From the IMG/VR virus record IMGVR_UViG_3300038724_000005, positions 1-46,233 of that record: a stretch of DNA of 46,233 nt; one strand, given 5' to 3'. Source of the stretch: a virus. The stretch's first letter is position 1; the number at the start of each line of letters is the position of its first letter. The position numbers and the translations under genes were made by a program. The notes under the pieces are model-generated. The model was not told the DNA's origin. It was given only the letters and a program-made list of their open reading frames with translations, and did not search any database. Shown piece by piece: positions 1-46,233 of this stretch.

Positions 1-24
1 GGGGTAACCCATTAGAAGTGTGAT

Positions 25-101
25 CGGGGTATAGCGCAGTCTGGTAGCGCGCTTGGTTTGGGACCAAGATGTCGGGAGTTCGAATCTCTCTACCCCGACC
101 A
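25..101 (+). tRNA. tRNA-Pro (anticodon TGG)
   Basis: A 77-nt cloverleaf with encoded CCA can be folded by eye. The anticodon stem 52-56/64-68 closes a seven-base loop with TGG at 59-61. It is the first of three tRNA genes in tandem, 26 bp before tRNA-Arg, and is probably cotranscribed with them. Confidence 0.97.
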
Positions 102-127
102 TTTAATCTTCTTGATTAAATGGACGT

Positions 128-204
128 GCGCCCGTAGCTCAATTGGATAGAGCATCGGCCTTCTAAGCCGAGGGTTGCAGGTTCAATCCCTGCCGGGTGC
201 GCCA
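128..204 (+). tRNA. tRNA-Arg (anticodon TCT)
   Basis: A 77-nt tRNA with encoded CCA. The acceptor stem pairs GCGCCCG with CGGGTGC, including one G-T pair, and the anticodon loop carries TCT. It sits between tRNA-Pro and tRNA-His. Confidence 0.97.
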
Positions 205-230
205 TTCTGGTGTTCCAGCAGGAAAGTAGT

Positions 231-307
231 GGTGGCCGTAGCTCAGTCGGTAGAGTCCAGGATTGTGATTCCTGTTGTCGCGGGTTCGATCCCCGTCGGC
301 CACCCCA
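231..307 (+). tRNA. tRNA-His (anticodon GTG), prophage integration target
   Basis: The anticodon GTG is at 265-267 in a loop closed by 258-262/270-274. An extra 5' G at 231 faces C304, as expected for the histidine G-1. CCA is encoded at 305-307. Everything from base 261 on is shared exactly with attR, so the integrated phage supplies a working 3' half and the tRNA stays functional. Confidence 0.96.
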
Positions 308-309
308 TT
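261..309 (+). repeat. attL: attL core, 49-bp direct repeat
   Basis: Bases 261-309 are identical to 40269-40317. The repeat covers the tRNA-His anticodon arm, variable region, T arm and 3' end plus two bases. It begins after G260 (T40268 in the other copy) and ends before G310 (T40318). A phage integrase gene points at this end. This is the standard layout for tyrosine-integrase insertion into a tRNA 3' end. Confidence 0.95.
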
Positions 310-352
310 GCTACAAGCCTTTCCTAGTAAGTGTCTGCTAACGAAACCCGCT

Positions 353-380
353 TTCGGAATATCTTATTCCGAATATACAG
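353..380. promoter_or_regulatory. Possible integrase arm-site region of attL
   Basis: A 9-bp inverted repeat (353-361 and 365-373, loop TCT) lies 44 bp inside attL. Its right part belongs to the 14-mer TTCCGAATATACAG (367-380), which recurs in the same orientation at 40166-40179 just inside attR. A word repeated only beside the two attachment cores is what arm-type integrase binding sites look like. Function is inferred. The stem could also act as a weak terminator of leftward transcription. Confidence 0.45.
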
Positions 381-417
381 CATGTAACTTTGTACAGTAT
401 TAAAGCTCAGCCTTGAA

Positions 418-468
418 AAATAACACGTCAGAGTGTGGGACGTTCCGCACTCATCCTCAGTGTTATGC
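418..468 (+). repeat. attC-like imperfect palindrome S1
   Basis: The ends are AATAACAC and GTGTTATG, and the centre pairs GAGTG with CACTC. The stop codon of the minus-strand 51-aa gene (463-465) overlaps the right end, as the stop codons do at S5 and S8 further right. At 51 bp it is at the short limit for an integron attC site. It lies close to attL. Confidence 0.55.
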
Positions 469-618
469 GATTACATTTCCAGTGGCTGCGAACATCATCC
501 CGACACAGATATACACTACCCAATGGTTGCTACGGCTGAGACTGGCAATCAAGCCAGCTACGCAAAACATCAAACCTGTGATTGTAAATCCAATACCCAT
601 CTTTCCCGCCCTACGCAT
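463..618 (-). CDS. 51-aa small two-helix membrane protein
   Basis: This short reading frame begins at ATG 618 with MRRAGKMGIG and continues as two hydrophobic stretches (about residues 7-26 and 33-51), separated by a short polar turn containing SRSNHW. It is basic at the N terminus and hydrophobic elsewhere, a composition that random frames rarely show. The TAA stop overlaps attC-like site S1. It is the last gene of the leftward run before attL. No strong ribosome binding site is visible. Function is unknown; it could be a small cassette-type or lysogenic-conversion membrane protein. Confidence 0.5.
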   Translation of the reverse strand: MRRAGKMGIGFTITGLMFCVAGLIASLSRSNHWVVYICVGMMFAATGNVIA

Positions 619-670
619 AGCAATGCGCTGTAATTAGTTTCTCGTATCCTCGCGACAATAAGCGGCGGGG

Positions 671-1009
671 TTATTTTTCTCTGATCTGCAATACTGGTTG
701 TCCGCCGCCAAAGGGATGACCGCCAAACTCAGCAACAATGCTTCCGTCTTGTGCATTCACTACGTGAGTCCACTCTATTTCAAAGCCTGAATCATCTTCT
801 CTATCATCACTCCAATCTGCAATTTCAAAAACCGCATACTTGCCTATAAAGCTTTCTGCTTTTTTTGTGGCTTCTTCTATGTCGTCAGTCTTGGCTAATA
901 AGTCCCAAGCGCCCCCGGACGCGTAATAATGAGAACCACCAAAGACGAAGAACAGAATAACAGGCTCAGTAGGGGTTGTTGTTTCGTTGGTTTGTTCTTG
1001 TTCTTCCAT
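671..1009 (-). CDS. Acidic 112-aa protein of unknown function
   Basis: The protein opens with a Glu/Gln/Thr-rich N terminus. It continues with an FFVFGGSHYYASGGA segment and a helix (residues about 45-60), and ends with strands rich in Asp/Glu and a GGHPFGGG loop. It is strongly acidic. A GGATGAG ribosome binding site precedes ATG 1009. It lies downstream of the integrase on the same strand, separated by a hairpin. I do not recognise a family. Proteins of this size and composition are common in mobile gene pools, which together with its position suggests an accessory gene rather than a core phage function. Confidence 0.7.
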   Translation of the reverse strand: MEEQEQTNETTTPTEPVILFFVFGGSHYYASGGAWDLLAKTDDIEEATKKAESFIGKYAVFEIADWSDDREDDSGFEIEWTHVVNAQDGSIVAEFGGHPFGGGQPVLQIREK

Positions 1010-1038
1010 TGTCGCTCATCCAAATATTTGAAATGTTC

Positions 1039-1061
1039 ACTGGCTTATCATACAAGCCAGT
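1039..1061 (-). terminator. Hairpin after integrase gene
   Basis: ACTGGCTT (1039-1046) pairs perfectly with AAGCCAGT (1054-1061) across a 7-base loop, 20 bp past the integrase stop codon. There is no T-run, so it may be a weak terminator. Bases 1064-1077 carry TAAGGTTATT, so this could equally be a decayed attC-like element that lost its outer left arm. Confidence 0.4.
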
Positions 1062-1080
1062 TAGTCTAAGGTTATTCTAT

Positions 1081-2205
1081 TCACCGGGTCGCGGTGCCTT
1101 TTTTCAGTTTGAGATTATACAGCTCGGCCATGCGTTTGGTTTTGTGGCCAAGGTCTTTGCCGTCTGTTCCGGCTTTTTTCTTCATGTCATGCAATGTCAC
1201 GTCTGTGATGCCGGTGGCGGTTTTGACGTTGGTGAGTGCTTTTTGTAGTGCTGATTTGCTGATTCGGTCGCCACGGGTGTTGCGTATGATGGGGCGCTCG
1301 CGTATCGGTTCGATCTTTCCTGCTGGATATAAGCTGATGGCGGTATCGATGGCGGTTTGCAAGCGGTCGGTGATTTCGATCAGTTCGCCTTTTGAGCCTT
1401 TGCTGCGGATGATGCGCAGATAGTGGATGCCGTCTTCGATGATGATGTCTTCGAGGTTCAGTTTGCATACTTCGTTACGGCGCAGGCCGCCAAGGTAGGC
1501 GATTTCGAGGAGCGAGAAAAACCACGGCGTGGTGCTGTTGAGTGATGCTTCGAGCATTTGGAGGTATTGATCGTCGGTGATGTATACCTGGCGGGCGGTC
1601 TCTGGGAATTTTATCAGGCCGTCAGCGGGGTTTTGCTCCATGCCGGTGAGATATTGGCGCAGCCATTTGAAAAACGCCTGTAGGCAGCTCAGGTGTCGAT
1701 TTGCGGTGGTTGGCTTGGCTTTGCCATCGAGTATGCGGCCAGATGCCTGAGTGACGGTTTGCGGGGTGTTCCAGTAGTCCATATAGCGACGTATGTGCGT
1801 CGGTTTGACGTTAGTAGGGGTCATTGCTCCGAATACGTGGCGTATGCCGTTGTGGGTCGCTTTGCTGGCTGGGTTGCTTGGATCGACGATCACTTCGATG
1901 TAGCGGCGGTAGTCTTCTTGCGTGAGACGGCTGAGGCTAATGAATTTATCTGACACCATGAATTTGTTGAGCCAGTAGTTCACGTCTTTGGCGGGGCGGG
2001 CTTCGATGACGGCGCGGTCGTAGGCGTCCATCACTGCGCGGCGTAGTTCGACGGGTTCGACGATGTTTCCCGCTGGGTCGCGTTGTAGTTTAGCGAGCAC
2101 CTGGCATTTGCCACCCTTGGGGCGATATTCGTAGGACGATTTGCCGCGATAGACTCGGGACGGTAGCCAGTTGTCGGCGGTTGATTTGCGCTTGCGTGGT
2201 GTCAT
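1081..2205 (-). CDS. int: Phage tyrosine integrase
   Basis: The 374-aa product has the domain order of phage tyrosine recombinases: an N-terminal arm-binding part, a SAM-like core-binding domain (about 70-185), and a C-terminal catalytic domain. Box I is GGLRRNEV, with the catalytic Arg near 242. A hairpin Lys lies near 269-272. Box II reads LHDMKKK at 338-344, so the expected HxxR is HxxK here. A second His (LGH, 354) and the nucleophile Tyr (ELY, 363) are in place. The gene lies next to attL in tRNA-His and points toward it. I recall related prophage integrases with HDLK, so Lys342 may be a subfamily trait rather than a defect. Confidence 0.93.
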   Translation of the reverse strand: MTPRKRKSTADNWLPSRVYRGKSSYEYRPKGGKCQVLAKLQRDPAGNIVEPVELRRAVMDAYDRAVIEARPAKDVNYWLNKFMVSDKFISLSRLTQEDYRRYIEVIVDPSNPASKATHNGIRHVFGAMTPTNVKPTHIRRYMDYWNTPQTVTQASGRILDGKAKPTTANRHLSCLQAFFKWLRQYLTGMEQNPADGLIKFPETARQVYITDDQYLQMLEASLNSTTPWFFSLLEIAYLGGLRRNEVCKLNLEDIIIEDGIHYLRIIRSKGSKGELIEITDRLQTAIDTAISLYPAGKIEPIRERPIIRNTRGDRISKSALQKALTNVKTATGITDVTLHDMKKKAGTDGKDLGHKTKRMAELYNLKLKKGTATR

Positions 2206-2238
2206 TGTTGGGCCTGCGGGTGTTGTGTGCTGTTTTTT

Positions 2239-2460
2239 TTATGCGAGGTTGAAACCGTCGTCTTGTATTGATTCTTCTGCGATTTTTGCTGATTCGATTC
2301 CGGCCATTGTATCGATTATAGAGCAGGGCACGAGGGGGCTGCCGTCGGCAGCTGAGATGTATGCAATGTGCATGTTATTAAGCGCAGCGATGCGGGCGGC
2401 TTTCTGTCGTTTGCCGGTAAGTGCTGTCATGTCTGCGTCTGATAAAAAATAACTGGCCAT
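2239..2460 (-). CDS. DUF4224-like small phage protein beside integrase
   Basis: The 73-aa protein begins MASYFLSDADMTALTGKR and continues with a short basic helix and an ISAADGSPLV turn. This matches the DUF4224 pattern (FLT-x-E-L-x-x-LTG ... basic helix ... NADGRPV). Members often sit next to phage integrases and are candidates for excisionase or integrase-partner roles; that role is inferred here. It lies 33 bp upstream of the integrase start and 12 bp downstream of the 170-aa gene, so all three are probably cotranscribed leftward. An AGGTAA ribosome binding site precedes ATG 2460. Confidence 0.7.
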   Translation of the reverse strand: MASYFLSDADMTALTGKRQKAARIAALNNMHIAYISAADGSPLVPCSIIDTMAGIESAKIAEESIQDDGFNLA

Positions 2461-2472
2461 TGTTGTTACCTG

Positions 2473-2985
2473 TTACGCTGCTTCTAGTGCTCGTTCGAGC
2501 TGTCTGATTAATGTTGCATTCGCTGTGTGATCTCGATCCCACGGTTTGTGTGCTGTGAATAATGTGATGATGTCACGTTGGATTTTTTCGAGATCAACGC
2601 GGTGGTCTGGCACTAGAAAGAAGCCACTGCTGCATACGTGATTGAGGTTTTGTTGCTCGACAAAATGCCAGTGCATATCGTCTATTTTTTGATTGATGGC
2701 GGCGCGGGTTTGCGGTACGTCGATAGTATGCAACTCGATTTTTGTGCCGCATTCAAAACCGGTATCGAGAAATACGAGTAGCATGATTGACCACGTGTTT
2801 TTTCGATTTAATATCTTAATGGCTTGGGCGGTACTGATGTGGTGTTTTGGGTTGCCGACTTCAGCGCCTAGTGCGGACATCATTGTGCCGTGCATGTAAA
2901 AAGTGGTGGCTTTTACGGAGTCACGGTTGCGTTGCTCAATTCGGGCGGCGCGGGCTTTTCGTGATTTTTTTTGATGTTTTTTCAT
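2473..2985 (-). CDS. 170-aa phage protein of unknown function
   Basis: The N terminus is highly basic (MKKHQKKSRKARAARIEQ). It is followed by a mixed alpha/beta body with several His and Cys residues and an Ala-rich C-terminal helix. I do not recognise a family. The basic head suggests nucleic acid contact, but this is a guess. ATG 2985 lies 24 bp past attC-like site S3, so the gene is the first one downstream of the cassette-like block and may itself have been the anchor for it. It is followed after 12 bp by the DUF4224-like gene. Confidence 0.65.
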   Translation of the reverse strand: MKKHQKKSRKARAARIEQRNRDSVKATTFYMHGTMMSALGAEVGNPKHHISTAQAIKILNRKNTWSIMLLVFLDTGFECGTKIELHTIDVPQTRAAINQKIDDMHWHFVEQQNLNHVCSSGFFLVPDHRVDLEKIQRDIITLFTAHKPWDRDHTANATLIRQLERALEAA

Positions 2986-3009
2986 ATTTAAATCTCAGTT
3001 AAATTCATT

Positions 3010-3061
3010 CAATAACACATTCACAGCGCGGGACCTTCGGCCCGCGTGCTCAGCGTTATTT
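3010..3061 (+). repeat. attC-like imperfect palindrome S3
   Basis: It starts CAATAAC and ends GTTATTT. The inner arms pair GCGCGGG with CCCGCGT. It lies 6 bp past the stop codon of the PAPS-reductase-like gene and 24 bp before the 170-aa gene. Total length is 52 bp. It is the leftmost member of the contiguous set S3-S8. Confidence 0.7.
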
Positions 3062-3067
3062 CACTCG

Positions 3068-3769
3068 TTAGCCGTCATAGCAGCCGCAAGCAATCTCCGT
3101 ACTGTTGTAAAGCTCAGGGAACATATCATCTGTTGCGATAACGCTACTCCAGCTAAATGACCTCCCAAGCCCCGTCGCCACTGTTAAATTTGCATTTTTT
3201 TCTATTTTTAAAGCACGATCCATTAATTCTGGATGCTGCACGCTGAGAGCGCGAATTTCTCCGGCTTTCATTGCAGGGCAAAAAAAACAACTGCTTTTCC
3301 CCGGCAACGGCAATCCTTCTTTTTCAATTGCATCAATACATTCTTTACGGCCCCATCCCCAGCTTATCAATGGATACTCAGTGCTTGGATCGTCTTTAAT
3401 TCTGTGTGATTCGCCAGCATCTATGCCAACGTAAAACAATTCTGCTTTAATTCCGTTGGCTTTAAGCCAGCGCTTTTGTGGTCTGATTTTGTAGTGCTCG
3501 CTGCAACTTTTGAAACCGTATGCCAACCCCGGCAATGCCTTACGATTTAAGCAGTCAGATTCTAATGTTTGCTTTTCTCTACATATAGATATTTCCGGAA
3601 ATCCGTTATCTAGACACCAGCGCTTCATTATTTTCAAATGCTCGTATGTTTCCGGCTTCTCGCCGCCTGTGTCAGCAAATAAAATTACGTCAGGCTTTAT
3701 TCCGCGCTGCTTAAATCCTACCAACATAGCAGCGCTATTTGTTCCCGCTCCGTAGCTCATTACTTTCAT
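3068..3769 (-). CDS. Phage PAPS-reductase-family protein (cassette gene)
   Basis: The 233-aa protein has the N-type ATP pyrophosphatase start SYGAGTNSAAML (a variant of SGGKDS), then FADTGGEKPETYEH, and YGFKSCSEHYK near the middle. It has a paired-cysteine motif SSCFFCPAM near residue 160 and a C-terminal CGC. This is the PAPS reductase/sulfotransferase-like family (PF01507-type) common in phages and defence-linked loci. The family activates or transfers sulfur or reduces PAPS; which reaction this one performs is unknown. The stop lies 6 bp before S3 and the start 19 bp after S4, so it fills one cassette-like unit alone. Confidence 0.85.
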   Translation of the reverse strand: MKVMSYGAGTNSAAMLVGFKQRGIKPDVILFADTGGEKPETYEHLKIMKRWCLDNGFPEISICREKQTLESDCLNRKALPGLAYGFKSCSEHYKIRPQKRWLKANGIKAELFYVGIDAGESHRIKDDPSTEYPLISWGWGRKECIDAIEKEGLPLPGKSSCFFCPAMKAGEIRALSVQHPELMDRALKIEKNANLTVATGLGRSFSWSSVIATDDMFPELYNSTEIACGCYDG

Positions 3770-3788
3770 GTCAGAACCCTAGTTCGTG

Positions 3789-3851
3789 AAATAACAATTC
3801 ACTTTTGTCAGATGTTCGCTGTGGCTCACACAGCAAAGCTCTGGGTTATTG
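3789..3851 (+). repeat. attC-like imperfect palindrome S4
   Basis: The left arm reads AATAACAATTCACTTTTG and the right end CTGGGTTATTG. The TAACAATTC start is the same as in classical class 1 integron attC sites of aadA type, read on the plus strand. The stop codon of the 63-aa gene (3852-3854) abuts its right edge. The PAPS-reductase-like gene starts 19 bp from its left edge. Confidence 0.75.
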
Positions 3852-4043
3852 CTACTCGTTGCCAACTCTGGCGAAGTTGCGTAACTCGACCCAGTCGCAC
3901 TCGTCAAACTTGAATATATCAACGCCATCAGCTGGATAGCCGGTCTGATTGATATAACGCTCCTTCGCCTCTGCTTTTGTTGTTGCTGCTCCAGAATATA
4001 TTTTAGTGCCGCCTTCACCTTCGATTCTAATAAGTTCTGCCAT
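3852..4043 (-). CDS. 63-aa protein of unknown function (cassette gene)
   Basis: I start it at ATG 4043 (MAELIRIEGEGG), preceded by a GGAGGGC ribosome binding site that lies between the site S5 and the start. An upstream in-frame ATG at 4073 falls inside S5 and is less likely. The small acidic protein looks like alternating strands plus one helix (TKAEAKERYINQTG). It has one Cys and an FDECDWVEL segment. I do not recognise a family. It fills one unit between S5 and S4 alone. Confidence 0.75.
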   Translation of the reverse strand: MAELIRIEGEGGTKIYSGAATTKAEAKERYINQTGYPADGVDIFKFDECDWVELRNFARVGNE

Positions 4044-4060
4044 TTCGTTGCCCTCCAGAG

Positions 4061-4124
4061 CAATAACAAACATTTAAAATTGGACTGTCGCTAGCGCTCC
4101 AGCCCGTTAAAATTGGTGTTATGT
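4061..4124 (+). repeat. attC-like imperfect palindrome S5
   Basis: CAATAAC at the left pairs with GTTATGT at the right. The left arm TAACAAACATTTAAAATT and the right CCCGTTAAAATTGG keep the register of Vibrio-type attC arms. The GGACTG and CCAGCCC segments also match that class. The centre is a GCTAGCGC palindrome. The left arm carries the extra unpaired bases, which in classical sites marks the end next to the gene stop codon. Here the gene start is at that end. Confidence 0.8.
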
Positions 4125-4289
4125 GTCTTTCTTTTTTATAGCTTCATTTAGCTCAGCCAGAATTCTCTCTGCTGTAGCTTCACTGTAATGATGTCTATTA
4201 AAAAGCTCCTCTCCGAATTCGTTATAGCTTCTAACAAGCATCGTCACGCCTTCTCCTTTTCGCCGCTCAAACTTTGGGTATTCGTCCAT
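4119..4289 (-). CDS. 56-aa acidic/helical protein (cassette gene)
   Basis: This frame runs from ATG 4289 (MDEYPKFERRKGEG) to a TAA inside S5. A GGAG ribosome binding site precedes the start by 9 bp, and the start lies 19 bp from S6. The C-terminal half (SEATAERILAELNEAIKKK) is a clear amphipathic helix. No family recognised. The ribosome binding site, the fixed spacing to S6 and the stop within S5 support it as a real gene. Confidence 0.7.
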   Translation of the reverse strand: MDEYPKFERRKGEGVTMLVRSYNEFGEELFNRHHYSEATAERILAELNEAIKKKDT

Positions 4290-4308
4290 TTCCTAGCTCC
4301 AGAAATAC

Positions 4309-4384
4309 ACATAACAAACATTTAAAAATGGAGCGCCTTACTCGCTGGCGCTCCCTCGTTGCCCAATTAAAACTGGGGTTATTG
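4309..4384 (+). repeat. attC-like imperfect palindrome S6
   Basis: It starts ACATAACAAACATTTAAA and ends AACTGGGGTTATTG. The inner stem pairs GGAGCGCC with GGCGCTCC perfectly. At 76 bp it is the longest of the set. The left arm repeats the first 14 bases of the S5 arm from TAAC on. Confidence 0.8.
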
Positions 4385-4385
4385 C

Positions 4386-4562
4386 TCACCATCGCCGTTT
4401 ATTTGCACGTGCGCGGTACTGTGATTCGATTACTGCCTGTCGTTCTATTTTATTTATCTGTTCTGATTTTTTATGTGCATTCTTAAGTGCATTTTCAAAT
4501 TCAATTACGCACTCCAAGCAACTGGTGCTTTTGTTCCCGTGTTTACATTCTGTATATTTCAT
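4386..4562 (-). CDS. 58-aa Cys/His-rich helical protein (cassette gene)
   Basis: The frame starts at ATG 4562 with a strong GGGAGGG ribosome binding site and stops with TGA one base from S6. The N terminus has a potential zinc site (C6-x2-H-x6-C15-x2-C18). The rest is one long charged helix ending in RARANKRRW. A tiny zinc-binding, nucleic-acid-contacting protein is plausible but unproven. It is the only gene between S7 and S6. Confidence 0.7.
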   Translation of the reverse strand: MKYTECKHGNKSTSCLECVIEFENALKNAHKKSEQINKIERQAVIESQYRARANKRRW

Positions 4563-4578
4563 AATTAACCCTCCCGAG

Positions 4579-4640
4579 CAATAACAAATAATTCAATTCG
4601 GACGTCGCTAAAGCTCCGCCCATTAAAACTAGGGTTATGC
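4579..4640 (+). repeat. attC-like imperfect palindrome S7
   Basis: The left arm is CAATAACAAATAATTCAA followed by CGGACG. The right arm is CTCCGCCC, ATTAAAACTAGG and GTTATGC, a good match to the GTTRRRY-type core. It is 62 bp long, 16 bp before the 58-aa gene start and 24 bp after the Gp49-like stop. It is one of the clearest members of the set. Confidence 0.82.
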
Positions 4641-4664
4641 GCCCCGTACTGGCGGCGCTGATTG

Positions 4665-4982
4665 TTAACTTTTAGCGTCGTGGAGTTTTTGTTTCAGTGC
4701 GTAGCCCTCCAACTCCCAGACTTGGCATTGCGAGTTGTCAATCGCAATTTTTTCACCAAGCTCTGCGTTATCATTTTCTGGTGAAACACTACAGGAGGGT
4801 TTACCAACGACAGCAAAACCGTTTTCCATTGTCAGTACCGCCCAGCGCAAAGTCTGACCAGTTTTTGTTACATGCTTGACAATTTCCACATCTGTAATTT
4901 TTTTATGTAATCCTTCCAGAGTTACGCGAGGTGCATTTAAACCTTTCTCAACAATTTCTTTTTCAGCATCTTGGTCTTTCAT
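4665..4982 (-). CDS. Gp49-family phage protein (cassette gene)
   Basis: I start it at ATG 4982 (MKDQDAEKEIVEKGLN), with a GGAG ribosome binding site just past S8. An upstream ATG at 5054 would run through S8 and is rejected. Residues about 25-100 match the phage Gp49/Gp66-like family (PF13876 type): a KITDVEI opening, a WAVLTMENGFAVVG core, CSVSPENDNAELGEKIA, and a WELEGYALKQKL end. The family is widespread in tailed phages; its function is unknown. That a typical phage gene sits as a single cassette-like unit is notable. Confidence 0.82.
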   Translation of the reverse strand: MKDQDAEKEIVEKGLNAPRVTLEGLHKKITDVEIVKHVTKTGQTLRWAVLTMENGFAVVGKPSCSVSPENDNAELGEKIAIDNSQCQVWELEGYALKQKLHDAKS

Positions 4983-5001
4983 GGTTTCTATCTCCGCCAG
5001 C

Positions 5002-5063
5002 GCATAACAAAGGTAGGCAGCAGGACGGCGCTGGCGCTTCGCCTCCGCTACCAAGGGTTATTT
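5002..5063 (+). repeat. attC-like imperfect palindrome S8
   Basis: It starts GCATAACAAAGGTAGG and ends CTACCAAGGGTTATTT. Both GGTAG/CTACC and GGCGCTGGCGCTTCGCC pair in the stem. The TAA stop of the 64-aa gene overlaps the right end. It is the rightmost attC-like site and marks the junction between the methylase operon and the cassette-like block. Confidence 0.78.
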
Positions 5064-5252
5064 CCCTGCAGTTTTTGCATTCAGTTCTGCAATCAATGGG
5101 TCGATTTTTTCTTGATCTTCAACGTGAAGGCTCCAATCTTGATTGCATCCACATCCGTAACAGTTTTTTCGCCCCGCTTCATTTACACCAATCTCATTGG
5201 ATGTTAGTTCGAGTAATTCACAGCACTTATGGCATAGGTATATTTGCTTCAC
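5058..5252 (-). CDS. 64-aa cysteine-rich (zinc-ribbon-like) protein
   Basis: The start is GTG 5252, whose GTGA overlaps the TGA stop of the methyltransferase, with a GGAGAG ribosome binding site. Cys pairs at residues about 7/10/11 (CHKCC) and near 31-36 (CYGCGC) could bind one zinc, and the C-terminal half is acidic and helical. The role is unknown. Because it is translationally coupled to the methylase it belongs to the phage operon rather than to the cassettes. Its stop overlaps S8. Confidence 0.75.
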   Translation of the reverse strand: MKQIYLCHKCCELLELTSNEIGVNEAGRKNCYGCGCNQDWSLHVEDQEKIDPLIAELNAKTAGK

Positions 5253-6694
5253 GCTGCTCTCCGGTTTTTCTGTTGTTGTTCAGTGTTGGCTTTGGCAATG
5301 GCGGCTATTAATCCCGGTGGTACTGAGTTGCCAACCATTCGCACTTGTGCGGTTTTAGAGAGTGGCTTTCCGTCAGCGGTGCGGTCGTGGATGTATCCCT
5401 CTAGGAATCCTTGAGCGATGTACAGCTCGTGGGCTGTCAGCATGCGCATTCCGATGTCGATTATCTGATAGGTCTCGCCGTTTATTTTTACGAGTACTAA
5501 TCCAAATCGATCATTGGTTGTGATGGTGTGTAGGGGCTGGTTTATGTCGCAGCCGTCTTTGTCGTTGCCGTAATATTTAACTAAGAATGCTGACACTAAG
5601 GCGTGATGATCGGTTGTTGTTATCGTGTCGAGTGGGGCGCGCATGTCGATGCCTGCGCCGGTGTAGTTGCCGCCATAGTGTTTAACGAGAAATGCGGTAA
5701 CTAATGCAAAGTGCCCGCCTTTTACGCCTGCGCATATTGTGCGCAGGGGTTCGTCACCTGGCATGTTTCGTTGGTTGCTGGCGTTGGCGTGTTCGGTGAT
5801 GAAGGTCACTTTGTTGTTGTCGATTAAATACGGGTTTTCTGCATCGATAACGAAGCGTTTCATGCCGCGTGCAATGCGCTTCATGGTGTTTTCTACTAGC
5901 GGTTTTTTGCGAGTAAATATCGACGGGCAGGGTATCGACCAGTCAATGCAGTCGGCTGCGGTTTTGTACGGGAGTAAGCCGTCGCCGTGAGTAGGTTTTG
6001 GCCACTGCACTTGGTCGCCATCGCAGCGGGCAACCATGAAAAAACGTTTTCTAGTGGTTGGTATGCCGTAGTCGCAGGCGCGTAATTCTTTGAAATCTAC
6101 GTTATAACCAAGCCCTTTAAATACTGCTGTTATATCAAAGCCAGCGGGTAAAAATTCGCATAGCTCTTTTGCGGCGGGGTGTGATTTTTTAATGCCGGTG
6201 GTGAGCATTAAAATAAAGGCGTCGAAGGTTTCACCGGCGCGTTCTTTGATTGGATGGCCTTCTTCATTCAGTGGCCCCCATGTTTTAAATTCTTCGACGT
6301 TTTCGAGGCTGATTTTTTCGGGGCGTTTGAGTATTGCCCACTTGATGACGATCCAAGCAAGGCCACGAATTTCTTTCTTTTTCGGTTTTCCGCCACGGGC
6401 TTTGCTGTGGTGTGTGCAGTCTGGCGAAAAATGCGCCCATTCAACCGGTAGGCCGTGGGTGGCTTTTATTGGGTCTACGTCCCAGACTGATTCGCAGTAG
6501 TGCTCTGTGTCAGGGTGGTTCGCCTGGTGCATGGAAATCGCTTCAGGGTTGTGATTGATTGCTATATCAACCGGGCGATTGAATGCCATTTCTAGGCCCA
6601 TTGATGCACCGCCACCACCGGCGAAGTTGTCGACGATCAGGGCGTTGGGTAGGTGTAGGCCCATTTGTCCGATGGTGGCGTTGTAGATGTGCAT
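5249..6694 (-). CDS. Phage C5 DNA cytosine methyltransferase
   Basis: The 481-aa protein shows the motif order of C5 methyltransferases. Motif I is DNFAGGGGASMGLE (about 22-35). Motif IV contains the catalytic Cys93 in SPDCTHHS (an Asp sits between Pro and Cys where most have PC). Motif VI is ENVEE (131-135), and the C terminus carries MVGNSVPP (motif X). It would methylate cytosine in a short target and probably protects phage DNA from host restriction. No partner nuclease gene lies beside it. The start overlaps the upstream stop (TAATG), and the downstream 64-aa gene is coupled by GTGA. Confidence 0.93.
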   Translation of the reverse strand: MHIYNATIGQMGLHLPNALIVDNFAGGGGASMGLEMAFNRPVDIAINHNPEAISMHQANHPDTEHYCESVWDVDPIKATHGLPVEWAHFSPDCTHHSKARGGKPKKKEIRGLAWIVIKWAILKRPEKISLENVEEFKTWGPLNEEGHPIKERAGETFDAFILMLTTGIKKSHPAAKELCEFLPAGFDITAVFKGLGYNVDFKELRACDYGIPTTRKRFFMVARCDGDQVQWPKPTHGDGLLPYKTAADCIDWSIPCPSIFTRKKPLVENTMKRIARGMKRFVIDAENPYLIDNNKVTFITEHANASNQRNMPGDEPLRTICAGVKGGHFALVTAFLVKHYGGNYTGAGIDMRAPLDTITTTDHHALVSAFLVKYYGNDKDGCDINQPLHTITTNDRFGLVLVKINGETYQIIDIGMRMLTAHELYIAQGFLEGYIHDRTADGKPLSKTAQVRMVGNSVPPGLIAAIAKANTEQQQKNRRAA

Positions 6695-7071
6695 TAGATG
6701 GCCATCCCGTTAGTTTCTGCGGCTGACTCATCAATGATTTCGCTCAGGCCGTCAATCCAGTCGGCATCTATTACATAAACTTTCCCGGTGTCGCTTTGGG
6801 CTTCTTCTGCGTACTTTAATACAAGGTTGGCGGCTGATTTAATTGCGTGGGCCCTTGCTAAAAGCTCATGCGGAGTATGGTCATTGTCAACCATGGTTTT
6901 AATATTCTTCATTTGATGGTTGAGATAATCTTTAGTGGCGCTTAATTTTTCCTTTAACTGGGAAATTTCTAACACCGCCTTTTCACACACGGCTTCTGCC
7001 ATTTGTTCGCGCGGCATTTTCGCGTGGTCGATGTTGAGTGCTTCGGCAAGCTTAGCCATGGCGTTGTTCAT
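6694..7071 (-). CDS. 125-aa helical early protein
   Basis: I choose ATG 7071 (MNNAMAKLAEALN) because its ATGA overlaps the stop of the upstream gene; the longer frame to 7110 lies inside that gene. The product is nearly all helix, with a coiled-coil-like centre (LEISQLKEKLSATKDYLNHQ). A short acidic tail (DADWIDGLSEIIDES) follows. No family recognised. It is coupled to the methyltransferase by a TAATG overlap, so it is made with it. Confidence 0.75.
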   Translation of the reverse strand: MNNAMAKLAEALNIDHAKMPREQMAEAVCEKAVLEISQLKEKLSATKDYLNHQMKNIKTMVDNDHTPHELLARAHAIKSAANLVLKYAEEAQSDTGKVYVIDADWIDGLSEIIDESAAETNGMAI

Positions 7072-7310
7072 TTTGGCGCTCCTGTCTTGCGTGGGCGACC
7101 GCGTAGGCATAGCTCTCGGTGGTCCATATCAAACGGGCAGTTGCAGCGTGGGTAATTACAAGTTATTGCGGTTGGTGCGCTTCCGGTATGCCAGCCCTGA
7201 AGCACTTCAGCGCAGCGTTTTGCCATGACGTATGCGCCACCTAGAAAAATTGCTACTAGGGCGCCTATCGCTAGGGCGATGATAAAAAACAGCATGAGTA
7301 AGTCGTTCAT
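7068..7310 (-). CDS. 80-aa membrane-anchored Cys/His protein
   Basis: Residues 3-30 form one strong membrane segment (MNDLLMLFFIIALAIGAL onward). The polar tail has CNYPRCNCPFDMDHRELC, a possible zinc-binding arrangement of Cys, Asp and His, and a basic end. A GGAGC ribosome binding site lies 5 bp before ATG 7310. The function is unknown. It sits in a chain of overlapping early genes. Confidence 0.72.
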   Translation of the reverse strand: MNDLLMLFFIIALAIGALVAIFLGGAYVMAKRCAEVLQGWHTGSAPTAITCNYPRCNCPFDMDHRELCLRGRPRKTGAPK

Positions 7311-7327
7311 TTGAGCTCCTTATTTAT

Positions 7328-7399
7328 TTAGGCACCGATGCAGCCGATAACGGCGGCAATGATGAGTACGGTTAGCATTGGGATGAAGTTCGGCGTCAT
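7328..7399 (-). CDS. 23-aa membrane peptide
   Basis: The frame MTPNFIPMLTVLIIAAVIG followed by CIGA is a single membrane span. Its ATG overlaps the upstream stop (ATGA), as with several neighbours, and an AGGA lies upstream. Coupling plus composition support a real micro-gene, yet at this length chance cannot be excluded. It fills the gap between the 121-aa and 80-aa genes. Confidence 0.5.
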   Translation of the reverse strand: MTPNFIPMLTVLIIAAVIGCIGA

Positions 7400-7761
7400 G
7401 CGGCTTTGTCCTTGAATCCTGATTTTTTAGCGCGTTCGCGGCTGGCTGGTTCGCTGCATACAGTGACAGCGTGCTTGCGCTTGCCTTCGGCTTTGCATCC
7501 CGCTTTTTTCGGGGTTTTGGTTAGGCCTTTGGCTGCCATTTCTTGGTCGTTCAGTTTTTTCCAATTCCGGTTTGTCATGCCCTTGGCGCGGGCGGCGGAG
7601 TTCTTTTTCACCACGGCTTCGAGTTCACTGGTGGGGGTGTATCCGTCTGGGCTGTAGGGCAGTTCGTCAATTTTGTTACCACGGGCTAAAAACTCAGCGG
7701 TTTGCTGTTCGATTTCGCTGTGGGCTGCGGCTTTAGCGGTGGTGATTGATTGTGTGGTCAT
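7396..7761 (-). CDS. 121-aa basic early protein
   Basis: The start ATG 7761 (MTTQSITTAKAAAHSEIEQQ) has a GAGGG ribosome binding site; the longer frame overlaps the upstream gene in another frame and is rejected. The N-terminal third is helical. The centre resembles a short regulator-like region (SELEAVVKKNSAARAKGMTN). The C-terminal 50 residues are very Lys-rich (KTPKKAGCKAEGKRKH), suggesting nucleic acid binding. No family recognised. The stop overlaps the 23-aa gene start. Confidence 0.7.
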   Translation of the reverse strand: MTTQSITTAKAAAHSEIEQQTAEFLARGNKIDELPYSPDGYTPTSELEAVVKKNSAARAKGMTNRNWKKLNDQEMAAKGLTKTPKKAGCKAEGKRKHAVTVCSEPASRERAKKSGFKDKAA

Positions 7762-7763
7762 GG

Positions 7764-7970
7764 TTATAGGCCCTCTGCGGTGACGTCTACGAATTTGTAT
7801 ACAGCGACGGCTGATTCTGACGCGGGTACGCCGGTTGAGAACACGCCGATGAAGTCGCCGTCGATCAGGCGTTTGCAATCGGGCGTGATGATTTCGTCGG
7901 GCTGTAATTCGCGGGCGGTGAATACGCGACCGGGTTTGTGGTTTGCCAGCGGTAGGTCTGTTGTGCTCAT
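7764..7970 (-). CDS. 68-aa early phage protein
   Basis: I take ATG 7970 (MSTTDLPLANHKPGR) as start; the longer frame runs through the upstream gene. The protein looks like a small beta domain (VFTARELQPDEIITPDC ... FIGVFSTGVPASESAVAVYKF). The function is unknown. Spacing to the next gene is only 2 bp, consistent with one early transcript. Confidence 0.65.
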   Translation of the reverse strand: MSTTDLPLANHKPGRVFTARELQPDEIITPDCKRLIDGDFIGVFSTGVPASESAVAVYKFVDVTAEGL

Positions 7971-7987
7971 GTCGTGTTCCTCAGCGG

Positions 7988-8356
7988 TTAGTGGTTTGCG
8001 TTCTGCCAAGCGATACGGCGTATTTCGGGTGTTGGCATGGACAGCCCGCGCATGAATAGAAGTTTTTCGTAGTCGCTGGTGATGGCAGTGATGTATGCGG
8101 TGCGCGATAGGTTGCCAACGCATTTGCAATCTATTGCGCCTGTGCCGTTGCAGTCTTCGCACTTGCGTTCTTGTTCGCACTCGCAGCATTCCGTCTCGCC
8201 AATGCCGTTGCATTCAGGGCATGGTCGTTTTCGGGTGCTTTCACATTTTTTGCAGGCAGGGGAAAGATCAGAGATGTTCTTTTTCCATGCTTCATAGCTG
8301 AACGGGCTTGGCATGGTTGGTGGTGGTAAATGTGGTAGTGCGAGCAAATTGTTCAT
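7988..8356 (-). CDS. 122-aa protein with DnaJ-type zinc-finger repeats
   Basis: The middle (residues about 35-80) carries CKKC, CPECNGIG, CCEC, CEDCNGTG and CKC. The CxxCxGxG units are the hallmark of the DnaJ cysteine-rich zinc domain. No J domain is present. Small phage proteins with this finger exist and may bind proteins or nucleic acid; the role here is unknown. The N terminus is Pro-rich and the C terminus a helical, basic segment. Confidence 0.78.
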   Translation of the reverse strand: MNNLLALPHLPPPTMPSPFSYEAWKKNISDLSPACKKCESTRKRPCPECNGIGETECCECEQERKCEDCNGTGAIDCKCVGNLSRTAYITAITSDYEKLLFMRGLSMPTPEIRRIAWQNANH

Positions 8357-8425
8357 GGGTGGCTTCTCTGTTGTCGTTTGTTAGGTTCGCGGCTTCCTTG
8401 CCGCTTCACGTCTCGGGTGCGTGAT

Positions 8426-8773
8426 TTAGTGGCTCACCATCGCGGAAATTTCGGCGATTTTTTGGTGTGCAAATTCTCGGTCTATCGTGAATATCGTCAG
8501 GGCTTTCATGCGCTTGGTGTCGCCAGCGAGTAGGGCGGTGAGGTAGTCACGGCCTGCCGGGCGAACGAGTAGCGTGTGGTGAGGCTTCCACCGTGTGCCG
8601 CATTTGTATTGAGTTAGTTCGGTGTCGAATAGGTGTCCGTACCCCGGCTTTGGCTGGTTGCGCTCTGGGCCGTGGCTGTGGATCGCGCCTGCGTTGCGCA
8701 GCTTTTTGAGTAGCGCAACGGGGCTGGTGTTGAGTTGCCATGCGGCGGTGCGGTAGTCGATAGATCGGCTCAT
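8426..8773 (-). CDS. Putative DNA-binding protein, KilAC/antirepressor-like
   Basis: The 115-aa sequence begins with a helix-turn-helix-like stretch (DYRTAAWQLNTSPVALLKKLRNAGAI with breaks). It continues with a GYGHLFDTELTQYKCG strand region and HHTLLVRPAGRDYLTALL. This order (helical reader, Gly-rich strand, V-T/P-GRDYL) resembles the C-terminal KilAC domain of phage antirepressors, but the match is by eye. Its ATG overlaps the upstream stop (ATGA). It would be made from the leftward operon soon after derepression. Confidence 0.55.
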   Translation of the reverse strand: MSRSIDYRTAAWQLNTSPVALLKKLRNAGAIHSHGPERNQPKPGYGHLFDTELTQYKCGTRWKPHHTLLVRPAGRDYLTALLAGDTKRMKALTIFTIDREFAHQKIAEISAMVSH

Positions 8774-8952
8774 GCGGCTGGCTCCGGGTCGAGTTCGTCA
8801 AAGCGGTTGATTTCCAGCATGTTGCTGTCGGCAGTGACGATTCGGCCTTGGCAGTTGTCTTCGATTTGGTCGAGCACGGCCATGAAGTCAGGGCGGTTGA
8901 ATACCGCTGGGTGAATCACGATGTCTGCGGTGTTTGGTTGTTGTGTTGCCAT
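8770..8952 (-). CDS. 60-aa first gene of the leftward early operon
   Basis: ATG 8952 lies 16 bp from the left operator. The short acidic protein contains IVIHPAVFNRPDFMAVLDQ and IVTADSNMLEINRFDEL. No family recognised. The final TGA overlaps the start of the next gene. As the first gene after the operator, it is the earliest leftward product and so a good candidate for an early regulator or host-takeover factor. Confidence 0.65.
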   Translation of the reverse strand: MATQQPNTADIVIHPAVFNRPDFMAVLDQIEDNCQGRIVTADSNMLEINRFDELDPEPAA

Positions 8953-8968
8953 GTGATTTGCCCTACAT

Positions 8969-8988
8969 AAACAGAATATTCTGTATTT
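8969..8988. promoter_or_regulatory. Repressor operator OL
   Basis: The 14-bp perfect palindrome ACAGAATATTCTGT (8971-8984) is the core. Read on the minus strand the 20 bp AAATACAGAATATTCTGTTT are identical to 10479-10498 read on the plus strand. It lies 16 bp upstream of the first leftward gene. It most likely binds the CI-like repressor at 9785-10405 and closes the leftward early promoter. Confidence 0.8.
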
Positions 8989-8991
8989 ATG

Positions 8992-9007
8992 AACAAATTC
9001 CTTTGTT
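8992..9007. promoter_or_regulatory. Secondary inverted repeat next to OL
   Basis: AACAAA (8992-8997) and TTTGTT (9002-9007) form a 6-bp inverted repeat around TTCC. The spacing from OL is one turn of helix. It could be a weaker repressor or Cro site; the sequence differs from the main operator, so this is tentative. Confidence 0.3.
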
Positions 9008-9084
9008 ATGTCAACAGTAAATTTTGTTTTTTCTTGTTTTGTTTCGGCGGTAGTATTGAAACTGCTGATAAATAAGGAGGTTTT

Positions 9085-9558
9085 ATGCGTTCTTTTCTAG
9101 TCTCGGTGGCGTTGTTGCCATCGCTGTCGTTTGCCGGTCAGTTGTATGTATGCACTGACGGTGCGGGTAAAAAGTCTTTTCAAGAGATGCCGTGCTCAGG
9201 TGCGGTCACGTCTGAAGTTCGTGAGTATGAGGTGCGAGAGATTGTTCCGGCGCAATCTCAGGGCTTGGCCACTGATAGTGATTACTATAAGGAGATGAAG
9301 GCTGATAATCGCCGTGCTCAATTGAATCGTGATATTAAGCGTTCAGAGAATAAGTTAAAGCGGTATCAGGCTAGCATGTCGAAGGAGTTGGCAGGGCTGA
9401 AGGCGAAGAAGTCGCGGGCTAATAATAATTTGGCGGGTGCGCAGTGGGAAACTTCAATCAGTACTGAAATGCAGGCGGTATCTGAGAAATATAAAAACCT
9501 GATGGATTCAGAGCGTAGTAATCTTGATCGATATCGAGATGAGCTGGCTGCTTTGTAG
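9085..9558 (+). CDS. Secreted DUF4124-domain coiled-coil protein
   Basis: Residues 1-18 form a signal peptide with an SFAG cleavage region, so the protein should be periplasmic. The segment LYVCTDGAGKKSFQEMPC is the DUF4124 pattern with two cysteines that may form a disulfide. The C-terminal half (about 70-157) is a long charged helix with coiled-coil character. An AAGGAGG ribosome binding site precedes ATG 9085. It is transcribed toward the repressor and lies between the two operators, where phages often keep genes expressed in the lysogen. Confidence 0.8.
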   Translation: MRSFLVSVALLPSLSFAGQLYVCTDGAGKKSFQEMPCSGAVTSEVREYEVREIVPAQSQGLATDSDYYKEMKADNRRAQLNRDIKRSENKLKRYQASMSKELAGLKAKKSRANNNLAGAQWETSISTEMQAVSEKYKNLMDSERSNLDRYRDELAAL

Positions 9559-9578
9559 TTATGTGAGGTTATGAAGTA

Positions 9579-9788
9579 GTGAAAATTATTGAAGAGCAAA
9601 TGATTAAGTGCCGAACGTGTAAAAAAATTACTAAGCATTATCGCAACAATACTAAATCTAGTGGTTTTATGATCTTGGTCCATTTGATTTTGATCTTAAT
9701 GACAGTGGGTGCATGGCTGTTGGTTATTGTTGTTTGGAAGCTTCTGAACGCTAAGATCGGTGGGTGGCGTTGTTCTGAGTGTGGTTAG
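9579..9788 (+). CDS. 69-aa zinc-ribbon membrane protein
   Basis: The start GTG 9579 has GAGG upstream. The design is CRTC near the N terminus, a hydrophobic helix of about 24 residues (30-54, FMILVHLILILMTVGAW onward), then CSEC at the extreme C terminus. The two Cys pairs would flank a membrane span or fold back to one zinc site. It follows the DUF4124 gene by 20 bp and is probably cotranscribed. Its stop overlaps the convergent repressor gene by 4 bp. Function unknown; superinfection exclusion is a positional guess. Confidence 0.7.
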   Translation: MKIIEEQMIKCRTCKKITKHYRNNTKSSGFMILVHLILILMTVGAWLLVIVVWKLLNAKIGGWRCSECG

Positions 9789-10405
9789 GGTAGTATTGCT
9801 CCAATCACTTTGGCTGTTATTTTGAACGGTTCTAATACCGGCGGGAATTGTGGGTTTAGCGGTAATAGCAATTCGCTGCCGGCTTCTTGATATAGCTGCC
9901 TGAATGCCGTCACTTTGTTTGGACGGTCGGTCAGTTCTGCGATAACTATATCTCCGTTTTTGCACTCATTCGCCTGGGTAGGGTCGGCAAATACTATTGA
10001 TCCGACAGGGTAGGCTCGGCCGTATGACGGGTGCATCGCATTGGCGGCGGTTGGATCGCCTTCAATGAGTAGTGCAAATGTTTCTAGTGAGCAATCAAAA
10101 GGGCACTTTACTTTTTTTGATGCGGGCAGGTCTCGGTCCAGCTCTTTTATGGAAAATAGTGGCAATCTGTATTCGTCTTTGTAAGTTGTTATTGGCTCAT
10201 TAATTGATAACGTGCCTGTTTCTAGCCATTCGGGCGTAACGTTTAATATTTTGGCAATCTGTGTGATGTTTTTACTTGATCTGGCTTTGCCAGAGCATAG
10301 GTATTGAACTGATTGCTGTGTGATTCCAATCTTTTCGGCAAGTTCTTTTTGAGTCGTTTTAGCGTCGCTAATCGCTGCTTTTAACCGCGTTCCAAAGTCA
10401 CTCAT
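9785..10405 (-). CDS. CI-like phage repressor, HTH plus degenerate S24 domain
   Basis: I start at ATG 10405 (MSDFGTRLKAAISDAK). An XRE helix-turn-helix spans about 5-60 (TQKELAEKIGITQQSVQYLC). The C-terminal S24/LexA-like domain is recognisable (FALLIEGD ... YPVGSIVFADP ... NGDIVIAEL ... LLPLNP), but the usual GDSM is GDPT, and the usual TFK is AFR. Thus Pro118 and Arg169 replace the catalytic Ser and Lys. It should still dimerise and bind the ACAGAATATTCTGT operators. Self-cleavage after SOS induction seems unlikely, so another inducer may release it. Confidence 0.9.
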   Translation of the reverse strand: MSDFGTRLKAAISDAKTTQKELAEKIGITQQSVQYLCSGKARSSKNITQIAKILNVTPEWLETGTLSINEPITTYKDEYRLPLFSIKELDRDLPASKKVKCPFDCSLETFALLIEGDPTAANAMHPSYGRAYPVGSIVFADPTQANECKNGDIVIAELTDRPNKVTAFRQLYQEAGSELLLPLNPQFPPVLEPFKITAKVIGAILP

Positions 10406-10473
10406 ATCAATCCACCGCCTGTTTGCTGGATAGGGTACAAATCTTTTTGTATGCAAACAAACATAAAAATCTG

Positions 10474-10502
10474 TTGTTAAATACAGAATATTCTGTTTTT
10501 AT
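10474..10502 (+). promoter_or_regulatory. Rightward early promoter pR with operator OR in the spacer
   Basis: TTGTTA (10474-10479) and TTTTAT (10497-10502) are 17 bp apart. The palindrome ACAGAATATTCTGT (10483-10496) fills the right end of that spacer, so a bound repressor would block polymerase directly. It drives the Cro/YdaS-like gene that starts at 10536. Confidence 0.7.
10479..10498. promoter_or_regulatory. Repressor operator OR
   Basis: Second copy of the 20-bp operator, core palindrome 10483-10496, lying between the divergent repressor and Cro-like genes. No third full copy was found by eye in the window; a half-site-like ACAGAAT occurs at 39903-39909. Confidence 0.8.
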
Positions 10503-10535
10503 TGCGGTGAATGTTTGACTAATTGGAGGTTTGAT

Positions 10536-10799
10536 ATGGCTGACACCATCGAATCGATTACAGAAAAGGCGACTGCTCAATTGGGTGGTCAGGCTGGTTT
10601 GGGTCGCTCTCTTGGCGTGAAGCAACAAGTTGTTGGCTACTGGGTGACTAAGAAAGGTCGCATTCCTGCTGAGCATGTTTTGCATGTGGAGCGCCTTCTT
10701 GTTGAAGCGGGTTCGGGTATTGATCGTTACGACCTGCGGCCTGATGTGTACGGTGAGCGGCCTGTGAGTGTGAATGATGCCTCTAGCTCAGCGGCTTAA
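10536..10799 (+). CDS. YdaS/Cro-like HTH regulator
   Basis: I start at ATG 10536 (MADTIESITEKATAQLG), with a GGAGG ribosome binding site 8 bp upstream; the TTG at 10515 is weaker. Residues about 12-60 form a helix-turn-helix of YdaS type (GGQAGLGRSLGVKQQVVGYW, then a GRIPAEHVL turn). It is the first rightward gene opposite the repressor, the Cro position, and likely turns off the repressor and early promoters. Confidence 0.85.
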   Translation: MADTIESITEKATAQLGGQAGLGRSLGVKQQVVGYWVTKKGRIPAEHVLHVERLLVEAGSGIDRYDLRPDVYGERPVSVNDASSSAA

Positions 10800-10829
10800 A
10801 AACGTTTTGATTATTTGGAGTGAGACGCG

Positions 10830-11306
10830 ATGAATCAGTTCGCTAGTGTAAGAGTTTTGCCGGGTACGTCGTTACGTCAGGCGATTCGTGAAGATATTAA
10901 ACGTATGCCTCAAGGCATGAAGTCGGCCCCGGCAATCATTGGGGTGTCGCACCATCAAACGGTGTTGAATTATACCTGTGATACGAAACGCGATACCCAC
11001 GATATGAGCCTGTGTCAGTTTGAGTCGTTGCTCGAGTGGACTAATGCTCAATATACCGCCCATGCAGTCGCTGAGATTGCGGGCGGTTTTTTTGTACCTG
11101 GGGTTGATCCGGTTCAGGGTGTTGATTTGTTTGAGCAGTTGAGTAAGTCGCTTGAGCGTGTGAGTGATTTAGCGCAGACGATTGCGGGGGCGATTAGTGA
11201 TCGTCGTGTGACTGTCTCTGAAATGAATGACATCAAGCGGTCGCGTACTGAGTTGGCGACTGAGATTAATAAGTTGGTGAGTATCGCTGCGGGTATGCCT
11301 GATTGA
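10830..11306 (+). CDS. CII-like phage regulatory protein (Phage_CP76 type)
   Basis: The 158-aa protein has SLRQAIREDIKRMPQGMK, a short helix-turn-helix, and a Ser/His-rich stretch (APAIIGVSHHQTVLNYTCD). SLCQFESLLEWTN follows, then long helices. This resembles the CII/CP76 regulators of P2/186-like phages, which set the lysis-lysogeny choice by activating the lysogeny promoter. It follows the Cro-like gene in the rightward operon with a GGAGTGAG ribosome binding site. Confidence 0.72.
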   Translation: MNQFASVRVLPGTSLRQAIREDIKRMPQGMKSAPAIIGVSHHQTVLNYTCDTKRDTHDMSLCQFESLLEWTNAQYTAHAVAEIAGGFFVPGVDPVQGVDLFEQLSKSLERVSDLAQTIAGAISDRRVTVSEMNDIKRSRTELATEINKLVSIAAGMPD

Positions 11307-11528
11307 TCATCTGTGGGCCATGGCTGGGTAGTGTTTCAGTATGTGGTTTTGGTGGTATTGGTCTTTGTTTGCGGCGGTTATGAAGCTTTCAAATGTGTTG
11401 GGTGGTACTCCGAAGTATGTTTCGTAGCCACCGTCTTTGAAGCTCATTTCTAGTTCTTGTTTTATTGCGTTGTAGCGTACTGCTCGGAGGTATTGTGACG
11501 AAATCTGTTTCCAGCCCTGTAAACCCAT
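11307..11528 (-). CDS. KTSC-domain protein
   Basis: The 73-aa sequence has the KTSC-domain order: ISSQYLRAVRYN, an ELEMSFKDGG strand, YFGVPPNTFESFITA, and a C-terminal HILKHYP. KTSC proteins are small and are found in phages, as lysyl-tRNA synthetase-linked domains, and in RNA-related proteins. The gene is antisense to its neighbours and its 5' end overlaps the plus-strand 61-aa gene by 34 bp. AGAGGTAAC precedes the start. It may have its own promoter or be expressed in the lysogen. Confidence 0.75.
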   Translation of the reverse strand: MGLQGWKQISSQYLRAVRYNAIKQELEMSFKDGGYETYFGVPPNTFESFITAANKDQYHQNHILKHYPAMAHR

Positions 11529-11680
11529 CTGGTGTTACCTCTGCGATGTCTGAGGCCGAAATATTGGATTACTTCCGTGTGACTTGCAATTTTTGTGATA
11601 AGCGTGGGCGGCCTTTGGTATTGGATGTTGTTTTTCAGGAGTTGTTGAGTCGGGCTGGGGTTGTTCGGTCTGGTGATTAA
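11495..11680 (+). CDS. 61-aa small early protein
   Basis: The start GTG 11495 is preceded by CGGAGG with good spacing. The product (MTKSVSSPVNPSGVTSAMSE, then EAEILDYFRVTCNFCDKRGRP) has a single CNFC pair and a helical C terminus. It overlaps the start of the KTSC gene head to head. No family recognised; it lies directly before the replication genes. Confidence 0.6.
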   Translation: MTKSVSSPVNPSGVTSAMSEAEILDYFRVTCNFCDKRGRPLVLDVVFQELLSRAGVVRSGD

Positions 11681-11723
11681 TTTTGCCGAATTTCGGCGGA
11701 ATTTTTGTTTTTTGGAGGCTTCT

Positions 11724-12677
11724 TTGGCTGAGATATTACCTATGAGCCGTCAGTTTACTGGTCGGTTTTGGATGATTAATGAGGATGAAGACGCGGCGTT
11801 GGAGTATTTGCCTCATCGTGATCAGGTGCTGTATTTGCGGGGAATTAAGCCGCATTTGGATATGGCCACGGGGCTTGTCGGGGTTGCGCGCCGGTTGAGC
11901 TATAAGGGCATGGCTGAGTTGCTAGAAGAGCATCGTGCGCGTGGCAGTACGGCTGCACGTGTGTCGATTTCTAAGCAGGCGGTGCGTGAGTGTATTAAGC
12001 GGCTGTCTGGTGCGGGGTTGCTGGATCAGGTGCGGTCGGGTGAGCGGGCTGAGTGGTTGGTGTTTAGGTTGCCTTTGGCGCATGCGGTTTCAGTCCGTCC
12101 GCATGAGGAGCAACGCAGGAACAACACACCGGGAACAACACAGCTCAAGCCAGTTGTGGCGGGGGTTTTGGATGTAGGAGCAACGCAGGAACAACACACC
12201 ATGAACAACACACATCAAGAGATCAAGAATATAAATAACTCTACTAACGTAGAGAGTCCCAAACCTTCGGTTTCTGACGCTGGCGTCTCGGGTGTTGATT
12301 TGGATTTACAACCGGTTGATCAGGTGGGGGTGGGTCAGAGTGGTTTGGGCAATTGCCCTCATGCTGAGATTTTGGATTTGTGGGCCGAGGTATTGCCGAT
12401 GTGTAAGCAGCCTAAGCGCGCTTTGTGGTCGCAGGGGGTTGGGGCTACGAATCTTGGCCGTCGGTGGCGTCAGGCGGCGGGTATTCAGCATAGTGCTGAG
12501 AATCGGACGTTGTATCACGATCGTGAGTCTGGGTTGTTGTGGTGGCGGCAGTTGTTTGTGTATATCGCGACTCGTTGCCCGTTGCTGACGTCTGATGAAA
12601 CCAAGTGGTTTGATTTGCGCTGGTTGGTGAAGAAGGAAAATTTCTTGAAAACCTTAGATAAAAAATACGAGGGCTGA
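11724..12677 (+). CDS. Phage replication initiator (O-like)
   Basis: I favour TTG 11724 because GGAGG (11714-11718) lies 5 bp upstream; ATG 11742 is the alternative. The N-terminal half holds winged-helix-like segments (GMAELLEEHRARG, SISKQAVRECIKRLSGAGLL). A low-complexity linker encoded by direct repeats follows. The C terminus, ending FDLRWLVKKENFLKTLDKKYEG in pieces, is the typical end of O-like initiators. It would bind the repeats inside its own gene and load the helicase encoded next, 2 bp downstream. Confidence 0.8.
   Translation: MAEILPMSRQFTGRFWMINEDEDAALEYLPHRDQVLYLRGIKPHLDMATGLVGVARRLSYKGMAELLEEHRARGSTAARVSISKQAVRECIKRLSGAGLLDQVRSGERAEWLVFRLPLAHAVSVRPHEEQRRNNTPGTTQLKPVVAGVLDVGATQEQHTMNNTHQEIKNINNSTNVESPKPSVSDAGVSGVDLDLQPVDQVGVGQSGLGNCPHAEILDLWAEVLPMCKQPKRALWSQGVGATNLGRRWRQAAGIQHSAENRTLYHDRESGLLWWRQLFVYIATRCPLLTSDETKWFDLRWLVKKENFLKTLDKKYEG
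12106..12212. repeat. Iteron-like repeats, likely phage replication origin
   Basis: Six copies of a 10-mer GRRCAACRCA lie inside the initiator gene, at 12108, 12119, 12133, 12178, 12189 and 12203. They form two triplets with an exact 70-bp period; 25 bp (12106-12130) recur perfectly at 12176-12200. A+T-rich DNA follows (12214-12250), with a small hairpin CTCTA/TAGAG. Iterons in the initiator gene followed by an A+T-rich stretch is the lambda-type origin layout. Confidence 0.7.
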
Positions 12678-12679
12678 TT

Positions 12680-14044
12680 ATGCGTAAGTTGTGGAGTGCT
12701 GAGGCTGAGCAGTCGGTGATTGGGTCGTTGATGCTTGATGAGCAGGTTTTTGATGATGTGGTTGCAGTGGGTTTTGCGGCTGATATGTTTTTTGATCGTC
12801 GGCATGTGTTGGCGTTTCTTGCTATTGCATCGCTGATTGATGAGCGAGCGCCTTCTGATGTGGTGACTGTTGCTGAACGTTTGGAGCAGCGAGGGGAGTT
12901 GGATTTGGCCGGTGGTGCTGGGTATTTGTCTCGTATGATCGATTTGACGCCGTCGGTGGATAACGTGACTGCCTACGCGTGTTTGGTGCGTGATTTTTCG
13001 GTTGAGCGTGGTTATCACAAGGCGGCGCGGGATATGTTGGCGTTGCTTGAGGATGAGTCATTTCCTGATCACTCAAGCCGTGTGGCGGCATTGCAGCAAA
13101 TTTTGACGGCGACTGAGCGTGAAGAACGTGCGCTGACGATGCAGCCTTTGGGTGGTGCGCTGAAGGCCATGGTTGATGATGTTGAGGTTGCGTTTGAGGG
13201 TGGTGGCTTTACTGGGTTGGCTACGGGGTGGCAGCACGTTGATTATCGCTTAGGTGGTTTGCAGCCTGGGGATTTCATGGTGATTGCGGCGCGCCCTGGG
13301 ATGGGAAAGACGGCCTATATTCTTAATATTCTGCGGCATGTGGCGATTGAGCAAAAATTAAATGCGGTGATGTTCAGCTTGGAAATGCCCAATAAGCAAC
13401 TGGCCGCGCGTATGACGTCGGCGACGGGTTCGGTAAATTTGGGTTTGATTAAGTCGGGCAAGGTGTTGGGGCTTGATGAGCAGGCTAGTAAGTTTGGGAT
13501 GGCTGTGACTTCTTTGGCTGGGGTGTCTGATCGTATCTGGTTGGATGATGAGGGGTCGTTGCCGATTAGTGAGTTGGTTGCGCGGGCTAAGCGTTTGCAT
13601 CGTAAGACGCCGTTGAGTTTGGTGGTGGTTGATCATATTGGATTGGTTGAGAGCACGCTCAAGACTGAGAATGAGCCTCAACGAATTGCACAGGTGTCGC
13701 GGGCGTTAAAGAAGCTGGCTAAGGAGTTGAGTTGTCCTGTGATTGGGCTGTGTCAGGTAAATCGGGAGTGTGAGAAGCGGTCTAATAAGCGCCCTCAGAT
13801 GTCTGATTTGCGCATGAGTGGGGCGATTGAGCAGGACGCTGATGTGATTCAGTTTCTCTATCGTGATGAGTATTACAACGAGGACACACAGACACCGGGG
13901 CAGGTTGAGGTGATTTCGGGCAAGGTGCGAAACGGTGAGCGGGGTGTTGATTATCTGGCGTGGCGCGGGGCGTATCAGCGCATGGATTCGATGGAGCGGC
14001 CTGCTGACTCAGGCTCTGATCACGCTGGGGGTGATTTCGTATGA
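12680..14044 (+). CDS. dnaB-like: DnaB-family replicative DNA helicase
   Basis: The 454-aa protein has the N-terminal DnaB helical domain (AEQSVIGSLMLDEQVFDDV, SDVVTVAERL) and a RecA-like helicase domain. Walker A is ARPGMGKTA (204-212), the following motif is MFSLEMP, Walker B is LVVVDHIGL, and GLCQVNRECE is the sensor loop. It unwinds DNA at the phage origin as a hexamer, loaded by the initiator encoded immediately upstream. The stop overlaps the next gene (ATGA). Confidence 0.94.
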   Translation: MRKLWSAEAEQSVIGSLMLDEQVFDDVVAVGFAADMFFDRRHVLAFLAIASLIDERAPSDVVTVAERLEQRGELDLAGGAGYLSRMIDLTPSVDNVTAYACLVRDFSVERGYHKAARDMLALLEDESFPDHSSRVAALQQILTATEREERALTMQPLGGALKAMVDDVEVAFEGGGFTGLATGWQHVDYRLGGLQPGDFMVIAARPGMGKTAYILNILRHVAIEQKLNAVMFSLEMPNKQLAARMTSATGSVNLGLIKSGKVLGLDEQASKFGMAVTSLAGVSDRIWLDDEGSLPISELVARAKRLHRKTPLSLVVVDHIGLVESTLKTENEPQRIAQVSRALKKLAKELSCPVIGLCQVNRECEKRSNKRPQMSDLRMSGAIEQDADVIQFLYRDEYYNEDTQTPGQVEVISGKVRNGERGVDYLAWRGAYQRMDSMERPADSGSDHAGGDFV

Positions 14045-14436
14045 CTAAACGTGTTTTAGATCGTGAGCAACGCCGTGAGGTTGAGGGGTGTTTGTCAGTG
14101 TGGGGGGAGTGGTCACGCAATGGCAGTGGTGGGTTTGCGTCTGCGCAGTGGTCGTCGGTGCCTGCGGGTGAGTTCGGTTCGTCGGTATTGGTGCCGCCTG
14201 CTGTGGATGCGGTTGAGTCGGTGTTGCAGGTGATGTCTCAGGAATATCCAGAGGGGCGGCGTTTGGTGATTTGGCTGTGGCTTGAGGCGAATGCGAGTTT
14301 GACTAAGGTTGAGCGGTGTCGGTGCTTGCAGGTTCACAAGAGTACGTTTGAGCGATGGGAGGACAAAACGTATTGCATGGTTTGGGATGGTTTGATTGAT
14401 TTCGGCTTGATTGCAGGAAAAAAAATTGCGGCGTAA
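14041..14436 (+). CDS. Putative late-gene regulator (Q/antiterminator-like HTH)
   Basis: The 131-aa protein has a Trp-rich middle (QEYPEGRRLVIWLWLEAN). A region-4-like helix-turn-helix follows (SLTKVERCRCLQVHKSTFERW). It is the last gene of the early rightward operon, coupled to the helicase by ATGA, and is followed by a 235-bp non-coding stretch and then the lysis and packaging genes. That is the position of late antiterminators or activators. Function is inferred from fold and place, not from a firm family match. Confidence 0.6.
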   Translation: MTKRVLDREQRREVEGCLSVWGEWSRNGSGGFASAQWSSVPAGEFGSSVLVPPAVDAVESVLQVMSQEYPEGRRLVIWLWLEANASLTKVERCRCLQVHKSTFERWEDKTYCMVWDGLIDFGLIAGKKIAA

Positions 14437-14474
14437 GTTATTGATAGTTAAAAGGTTATTTTTTTGCGGGGCTT

Positions 14475-14582
14475 ACGTTTGAAAATTAGTGCTTGCAAAC
14501 GTGACCCTTTTCAGGAAAATGCTACCTAGCGTCAGATTACGCGCTCAGAGAAAAGGCTCAGTCAGAAATGATTGGGCCTTTT
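14475..14582 (+). promoter_or_regulatory. Late leader region with inverted repeat and terminator
   Basis: The 235 bp between 14437 and 14671 hold no gene. ACGTTTG (14475-14481) and CAAACGT (14496-14502) form a 7-bp inverted repeat. AAAAGGCTCA (14551-14560) pairs with TGGGCCTTTT (14573-14582) as an intrinsic terminator-like hairpin. A regulator site followed by a terminator before the late genes suits antitermination control, but no promoter is assigned. Confidence 0.5.
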
Positions 14583-14671
14583 GCGTTTCTGGTTGTACGT
14601 TTCTGGGCTCTTTCCGCTGTTGTTTACATCTTGCCCCGGCGTTCGTCGGGGATTTTTTATTGTGAGGCTGT

Positions 14672-15187
14672 ATGGCGTACTTTGAACCGGCATTCGATGC
14701 AATGATTCGGAACGAAGGTGGCTATGTTCTGCATGCCGTTGCTAATGATCGCGGTGGTATGACGTTTGCGGGGATTGCACGCAAGTTTCACAGTAGCTGG
14801 GATGGCTGGGCTGTTATCGATAGTGTTGGCCCTGATGATGCGAGATTGCATGCGATGGTTAAGCGCTTTTATCAGGCTAACTTTTGGGATCGCATTAACG
14901 GCCAAGAGATTGATTCTGATGTGGTAGCTGGGTCTCTGTTTGATTTTGCTGTGAATGCGGGTGACGCCACGGCTATTAAGCTGGCTCAGTTGTCGGTTGG
15001 TGTTAATGCCGATGGTTGGATTGGGCCGCAAACATTGAGCGCGATTAATTCGTTTGATGTTGATTTGTTTGTTGCTCGTTATTCGTTGGCTAAGGTGGCG
15101 CGCTATGCGGCCATCGTTAACCGTGACCGATCACAGGGTAAGTTCCTGTTGGGTTGGATTAATCGTACGTTGAAGGGGGCGCAATGA
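14672..15187 (+). CDS. Endolysin, GH108 muramidase
   Basis: The 171-aa enzyme carries the GH108 start FDAMIRNEGGYV with catalytic Glu15. Further markers are NDRGGMTFAGIA, the FYQANFWDRI turn, an FDFAVNAG helix, and the C-terminal NADGWIGPQTLSAIN peptidoglycan-binding-like segment. It cleaves the MurNAc-GlcNAc bond at lysis. No signal peptide is seen, so export probably depends on the holin encoded next (overlap of 4 bp). Confidence 0.92.
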   Translation: MAYFEPAFDAMIRNEGGYVLHAVANDRGGMTFAGIARKFHSSWDGWAVIDSVGPDDARLHAMVKRFYQANFWDRINGQEIDSDVVAGSLFDFAVNAGDATAIKLAQLSVGVNADGWIGPQTLSAINSFDVDLFVARYSLAKVARYAAIVNRDRSQGKFLLGWINRTLKGAQ

Positions 15188-15609
15188 ACCTATTGGGTAT
15201 TGGCTCTCTGGTTAAGAGTATTGGCGCGATTGCTGATGATCTCACCACGTCTGATGAAGAGCGCCTGAAGATAGCGCTCAAGGATAAGCAGATTGATGCT
15301 GGCTTGGTTATGGGTCAGCTCGATATAAACAAAACAGAAGCACAGCATAAGTCTGTGTTTGTTGCTGGTTGGCGTCCTGCTATCGGTTGGGTTGGCGCTT
15401 TCGCGTTGGCCTATCAGTTCATTGTGTACCCGCTGTTGATGTGGGGTTGGGCGTGGTTGCAGGCGTCGGGCGTTGTGCCTGACGGTGTGACACCACCGCC
15501 GGTACTGCCTACTGATGCACTGTGGGTGATTGTGTCTGGCATGTTGGGCATTGGTAGCATGCGCTCATTTGATAAAGCCAAAGGTAATTCGACTGAGAGG
15601 TTCAAGTGA
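15184..15609 (+). CDS. 3TM-type holin
   Basis: The 141-aa protein has an N-terminal amphipathic helix. The FVAGWRPAIGWVGAFALAYQF block follows, split by membrane turns, and then a third hydrophobic span near 115-135 (ALWVIVSGMLGIGSM). WRPAIGW is characteristic of the GTA/phage 3TM holin family. It would permeabilise the inner membrane to release the muramidase made from the overlapping upstream gene. Confidence 0.85.
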   Translation: MNLLGIGSLVKSIGAIADDLTTSDEERLKIALKDKQIDAGLVMGQLDINKTEAQHKSVFVAGWRPAIGWVGAFALAYQFIVYPLLMWGWAWLQASGVVPDGVTPPPVLPTDALWVIVSGMLGIGSMRSFDKAKGNSTERFK

Positions 15610-15902
15610 GCGGTGATGAAAATCCGGGGTTGTCAGATTACTTGAGAGAGTTGCGGGCAATCAATCAGAAGCTCGACCGCTTAGTTCGTCTGGAAGAACG
15701 TCAGGCGACACATGATGATTCAATCAAGCGTGCGTTTGATCGTATTGAGAAGTGCGAGGATCGCGTGCGAGTGCTTGAGATTAGCGACGGTAAGGTCGAG
15801 ATAAAGACAGGGCATGCGTCGGCGTTTCAGTCCTCGGTCAGTGGTGCTGCTGTTGCTGTCTTGATTGCGTTGGTTATCTGGGTGATGAAAGGTGGGTCGT
15901 AA
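15606..15902 (+). CDS. Coiled-coil tail-anchored membrane protein (lysis accessory)
   Basis: Start GTG 15606 overlaps the holin stop. Residues about 10-60 are a heptad-rich coiled coil (REQLD-type pattern: LRELRAINQKLDRLVRLEER). Residues 75-95 are one membrane span followed by KGGS. This design is like XhlA-type holin accessories. Classical spanin features (lipobox, Pro-rich partner) are not seen. Confidence 0.65.
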   Translation: MSGDENPGLSDYLRELRAINQKLDRLVRLEERQATHDDSIKRAFDRIEKCEDRVRVLEISDGKVEIKTGHASAFQSSVSGAAVAVLIALVIWVMKGGS

Positions 15903-16260
15903 GGCTCCGACATTCTGCAGGTATTCGGGTTGTGGTGAGTTGGTATCGGCTGGTTATTGTGATGCACACAAGCCAGTGGCTAATGCTGATCGGCTTGAGG
16001 GTCAGAAGGATTATAACCGGCGTCGGTCTGAGTCTGATGCGTTGTACGGTACTCAGCGCTGGAAGAAGTTGAGCATTGTATTTAAGAAGCGTCACCCTTG
16101 TTGTGTTGAGTGTGAAACTAATGGCTTGGTTAGGCCGACTCAGATAGTCGATCACATTAAACCTGCTAAGACGCACCCTGAGTTGTTCTGGGAGTGGAGC
16201 AACCTGCGGGCATTGTGTCATGACTGCCACAACCGTATTGGTGCGAAGGTTCGGAGCTAG
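15892..16260 (+). CDS. HNH endonuclease
   Basis: The 122-aa protein starts at GTG 15892 within the end of the preceding gene. It has N-terminal Cys/His (CRYSGCGEL, YCDAH), then CCVEC, VDHIKPAKTHPELFW, and the HNH core WSNLRALCHDCHNRIG. It belongs to the small HNH nucleases found beside HK97-type terminases, where they assist DNA cutting at cos sites. It lies just upstream of the terminase genes. Confidence 0.9.
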   Translation: MGRKAPTFCRYSGCGELVSAGYCDAHKPVANADRLEGQKDYNRRRSESDALYGTQRWKKLSIVFKKRHPCCVECETNGLVRPTQIVDHIKPAKTHPELFWEWSNLRALCHDCHNRIGAKVRS

Positions 16261-16327
16261 TCAAAGTAAATCGGTGAGAATATCTAAGGGTAGGGGGTAT
16301 CTAATTCCTTCAGCCCGTTTTTTCCCG

Positions 16328-16378
16328 CGAACGAAGAGGTAATCGTTCGTGTGAGATTTCTAATTTTTAGGGGGGGGG
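16328..16378. other. Candidate cos/packaging region
   Basis: The non-coding stretch 16261-16451 lies between HNH and TerS, where cos is found in HNH/TerS/TerL phages. It has an inverted repeat CGAACGA/TCGTTCG (16328-16334, 16343-16349) and a run of nine G (16370-16378). No known cos sequence was recognised, so this is a positional proposal only. Confidence 0.35.
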
Positions 16379-16401
16379 TAGCGATAATCTCACTCTGTCT
16401 A

Positions 16402-16435
16402 TGCTCGGTCAATGATTTGATCGGGCATTTTTTTT
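16402..16435 (+). terminator. Intrinsic terminator before terS
   Basis: TGCTCGGTC (16402-16410) pairs with GATCGGGCA (16419-16427) over an 8-base loop and is followed by eight T. This is a clear Rho-independent terminator placed 17 bp before the terS start. Confidence 0.8.
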
Positions 16436-16451
16436 ATCAGTGAGGTGACTT

Positions 16452-16925
16452 ATGAGCGAGAGCAATATTCGCGCTAATGTCGTTCCGCTGGAGTCCAAAA
16501 AACCACAAACCAGCGCGGGCTCTGATGCGGGTGCGGCTGCTAGTGATGATTTATACCAAGGCGTGACTGCTGGTTTGCCTGATAAGCCTAAGGGTTTGAA
16601 GGCACCTGAGTCTGCGTTGTGGGACTCGATGGGTGCCAAGCTTGTTGAGCTGGGCATTCTGTCTGAGATTGATACCTCTGTGTTTCATCGTTACGTTGTG
16701 ATGTACTGCGATTGGCAGCACTGGAACAAGGAGTGTCAAAAGAATCGCGGGCTTGCGTCGATCCAGCAATTTGCCACGGGTGCGCGTCAAATGTCTGTTG
16801 AAGCTGTATTGCGTAAGCAAGCCGCTGAGCAGCTAGGAAAACTTGAGCAACAATTGGGTATGACTCCGCGCGCTCGCCAAGCCATCAAACTGGAAAACCC
16901 TAATCAGGGTTCGCTTGATTTGTGA
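16452..16925 (+). CDS. terS: Terminase small subunit, P27 family
   Basis: The 157-aa protein has a disordered N terminus (SESNIRANVVPLESKKPQ). A helical P27-like domain follows: KGLKAPESALWDSMGAKLVE, LSEIDTSVFHRYV, a WQHWNKE helix, and a C-terminal RKQAAEQLGKLEQQLGMTP. P27-type small subunits recognise the packaging site and pair with HK97-type large subunits. The final codons overlap the terL start. Confidence 0.9.
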   Translation: MSESNIRANVVPLESKKPQTSAGSDAGAAASDDLYQGVTAGLPDKPKGLKAPESALWDSMGAKLVELGILSEIDTSVFHRYVVMYCDWQHWNKECQKNRGLASIQQFATGARQMSVEAVLRKQAAEQLGKLEQQLGMTPRARQAIKLENPNQGSLDL

Positions 16926-18640
16926 GTGCCGTTGTTAAGTCGGTGCCATCGGTTGATCTTGGGCGCAAATATCTCGACATGGCGTATCAGTACGCTGACG
17001 ACGTTCGTGATGGGAAAATACCGGTTTGCAGATTAACGCGGCTCGCTATTGATCGCTGGTATCGCGATCTTGAAACCGGTGGCGCACGTGGTTTGTATTT
17101 CGATGAAAATGCCGCAGCGCGGGTTTTTCGGTTCTCTGGTTACTGTCGCCAGTATGAAGGCGAATGGATGGGCAAGGTTCTTGAGCTTAGGCCTTGGCAG
17201 TGTTTTGAGATTGCTAATGTTTTTGGTTGGATGCGGGCCGCTGGCACGCGTCGGTTTCGGGTTTTCTATAACCGTGTTCCGCGCAAAAATGGCAAGTCAA
17301 CTAAAAGCGCATTTCTTGGTAATTATGGATTGTTTGGCGATCTTGAGGGTGGTCCTCGGGTCTACTGCGCTGCGACTAAAAAAGAGCAAGCCAAAGAAGT
17401 TTACGATGCCGCTGTGCAAATGGTTGAGCAAAGCCCAAGTCTCAAAGCGATGGCAAAAATCGTTAATGGGCAAATTAGCTCTAATAAAAACCATGGTCGT
17501 CTAAAGCCTCTGTCAAAAGACACAAAGGGTATGGATGGCCTGAACGTCCATTTTGGGTTGATTGACGAACTGCATGCTCATCCGAATGATGAAATCTGGT
17601 CGTTGGTTAAATCGGCGCTGGGTGCTCGCAAGCAGCCACTTATTATTGCTATCACCACTGCCGGTTTTATACCCGATGGCATTGACGCTGACCAGCTTGC
17701 CTACGCGACAAAGGTGCTCGAAGGCAGTATTGATGACGACAGCTACTTCGCCATGATCTACACCGTCGATGACCCGGAAAAGTGGGACGATGAAGAGGAA
17801 TGGAAGAAGGCAAACCCCAACTGGGGTGTGTCGGTAGACCCAGACGGCATGCGCGAACAGTGCCGCATGGCGCAAGAAATACCGACCGAACGCATAGAAT
17901 TCATGACCAAAAAGCTCAACATCGCCCTGCGCGGTGAGGCCAAGTGGATGAACATGGAACGCCTAGCGCTCTGTGAAACAGACTACGACGACCAAGCGCC
18001 ATGGTCGGGCAACGACGAATTCAAAGGCAAAACGGCATGGGGTGGACTCGATCTATCCAGTGTTGAAGATATGACCTCGCTGGCGTTTACGGTCGTCATC
18101 GACGGCAAAACCCGCACCTTTGTGAGGGCATATTTGCCGCAAGGGGCGCTTGATCGTCGGTTGGCCAAGGGTGATAAATCGCTTGAGAAATTCGTGGTTA
18201 CTGGGCACCTGCAAGTAGTGCCTGGGCAAACCGTAGACTACGAATACATTAAAAAAGACATCCGCACCGCGTGCGAATACTTCAACGTGCAAGGCATCGC
18301 GTTTGACCGCTGGAACTCAAACCAGCTAGTCAACGACATGTTAGGCGAAGGCGTGCCCATGATTGAATTCGGGCAAGGCTGTGGCTCGATGTCAGCGCCC
18401 ATGAAAGAGCTAATGATTCGAGTACTCAACACCATGTTTGAGTACAGCAACCCAGTATTGTATTGGGCGATGGGCAACCTAGTTGCCGACATCAGCCCGG
18501 CGGGTGACATAAAGCCCGATAAATCCAAAATCAAAGAAAAGATCGACCCGGCAGCCGCGACCATCATGGCCTTGGGTGTGCAAATACTCATGCCCGAGAA
18601 AAAGCGGGCTCGATCAATCTACGCAGACGGTGAACTATGA
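16922..18640 (+). CDS. terL: Terminase large subunit, HK97 type
   Basis: The 572-aa product has an ATPase domain with a Walker A-like VPRKNGKST (119-127) and Walker B LIDELHAH (213-220). The C-terminal RNase-H-like nuclease shows GGLDLSSVEDMTS, FDRWNS, and KIDPAAATIMAL as the acidic sites. It pumps DNA into the capsid and cuts concatemers. Start GTG 16922 overlaps terS. Base composition changes near 17650 inside the gene, from G/T-rich to A/C-rich on the plus strand. Confidence 0.96.
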   Translation: MSAVVKSVPSVDLGRKYLDMAYQYADDVRDGKIPVCRLTRLAIDRWYRDLETGGARGLYFDENAAARVFRFSGYCRQYEGEWMGKVLELRPWQCFEIANVFGWMRAAGTRRFRVFYNRVPRKNGKSTKSAFLGNYGLFGDLEGGPRVYCAATKKEQAKEVYDAAVQMVEQSPSLKAMAKIVNGQISSNKNHGRLKPLSKDTKGMDGLNVHFGLIDELHAHPNDEIWSLVKSALGARKQPLIIAITTAGFIPDGIDADQLAYATKVLEGSIDDDSYFAMIYTVDDPEKWDDEEEWKKANPNWGVSVDPDGMREQCRMAQEIPTERIEFMTKKLNIALRGEAKWMNMERLALCETDYDDQAPWSGNDEFKGKTAWGGLDLSSVEDMTSLAFTVVIDGKTRTFVRAYLPQGALDRRLAKGDKSLEKFVVTGHLQVVPGQTVDYEYIKKDIRTACEYFNVQGIAFDRWNSNQLVNDMLGEGVPMIEFGQGCGSMSAPMKELMIRVLNTMFEYSNPVLYWAMGNLVADISPAGDIKPDKSKIKEKIDPAAATIMALGVQILMPEKKRARSIYADGEL

Positions 18641-19098
18641 CAAAGCCAAACGTATATGCAGCGATAGACATTTGTCGTGGTGGTTATGAACTCACAGTAA
18701 TAGTCGACGATGACAGCGGTAAAATTAGCATTGAGGTAGAAGCTGAGTTTCATTCATTTGGAACGGTTTATCTCTCTGATCTACTGGGAAAAATTGCCGC
18801 TTATGGGGAAATTTGTTCTGTCTCTTTAGATCGCTGGCAGGGTCAGTTATGTCGTAATGTGGAAGCGGCGGGTTTCAAAGTATTTGAAGCGCCGCCGCGC
18901 GCACGTCACCGCCAAATGGTTGATCGGGTGGCATATGCGTGTAGAGCGGGTGTATTTAAGGATGGTCGTATTTATTTCACAGATATGTTTTTTGACGATA
19001 AGGGCCGTCGTAGAGAAAAGAACGCCACTATTTTGTGGGCGTTCAATGCATTTCATAAATCACGTGAGCCAGTCATTAAATTTGTAGGTGAACTATGA
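18637..19098 (+). CDS. Stand-alone protein resembling a TerL nuclease domain
   Basis: The 153-aa protein opens with an acidic strand (YAAIDICRGGYELTVIVDDD). In the middle it has VSLDRWQGQLCRNVEAAGF, which lines up with IAFDRWNSNQLVNDMLGEG of the TerL just upstream. MVDRVAYACRAGVFKDGRIYF then lines up with the TerL MIRVLNTMFEYSNPVLYW region. The third acidic site (TerL KIDPAAATIMAL) is EKNATILWAF here. So it looks like a shortened RNase-H-fold paralogue, possibly inactive. Overlap with terL is ATGA. Similarity judged by eye only. Confidence 0.7.
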   Translation: MTKPNVYAAIDICRGGYELTVIVDDDSGKISIEVEAEFHSFGTVYLSDLLGKIAAYGEICSVSLDRWQGQLCRNVEAAGFKVFEAPPRARHRQMVDRVAYACRAGVFKDGRIYFTDMFFDDKGRRREKNATILWAFNAFHKSREPVIKFVGEL

Positions 19099-19289
19099 AA
19101 CTAAACCTCAGCAACATCCGCTTGCCGCTGTCAAAGCTCGACATCATTTTACTGATCGCCCTAGGTCTGATCGGTGGTGGCGTCTATCAAGAGCTGGGCA
19201 GTGGTTGCGCAATGCTATCCGTGGGCGTGCTCACGTTGCTGCTGGGATTGCTCATGGCCCGTGGAAAAACACAAGGCGGTGCTGAATGA
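19095..19289 (+). CDS. 64-aa two-helix membrane protein
   Basis: Two hydrophobic spans (about 16-33 and 38-55: DIILLIALGLIGGGV and MLSVGVLTLLLGLLM) are joined by a short polar loop. The N terminus is basic and amphipathic. It overlaps the preceding and following genes by ATGA. Small membrane proteins of unknown role often lie between terL and portal genes in this phage group. Confidence 0.75.
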   Translation: MKLNLSNIRLPLSKLDIILLIALGLIGGGVYQELGSGCAMLSVGVLTLLLGLLMARGKTQGGAE

Positions 19290-20581
19290 TCTTTGACGGC
19301 TTAGGCGCGGGTCTCAACTTTGATGCTCGTCAAACTGGTGAACAAAACGTCACCGACGGCACCGGGTTGGGCGGCTTCTTCTCTGGCTTGTCATTTCGTC
19401 GTCCGGTCGCAGGCATCCCCGTAGATCGCGACAGCGCAATGACCTACGGCGCTTACTATGCCTGTGTGCGGTTGATCTCAGAAAACATCGCCATGCTGCC
19501 GTGGCGCGCGTACGAAGCCAAAAACGGCCGTCGCAATATTGCTGAAGGTCACCCAACCGACGCCATGCTATACCGCGCCGCCAACGACGAAACCAACTCG
19601 TTTGAATTTCGCGTTGCGCTCATGGTCTCGGCCATTACCCAAGGCAATGGCATAGCAGAAATTGAACGCCTACGCACGGGTGAAGCGGCTGCACAATGGC
19701 ACATCGACTGGGATCGCGTTAACCCAGACCGTGACAGTCAGGGTCGCCTGATCTACGACATAAGCGAAACCAACGGGCCAAACACCGTCCTAAACGCCGC
19801 TGATGTCATCCACCTGCGCGGCGGCCCAACATACGACGGCGTCAGTGGTCTAAGCGTGCTGCAATACGCAAAACAGAGCATAAGCCTTGGCCTTGCAATG
19901 GAACAATTTGGTGCGGGATTCTTCGGCAATGGCGCGATGCCAAGTGGCGTGATTGAAACAGAGAATGAGTGGTCCGCACCTGAAGGCTGGAGTCCTGATG
20001 CGGCAAAAAATCTAAAGCGCGGCTGGCAAAAACGCAACAGCAACGCCGGTGGCAAAAACGGCGGCGTTGAAATACTCGAACCCGGGCAAAAATTCAAAGC
20101 AATCAGCGTATCGCCAGGTGAGGCCCAATTTCTTGAGTCGCGCCAAAACGGCGTGATTGATATTTGCCGGTGGATGAACGTCAAGCCTCACAAAGTGATG
20201 TCGCTTGAGCGCAGCACAAACAACAACATCGAATCGCAAAACATCGAACACGTCACTGATTGCCTATTGCCGTGGGCAACGCGAATGGAGCAGGAATACA
20301 ACTTTAAAGTATTTCGCACCCAAACCAACCGCTACACCAAGCTCAACTTGTCGGCCTTGCTGCGTGGTGACCTAAAAGCCCGTGAAGCATTCTACAAATC
20401 TATGTTGGATCGTGGCGTCTACAACATCGACGAAGTGCGCGCATTTGAAGAAATGAACCCACTCGAAGACGGCCTCGGTGAGCAGCGATTTATACCCATG
20501 AACATGGCCAGCCTCGAATACGCCAAAACCAACGGCAACACCGGTTTAAGCAAAGACACAACCAAAGGAACCTCAGAATGA
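19286..20581 (+). CDS. Portal protein, HK97 family
   Basis: The 431-aa protein carries the HK97 portal pattern: SAMTYGAYYACVRLISENIAMLPW in overlapping pieces. Further on are VIHLRGGPTYDGVSGLSVLQY, FGAGFFGNGAMPSG, SVSPGEAQFLESRQ and EEMNPLEDG near the end. Twelve copies form the ring through which DNA enters and the tail joins. It is coupled by ATGA to the protease gene. Confidence 0.95.
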   Translation: MIFDGLGAGLNFDARQTGEQNVTDGTGLGGFFSGLSFRRPVAGIPVDRDSAMTYGAYYACVRLISENIAMLPWRAYEAKNGRRNIAEGHPTDAMLYRAANDETNSFEFRVALMVSAITQGNGIAEIERLRTGEAAAQWHIDWDRVNPDRDSQGRLIYDISETNGPNTVLNAADVIHLRGGPTYDGVSGLSVLQYAKQSISLGLAMEQFGAGFFGNGAMPSGVIETENEWSAPEGWSPDAAKNLKRGWQKRNSNAGGKNGGVEILEPGQKFKAISVSPGEAQFLESRQNGVIDICRWMNVKPHKVMSLERSTNNNIESQNIEHVTDCLLPWATRMEQEYNFKVFRTQTNRYTKLNLSALLRGDLKAREAFYKSMLDRGVYNIDEVRAFEEMNPLEDGLGEQRFIPMNMASLEYAKTNGNTGLSKDTTKGTSE

Positions 20582-21474
20582 TCGAACTATCAGGCCTCCT
20601 AGCCCTCGACACCCTAGCGCTGCCAGCGCTGGCAAAGCTCGATCACCTGCTAGCACAAGAACGAGCGGCCAAAAGCCATCAAGAAGGTGGCCTGCAAGAA
20701 ATTAGCGCCTACTCAGCTGGGTTAGTGCAAGACGCAGAGCGCAGTGGTCTGCCAGTGACCGTGCGCGACAACATCGCCATCGTCTCGTTGCGCGGCATCA
20801 TGCTCAAAAGCTACCCCTATGCCAGTAGCTACGTCGCCAGCTCAGCACACGTGCGTGCCGCGATTAAAGCGGCGCGGCTTGATGAAAGTATTGATCACAT
20901 CGTCATCATGTCCGACACGCCGGGTGGGGATGTGCGTGGAATGCACGAACTAGGCGACGAAATCACCGCCGCTGCACAAAGCAAAAACGTCGTTGTGCAA
21001 ATCGAAGGCACCCTTGCCAGCGCAGGCTATCACGTAGCCGTGGGAGCCAACGCCATCTACGCCAGCCACCGCATGAACAGCGTCGGCAGCATAGGCGTGC
21101 GCACCGCCCTTTGGGATAGTGCAGAAATGTACGAAAACGCCGGTATCAAAGTCATCAAAGTGGATACCGGCGAACACAAATCAACCGGCCTAGAAGGCGT
21201 GCCCATCACAGAGCCACAAGTGGCCGAAGTGCAGCGCGTAGTAGATCAACTCTATGCTGAATTCCTAGCCGTCATCATTGCTGGTCGTGGCATCACAGAA
21301 AAAGAACTCAAACCACTGGCCGACGGTCGCTCGTGGTTCGCCTATGAGGCCGAAGGCTTTGGACTGATCGACGCCATACAGCCGCTAGAAACAACACTCG
21401 CAAGCCTAACCGCTCGTCAGCAAAATGGCGGCATGACACGCGCCGCCGCTGATGAACTGTTCAAAGATTTTTAA
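20578..21474 (+). CDS. Head maturation protease, S49/SppA family
   Basis: The 298-aa enzyme has IVIMSDTPGGDVRGM, the nucleophile Ser148 in EGTLASAGYH, and Lys201 in DTGEHKSTG, the Ser-Lys dyad of S49 peptidases. In this position it acts like lambda gpC, trimming portal, scaffold or capsid N termini. The C terminus (MTRAAADELFKDF) may be a scaffold-like tail. Confidence 0.93.
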   Translation: MIELSGLLALDTLALPALAKLDHLLAQERAAKSHQEGGLQEISAYSAGLVQDAERSGLPVTVRDNIAIVSLRGIMLKSYPYASSYVASSAHVRAAIKAARLDESIDHIVIMSDTPGGDVRGMHELGDEITAAAQSKNVVVQIEGTLASAGYHVAVGANAIYASHRMNSVGSIGVRTALWDSAEMYENAGIKVIKVDTGEHKSTGLEGVPITEPQVAEVQRVVDQLYAEFLAVIIAGRGITEKELKPLADGRSWFAYEAEGFGLIDAIQPLETTLASLTARQQNGGMTRAAADELFKDF

Positions 21475-21557
21475 CTAACCAACCCAATTTTTACCAACCA
21501 GCAACACTGCCAAATCGGGCCGGTGGGGCTAACCATACCCGTCAAAAGGAGCACTCC

Positions 21558-22850
21558 ATGACACTGTTACAACAAATGAACGCAAAACTGGCCCGCCGCA
21601 AGGAGATTCAAGCATCTGCCGAAGCTGAAGGTCGCGAACTCAACGAAGCTGAAGCGGGTGAACTGAAAACCATCGCCGCTGCCTGTGTCGATTTAAAAGC
21701 TCAAATCGAACAAGAAAAGCAGTTCGACGCAATGGACGCAGAATTCAACACCCCGCAAGGCCGTCGCACTCAGCCAGCGCCAGTGGGTAAAAAGCAAGGT
21801 GCCCAAGCCAAAGACGAAGACCTGGAAGCCATGGGCGGCTTTGCTGATGAAGGTGAATTCTTCATGGCAGTAAAGCAAGCAGCTAAAGGTCAGTCTGATC
21901 CGCGCTTAGTCTTAATGGCGGCGGGTGACAACATGACCAACAACGGTGAATACGGATTTGAAATCCCGGTTGCGATTCGTAACAAGGTGATTAGCATCTT
22001 TGAAGAAGATACCGGTGATCTCTTGTCTCGTGTGGATTCTGAACCAACGGCTGCGGCATCGATTAAAATTCCTAAAAACATCGATACGCCATGGAATGCA
22101 AAAGGCTTGGTTGCTTATTGGGAAGACTCCGGCAGCGCCGTTCCAAAAAGCAAGTTAGATGCGACCAACTCCAAGCTAGTTGAAATTAACCCGCTATCCA
22201 TTCGTGTCTCGGTCAGTGATGATCTTTTGGAAGATGCGCCGCGCCTGGGTAGCCGTTTGCTCAGCAAAGCCCCTGAGTTGCTGCGCTGGGAGATCAACGA
22301 AGCGATTCGCAACGGTGATGGTACGGGTAAATTAAATGGTTACCGTAAATCTGCTGCGATGATCACTGTACCGAAGGAGTCAGGTCAGGCGGCCGGAACG
22401 CTAACGGCTGCCAATATTTTTGCCATGCTTCGCCACCTTAGCCCGGCAGCACGTAAGCGCGCGGTGTGGTTGATTAATCCAGACCTTGAAGAAGAATTGG
22501 CAATGCTAAAAGGGCCGGATAACAGCCTGATCTTTTCAAGCCGCAACCAGTCTATGGCCAAAGGTACTGACGGTATTTTGAAAGGCCGTCCAGTTATTTG
22601 GGATGAGCACGCAGAAGAAATCGGAACTGAAGGCGATGTTCAGTTGATTGTGCCCGATGGCTACTACTTCGCGTACCGCACCGGTGGCCCTAAGTTTGCT
22701 CAGTCGATGCATGTTGACTTTGACCAAGCGGCTCAAGCCTTCCGCTGGCGCTGGCGTGTAGGTGGTGGCACCTTCCTTGATAAGCCTTACTCGGCTGCCA
22801 AGTCTCAAAACAAGCGTACGCACTTTGTTCAGCTGGGTGCGCGCGCCTAA
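21558..22850 (+). CDS. Major capsid protein, HK97 family
   Basis: The 430-aa protein starts with a coiled-coil delta domain (LLQQMNAKLARRKEIQ to about 70), then a linker rich in Gln and Pro. The HK97 fold follows (VAIRNKVISIFEEDTGDLL, VEINPLSIRVSVSDDLLED, LIVPDGYYFAYRTGGP). The delta domain is probably removed by the upstream S49 protease. The codon use is less skewed than in the neighbours, as expected for a highly expressed structural gene. A strong AAAAGGAGCA ribosome binding site precedes it. Confidence 0.95.
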   Translation: MTLLQQMNAKLARRKEIQASAEAEGRELNEAEAGELKTIAAACVDLKAQIEQEKQFDAMDAEFNTPQGRRTQPAPVGKKQGAQAKDEDLEAMGGFADEGEFFMAVKQAAKGQSDPRLVLMAAGDNMTNNGEYGFEIPVAIRNKVISIFEEDTGDLLSRVDSEPTAAASIKIPKNIDTPWNAKGLVAYWEDSGSAVPKSKLDATNSKLVEINPLSIRVSVSDDLLEDAPRLGSRLLSKAPELLRWEINEAIRNGDGTGKLNGYRKSAAMITVPKESGQAAGTLTAANIFAMLRHLSPAARKRAVWLINPDLEEELAMLKGPDNSLIFSSRNQSMAKGTDGILKGRPVIWDEHAEEIGTEGDVQLIVPDGYYFAYRTGGPKFAQSMHVDFDQAAQAFRWRWRVGGGTFLDKPYSAAKSQNKRTHFVQLGARA

Positions 22851-22926
22851 CGACAACTCAGCCCAAGGACGGGCTAACCCTTTTAACCCCCTTTAAAAAC
22901 ACCTTTTAAAATCAGGAGAATTGCCC

Positions 22927-23358
22927 ATGAGCAATCCAAACTTAAAGCCCTCACTGCGTGCGCCAGTGATCGCCGTTATTCCGTCTGCATCGCAATCAGT
23001 CGGCACTGCAACCATCACCGGTTCGGTAGATATGGGCCTATTTATCAACGTCATGGCAGTGGCTACTGTCGGTGCGTTTGGCACTGATGCCACGGCAACC
23101 ATGAAATTCGAGCAATCAACCCTTGACGACTTCTCGGATGCCAAAGACATCGTGGGTCGCACTGCCATCGACCTAGCAGAAGACCTGCCGGGTGTAATCA
23201 ACCTAAAAGCCAATGACCTAGATACAAGCAACGGCTTCCGCTACGTACGCCCAGTAATCACTGTGGGAACGGCAGCGGTATTAGTAGGTGCGGCCGTCCT
23301 AGGCTTCGACGCCAAAGACCAACCGGCTGATCCACTAACCGGCACCATCGTAGATTAA
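22927..23358 (+). CDS. 143-aa head decoration/structural protein
   Basis: ATG 22927 has AGGAGA upstream. The sequence is beta-rich with a central Ala/Gly/Val stretch (MAVATVGAFGTDATATMKFE) and SNGFRYVRPVITVGTAA. It follows the capsid gene, where decoration or stabilising proteins are encoded. I cannot name its family, so decoration is inferred from position. Confidence 0.75.
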   Translation: MSNPNLKPSLRAPVIAVIPSASQSVGTATITGSVDMGLFINVMAVATVGAFGTDATATMKFEQSTLDDFSDAKDIVGRTAIDLAEDLPGVINLKANDLDTSNGFRYVRPVITVGTAAVLVGAAVLGFDAKDQPADPLTGTIVD

Positions 23359-23367
23359 GGGCACACC

Positions 23368-23919
23368 ATGACCTACGACCACCTCAAACTGACCACCGCC
23401 CCCACGGCAGAACCGCTCACCCTTGAGCAGGTAAAAACCGACCGGGGTGGCATCAATCACAGCGAACACGACGAGCTGCTAAACAGCCTCATCGTCACCG
23501 CGCGTGAACGTGCAGAAAACGCAACCGGGCGCGCACTCATGCCGCAACAGTGGCAACAACTGCACGTAAAAGCCACGGCAGAAATCGAGCTAGTGCGCTG
23601 GCCAGTCACTGGGGTGGACACCCTCACCATCGACGGTGAAGAACAAGACATCGCCGTGCTAATGGCCGCCAACGACCTCGAACTATGGGAAGGCGACAGT
23701 GCCATGCTCATAAGCCCGCTTTTTTACGGCAAGCGCGTCGTCGTCAAATACAGCGCAGGCTACACCAATGCCGCTGCAGTACCGGGGCCAATAAAAAAAT
23801 GGATGCTCATGCAAATTGGCAGCATGTACGAAAATCGCGAAGGCGAAATCGTCGGGGCTGTTACCAATCCACTTAAATTCGTAAACGGCATGTTAGGTGC
23901 CTACAGGGTACGCACATGA
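23368..23919 (+). CDS. Head-tail connector protein (gp6-like)
   Basis: The 183-aa protein has the connector start LTLEQVKTDRGGINHSEHDEL. Its core is LLNSLIVTARERAENATGR, and it ends KKWMLMQIGSMYENREG. The order matches the gp6-like adaptor family (PF05135-type) that docks under the portal. It overlaps the next gene by ATGA. Confidence 0.88.
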   Translation: MTYDHLKLTTAPTAEPLTLEQVKTDRGGINHSEHDELLNSLIVTARERAENATGRALMPQQWQQLHVKATAEIELVRWPVTGVDTLTIDGEEQDIAVLMAANDLELWEGDSAMLISPLFYGKRVVVKYSAGYTNAAAVPGPIKKWMLMQIGSMYENREGEIVGAVTNPLKFVNGMLGAYRVRT

Positions 23920-24467
23920 GAGCGGGCAAACTCACCACCTCAGCCACACTGCGTGACCAAACCGGGGCGGTTATAGCAACGCGGCTCATAGGCATCACAG
24001 CCGACAAAGCCGACGGCGCACGAGAGCCGGGCCTGATCGGCCAAAGCGTCATTATCCGCGCACGATGGTCAGCCGACTACCAAAACGGCTGTAGCTTAGC
24101 CGTGGTCAATGGCGATGACGTCTACCTCATTGCCAGTGCCAGCAACCCAGACGGCAAAAAGCTCGACTCGCTCATCAACGCCAACGCACTGCGTGGGCAT
24201 GTGTGCGAGGTCCACACCGTAGACGGCGACTTAACAACGCGGGTGGCATTACTGGGCTACGTGCCCGAAGCCGAAGGCGACCACGGCTATCTCGAAACAA
24301 CAGAGCCACGACGCCAAGCCGAATTCTACGCGGGCGAATACTTCCCCACCGTAAGGACAGAATTTACCGCTGCAGGCAGTCTGTGGCGAATCGAACAACT
24401 CGACCCAAAACGCAGCACCGGCGTACTTACGCGATGCTGGATCACCTTTTTACAGCACGAGGCTTAA
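23916..24467 (+). CDS. Head closure / head-tail joining protein
   Basis: The 183-aa protein is beta-rich (RAGKLTTSATLRDQTGAV, TADKADGAREPG, LAVVNGDDVYLIASASNPDG). It lies between the gp6-like connector and the tail genes, the place of SPP1 gp16-like closure proteins. Function is inferred from order and from the short strand-rich N terminus. Longer than the usual ~110 aa, so it may carry an added domain. Confidence 0.7.
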   Translation: MRAGKLTTSATLRDQTGAVIATRLIGITADKADGAREPGLIGQSVIIRARWSADYQNGCSLAVVNGDDVYLIASASNPDGKKLDSLINANALRGHVCEVHTVDGDLTTRVALLGYVPEAEGDHGYLETTEPRRQAEFYAGEYFPTVRTEFTAAGSLWRIEQLDPKRSTGVLTRCWITFLQHEA

Positions 24468-24470
24468 CAC

Positions 24471-24557
24471 ATGGCACAGGTCAGCAACTACAGCGGCACC
24501 AAAACTGAAACCGGCGTAATCACCTTGGCGTGGGTTCAATTTTTACAAAACATCTAA
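24471..24557 (+). CDS. 28-aa open frame, possible remnant
   Basis: ATG 24471 to TAA 24557 encodes MAQVSNYSGTKTETG, then VITLAWVQFLQNI. It is in the only gap in this operon (24468-24579). It may be a small gene or a leftover of a deleted one. A GAGG lies 14 bp upstream, rather far. Weak call. Confidence 0.3.
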   Translation: MAQVSNYSGTKTETGVITLAWVQFLQNI

Positions 24558-24579
24558 AGACAAAAATTAGGAGCAACCC

Positions 24580-24891
24580 ATGAGTGAGCTAACGGAATAC
24601 AACGGCAGCATCGACAACGCTGTTAATGTAACAACACTAAGCCGATCAAATGGCCAAGTATCAGAAAAGCACGATGGCATTACGCTCAATGTCGAAGGCG
24701 AAACGGGCGACGTCACCATCATGTTTAAGCCGCTTGGTTTTACAATCTCACGCGATCCTACAGCCACCGCAGAAAACGTCATCGCGCAAAACAAAGGCAT
24801 GCGCCTAAACCATTTAGGCCCAATCGATGAGGTGATCATCACGCCAACGAATACCGGCGCAGAATACAAACTCACTTGGTCGTTTTTCTGA
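24580..24891 (+). CDS. 103-aa beta-rich protein of unknown function
   Basis: AGGAG stands 9 bp before ATG 24580. The sequence has repeated strand-like units (ITLNVEGETGDVTIMFKPLG, EVIITPTNTGAEYKL) and SRDPTATAENV. It is coupled to the next gene (TGATG). No family recognised. It opens an insert of unknown genes between head closure and tail completion. Confidence 0.65.
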   Translation: MSELTEYNGSIDNAVNVTTLSRSNGQVSEKHDGITLNVEGETGDVTIMFKPLGFTISRDPTATAENVIAQNKGMRLNHLGPIDEVIITPTNTGAEYKLTWSFF

Positions 24892-25661
24892 TGAGTGCGT
24901 TAGTAAAAGCATTAGTCTCGGCCAAGCGCTCGGCGTTAGTGCACCCAATTTTTGGTGATGATTTGCTGGGTGGTGGTAGTGGCCCTCAAGCAGAAACCCG
25001 CTGGTTTAGAAAAAATCGATTGCTATCCGGATATAAATTTCCTTTAACAGAAATCGTCGGCGATTTTGAGATGACGTTTGATGCGACATTGCCTAACCCA
25101 TCGACAAATGGTGGGTATATTTTTGCGACGAATGAGTTAGTAGAGGATAGATTTTTAATCGATAACTTGAGAGCGGTGCGTGATGATCTTGGACTGGACG
25201 AGATTGGCACTATGAACGGCGGATCAATTCCTCAAAGTTTATATATCGCAAATTTGCTCTACACTTTTAAGATTTCTCGCATCGGGGATGATATTGAATT
25301 TAAAATTAATAATATATTTACTGCATATGCTGAACGTCTATCTGCTAATGGTTCATTTTTATTGGATTCGTTTTTGATGAAATGGGGGGGTACTACAGGG
25401 GTTGAGGAATGGGTAGGTTATTTTGCAAATGTAAAATTATGGGTAGGTAACAGCGAAACCGGCACTTTGATACGCGCACACGCTATTGACGACCCTAACG
25501 CTGTTTATCAGATAAATGAGGCGACTGGAGTTGCTGATTTATTAACCATCAATGGCGTCCCGAGCGATTGGACTGAAGCATATAAAGACGCGTCCGATCC
25601 TGAAAATCCGGTTTGGCGAAAAGTTTCTGACGACTCTGTTTTCTTGGAGTACGCAGCATGA
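24891..25661 (+). CDS. Concanavalin-like (lectin-fold) structural protein
   Basis: From ATG 24891 the 256-aa product has a polar start (residues 1-30), then a jelly-roll-like run. Examples are FEMTFDATLPNPSTNGGYIF, YTFKISRIGDDIEFKINNIF, and EEWVGYFANVKLWVG with GTLIRAHAIDD. This order of strands is typical of concanavalin-like laminin-type domains in phage adhesins. It may decorate the head or tail and contact surface sugars; unproven. It is A+T-richer than the flanking head genes. An upstream TTG-type start at 24876 is less likely because of the TGATG overlap. Confidence 0.65.
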   Translation: MSALVKALVSAKRSALVHPIFGDDLLGGGSGPQAETRWFRKNRLLSGYKFPLTEIVGDFEMTFDATLPNPSTNGGYIFATNELVEDRFLIDNLRAVRDDLGLDEIGTMNGGSIPQSLYIANLLYTFKISRIGDDIEFKINNIFTAYAERLSANGSFLLDSFLMKWGGTTGVEEWVGYFANVKLWVGNSETGTLIRAHAIDDPNAVYQINEATGVADLLTINGVPSDWTEAYKDASDPENPVWRKVSDDSVFLEYAA

Positions 25662-26038
25662 AAAATATAATCCAAGAATCAGATAGGCTAAGTGTTTTTT
25701 ATGCAGACTCAGTATCTATCCAGCTAGGTCAAGAGCCACTTTTAATAGAAGTAACAGAGGGCGGCGAGCCAAAAACATTATGGGTGCTACGCGGAATAAC
25801 TTTCGTAGACGAAAATAACGAACCTGTTATACCTAGTTTTGTAATCACAAACGACGAATACTTCTTGCTTGCAATGATGCTGGAGCATAAAGATTTCGAC
25901 GAAAGTGGAGATGAAGTTTTAATAGAGCGAACATTGCCGATGGATTGGGACGAAATCTACGCGATGGTCATCGCCATGCGCGAAGCCGCTGCGGCTGAAT
26001 CAACTGAACTGGGAAACGAACAGGAGCAACAACCATGA
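25658..26038 (+). CDS. 126-aa acidic protein, possible chaperone or partner
   Basis: The protein is acidic, with strand-rich start (SVFYADSVSIQLGQEPLLIE), an IPSFVITNDEYFLL segment, and an acidic Glu/Gln-rich tail (ESTELGNEQEQQP). It is coupled by ATGA to both neighbours. Adjacent to the lectin-like gene and of chaperone-like charge, it may assist that protein, but there is no family match. Confidence 0.6.
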   Translation: MKNIIQESDRLSVFYADSVSIQLGQEPLLIEVTEGGEPKTLWVLRGITFVDENNEPVIPSFVITNDEYFLLAMMLEHKDFDESGDEVLIERTLPMDWDEIYAMVIAMREAAAAESTELGNEQEQQP

Positions 26039-26472
26039 CTAATCAACCCTTTTGGGCACCTATCATTGATAAAACATCAACCGCCATATCGGCGGTTTTT
26101 TTATGTCTGGGCGTTGTGCTCTTGTTGCTCTTATTGCCTGTGGCGTTGCCGTTAACGGGTATTCCGTTGGCGCTGATGATCGCGGTGCCACGTTGGCGAC
26201 CCTTTGCCGGTAAAAAGGCGTATCACATCTGGATCGCGTTTGATCGGCTTTGGAATGCGCTGTTTTGGCACGACAGTCGAGAAACGATCTCAAGCCGCTT
26301 AGGCAAAGCATTGTACTGGCATCACCCGCCGGTATTTAACTGGTTGTGGGTAGATGCCGCAGTAGCTTGGATGCTGGACAAGGTTGACCCAGAACACTGC
26401 TTTAAATCCATTGATTGGGCTGTAGGGCGGGGCAAAGATTGGCACCGCACTCGCTGGTCGGAGCCGGTCTGA
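26035..26472 (+). CDS. 145-aa membrane protein with conserved phage motif
   Basis: Residues 17-55 form one or two membrane segments (AVFLCLGVVLLLLLLPVALP, GIPLALMIAV). The soluble part holds IAFDRLWNALFWHDSRETIS and SSRLGKALY, then VDAAVAWMLDKVDPEHC. The D-x-x-x-N ... ETISSR-G pattern is common in uncharacterised phage and plasmid proteins. Function unknown. Coupled by ATGA and TGATG overlaps. Confidence 0.65.
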   Translation: MTNQPFWAPIIDKTSTAISAVFLCLGVVLLLLLLPVALPLTGIPLALMIAVPRWRPFAGKKAYHIWIAFDRLWNALFWHDSRETISSRLGKALYWHHPPVFNWLWVDAAVAWMLDKVDPEHCFKSIDWAVGRGKDWHRTRWSEPV

Positions 26473-27056
26473 TGGCAACGAATCACGCAGGGCTATCGGG
26501 CATGACCGACGTGCTCAGCTTGCTCGATGAGCTGGGCAGAAAAGGCGACGACATCGCCCGCAAGGCCGCAACGCAAGCCGCGCGCACGCTGCGGTCGTCG
26601 TATCTCGTTAACGCCATGAGCCGTGCCACGGGTATTCGGCAGGCGGTGGTGCTGCGACATATGACGATTAATGACGCTTCGCAAAAGTACGACTCAGCCC
26701 GAATCAACTTCAGCGGTGCGGGCATACTCGTGCGCGAATACAGCCATCGCCATCGTGTGGTTGGCGGGCAAGGTACGCGGGCACAAATCATTGTCGATTG
26801 GGTGGGTGGTAGTAAAGTCGCGGCGGGCTTTATCAACGCCCGCAGCCAGCGCAAAACCGCACTGGCAACGCGCAACAGCAAAACCACTAAACAAGGCAAA
26901 ACCTACACCTATCGGCAGGGCAAAATGGTTGATGCCATGGGGCCATCACTGGCTGCGCTGTATCAGGCATTGCCAGACAGCCAGGTGCGCAACGAGGCAG
27001 AGCAAACCCTCTCTGTGGCGCTGGGCCAACTATTGGATGAACTAATTGATGAGTAA
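26472..27056 (+). CDS. Tail completion / minor tail protein (gpZ-like)
   Basis: I start at ATG 26472 (MATNHAGLSGMTDVLS). The 194-aa protein is helix-rich at the N terminus (RKAATQAARTLRSSYLVNA), followed by TGIRQAVVLRHMTIND and basic strands. This arrangement resembles minor tail protein Z / gp10-type tail completion proteins, which join heads to tails. It overlaps the next gene by 8 bp. Confidence 0.7.
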   Translation: MATNHAGLSGMTDVLSLLDELGRKGDDIARKAATQAARTLRSSYLVNAMSRATGIRQAVVLRHMTINDASQKYDSARINFSGAGILVREYSHRHRVVGGQGTRAQIIVDWVGGSKVAAGFINARSQRKTALATRNSKTTKQGKTYTYRQGKMVDAMGPSLAALYQALPDSQVRNEAEQTLSVALGQLLDELIDE

Positions 27057-27480
27057 ATTAACGCAAGCCCGCAACGAGCTAAAAACGCGATTGGTCAGTG
27101 TCGATGGCATTGACGCCGCGCTCAACCCAGTCGATGCCCGCGACAAAACAAAACATCCAGAAAGCGGGGCGTTTGCGGTGGTCTGGACGCTCGATGGCAA
27201 ACAGGAAGTCGGGCAAAAATCAGTGATCTGGCGTCGTCCGTTTGGTGTCGATATCGCTGTCCCGTGGGATGCCGCCGCTGACATGGAAGCCGCTGACATG
27301 GAGGCCTATCTGGACACCCTATGCAAAAACATCGTACTGAGCTTGGCAGCTAAGTGGGATGCGCAGCTAACGCACGAAGTATCCATTGAATCACTCAGCA
27401 TTGCATACCCGGATAAAGGCAACGGCAAGGCTGTTATCTCGTTTGAAATCACGCTGCGAATCGTCGATTCGCAACCATAA
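27049..27480 (+). CDS. Tail terminator (gpU-like)
   Basis: From ATG 27049 the 143-aa product begins MSKLTQARNELKTRLVS. Strand segments follow (SGAFAVVWTLDGKQEVG, PFGVDIAVPWDAAADMEA), and then an AVISFEITLRIVDSQ end. The order of a helix, long strands, and position just before the tail tube gene match tail terminator proteins, which stop tail growth and prepare it for joining. Confidence 0.7.
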   Translation: MSKLTQARNELKTRLVSVDGIDAALNPVDARDKTKHPESGAFAVVWTLDGKQEVGQKSVIWRRPFGVDIAVPWDAAADMEAADMEAYLDTLCKNIVLSLAAKWDAQLTHEVSIESLSIAYPDKGNGKAVISFEITLRIVDSQP

Positions 27481-27555
27481 CCGGCCACCGGCCACAACCT
27501 TGATCAACAACTAAACCAACCCAAACAATCCTTAAACAATGAATTAGGAGGCTTT

Positions 27556-28302
27556 ATGCCGCGCAATATTTTTACCTATATCGGTGCCGGGCAGGTATAC
27601 CTGCGTCGTCGTGATACTAACTTTGGCTTGTTGCCAATCGCTGATGCAGGCGCACTTAGCTTAGCGATTGAAACCGAAGAAATCACACAGCCACAACGCA
27701 CCCAGGTGGGCGGTGGCAACCTCGATAAAATCGACCGTATTACCAAAATGGGGCTAAGCCTCACGCTGTCAGAGCAGCGCCCTGACGATATGGCCATGAT
27801 GCTCTATGGCACCACCACGGCTGTGGCCGCTGCGGCGGTGGTTGATGAAGAACACACTGCCTACGAAGGCGCGTTGGTGATGTTCGATGATCAGCCTGAT
27901 GTGTCGGTGGCGTACGTTGTTGAAAACCAAGCCGGTGACACCACCTACGTTGCCGGTACGGATTACAATGTCACTCAGTTGGGCATCACAATTATTGCCG
28001 GTGGCGGTATTTCCTCCGGTGATGTGATCTCAGTCAGTTACACCACACTGGCAACCAACGCGCTGGAAATGTTGGTCAACTCAGGCTTTGAATACGAACT
28101 TGTATTTGAAGGCCTGAACGAAGCCAACGGCGGGGTGGCTCAGCCGGTTGTGCTGTATCGCTGCAAATTCTCACCGGCGGCCAACCTAGACCTGATCACC
28201 TCTGAGTTTGCCAACCCGGAACTATCAGGCGAAGTGCTGGTTGATACCTCGATCACCGGCGCGGGCCTCAGCCGCTACGGTAAAATCTGGGTGCCTGCCT
28301 AG
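27556..28302 (+). CDS. Major tail (tube) protein
   Basis: The 248-aa protein has FTYIGAGQVYLRRRD, LSLAIETEEITQPQRTQVGG, and a beta-rich centre (VSVAYVVENQAGDTTYVAG, an Ig-like insertion). The C terminus is LDLITSEFANPELSGEVLVD. It has a strong AGGAGG ribosome binding site and is followed by a strong terminator, consistent with a highly made tube subunit. Confidence 0.85.
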   Translation: MPRNIFTYIGAGQVYLRRRDTNFGLLPIADAGALSLAIETEEITQPQRTQVGGGNLDKIDRITKMGLSLTLSEQRPDDMAMMLYGTTTAVAAAAVVDEEHTAYEGALVMFDDQPDVSVAYVVENQAGDTTYVAGTDYNVTQLGITIIAGGGISSGDVISVSYTTLATNALEMLVNSGFEYELVFEGLNEANGGVAQPVVLYRCKFSPAANLDLITSEFANPELSGEVLVDTSITGAGLSRYGKIWVPA

Positions 28303-28346
28303 TTGTTAGTCTGAGCTGTTAAGGAATCCTTGATAGCTGCCAAATA

Positions 28347-28376
28347 AAAGCCCCGCAAACGCGGGGCTTTTTTATT
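28347..28376 (+). terminator. Strong intrinsic terminator between tail tube and tape measure
   Basis: AAAGCCCCGC (28347-28356) pairs with GCGGGGCTTT (28361-28370) over a four-base loop, followed by a T-run. It would cut transcription after the tail tube gene. In most long-tailed phages this gap holds two tail chaperone frames, which are absent here. Confidence 0.9.
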
Positions 28377-28402
28377 GATTAAATTCAAACCGGAAAAATT
28401 AA

Positions 28403-31108
28403 ATGGCCAGTAAAATCGTCTCATTATTGCTGTCAGTAAAAAACGCAATATCACCCGGTGCCAAAGACGCAGCCGACGATCTGCGCGAACTCGACAAGCG
28501 CACGGTTGAATTAGAAAAAACCTTTAGCGAATTCGACAAAGCACAAGACGCGGTAAAAACCCTCGACGACACCCGCCAAGCCGCAACCGATGCAGAAGCC
28601 GCATTTGATTCTGCACAACTCGAAGTCGAGAAATTAAAACAAGCCTTTAAAACAGAAAAAACACCAGAGTTAGGCGTCGCGCTCGAAAAGGCTAAAGTGG
28701 CCGCGCGTGACGCTAAAAAAGAATGGCAGGGCAGCATAAAAGCCGTTGCGCAATTAGAAAAAGTCATCACCAGTGCCGGTGGTGATATTAAAAACCTAGC
28801 CGACACGGAAAAGAAATTCGCCAACGAATTGGAATTCTCGAACGGTAAATTAAAGGCGCATACAGAGCGCGTTGATCAGGTTCGAAAATCATTAAAAAAT
28901 ACCGCGCAACAGGCCGTAAAAACCACATCAAGTATTGGTGGCACCATTGCAAAAGTGGGTGCGTTTGTTGGTTCGCTGGTTATTGTCGATAAATTAAAAG
29001 ATGCGTTTGTTGGCTTGGCAGAAAGCACGTTTGAAGTCGCCAGCCAATTTGAATTATTGGGCAAGCGCCTCTCACCTAAAGAGCTGGGATACGTTACTGA
29101 GTTTGCGCGGTCTACACCGTTGCAGTTAGACCAAGTCGCTGAGTCGTTCGCTAAATTACGGGCCTTTGGTGTTGATCCAATGAATGGATCGCTGCGTGCG
29201 CTGGTTGATCAAAACGCGGCATTAGGTGGCAGCTATGAGACCCTCGCCGGATTAGTGGCGGGTGTTGGTCAGGCGTGGGCAAAACAAAAATTGCAGGGTG
29301 AAGAAATTCTTCAGCTCGTTGAACGTGGTGTGCCAGTGTGGGATTTGCTCGCCAAGGCCACGGGCAAGAACACCCTTGAACTGCAAAAACTGAGCTCAGC
29401 GGGGCAGTTAGGCCGCAAAGAAATGGCGCTGTTATTGGCTGAAATAGCCAAGGCCAACGAAGGCAAAGCGGCTGAGGCGATGGATACCCTCAGCGGTTTA
29501 ATGTCGAATTTAAAAGACGATATCACTGCGTTTTATTTGCGCGTTAGTAATAACGGCGCGCTCGATAGTTTTAAAAATGCCATCAAAGATGTGCGCGAAC
29601 AAATACAGCTCATGGCTGACGATGGGCGGCTTGAAAAAATAGCCAGTGGCTTAGCGACATTATTTAGCAGCACGATTGAATGGGCTGGCAAGGCGGCTGT
29701 TTCGCTGAATGAAAACTTCGGCAAATTAGTAGGCAGTGCACAGATATTCTCTAACTCAATTGGTTTGGTATTTAACGGATTTAAGGCAGGCATTACCGGC
29801 GCAGTCGCGGTGGTTACTCGGGCGGTGGCAGAGCTGGCTGATTTTGCGGGTTTGGATGAATTTGCGGCTAAGGCGCGGGCAGTGTCTGGCAGTTTTGCTG
29901 ATGCGTTTGCGGGTGCCTCGGGCGATGTTCAGGCGAATCTATCAGGTATTGCGGCTGCCACACAGAAGTTGGACAAGTCATTTACTGAGCTAACTCAATC
30001 TGCGGCTAAGGCGGCGGCTGATACAGAAGCAACGACAGAGGCTGTAAAGCGCACCGGTGAAGAAGCCAGCAAGGCCGGTGATGTTGGTGCGCAGTCATTA
30101 AAAAATATGGCGCTAACGCTTGAAGATACGGCTGACGAAAGTGACAGAACAGCGGGCAAGATTCGTGAAGTCGCTATTGAAACAGAGCAATTGGCTTACT
30201 CAGCCGACGATTCAAGCCAAAGCCTGCAAGCGATGGCACAAGAGCTGTCTGGTTGGTTCCAGTCGGTGCGGGGTGATGTAGCCGCCCTCAGCGAGTCAGC
30301 CCGTGCGGCATTTGATAATCGCCTGGGGATTGATAGCACCGGCCCAGTCACAGAGATTGACGCCGTAAAACAAGCCCTGCAAGGCGCGCGTGATGTGCTG
30401 AGTAAAATCGGCACCGACAATCTGCAAGTGTTCGACGTTACCGGCGTTAACCGCTTTAAAAACTCAGTGCTCGAAGCCAAAAACGAAACCGTCGCGGCTT
30501 ACAGCGAGCAAAAATTAAAAGCGCTTGAATACCTCGATGCCCTGCAGTCGGGCGATGGTATTAATCAGAAATTCCTCACTAATGCTGAGCGCAGCTTAAG
30601 CACGATGAACCTTTTAGGGTCTCAAGATTTATCGACCTTGCGCAATGCGTTAACCGCCGCCAACAACCAGCTGCAGCAAATGAGCGATAGCGCCTCGCAA
30701 GCGGCTGACAATTTGCAAAACGAGCTGGATAACTTGCAGGGCAATACCGGGGCGATTCAGCAACGCGAGTACGAACGTCAGCGTGAAGAACTGCAAGCAG
30801 AGCTTGAGCGGGCACAGTTTTACGGCAATGAAGAAGCAATTCAGAGCTATCAAGATGCGTTGCGCACGCTTGAGCAGGTTCGGCAAGAGCAGCAAAAGCA
30901 AAATAGGGCGCAGGCGGCAAACTCTTCAGCCAGTACAACGTCAGCGGCCAGTAATGCAGCGGCATCGCCTGGCAATGTGGCTTCGTCTCGGTCCGTTGAT
31001 GTAAACCTAAATTTGGGTGGCAACAAGGTCACGCTGCAGGGTGATCAAGACTCTGTAGATGCCTTCCTCGATTACCTCGAAGACGCTAAAAATCGCTCAG
31101 GAGCATAA
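28403..31108 (+). CDS. Tail tape measure protein
   Basis: The 901-aa product begins with long charged coiled coils (about 1-170). A hydrophobic segment follows (GGTIAKVGAFVGSLVIVD), and then the tape-measure domain (LGYVTEFARSTPLQLDQVAE, LVERGVPVWDLLAKATGKN). Ala-rich helices make up the rest, with another hydrophobic stretch near 455-480. Its length sets tail length and it may form the DNA channel. Gln/Ala-rich low complexity precedes the C terminus. Confidence 0.93.
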   Translation: MASKIVSLLLSVKNAISPGAKDAADDLRELDKRTVELEKTFSEFDKAQDAVKTLDDTRQAATDAEAAFDSAQLEVEKLKQAFKTEKTPELGVALEKAKVAARDAKKEWQGSIKAVAQLEKVITSAGGDIKNLADTEKKFANELEFSNGKLKAHTERVDQVRKSLKNTAQQAVKTTSSIGGTIAKVGAFVGSLVIVDKLKDAFVGLAESTFEVASQFELLGKRLSPKELGYVTEFARSTPLQLDQVAESFAKLRAFGVDPMNGSLRALVDQNAALGGSYETLAGLVAGVGQAWAKQKLQGEEILQLVERGVPVWDLLAKATGKNTLELQKLSSAGQLGRKEMALLLAEIAKANEGKAAEAMDTLSGLMSNLKDDITAFYLRVSNNGALDSFKNAIKDVREQIQLMADDGRLEKIASGLATLFSSTIEWAGKAAVSLNENFGKLVGSAQIFSNSIGLVFNGFKAGITGAVAVVTRAVAELADFAGLDEFAAKARAVSGSFADAFAGASGDVQANLSGIAAATQKLDKSFTELTQSAAKAAADTEATTEAVKRTGEEASKAGDVGAQSLKNMALTLEDTADESDRTAGKIREVAIETEQLAYSADDSSQSLQAMAQELSGWFQSVRGDVAALSESARAAFDNRLGIDSTGPVTEIDAVKQALQGARDVLSKIGTDNLQVFDVTGVNRFKNSVLEAKNETVAAYSEQKLKALEYLDALQSGDGINQKFLTNAERSLSTMNLLGSQDLSTLRNALTAANNQLQQMSDSASQAADNLQNELDNLQGNTGAIQQREYERQREELQAELERAQFYGNEEAIQSYQDALRTLEQVRQEQQKQNRAQAANSSASTTSAASNAAASPGNVASSRSVDVNLNLGGNKVTLQGDQDSVDAFLDYLEDAKNRSGA

Positions 31109-31111
31109 CCA

Positions 31112-31483
31112 ATGCAGCTTGATACTGTAACCCTGCCAGAGAACCTGTACTGGCAGGATGAATTCGCGTGGCGGTCGTCTGCGCAGTCGGCACAACGCAC
31201 GGTTGGTGGTGGGTTTGTTGTTGAGTCATCACCCCTGCAATACGGGCGACCAATCACGCTCAGCGGGGCGTGGGCAAAACGCACTAAAGTTCTGGAACTT
31301 ACCGACCTGCAAGACGCCCCTGATGTAAAACGCACACTCACAATGGCCGACGGCACAACGCACACCGTGCTGTTTGATCTGGCCAAGGGCGGCGTGCAAG
31401 CACCGTTGCTCTCGCCAGAGCTAAACCCTACGGCAACAACCTATTACGAACTCACGTTAAACCTCATTACAGTGGAGCCATAA
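31112..31483 (+). CDS. 123-aa distal tail protein of unknown function
   Basis: The sequence is beta-rich (LYWQDEFAWRSSAQSAQR, SSPLQYGRPITLSGAWAKR, TYYELTLNLITVEP). It sits between the tape measure and the giant tail protein with 2-3 bp spacing, so it is probably a distal tail or baseplate component. No family name given. Confidence 0.65.
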   Translation: MQLDTVTLPENLYWQDEFAWRSSAQSAQRTVGGGFVVESSPLQYGRPITLSGAWAKRTKVLELTDLQDAPDVKRTLTMADGTTHTVLFDLAKGGVQAPLLSPELNPTATTYYELTLNLITVEP

Positions 31484-31485
31484 AC

Positions 31486-34400
31486 ATGGCAATTAATGCA
31501 AACGATGTACAGCTGATGCTCGCTGAGCGCAACACCGATGAATCTGACGGCGGCGGCTCGATGACGGGTGACGCGATTGTGTCCGGCGATATTAATAACC
31601 TGTGGACCGATATTTCGCAGAATTTACAAGTGCGTGGTGGTGTGTCGATTCGCCGATTGTTTGGTGCAATCCGTGCGGCAAATGCAGATATGTTTTTGGG
31701 CAGCGGGTTTCTTTTAACTAAGGATGCCGTCGCGCCTAATATCTCAACGATGATGTTCAGCACTGGCGACCATTACGCTGAGCGGGCAGCAATACAAGAC
31801 AAAATCGAACAGTACGTTGTGCTGTCTACTCGTTCACCGCTGCGACCTGTTGGCACTCAACGTCAAGGTCAAACCAGCATTGTTGTGTACGCGGACAATC
31901 GAAACGACGCCCCTGAAGTGGGTGAGGTTTTGTTTTTGATTGACGGAGCAAAAGAGCAGCCGGTTAAAGTATTAAGCGTTGACGTGCGGGCGGCGTCGTA
32001 CACTTACATTGATGAGCAAGGCAAATACCAAACGTATCGTGCGCAGGAAATGACGATCCGTATTTCTCAGCAGTTAGATGATGATTTTGGCGGCTCTGAT
32101 CCGTCGCCGGTGGCGAATCACGCGACCGAGATATTCAAAACTCAAAGTAATAACTCGGCTAAGTATTACGGCATTCGTCCGCTAGCGGCAGCCGCAAGCG
32201 TTGGCGACGCCAGTGTGTTTGTTGACAGTATTTTTCAGCCCTTGATTCCGGCGTCTACAAGCGAGACGGCCTACGTTGACCAGCAGCCCGGCATTGTGCA
32301 AAAAATGGTACAGCCGACGTCTGCATCCACTAAAACCCGCTCATTAGGTACATTAAGTGGCGCGCAATTTATTACCCTGCCGACAGCGTGGGTGCCGGGC
32401 ACATTGCAGGTCACTGTGGGTGGTGGCGTGCATGATGAGGCTGACGGCGGGTTGCGGTTGTTGTCTGGTTCTGAATATCTGAGTGACGTTTCAATCAATG
32501 CCACGGCGGGCACGTTAGCGTTTAGTGTGTCCGGGTCTCGGTCGTGCTCAGTGAGTTACATACCCGGCGTTGCTGTTGAGTTAACGCCGTACACGGATTC
32601 AGTGTTAATCACTGCGGGTAACCGCCAAGTCACGTACACGTTCCAACTCGCACCGCCGCCGTCACCGGGCACGCTGCGCGTTGATTTTATGTATCTGGGC
32701 AAATGGTATTCGCTAACCGACGACGGCACTGGTGTGCTGTCTGGCCCAAGCTCAAGTGGCGCAATTAATTACAATACCGCAAGCGGCTCAATCACGTTGC
32801 CCGGTGAGCCTGATTTAAATTCTCAAATCATTTACACCTGGGCGCAAACCCCCTACGAAGTTGCAACAACCGGCGCACGTAGCGCGTGGTTTGAAATTGA
32901 TCTTGATGACGTACCGCTGGAATCTACATTGCAAATTGATTGGTCTCGTGACGCGACTGACTATTCAGAAACCGCTAACGCCTCGGGCGTGTTGTCGAGT
33001 AGTGCCGGGTCAATCACCGGCAATAGTGTTGCATTTACCCCCGCTAATTTGCCGACGTCTGATGTCGTGATCACGTACGACAAACACAACGCGGCGGTGC
33101 TGACCGCTAACAAATCGGTAACTCAGAGCACTGGCGGCAGTTTCACGATTGACGTAGGCCAGACGAACATAGTGTCAGGTTCAATCAGTTTTGATTTAGA
33201 GCTAACGTATACAGCGGGAACCTTATCTGGCGGCACGGTATATGAATCGCGCGTAAGCAGTACACAGCGATTGGTTACTGACTCTCAGGGGCAGCTTAAG
33301 GCGCGCTGGATGGGCGGCATCGTTGTCGGCTCCGTGGATTATGCGACGGGTATTATCACAGTCGATGGCACGGCGTTTACACGCACTGTTGCTGAATACA
33401 CTGAGCAAGGCGGTGTGCTTGGTGGGTGGCAGCAAACAGTGACGGTTAAAACCATGCGCGTTGAGTCGCAAACGGCTGCAATCAGCTACCGCTCGACCAC
33501 GGCAGGCATACCCATTACACAAACGATCCCGGTATCTGACTTAACGTTAAAAATGCAAATCGCTAACGACACATTGGTGCCCGGTGGTGTTGTGTTGACG
33601 CTGGATGGTGATGAATTAATTGATCGCGGTGACGGCGTGTTATATCGCGCATTTAATACGACCACGGGCGCGGGCCTGACGGCTGGATCTGTTGATAGCG
33701 TGAACGGCATTGCTGAGATTAATTACGACGCGGTGCGCAGCGTGATTGATTCGCTCAGCGGCTCGCTTGATGCCGCCGCGCTGGGTTTAGGCGCGGCAGT
33801 TGCCGTGACTTCTGTTGTATTTCGTACGGCGGCGGCTCCGTTGCGTAGTTCGGGTTTGCAGTTCCTGGCACGACGTTCAACCGACGGCGCATTGATGCGT
33901 GCGGTATCGGATAACGACGGCGTGATCACCGGATCATTCGACGATAACGACACTTTGACGGAGCTGCCGCAACCGGGTGTAAGTAATGGTTATGTGCTGC
34001 CGTTTGTGCCCGCGACAACGAGCGCTGGCAGTGCTAGTGGTAGCGTTGACAGCACGGCGGGTGTGGTTGAAATTTCATTCACTCAGCCTGTGATTCTATC
34101 AACACTCACGTACAACGCTGTGGCCTATACAACGCTACCGCAAGACCCGGAGCGCCTTGGGTTAAACCCGGTGCGACTGCCGACCAATGGTGAAGTACCA
34201 GTGATGCAGGACGGGTATCTCGTTGTTATTCATCATACCGATACAGTCAGCGTCGCCAGCCCGGTGGCTGGTCAGGTGATTGATTGCGGGCGCACGGATT
34301 GCGCTGTGATTGTGATTAAAGACGCGCTCGGTGCGTTGCTCGCCAACGATCAGTATACTGTCGATTTAGCCGCCGGTACCGCAACGCTGGCTGATCCGTT

Positions 34401-35022
34401 CAGTGCGGTTGATGGGGGTAGTAACTCGCTTACGTTGCCGCTGCTTGTGCATCACCGCATTGAGGACCGTGCTGTCATTACCAACGCTTCGGTGACGGGG
34501 CAGCTTCAGCTTAATTTACAGCTCACGCACGACTATGTTGCTGATGATAGTTATGTGTCTGCCGTCGTTGAAGCCGGGGATCTGCAAGCGCGAATTAAAA
34601 ACACGTTTTTTCAAAAAGTGGACTCACCTGATTGGCTTGATGACATTGTTGGTGATGCGTCAGTCGCAAGTTACGACGACCTCAATAATCCGATTTTGAT
34701 TGACTCGCTCGGCTGCGTTGAAGACCGCTGGAAGTTGAAATTCACATCAAGTACCGGCTTTCAGTGCATTTCAGAACAGCGTGGTGTGATCGGCACCGGC
34801 AGCATTAACGCTGATTTTTCACCGATTAATCCGATGACAGAAACACCGTATTTCACAGTACGTGCGGCGGGCTGGGGTGGTGGTTGGGTGGCGAGTAATG
34901 TTGTGCGGTTTAATACCGATGCCGCTGCCGCGCCGGTTGAAATTATCCGCACAGTGACGCCATCAAATCAGCAAGTAGATGACGATGTGATCGTGATTGA
35001 ATTCATGGGAGACGCAGACTAA
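31486..35022 (+). CDS. Large (1178-aa) tail protein, repeated Ig-like beta domains
   Basis: This long protein has a mixed N-terminal part (about 1-210) and then many beta segments in series (for example LQVTVGGGVHDEADGGLRLL, VSYIPGVAVELTPYTD). Short repeated phrases recur, such as SGSITLPGEPDL, SSAGSITGNSV and GSVDSTAGVVEI, which indicate related strand modules. The C-terminal part carries a possible receptor-binding or baseplate head. It is probably the main baseplate/tail tip protein. Stop overlaps the next gene (TAATG). Confidence 0.75.
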   Translation: MAINANDVQLMLAERNTDESDGGGSMTGDAIVSGDINNLWTDISQNLQVRGGVSIRRLFGAIRAANADMFLGSGFLLTKDAVAPNISTMMFSTGDHYAERAAIQDKIEQYVVLSTRSPLRPVGTQRQGQTSIVVYADNRNDAPEVGEVLFLIDGAKEQPVKVLSVDVRAASYTYIDEQGKYQTYRAQEMTIRISQQLDDDFGGSDPSPVANHATEIFKTQSNNSAKYYGIRPLAAAASVGDASVFVDSIFQPLIPASTSETAYVDQQPGIVQKMVQPTSASTKTRSLGTLSGAQFITLPTAWVPGTLQVTVGGGVHDEADGGLRLLSGSEYLSDVSINATAGTLAFSVSGSRSCSVSYIPGVAVELTPYTDSVLITAGNRQVTYTFQLAPPPSPGTLRVDFMYLGKWYSLTDDGTGVLSGPSSSGAINYNTASGSITLPGEPDLNSQIIYTWAQTPYEVATTGARSAWFEIDLDDVPLESTLQIDWSRDATDYSETANASGVLSSSAGSITGNSVAFTPANLPTSDVVITYDKHNAAVLTANKSVTQSTGGSFTIDVGQTNIVSGSISFDLELTYTAGTLSGGTVYESRVSSTQRLVTDSQGQLKARWMGGIVVGSVDYATGIITVDGTAFTRTVAEYTEQGGVLGGWQQTVTVKTMRVESQTAAISYRSTTAGIPITQTIPVSDLTLKMQIANDTLVPGGVVLTLDGDELIDRGDGVLYRAFNTTTGAGLTAGSVDSVNGIAEINYDAVRSVIDSLSGSLDAAALGLGAAVAVTSVVFRTAAAPLRSSGLQFLARRSTDGALMRAVSDNDGVITGSFDDNDTLTELPQPGVSNGYVLPFVPATTSAGSASGSVDSTAGVVEISFTQPVILSTLTYNAVAYTTLPQDPERLGLNPVRLPTNGEVPVMQDGYLVVIHHTDTVSVASPVAGQVIDCGRTDCAVIVIKDALGALLANDQYTVDLAAGTATLADPFSAVDGGSNSLTLPLLVHHRIEDRAVITNASVTGQLQLNLQLTHDYVADDSYVSAVVEAGDLQARIKNTFFQKVDSPDWLDDIVGDASVASYDDLNNPILIDSLGCVEDRWKLKFTSSTGFQCISEQRGVIGTGSINADFSPINPMTETPYFTVRAAGWGGGWVASNVVRFNTDAAAAPVEIIRTVTPSNQQVDDDVIVIEFMGDAD

Positions 35023-36035
35023 TGACAGCACCGACTATTTATAGAAGCGACGATCCGGGCGCGCCGGTTATGACAAACAACGGCAAAAATGGTGTTTATG
35101 AGATTTTAAAGGCGTGCCTAGTGGATGGCTATTCGGGCAAGGCCGCTGCGGGCTGGTCAATCGTGTATGACGCTTGGAATACTGACGGCGTATGCACGTT
35201 TACAAACGCTGGGCAATCGGGTGTGCTTGGGCTGGCGTACAACGCGAATGGCACCGTTGGCCCGCTGGTTTTCACGGCGTCAGCAATGATTGACGCGACG
35301 ACTGGAGTTAATGTGCGCAGTGGTGACAACGTTGCTGATATTGCAAATTTAACTGATAGCAGTGCTGCTGAATCGGGAAATTGCTCGGTATTCGGGTTTG
35401 CGGGTAATAATCAGTGTGAATACTGGTGTGTGATTGCTAATGAGCATTTCTGTTGCTTATGGCTGTCTCTATACAGTGATAGTTTATTTTCTACATCGCA
35501 TGACAGTTCTAATTATTACAAAATTCAGAACGTATTTTTTGGTTCTGTCGAATCGCTCAGTGGGCTGGGTTCGGTATCAGCGTCGTTGTCTGGGAACTTT
35601 ATATTTCAAGGTGCTGGCCGGAAAAATCAGAATGTATATTGGGGTGTTGATGGTGTAAATCAGGGGTGTGCTGTAACGAATACGGAGGGGGTGATGATTA
35701 ATGAGCAGGCGTATGCGTACGTTTATCCATACTGTCTCGGGGAGGCCACGATGGGTAATAATACCGATACTCATCGGCGAATAGACTTGGTGCCGCTGGC
35801 AATTTACGTTGCTGTCGGCAGTCAATCAACGTCAAATGCTAATCAAACGTGCGTTGTGCCGATGTTGTTCTCCGGCGTGGGAATGGCTAAATCTCGTGTT
35901 TATGACGTTATGTCTGCGCAAGGTCGCGTATCGCTAACCGACGTGATTGATATTGACGGTAAATCCTATTTTTGGGCACCGCTGAACTTCGGCGAAGCGG
36001 TTTTTATATCGCTAGATGCGAGCGACTGGGCATGA
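35022..36035 (+). CDS. 337-aa tail protein of unknown function
   Basis: The 337-aa product has an N-terminal TIYRSDDPGAPVMTNNGKNG, a Gly/Ser/Asn-rich body, several Cys (CVIANEHFCCLWLSL, CVVPMLF) and a final FWAPLNFGEAVFIS segment. No family known. It is made from the same operon as the large tail protein and overlaps the next gene (ATGA). A tail tip component is the simplest assumption. Confidence 0.65.
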   Translation: MTAPTIYRSDDPGAPVMTNNGKNGVYEILKACLVDGYSGKAAAGWSIVYDAWNTDGVCTFTNAGQSGVLGLAYNANGTVGPLVFTASAMIDATTGVNVRSGDNVADIANLTDSSAAESGNCSVFGFAGNNQCEYWCVIANEHFCCLWLSLYSDSLFSTSHDSSNYYKIQNVFFGSVESLSGLGSVSASLSGNFIFQGAGRKNQNVYWGVDGVNQGCAVTNTEGVMINEQAYAYVYPYCLGEATMGNNTDTHRRIDLVPLAIYVAVGSQSTSNANQTCVVPMLFSGVGMAKSRVYDVMSAQGRVSLTDVIDIDGKSYFWAPLNFGEAVFISLDASDWA

Positions 36036-36766
36036 CTGTTTTTGCAATGAGCGTTGGAGCGCTAGAAAATCCTGCGGGCGTTGGGAGTGTCGACTTACAG
36101 CATAATCTACCTATTGAAACCGATTTTTTTATTGTGCAGTTCGTGCGCGGTTTGAACGCTCCAGAATCCGTAGTTGTTGTCCGTGACTCGTTGCGTTTTC
36201 CGGCGTCTATGATCGACCAATCCGCGTCGTATAAATTACTCGCGTTTAAAATCTCAAACGGCATTGCTGACGGCGTGTGGTGGGTAGACAACTACGTTTA
36301 CGACGCCAACCAAGTCAACATCGAATTCAAATCGTCAGCTGAAAACTCCGGTACCGGTGAGCCGAATTCATTCAGCGGCACAGTGCTTGTATCTGATCAA
36401 CCAGCGGCACGTAACGTCGTTGCATTAGCGCTAGATGGTGAAACGCCGTACCAGTTAGCACGCACGGTTTCTGATCCGAGCACGGGCGCTTACACGCTGG
36501 AATGGAACGGCTACACCGGGCAGATATTAATAACGGTGCACGATGATTACGGCGTGCCGCATGTGGCGGGTGAGGCGCGGGGTGTGGGTGAGCGTATCCA
36601 CCCGTCTGTGTACACCGGCTACGTTTACGACGTGAGCGAAACCGGCACATTGGGTACTGAGCCTGTGTGGCCAACCGAAGCCGGGGCGGTGGTTGTTTCC
36701 GGTACGGCTCGTATGGTTGCGGTGCCGTTTTATAAACCTGTTTCTCAGGGGCCTTATTTTGTCTAA
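36032..36766 (+). CDS. 244-aa tail protein of unknown function
   Basis: From ATG 36032 (MTVFAMSVGALENPAGVG), a beta-rich protein with TDFFIVQFVRGLNAPESVVV. It also contains SFSGTVLVSDQPAARNVVAL, a carboxypeptidase-regulatory-like strand motif, and TGQILITVHDDYGVPHV. Its middle looks like a small Ig-like domain. It lies in the tail tip operon; partner function unknown. Confidence 0.65.
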   Translation: MTVFAMSVGALENPAGVGSVDLQHNLPIETDFFIVQFVRGLNAPESVVVVRDSLRFPASMIDQSASYKLLAFKISNGIADGVWWVDNYVYDANQVNIEFKSSAENSGTGEPNSFSGTVLVSDQPAARNVVALALDGETPYQLARTVSDPSTGAYTLEWNGYTGQILITVHDDYGVPHVAGEARGVGERIHPSVYTGYVYDVSETGTLGTEPVWPTEAGAVVVSGTARMVAVPFYKPVSQGPYFV

Positions 36767-36784
36767 CTCACGTGAGGAGCGCGC

Positions 36785-38545
36785 ATGACAATTCGTTTGC
36801 GCGTTAGCGCGGGTTTGCCCGTCGTCGCTCCCGATGTTTCGTGCATCGCAGACGCTGCAGCGGCTGTGCACCAACCGCGATCAATTCAAGCCGGGGTGCG
36901 GGTTGCGGTGGCTGTTGCTGAGTTGAATTATGCCAGTGAGGTGGCAACCGCTTGGGATACGTTGCAAACGCATAATTGCTCTGTTGTGATGTCGGTACCC
37001 ATCGCCGGGGCAACGCTAAATCATAACTCTGCGCTGCCGTTTGTTAGGCCGGTACCAATGCAAACGGTAGGGGCGTTGGCAGTTGCTGAGGCGTCGGTGA
37101 ATTTAAATCACGACGGTGGTTTTGCGGTGCACATGCCTGTCGCGCACTCGTTTGAAACGATAACAAGCCAACTGGGTGCTGACCGCTACACGGTCCGCGT
37201 TAATGAATACGATCTACGGCAGGGTGAATTGCTCACCGGAGTTTCAGGTGTGTTTAATCTCGATACGCCAGAGCATATACCTAATCCGATTTTTAAAATC
37301 GCGTCATACAAACTCACCGATCTGCCTGCGTACCCAATTTACGCAGGCGGGCTATTTAGCGTGCATCAAGCGTCAAACAAAAGTAAACCGGCAAACACAC
37401 GCTGGGGTGTGGGTGAATCGCTCTATCATCAACCGGATTTGCCGTACAAAGTGGATTTGCCTGCCATCCCCGGCGGGCTGGTCCCCGAACCAAACGCACG
37501 AGAGGTGCACATCATCGTGAATTCTGTAAATGTGGTTTCGCTGCCCGATAACACGCCGTTGGCGGTGGCTGATATTAAAATGAATCTTGATGCTGACAGT
37601 GTGAGCTGGAAGCTGTCGTGTGAGATTTTAAACGAGGCCAGTATTGCGCTTGTGAAGCCTGACGCCTCGGGTAATAAAGAAATCGCCATCACGATCAACG
37701 GCCATTCGTGGGTGTTTTTTATTGCTACCTGGGGGCGTAGCCGTAGTATCTCGGGCAATCAATTAGATAAACGCTTTAGTGTGTCGGGTTACAGTCGCAG
37801 CCAATACCTTGGGTTGCCGTATGCGCCCAAGCGTACGCGGTCAATCGGGACTACGACGGCGGTGCAGGCTGCCGCTGATGAGTTGCTAGGCACTGGCTTT
37901 ACTTTGAGCTGGAATACGTCTGATCTTCCCGATTGGTCTATGCCTAACGCTGTGTTTAGCTATCAAGAGCAAGCCCCGCTTCAGGTTATTAAACGTTTGG
38001 CGGCGACGGCGGGGGCGGTGGTTCAGCCAGCGCTTGATGCTGATGTGCTGACGGTGCGGCCTCGATACTGGCCAGTGCCGTGGGAGTTGGCGGCAGCGAC
38101 GATGGATAAAACCATTCATCAAAGCCAGATACTTTCAGAGGGCGGCCAGCTTGAGTACCGTGAAAAAATCAATGCGGTGTTCGTCTCGGGTGAAAGCGAA
38201 GGGGTTGCGGCAACGATAACGCGGCAAGGCACGGCGGGTGATGCGCCGGGGGCTGATGTTGTTGAATCATGGCTCACCTCGCTTGAAGCCAACACCAGCC
38301 GTGGGCGGCAAGAAATTTCAGCCAGTGGGGATCGTGTTATTCACTCGCTTGAGCTGGCAATACCCGAAGGTAGTGCAGAGCCGGGGTTATTGTTGCCTGG
38401 GGATTCTGTTGCAGTGGTCTATGACGATGCCGCGCAATCGTATCGTGGCTACGTGACCGCTGTTAGCATAAGCGTACCGGGGCGGGGGCTGGCTAAAGTC
38501 CGCCAAACGGTAACCGTTGAACAGCCTATTGGCTGGGAGGAATAA
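36785..38545 (+). CDS. Baseplate hub / tail tip protein (gp27/gpD-like)
   Basis: The 586-aa protein has an N-terminal Ala/Val-rich part and DRYTVRVNEYDLRQGELL. Its hub-like half includes VDLPAIPGGLVPEPNAREVH, DIKMNLDADSVSWKLSCEIL, and GYSRSQYLGLPYAPKRTRSI. The end (LLPGDSVAVVYDDAAQSYRG, then GYVTAVSISV) is typical of hub proteins that give the C-terminal beta layer. It should form the centre of the tail tip. The small gene that follows (38549) is its usual partner. Confidence 0.75.
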   Translation: MTIRLRVSAGLPVVAPDVSCIADAAAAVHQPRSIQAGVRVAVAVAELNYASEVATAWDTLQTHNCSVVMSVPIAGATLNHNSALPFVRPVPMQTVGALAVAEASVNLNHDGGFAVHMPVAHSFETITSQLGADRYTVRVNEYDLRQGELLTGVSGVFNLDTPEHIPNPIFKIASYKLTDLPAYPIYAGGLFSVHQASNKSKPANTRWGVGESLYHQPDLPYKVDLPAIPGGLVPEPNAREVHIIVNSVNVVSLPDNTPLAVADIKMNLDADSVSWKLSCEILNEASIALVKPDASGNKEIAITINGHSWVFFIATWGRSRSISGNQLDKRFSVSGYSRSQYLGLPYAPKRTRSIGTTTAVQAAADELLGTGFTLSWNTSDLPDWSMPNAVFSYQEQAPLQVIKRLAATAGAVVQPALDADVLTVRPRYWPVPWELAAATMDKTIHQSQILSEGGQLEYREKINAVFVSGESEGVAATITRQGTAGDAPGADVVESWLTSLEANTSRGRQEISASGDRVIHSLELAIPEGSAEPGLLLPGDSVAVVYDDAAQSYRGYVTAVSISVPGRGLAKVRQTVTVEQPIGWEE

Positions 38546-38548
38546 GCA

Positions 38549-38776
38549 ATGAGTAACCCTTGGGCAAAATTTGGAGGGCTAACCAGTCTTGGTGCTAAAA
38601 CCGTCGTCACTGTGCAAACCGTACATAGTGACGGTACAAGCACGGTGCAATTGCGCAGCGGTGAAACGCTGCGCGCAAAGGGCGATGGTGTGGCGGCAAC
38701 AGAAAAAGCCATCATTCAAGCCGGTGAAATCAAAGGCAAGGCCCCGGCGCTTCCTGCGGTGAGTATTGAAGTTTAA
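38549..38776 (+). CDS. 75-aa tail tip partner / spike-like protein
   Basis: The protein is SNPWAKFGGLTSLGAKTVVT plus VQTVHSDGTSTVQLRSGETL and GEIKGKAPALPAVSIEV: short strands with a VQTVHSDGTSTV beta hairpin. It lies 3 bp after the hub and ends the tail operon. Small partners like this close hub proteins; name unknown. Confidence 0.65.
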   Translation: MSNPWAKFGGLTSLGAKTVVTVQTVHSDGTSTVQLRSGETLRAKGDGVAATEKAIIQAGEIKGKAPALPAVSIEV

Positions 38777-38785
38777 AAGGTGACT

Positions 38786-39238
38786 TCAAAGCAACTTTAA
38801 AAACGCAGATAAAGCGCGGCGTTGTCGGTCTGCCAGCTTGCCTGCGATGCGCGTAAATTCTTCAATCAAACCCAGCTGTCGCGGGCATTTGATGCTTGCG
38901 AGCTGTTGATCAATAACTCGTCTGTGTTGCGTTGGCAGTTGTGAGATTTTCTTCACGATGCCATGCGCGTTACCGTACCAAAGCCAGTACGCCGTCGTGC
39001 CCGTAAGCCCGCTAAAAACAGGGAAGAAAACCGGGTGCGGGTAGGCTCTCAGTTTTCTATCTTCCAACGCTGTACCGATTTGCTCCCATTTGCGGTACGT
39101 GGATACGCTAATCGGTGCCACGTCTTGCACTTCTAAGTGCGCATTTACCTCGCTCACAAACGACTCAGCGCTTTTATATCCCGCCTCAACTCGTGCCACC
39201 CTCATTCTGTCGCCATAAGTTTCTTCTTTATTGGGCAT
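38786..39238 (-). CDS. Putative HTH regulator, antisense to the tail operon
   Basis: The 150-aa protein begins with GDRMRVARVEAGYKSAESFV and ISVSTYRKWEQIG, resembling an XRE helix-turn-helix but with a long insert. A hydrophobic centre (FFPVFSGLTGTTAYWLWYG) and basic C-terminal helices follow. It faces the tail genes and ends 10 bp after them, so it must have its own promoter and may be expressed in the lysogen. A role in host gene control or phage immunity is a guess. Confidence 0.65.
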   Translation of the reverse strand: MPNKEETYGDRMRVARVEAGYKSAESFVSEVNAHLEVQDVAPISVSTYRKWEQIGTALEDRKLRAYPHPVFFPVFSGLTGTTAYWLWYGNAHGIVKKISQLPTQHRRVIDQQLASIKCPRQLGLIEEFTRIAGKLADRQRRALSAFLKLL

Positions 39239-39265
39239 TATATTTTGCTCGTAGCGTAAATTTCT

Positions 39266-39275
39266 CTGAATTCAG
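39266..39275. promoter_or_regulatory. Palindrome upstream of the HTH gene
   Basis: CTGAATTCAG is a 10-bp perfect palindrome 28 bp upstream of ATG 39238 on the minus strand. It could be an operator for that regulator or for divergent transcription toward 39386. Short palindromes also occur by chance, so weak. Confidence 0.3.
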
Positions 39276-39385
39276 CTTAGACCAAAATCGCGTCGTGATT
39301 TGCCATTGTGGCAGAAATGTCTAAAGGATAGTTTTATCAACAGAGGGGCTGTGATGCCCGATAACAACAAATAGGGACTTTCATC

Positions 39386-39595
39386 ATGTCAAGCAACTAT
39401 CCTGCAATCATTACCCCGCCTCAGCGCTGGATCACAGAAATTACCCCCTCGGGTGCCGTCCGGCACGTGCAAAAAATCACACGTCATCACTTAGTAGTAC
39501 GAATCGAAGACATACCAAATTTATTGATGGATAAACTCATCGTTAGCGACGAAATAGCAGAGCAAGCGCTCAAGGCACTGGTTGGGCGGGGCTGA
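39386..39595 (+). CDS. 69-aa protein of unknown function
   Basis: The frame starts at ATG 39386 with AGGGA upstream. The sequence SSNYPAIITPPQRWITEITP plus SGAVRHVQKITRHHLVV and LIVSDEIAEQALKALVG mixes strands and a C-terminal helix. No family recognised. It is an isolated gene, probably a lysogenic accessory. Confidence 0.55.
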   Translation: MSSNYPAIITPPQRWITEITPSGAVRHVQKITRHHLVVRIEDIPNLLMDKLIVSDEIAEQALKALVGRG

Positions 39596-39797
39596 TTCGT
39601 TAGTATTTAGCGATAATGCGCCAAGCGCGCACCGTGGGTGATTTATTGACGAGCATAGGCGGGCTGTGGGTTTTGAAGGGGTCAGTGAAAGTTATCCACA
39701 CCGCAAAATATTAATTGATTTTCGTGACCTATTGAAGGTTGAACGTCTACTCATTAAGCTGAATAAGTAGATCGGGTGTTGCTTCAATTTTAGGCAT
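39596..39797. other. Gene-poor stretch at prophage right end
   Basis: The 340 bp between 39595 and 39937 hold no clear protein gene. The first 200 bp, 39596-39797, show nothing I can support except ordinary A+T-rich DNA. The rest contains the candidate small RNA and its promoter. Confidence 0.5.
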
Positions 39798-39865
39798 AAA
39801 AAAACCCGTCCTGGCGGGACGGGTCTCGATCAACAAAGAGCTGAGCGCTACTTTGTGGACTTCAA
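39798..39865 (-). ncRNA. Candidate small RNA with own promoter and terminator
   Basis: On the minus strand, promoter-like TTGACT (39900-39895) and TACATT (39877-39872) are 17 bp apart; a second TTGACA lies at 39914-39909. Downstream, ACAAAG/CTTTGT with inner AGC/GCT (39833-39856) form a hairpin. ACCCGTCC/GGACGGGT (39824-39804) followed by seven T makes a strong intrinsic terminator. No open frame of reasonable length occupies it. A ~70-nt RNA is inferred. Confidence 0.5.
39804..39824 (-). terminator. Intrinsic terminator reading leftward
   Basis: A perfect 8-bp stem, ACCCGTCC with GGACGGGT, loop of 5, followed on the minus strand by seven T (39804-39798). It ends the candidate small RNA. Confidence 0.85.
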
Positions 39866-39936
39866 TTTGCAAATGTAGTGCTCCTTACTAATTGAGTCAA
39901 GACAGAATTGTCAAGACTGAACTATGGGAGCCTTGA

Positions 39937-40131
39937 ATGGCTAACAAACGAAGAAGTAAATTTGAACGTTTCAAGCTTGTGTTGCTGGTGATTCGAGTGA
40001 TTGCTCGTTTGAAACAGGTCGTATTTCCCCTTAGTGATGTGGTAGCGCCGTGGGTGCTGGATCGATTTGATCAGGTAGCTATGTGGGCTGGCTTGATGAT
40101 TGATCTGCTGAAAGATTTTGATGGCTGGTAG
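39937..40131 (+). CDS. 64-aa basic/hydrophobic small protein near attR
   Basis: The frame at ATG 39937 has GGGAG upstream. The N terminus is very basic (MANKRRSKFERFK), then LVLLVIRVIARLKQVVFPL hydrophobic/basic, ending WAGLMIDLLKDFDGW. It looks like a membrane-active or amphipathic peptide. It lies divergent to the candidate small RNA, and ACAGAAT (39903-39909), a half of the repressor operator, lies upstream. Toxin-like or exclusion role possible but not shown. Confidence 0.6.
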   Translation: MANKRRSKFERFKLVLLVIRVIARLKQVVFPLSDVVAPWVLDRFDQVAMWAGLMIDLLKDFDGW

Positions 40132-40140
40132 GGTGCATTG

Positions 40141-40167
40141 CGCTCAAGGATGAGCGGCTTTTGTTTT
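40141..40167 (+). terminator. Terminator after the 64-aa gene
   Basis: CGCTCA (40141-40146) pairs with TGAGCG (40151-40156) with a four-base loop and is followed by GCTTTTGTTTT. It lies 10 bp after the stop codon of the 64-aa gene. Confidence 0.65.
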
Positions 40168-40179
40168 CCGAATATACAG
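40166..40179 (+). promoter_or_regulatory. Possible integrase arm site of attR
   Basis: TTCCGAATATACAG occurs here and at 367-380, in the same orientation, 89 bp inside the attR core. It probably marks integrase or host factor arm-site DNA. See the attL entry. Confidence 0.4.
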
Positions 40180-40268
40180 TGGTTTTAGGGGGTGAAAACT
40201 ACGGTTTTAAAGGCGTCTAAATTACGAAAAATAAAGCTAGTACGTTGTTTTATATGTATTTAGTTCTT

Positions 40269-40317
40269 GATTGTGATTCCTGTTGTCGCGGGTTCGATCC
40301 CCGTCGGCCACCCCATT
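40269..40317 (+). repeat. attR: attR core, 49-bp direct repeat
   Basis: Identical to 261-309. It keeps only the 3' half of tRNA-His, the original host half displaced by the prophage. The T-rich sequence after it (TTTTTCTCTTATTTTC) likely was the terminator of the tRNA operon before integration. Confidence 0.95.
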
Positions 40318-40563
40318 TTTTCTCTTATTTTCTCCTTGTAGTATTCAATATTTGTCCGTCTCGGCTAACAGTATTTTGCCCGATTTTTTCTATTTTAATC
40401 ATCTTTTAGTGTGCTTCTACGTTCGCTTTTTATGAGCGTAAAATTGTGGCTGAATTTTGGTGGTTTTATCGTGGGTGGCCTTAAGCTATAATCCGCGACC
40501 TTTATATCTACGCAACTGGCCGGAGGCTGGTTGCTCCATTGTTAAATTACATGAGAGGCATCT
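40318..40563. other. Host intergenic region with tig promoter
   Basis: The 246 bp after attR have no gene. TATAAT (40487-40492) is a perfect -10 box about 77 bp before the tig start; the -35 is weak. GAGAGG serves as ribosome binding site. The stretch 40132-40563 overall is gene-free: terminator, arm site, attR, and this promoter. Confidence 0.65.
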
Positions 40564-41874
40564 ATGCAAGTGTCTATTGAGACAACCGCTGGTCTTGAGC
40601 GTTGTATGACTATTGGCGTTCCAGCTGCAGAAGTTGAACAAAAAGTCACGGTTGAGCTGAAGAAGCTATCACAAGGCCGCAAGTTAGATGGCTTCCGTCC
40701 GGGTAAAATTCCACCGAATGTTGCTAAAAAAATGTTCGGCAAACAGGCCCGCTACGAAGCTGTTTACCAGCAGATGCAGCAGTCTTTCTTCCAGGCGGTA
40801 GAGCAAGAGAAAGTAAAGCTTGCTGGTATGCCTACTTTTGAACCTACTGTTGATGAAGACGGTAAGGACCTTGAGTTTAAAGCTAAATTCGAAATCTACC
40901 CTGAAGTTACTTTGGCTGATTTCTCTGGTATCAAGGTTGAGCAGCGCACTGCAGAAGTGACTGATGCTGATCTTGAAACCATGCTATCTAACCTGCAAAA
41001 GCAGCAGGCGCAGTGGAACGAATCTGAAGAAGCAGCAGAAGATGGCGACCAGTTGGTTATCGATTTTGCAGGCTCTATCGATGGTGAAGCATTCGAAGGT
41101 GGTGAGGCGAGCGATTACAGCCTAACTCTGGGTTCTAACTCTATGATCCCAGGCTTCGAAGCTGGCTTGGCTGGTAAGAAAGCGGGCGAAGAGGTCACTC
41201 TTGATCTGAACTTCCCTGATGATTACCACAAGGAAGAATTGAAAGGTAAAGCGACTCAGTTCAAGGTAACGGTTAAAACAGTTAAGAAGCCTACTTTGTC
41301 TGAATTGAACGAAGAGTTCTTCAAAGGCTTCGGTATCGAAACAGCGGACCTTGAAGAGTTTAAAGTTGAGATTCGCAAGAATATGGATCGCGAGCTGGCT
41401 CGTGCAATCCGCAACCTGACTAAGCAGCAAGTGATTGCTGGTTTGCAGGAAACCAACAGCATTGAAGTGCCTAAAGCACTGACTGATCAAGAAATTGATC
41501 GTCTGCGTCAGCAAGCTGTTCAGCAGTTTGGTGGTGGTCAGCAGTTAGATGCAAGCATGCTTCCTGCTGAGTTGTTCAAAGAACAGGCAGAGAAGCGCGT
41601 TGTGGTTGGCTTGCTAATGAATGCAGCCATCGAAGCAAACGACCTTAAGCCGTCTGACGAAAAAGTTGAGCAGTTGATCGAAGAAGTTGCTTCTTCTTAT
41701 CAAGATCCTGATCAGGTGCGTGAATATTACCAGACTAACCAGCAGCAACGTGCTCAAGTTGAAGCGCTCGCGTTGGAAGATCAGGTAGTAGAGAAGGTCA
41801 TGGCAGCGGCTGAAGTTAGCCAGGTTGAGTCAACTTATGAAGAAATTGTTCGCATGGCGAACCAATCTGCGTAA
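40564..41874 (+). CDS. tig: Trigger factor, peptidyl-prolyl isomerase chaperone
   Basis: The 436-aa protein has the ribosome-binding GFRPGKIPPNVAKK loop (about 44-57). The FKBP-like domain is DGDQLVIDFAGSIDGEAFEGG with MIPGFEAGLAGKKAGE. The C-terminal chaperone helices follow. It binds ribosomes near the exit tunnel and helps new proteins fold. It begins the conserved tig-clpP-clpX-lon order. Confidence 0.98.
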   Translation: MQVSIETTAGLERCMTIGVPAAEVEQKVTVELKKLSQGRKLDGFRPGKIPPNVAKKMFGKQARYEAVYQQMQQSFFQAVEQEKVKLAGMPTFEPTVDEDGKDLEFKAKFEIYPEVTLADFSGIKVEQRTAEVTDADLETMLSNLQKQQAQWNESEEAAEDGDQLVIDFAGSIDGEAFEGGEASDYSLTLGSNSMIPGFEAGLAGKKAGEEVTLDLNFPDDYHKEELKGKATQFKVTVKTVKKPTLSELNEEFFKGFGIETADLEEFKVEIRKNMDRELARAIRNLTKQQVIAGLQETNSIEVPKALTDQEIDRLRQQAVQQFGGGQQLDASMLPAELFKEQAEKRVVVGLLMNAAIEANDLKPSDEKVEQLIEEVASSYQDPDQVREYYQTNQQQRAQVEALALEDQVVEKVMAAAEVSQVESTYEEIVRMANQSA

Positions 41875-41925
41875 GAACTTACCATTCATACCTGACATTT
41901 GGCCAATAGATGGCTAAACTCAAAG

Positions 41926-41960
41926 ACAGTCGCTACCCTTAGGGTACGGCTGTTTTTTTT
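41926..41960 (+). terminator. Hairpin terminator between tig and clpP
   Basis: ACAGTCGCTACC and GGTACGGCTGT form an imperfect stem closed by a TTAG-type loop, followed by eight T (41953-41960). It would reduce readthrough from tig to clpP and leave clpPX under a separate promoter. Confidence 0.75.
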
Positions 41961-41988
41961 TACCTCTTGTCAGGGAGTGCAGGGTCGA

Positions 41989-42615
41989 ATGTTTGACTCC
42001 ATTAAGCAACAATCAGAAATAATCGAGACCAATGCGCTGGTACCTATGGTTGTAGAGCAATCTGCACGTGGTGAGCGTTCATATGACATTTATTCGCGTC
42101 TGCTTAAAGAGCGCGTGATTTTCCTAGTTGGCCCAGTTGAAGATCATATGGCCAATCTAGTAGTGGCTCAGCTGTTGTTCCTTGAGTCGGAAAATCCAGA
42201 CAAGGATATTCATCTTTATATCAATTCGCCGGGCGGCTCGGTCACTGCGGGGATGTCTATCTATGACACCATGCAGTTCATTAAGCCCGACGTCAGTACT
42301 ATGGTGATTGGCCAGGCGTGTTCAATGGGTGCATTCCTATTGGCGGCAGGTGCCGAAGGTAAGCGTTTTAGCGTACCTAATTCGCGTGTGATGATTCACC
42401 AGCCAAGTGGTGGTGCTCAGGGGCAGGCGACGGATATTCTTATCCAAGCTGAAAATATCCAGAACACAAAAGATCGCTTAAATCGCATTATGGCTCAGCA
42501 TACGGGTCAGTCATTAGAGAAAATTATTGCCGATACAGAGCGTGATAACTTTATGGATGCCGAGACTGCCAAAGAGTACGGACTGGTTGATGAAGTCCTG
42601 ACAAAACGGGCATAA
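41989..42615 (+). CDS. clpP: ATP-dependent Clp protease proteolytic subunit
   Basis: I choose ATG 41989 ([17 protein letters not shown]), giving 208 aa; the longer frame from 41899 runs through the terminator. Markers are [12 protein letters not shown], nucleophile Ser in [10 protein letters not shown], His in MIHQPSGG, and the late DxxxAxEYGLVD segment. It forms the two-ring peptidase chamber used by ClpX. Confidence 0.97.
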
Positions 42616-42712
42616 CGAAATATTCCACGTGAATTTCCTTTGGCGGCTTGAAATAGCCGCCAAAAGGTACCATCTTGTGAACATACAATAAGTAAGACTA
42701 CGAGGCAGTCGA

Positions 42713-43999
42713 ATGACCGACGATACAAAAGGCAAAGGTGACGACAGCGGAAAGCTGCTCTACTGCTCATTTTGCGGTAAGAGCCAGCATGAAGTTCGTA
42801 AACTTATTGCTGGTCCCTCGGTGTTTATCTGTGATGAATGTGTCGATCTCTGTAACGACATTATTCGTGAAGAAGTACAGGAAGCCGAGAATAAAGGTAG
42901 TTCAGACGCTCTGCCGACTCCGCAGGAGATCAAAGCGACACTGGATGAATACGTTATTGGCCAAGATAAGGCCAAGGTGGTTCTTGCCGTAGCGGTATAC
43001 AACCATTACAAGCGCTTGCAGCATCAAGGCGGCAAGACGGGCGTAGAGTTGTCCAAGAGTAATATTTTGCTGATCGGCCCAACGGGTAGCGGTAAGACCT
43101 TATTGGCTGAGACGCTGGCTCGTTTATTAAACGTGCCATTCACGATTGCAGATGCCACCACGCTAACCGAAGCTGGTTATGTGGGTGAAGATGTTGAAAA
43201 CATCATTCAGAAGCTATTGCAGAAGTGTGATTACGATGTAGATAAAGCCCAGCGTGGCATCGTTTATATTGATGAAATTGATAAGATTTCACGTAAATCA
43301 GACAATCCATCCATCACTCGTGATGTGTCAGGTGAAGGCGTACAGCAAGCCTTACTGAAACTGATCGAAGGGACGGTGGCTTCGGTTCCGCCACAAGGCG
43401 GGCGTAAGCACCCTCAGCAAGAGTTCTTGCAGGTGGATACATCCAACATCTTGTTTATCTGTGGTGGTGCGTTTGCCGGCCTAGATAATATTATTCGTGA
43501 TCGTTCTGAGAAGAGCAGTATTGGTTTCTCGGCCACGGTTAAGGGTAAAAAAGACGAGAAATCTGTCGGTGATGTGTTACGTGAAATTCAGTCGGGCGAT
43601 TTGGTGAAATTCGGTTTAATCCCTGAATTTATTGGTCGCTTGCCTGTTGTGGCAACACTTGATGAACTCGATAAAGATGCCTTGGTTCGTATTTTAACTG
43701 AGCCTCGTAATTCTCTGGTACGCCAGTATGAGCGCTTGTTTGAAATGGAATCTGTGGAACTTGAGTTCCGTGATGCAGCGTTAGATGCTGTAGCAACGTT
43801 GGCCATGGAACGTAAAACAGGTGCTCGTGGCCTGCGTACGATTCTTGAGTCTGCATTGCTTGATAGCATGTATCGCGTACCATCTGAAGAACATGTATCT
43901 AAGGTCGTGATCGAAGATACGGTTATTCGTGGTGAGGCTGATCCTATCCTTATCTACGAAAGCAGCGATGTTGGTAAAGTCTCGCCAGACGACGACTGA
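42713..43999 (+). CDS. clpX: Clp protease ATP-binding subunit ClpX
   Basis: The 428-aa unfoldase has a zinc-binding domain ([15 protein letters not shown]), Walker A GPTGSGKT, Walker [11 protein letters not shown], the RGV-type pore segments and the C-terminal sensor [12 protein letters not shown]. It feeds substrates to ClpP. Spacing of 97 bp from clpP fits a clpPX transcript. Confidence 0.98.
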
Positions 44000-44023
44000 G
44001 TCACATATCTGCTGTGATTGTTA

Positions 44024-44052
44024 GATAAAAGGAGCCTAGTGCTCCTTTTATC
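44024..44052 (+). terminator. Terminator after clpX
   Basis: GATAAAAGGAGC (44024-44035) and GCTCCTTTTATC (44041-44052) form a perfect 12-bp stem with a CTAGT loop. It separates clpX from lon; the A-rich left side would also work for the opposite strand. Confidence 0.85.
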
Positions 44053-44129
44053 GTTTCTGTGACTTGTATTCCCCTCCGAGCGCCCCCAGTATCTTTGTAT
44101 TGTCATCATAATTTCATCAGGTAGGTATT

Positions 44130-46233
44130 ATGTCCCGTCAGACTCTTCCTTTGTTACCTCTACGCGATGTCGTTGTTTTTCCTGCGATGGTCATTCCTTT
44201 ATTCGTTGGTCGTGAAAAATCCATCCAAGCGCTTGAAGAAGCAATGGAAGGCGACAAGCGCATCATGTTGGCCGCGCAGCGAGATGCTGCTGATGACGCT
44301 CCTAGTCTCGAAGGTATGCATGAGATTGGTACGGTGGCCACCATTTTACAGCTGCTAAAACTTCCTGATGGCACTGTGAAGGTGTTGGTGGAAGGGGATG
44401 TCCGTGCTCAGCTTAATGAGTTGTTGGATGAGGGCGATCTTTTCCGTGGTGAAGTGACTCTTCAAGATGAAAATGACTTGAATGACCGTGAAAACGAAGT
44501 GTTACTGCGTTCTTTAACTGGCCACTTTGAACAGTACGTGCAGCTGTCTAAAAAAGTACCCAGTGAAGTACTTTCAACGATCTCTTCGATTGAAGATGCG
44601 AGCCGCTTGGCGGATACCATTGCTGCGCATTTGTCGCTCAAACTTGATGAAAAGCAAGTTGTGCTTGAACTCCTTGATCCAAAAGAGCGTGTTGAGCATT
44701 TGATGGAGGTCATGGAATCAGAGATTGATTTGCTTAAGGTTGAGAAGCGTATTCGCGGCCGAGTTAAAAAGCAGATGGAAAAAAGCCAGCGCGAGTACTA
44801 CTTGAATGAGCAAATGAAAGCCATTCAAAAAGAACTTGGTGATTCTGAAGATGGCAGTAATGAATTTGAAGAACTGACCAAGCGTATTGACGACGCTGGT
44901 ATGACCAAGGAAGCGAAAGAAAAAGCCGACGCTGAAATGAAAAAGCTGCGCATGATGTCGCCGATGTCTGCGGAAGCATCAGTGGTGCGTGGTTATCTTG
45001 ATTGGTTGGTTAACCTTCCTTGGAAAAAACGCAGCCGTGTTAATAACGATATTGCCAAGGCGAGCGAAATTCTGGATGCCGATCACTTTGGCTTGGAAGA
45101 AGTTAAAGAGCGCATTCTCGAATATCTCGCGGTTCAAAGCCGTGTGAAGAAAGTGCGCGGGGCAGTGCTGTGTTTGGTTGGGCCGCCGGGTGTGGGTAAA
45201 ACATCACTGGGTAAATCAATTGCACGCGCCACTAATCGTCAGTTTGTTCGTATGGCCCTAGGTGGTGTGCGTGACGAAGCTGAAATTCGTGGTCATCGTC
45301 GTACCTACATTGGTTCAATGCCGGGTAAATTGGTTCAGAAAATGAGCAAAGTAGGAGTGAAGAATCCACTCTTCTTGCTTGATGAAATCGATAAAATGGG
45401 CATGGATAATCGCGGTGATCCTGCGTCTGCTTTGCTTGAAGTTCTCGATCCTGAGCAAAATACCGCATTCGCTGATCACTATTTAGAAGTCGATTACGAT
45501 CTGTCGGACGTTATGTTTGTGTGCACGTCAAACAGTATGGATATTCCAGGGCCGCTTCTGGATCGTATGGAAGTTATTCGTATTCCTGGTTACACCGAAG
45601 ACGAAAAAGTAAATATTGCTCGTCGTTACTTGTTGCCTAAGCAAATCAAGATGAACGGTTTGAAAGACGGCGAAATAGACGTGTCTGATGATCGGTTGCG
45701 TGAAATTATTCGTTACTACACCCGTGAAGCCGGTGTGCGTGGTCTAGAGCGCGAAGTCGCTAAATTATGCCGCCGAGTTGTGAAGGCCAATATGTTGGAT
45801 AAAACCAACGCAGCCAAAGAAATTTCTGAAGAGCTACTGGAAGAATATCTGGGAGTTCGTAAGTGCTCTTATGGCTTAGCGGCCGCAGACAATCAAGTAG
45901 GGCAAGTCACGGGCTTGGCTTGGACGTCTGTCGGTGGTGAATTGCTTACGCTAGAAGGCGCTGCAACGCCGGGTAAGGGTCGTATTATTAAAACCGGTAA
46001 GCTGGGTGAGGTAATGCAGGAATCGATACAGGCGGCGCTTACCGTGGTTCGTTCGCGTGCTGCAGGCATGGGGATCGCAGACGATTACTTCGAAAAACAC
46101 GATTTGCACATTCACGTGCCTGAAGGCGCAACGCCAAAAGACGGCCCAAGCGCGGGTGTGGGTATGGTAACGGCGCTGGTATCCGTTATGACGAGCATTC
46201 CAGTGCGCGCTGATGTCGCCATGACCGGTGAAA
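44130..46233 (+). CDS. lon: Lon protease, 3' end cut by the window
   Basis: ATG 44130 (MSRQTLPLLPLRDVVVFP) opens a frame that runs to the window edge, about 701 residues of the usual ~800. Seen are the N-terminal substrate domain, Walker A GPPGVGKT, Walker B FLLDEIDK, and the catalytic Ser in PKDGPSAGVGM. The catalytic Lys and the end lie outside the window. GTAGG precedes the start. It degrades damaged and regulatory proteins in the cytoplasm. Confidence 0.97.
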   Translation, partial: MSRQTLPLLPLRDVVVFPAMVIPLFVGREKSIQALEEAMEGDKRIMLAAQRDAADDAPSLEGMHEIGTVATILQLLKLPDGTVKVLVEGDVRAQLNELLDEGDLFRGEVTLQDENDLNDRENEVLLRSLTGHFEQYVQLSKKVPSEVLSTISSIEDASRLADTIAAHLSLKLDEKQVVLELLDPKERVEHLMEVMESEIDLLKVEKRIRGRVKKQMEKSQREYYLNEQMKAIQKELGDSEDGSNEFEELTKRIDDAGMTKEAKEKADAEMKKLRMMSPMSAEASVVRGYLDWLVNLPWKKRSRVNNDIAKASEILDADHFGLEEVKERILEYLAVQSRVKKVRGAVLCLVGPPGVGKTSLGKSIARATNRQFVRMALGGVRDEAEIRGHRRTYIGSMPGKLVQKMSKVGVKNPLFLLDEIDKMGMDNRGDPASALLEVLDPEQNTAFADHYLEVDYDLSDVMFVCTSNSMDIPGPLLDRMEVIRIPGYTEDEKVNIARRYLLPKQIKMNGLKDGEIDVSDDRLREIIRYYTREAGVRGLEREVAKLCRRVVKANMLDKTNAAKEISEELLEEYLGVRKCSYGLAAADNQVGQVTGLAWTSVGGELLTLEGAATPGKGRIIKTGKLGEVMQESIQAALTVVRSRAAGMGIADDYFEKHDLHIHVPEGATPKDGPSAGVGMVTALVSVMTSIPVRADVAMTGE

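Follow-up and report, generated by a model that had tools for sequence, protein, structure and literature searches.

Known cassette arrays in phages and bacteria

The attC sites of integron cassettes have the cores RYYYAAC and GTTRRRY, with exchange at G|TT. Cassette genes normally run in the same direction as attC, which is typical and not strictly defining, and cassette insertion is highly orientation specific. Extrahelical bases in the L'' box set the strand choice. Clusters of at least two attC sites with no integron integrase nearby are known as CALINs.

A total of 17 CALINs were described in 10,705 phage genomes (PMC9892861, Qi et al. 2023). Phage TJE1 possesses three predicted attC sites, and those that were tested recombine with IntI1; the cassettes of TJE1 and PH101 are arranged in the usual direction, and the attC sites of P12002L are divergent (PMC9892861). 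Similar to these phage CALINs, the locus described here and its relatives consist of attC clusters with single-ORF cassettes and no integrase, some of them encoding DNA methyltransferases. Unlike the published ones, in arrays of the present type all scorable genes oppose attC, a class of terminal hairpins (anchors) is shared, and two arrays are often present per phage.

The sedentary chromosomal integrons of the host family, which possess the integron integrase IntI (TIGR02249), resemble the phage arrays in their R''/R' cores, GGAC-type L'' box, covarying hairpin and single ORF per site, and differ from them in the presence of IntI and in genes that run with attC. An orientation anomaly is also known from the integrons of Treponema, in which intI is reversed and turned toward the array; in the accessible part of that description, a statement that cassette genes oppose attC was not found (PMC3607928). 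The array studied here is best read as an inverted-polarity form among the already known phage CALINs. The initial annotation had presumed the arrangement to be novel in phages; phage CALINs as such had already been described (PMC9892861), but no earlier report of systematically inverted cassette arrays was found in the open-licence literature.

Genomic setting of the prophage

The DNA analysed (the window, 46,233 nt) comprises positions 1 to 46,233 of virus record IMGVR_UViG_3300038724_000005. It harbours a prophage of lambda-like type, which encodes terminase, tape measure and tail proteins and is integrated at a tRNA-His gene (232-307). The host genes tig-clpP-clpX-lon, read from translations, are found to the right of the prophage, and along 5.5 kb the host flank shares 78-79% identity with genomes from the family to which the Oceanospirillaceae MAG RS342 belongs. 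The integrase of the prophage is distinct from integron integrases, and no relative was found when it was aligned to sequenced genomes.

261-309, no strand: attL, 49-bp exact direct repeat of the tRNA-His 3' end, left end of the prophage
1081-2205, minus strand: phage tyrosine integrase of the tRNA-His type (PF00589, 4.5e-14; phrog_1)
40269-40317: attR, partner of the 49-bp repeat of attL

Structure of the main array

The main array extends from 3010 to 5063, and its sites (S3 to S8) and genes are as follows.

2473-2985, minus strand: conserved 170-aa gene, 3' boundary of the array (95% identity in L083, 72% in L084)
3010-3061, plus strand: S3, terminal site in the anchor position (19.2 bits on plus)
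3068-3769, minus strand: PAPS-reductase-like gene, 233 aa, cassette with S4 (phrog_424, 4.5e-36; cassette shared with the P2-like phage contig L003)
about 3789-3851, plus strand: S4, attC of the PAPS cassette (scored alone, 9.3 bits on plus against 4.7 on minus)
3852-4043, minus strand: 63-aa gene, cassette with S5 (the prophage of MAG RS342 has this cassette at 95% identity)
4061-4124, plus strand: S5, attC (19.6 bits on plus)
4119-4289, minus strand: 56-aa gene, cassette with S6, stop codon inside the S5 core
4309-4384, plus strand: S6, attC (11.1 bits on plus; folding z -2.64)
4386-4562, minus strand: 58-aa gene, cassette with S7 (from the ORF list)
4579-4640, plus strand: S7, attC (22.5 bits on plus)
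4665-4982, minus strand: N4 Gp49/Sf6 gp66-like gene, 105 aa, cassette with S8 (PF13876, 7e-16)
5002-5063, plus strand: S8, attC, last site toward the promoter (28.0 bits on plus)
5058-5252, minus strand: 64-aa gene, stop codon inside the S8 core (from the ORF list)
5249-6694, minus strand: C5 DNA methyltransferase, 5' boundary of the array (phrog_116, 2.4e-95; 82% identity in L084, 97% in L085)

All six imperfect palindromes reported by the initial annotation are present, and a single ORF occupies each of the five intervals between neighbouring sites, as had been described. Start codons lie 14-19 nt beyond the preceding site, and stop codons lie between 6 nt inside and 24 nt before the next site, which oversteps the limit of 0-24 bp given for them. 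Ribosome binding sites between site and start had been predicted throughout; a Shine-Dalgarno motif was scored for four of the five array genes. In 38 cassettes of this kind, translation starts a median of 16 nt beyond the site and ends most often at the TAA within the next core. Promoter-like matches in the array were no more numerous than in shuffled sequences, so the cassettes have no evident promoter of their own. The S4 site recurs in L003, again upstream of the PAPS gene, and in L085, where a different gene follows it. Terminators had also been considered for the palindromes and were rejected, since a search of the gene strand from 2900 to 5400 gave no intrinsic terminator.

Identification of attC sites

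The covariance model used for attC (R1) comprises 17 IntI-linked sites, 16 from the host family and the dfrB2 site of R388, with the phage sites excluded; its structure was set by hand and its training polarity was fixed by IntI. The R1 alignment has 94% paired cells and a covariation of 0.487, against 0.132 after shuffling. Searching the whole window with R1, a check of the kind which the initial annotation had proposed for 2900-5200, matched five sites of the array (28.0, 22.5, 19.6, 19.2 and 11.1 bits), all on the plus strand, and S4 is supported weakly. Outside the array the model gave one stray match only (12.0 bits), and a lone stray in 46 kb argues that the cluster of sites is not due to chance. 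As an outside control, R1 matched three sites in Tetrasphaera phage TJE1 in gene direction, with scores (23.8-27.8 bits) in the range of those of the window. Sites in a Vibrio phage integron were matched as well, and no convincing site was found in the first 50 kb of phage PH101.

Single-strand folding, also proposed at the outset, gave z values of -3.3, -2.8, -1.1, -2.6, +0.25 and -1.1 for S3 to S8 in order, and was significant for some sites only. A sequence-only attC profile was too weak for many sites, with 16 of the 16 scored sites antisense, and generic scans for TAAC...GTTA hairpins returned many false matches. The cores of the window mostly read GTTATT or GTTATG, so the RRR of the consensus is not strictly kept. 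At least two model-detected attC sites are located within 2 kb and an integron integrase is absent, as in a CALIN; a complete integron, with intI and attI in cis, is not present. By the covariance model, the six hairpins of the main array are classified as attC-type sites, S4 being weak, as is S1 of the second array (10.4 bits).

Orientation of genes and attC sites

In the window array all R1 matches are on the plus strand and all genes on the minus strand, and the same opposed polarity is present in the related phage loci L083, L084 and L086 and in the RS342 prophage. In the control arrays, 92 of 92 R1 matches lie on the strand running away from IntI. Orientation was then tallied for the longest ORF between neighbouring sites. 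Among 47 inter-site intervals of phages, for which some sites were set by eye or by the anchor pattern and not by R1, no gene runs in the direction of attC, 41 run opposite and 6 are ambiguous; the scorable genes fall into 36 unrelated protein clusters. The chromosomal integrons, counted together with one Vibrio phage array, show the reverse, with 63 genes in the same direction, 4 opposite and 4 ambiguous. A Fisher test of the first 30 phage genes against these controls gives 5e-21, a value that overstates independence, as some cassettes share a locus. The count of extrahelical bases in the left arm favours the stated polarity weakly in phage attC sites (12 to 5) and by 24 to 4 in the controls, and is neutral for the anchors. 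Judged from the model-assigned strands, the attC sites of the phage arrays face against their genes. Such inverted phage arrays would allow the determinants of cassette polarity to be tested directly.

Terminal anchors and the second array

The arrays of the relatives of the window end, on the transcription-distal side, in a hairpin of another class. This anchor has the form TAACAC-N13..17-CTCGTNCCTCG-N13..17-GTTAT, and a related GGGACC form exists, for example S3. Anchors with the CTCGTNCCTCG loop were detected at 19 loci on about 15 viral contigs and in one of 392 genomes of the order, on the RS342 contig that carries the prophage; unlike in window-type phages, the class was not found in the other genomes of the order. 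The loop is invariant and the arms covary (91% paired cells; covariation 0.348 against 0.131, counted on the stated structure); with RNAalifold, the anchor alignment yielded no consensus.

S3 has the same 45-bp body as the tRNA-end site of L084, with homology confined to the body. The terminal sites of the window (3010-3061) and L083 (9139-9196) differ, and their flanks share 96% identity as far as the GTTATTG core on the far side. This swap between near-identical flanks suggests that both ends are exchange points, and the differing anchor bodies are unexplained by simple exchange at the R' core. As its first site, each array has a hairpin anchor and no recognisable attI; placed where attI would be, the anchor may by analogy act in an attI-like manner.

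A second, decaying cassette array is located between the integrase and attL of the window, at 418-1009. Its tRNA end is formed by S1, whose position matches the anchors of L084, L085 and L086, and its other site, S2, gave no match to the attC model.

418-470, plus strand: S1, anchor-like (10.4 bits on plus, 6.2 on minus)
463-600, minus strand: short membrane-like ORF (internal ATG; 45-51 aa), cassette of the second array, stop codon in the S1 core
614-676, plus strand: S2, degenerate attC, both cores mutated (TAGC, GCTATG), otherwise resembling sites d/e of L083
671-1009, minus strand: 112-aa gene between the integrase and S2 (identical protein in L083)

The 55-kb record IMG/VR 3300025671_000081 (L159 and L153) possesses three anchors, and its two integrase genes are separated by about 2.85 kb. 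The anchor pair of L159 is identical, each anchor having its own array, which may reflect duplication or a tandem prophage. Several array ends share an inverted repeat of the form GTGGTTNGTTCNATTTTGGAACNTACCAC, which lies at 7404-7437 in L083 and just beyond the tRNA-side anchor in L085 and L086.

Exchange of cassettes among phages

Most of the array loci compared are metagenomic contigs. Related phages with integrase identities of 97, 92 and 62% differ in the single-gene units that fill the space between the methyltransferase and the 170-aa gene, and likewise in those between integrase and tRNA; the initial annotation had suggested such a same-locus comparison. Over the 734 nt up to TGATAAC, L085 and L086 share 99.7% identity; they then have no cassette in common and finally reach the same anchor.

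The PAPS cassette is shared between the window and L003, with homology that begins at the upstream attC and ends at the TAA; the downstream site that follows is different. L003 is a contig with P2-like head genes, unlike the siphophage type of the window; we take its gene order to be P2-like. In three more shared pairs the alignment extends over the upstream attC and the gene as far as the stop codon, with divergence at the core, namely in cassettes of 63 aa (window and L142), 85 aa (L083 and L149) and 63 aa (L088 and L159), and in one shared pair of a 63-aa cassette a half-site divergence or mosaic was observed. In the fifth pair, L085 and L157, the gene and stop are common and the upstream site has diverged. 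Homology of the shared cassettes stops at AATAA|C = G|TT, the integron crossover triplet. The shared block of upstream site and gene points to the mobile unit that inverted polarity predicts; ordinary polarity would instead predict the gene and its downstream site. The ordinary cassette architecture implied by the initial annotation thus has to be turned around, as attC opposes the genes and the cassette consists of the gene and its upstream site. Its central proposal, an integron-like array without integrase inside a prophage, is supported by the independent model matches, the lack of IntI and the variation of related phages by single units.

Candidate recombinase and proposed mechanism

No match to the integron integrase (TIGR02249) was found in the window record, and no IntI above the cut-off in the other array-bearing records searched. 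Full IntI is encoded in 32 of 45 genomes of the host family. In RS342, which harbours such a prophage, IntI is present only in an internally deleted form. The locus concerned (L094, 1372-1917) retains a 181-aa IntI frame without its middle, model positions 132-272 being missing. As the phage encodes none, IntI of the host, acting in trans, is the likely agent and probably moves the phage cassettes, although the deleted IntI of RS342 speaks against it.

We consider, with a probability of roughly three in four, that the locus is a prophage operon of integron-type cassettes with inverted polarity, shuffled by site-specific recombination through host IntI in trans. The unit would read, in the direction of transcription, attC hairpin, Shine-Dalgarno, ORF and TAA, with the crossover of the next site directly after TAA or shortly downstream of the stop; at this position, exchange would leave the gene uncut and joined to its ribosome binding site. 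The attC sites (R'' to R') are oriented against the genes, so that in the integron frame the array would begin at the terminal anchor, where the phage operon has its 3' end, and extend toward the promoter. Units would be gained and lost at the G|TT core, the recombinase being supplied by the host. Polarity may be maintained because only inverted cassettes would be expressed in the phage operon. A gene would be expressed only if it opposes the array polarity set by the anchor, which would keep phage and bacterial cassette pools apart. The odds seem even that phages of marine gammaproteobacteria keep an inverted cassette pool of their own, docked at anchors that replace attI, traded between unrelated types (siphophage and P2-like) and separated from bacterial integrons by non-expression of the wrong polarity.

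Among the alternatives, a recombinase encoded by the phage, for instance the adjoining tyrosine integrase, could have converged on attC-like hairpins without involvement of IntI. The arrays flank the integrase gene on one or both sides in the window and in L083 to L086, the integrase also lies between sites in L142 and L159, and the conserved anchor loop is unseen in chromosomal arrays. However, the sites fit a model trained on IntI-linked sites, with the same cores and crossover position, and the arrays occur in phages with differing integrases. No tyrosine recombinase of any type is encoded in several viral records (20-56 kb) that have arrays or anchors; these count against the neighbouring integrase, though they may be fragments. 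We regard this explanation as unlikely, yet the most serious of the alternatives.

It is more doubtful still that the locus is an ordinary CALIN, in which the prophage would have captured a fragment of a bacterial chromosomal integron with genes and attC co-oriented. The host family is rich in integrons, and of the known phage CALINs two were described in the usual orientation (PMC9892861), which was confirmed here for TJE1. Nevertheless, polarity is opposite in every scorable case, the mobile unit includes the upstream site, and no homologue of the phage cassette proteins was found in the sampled chromosomal arrays of the host. The anchors, moreover, are confined to viral contigs and the single prophage-bearing contig among the 392 genomes.

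A reading of the palindromes as terminators or RNA hairpins of another kind, with ordinary mosaicism through homologous recombination behind the gene differences, is very improbable: some mosaicism at gene boundaries is normal in phages, and homologous exchange within shared sites is possible, with half-site mosaics in the 63-aa cassette, but the breakpoints fall at the same core triplet in independent events and the attC model matches the sites.

Cassette-encoded genes

If the reading as an inverted cassette operon is true, a coherent set of phages with the rule reversed, exact unit boundaries and traffic between unrelated phages would mean that viruses run their own modular, site-specific gene exchange. 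The arrays would also represent a store of small accessory genes of phages, among them DNA methyltransferases and many ORFs that match no Pfam family, which could be collected by cutting at attC. Array DNA was compared with isolate phage and plasmid collections, in which no array match was found. Pfam analysis of 20 cassette proteins of other arrays detected two DNA methyltransferases only. At the boundary of the array, where the window has its C5 methyltransferase, L083 has a different methyltransferase-like gene (6509-7397), with the neighbouring genes conserved.
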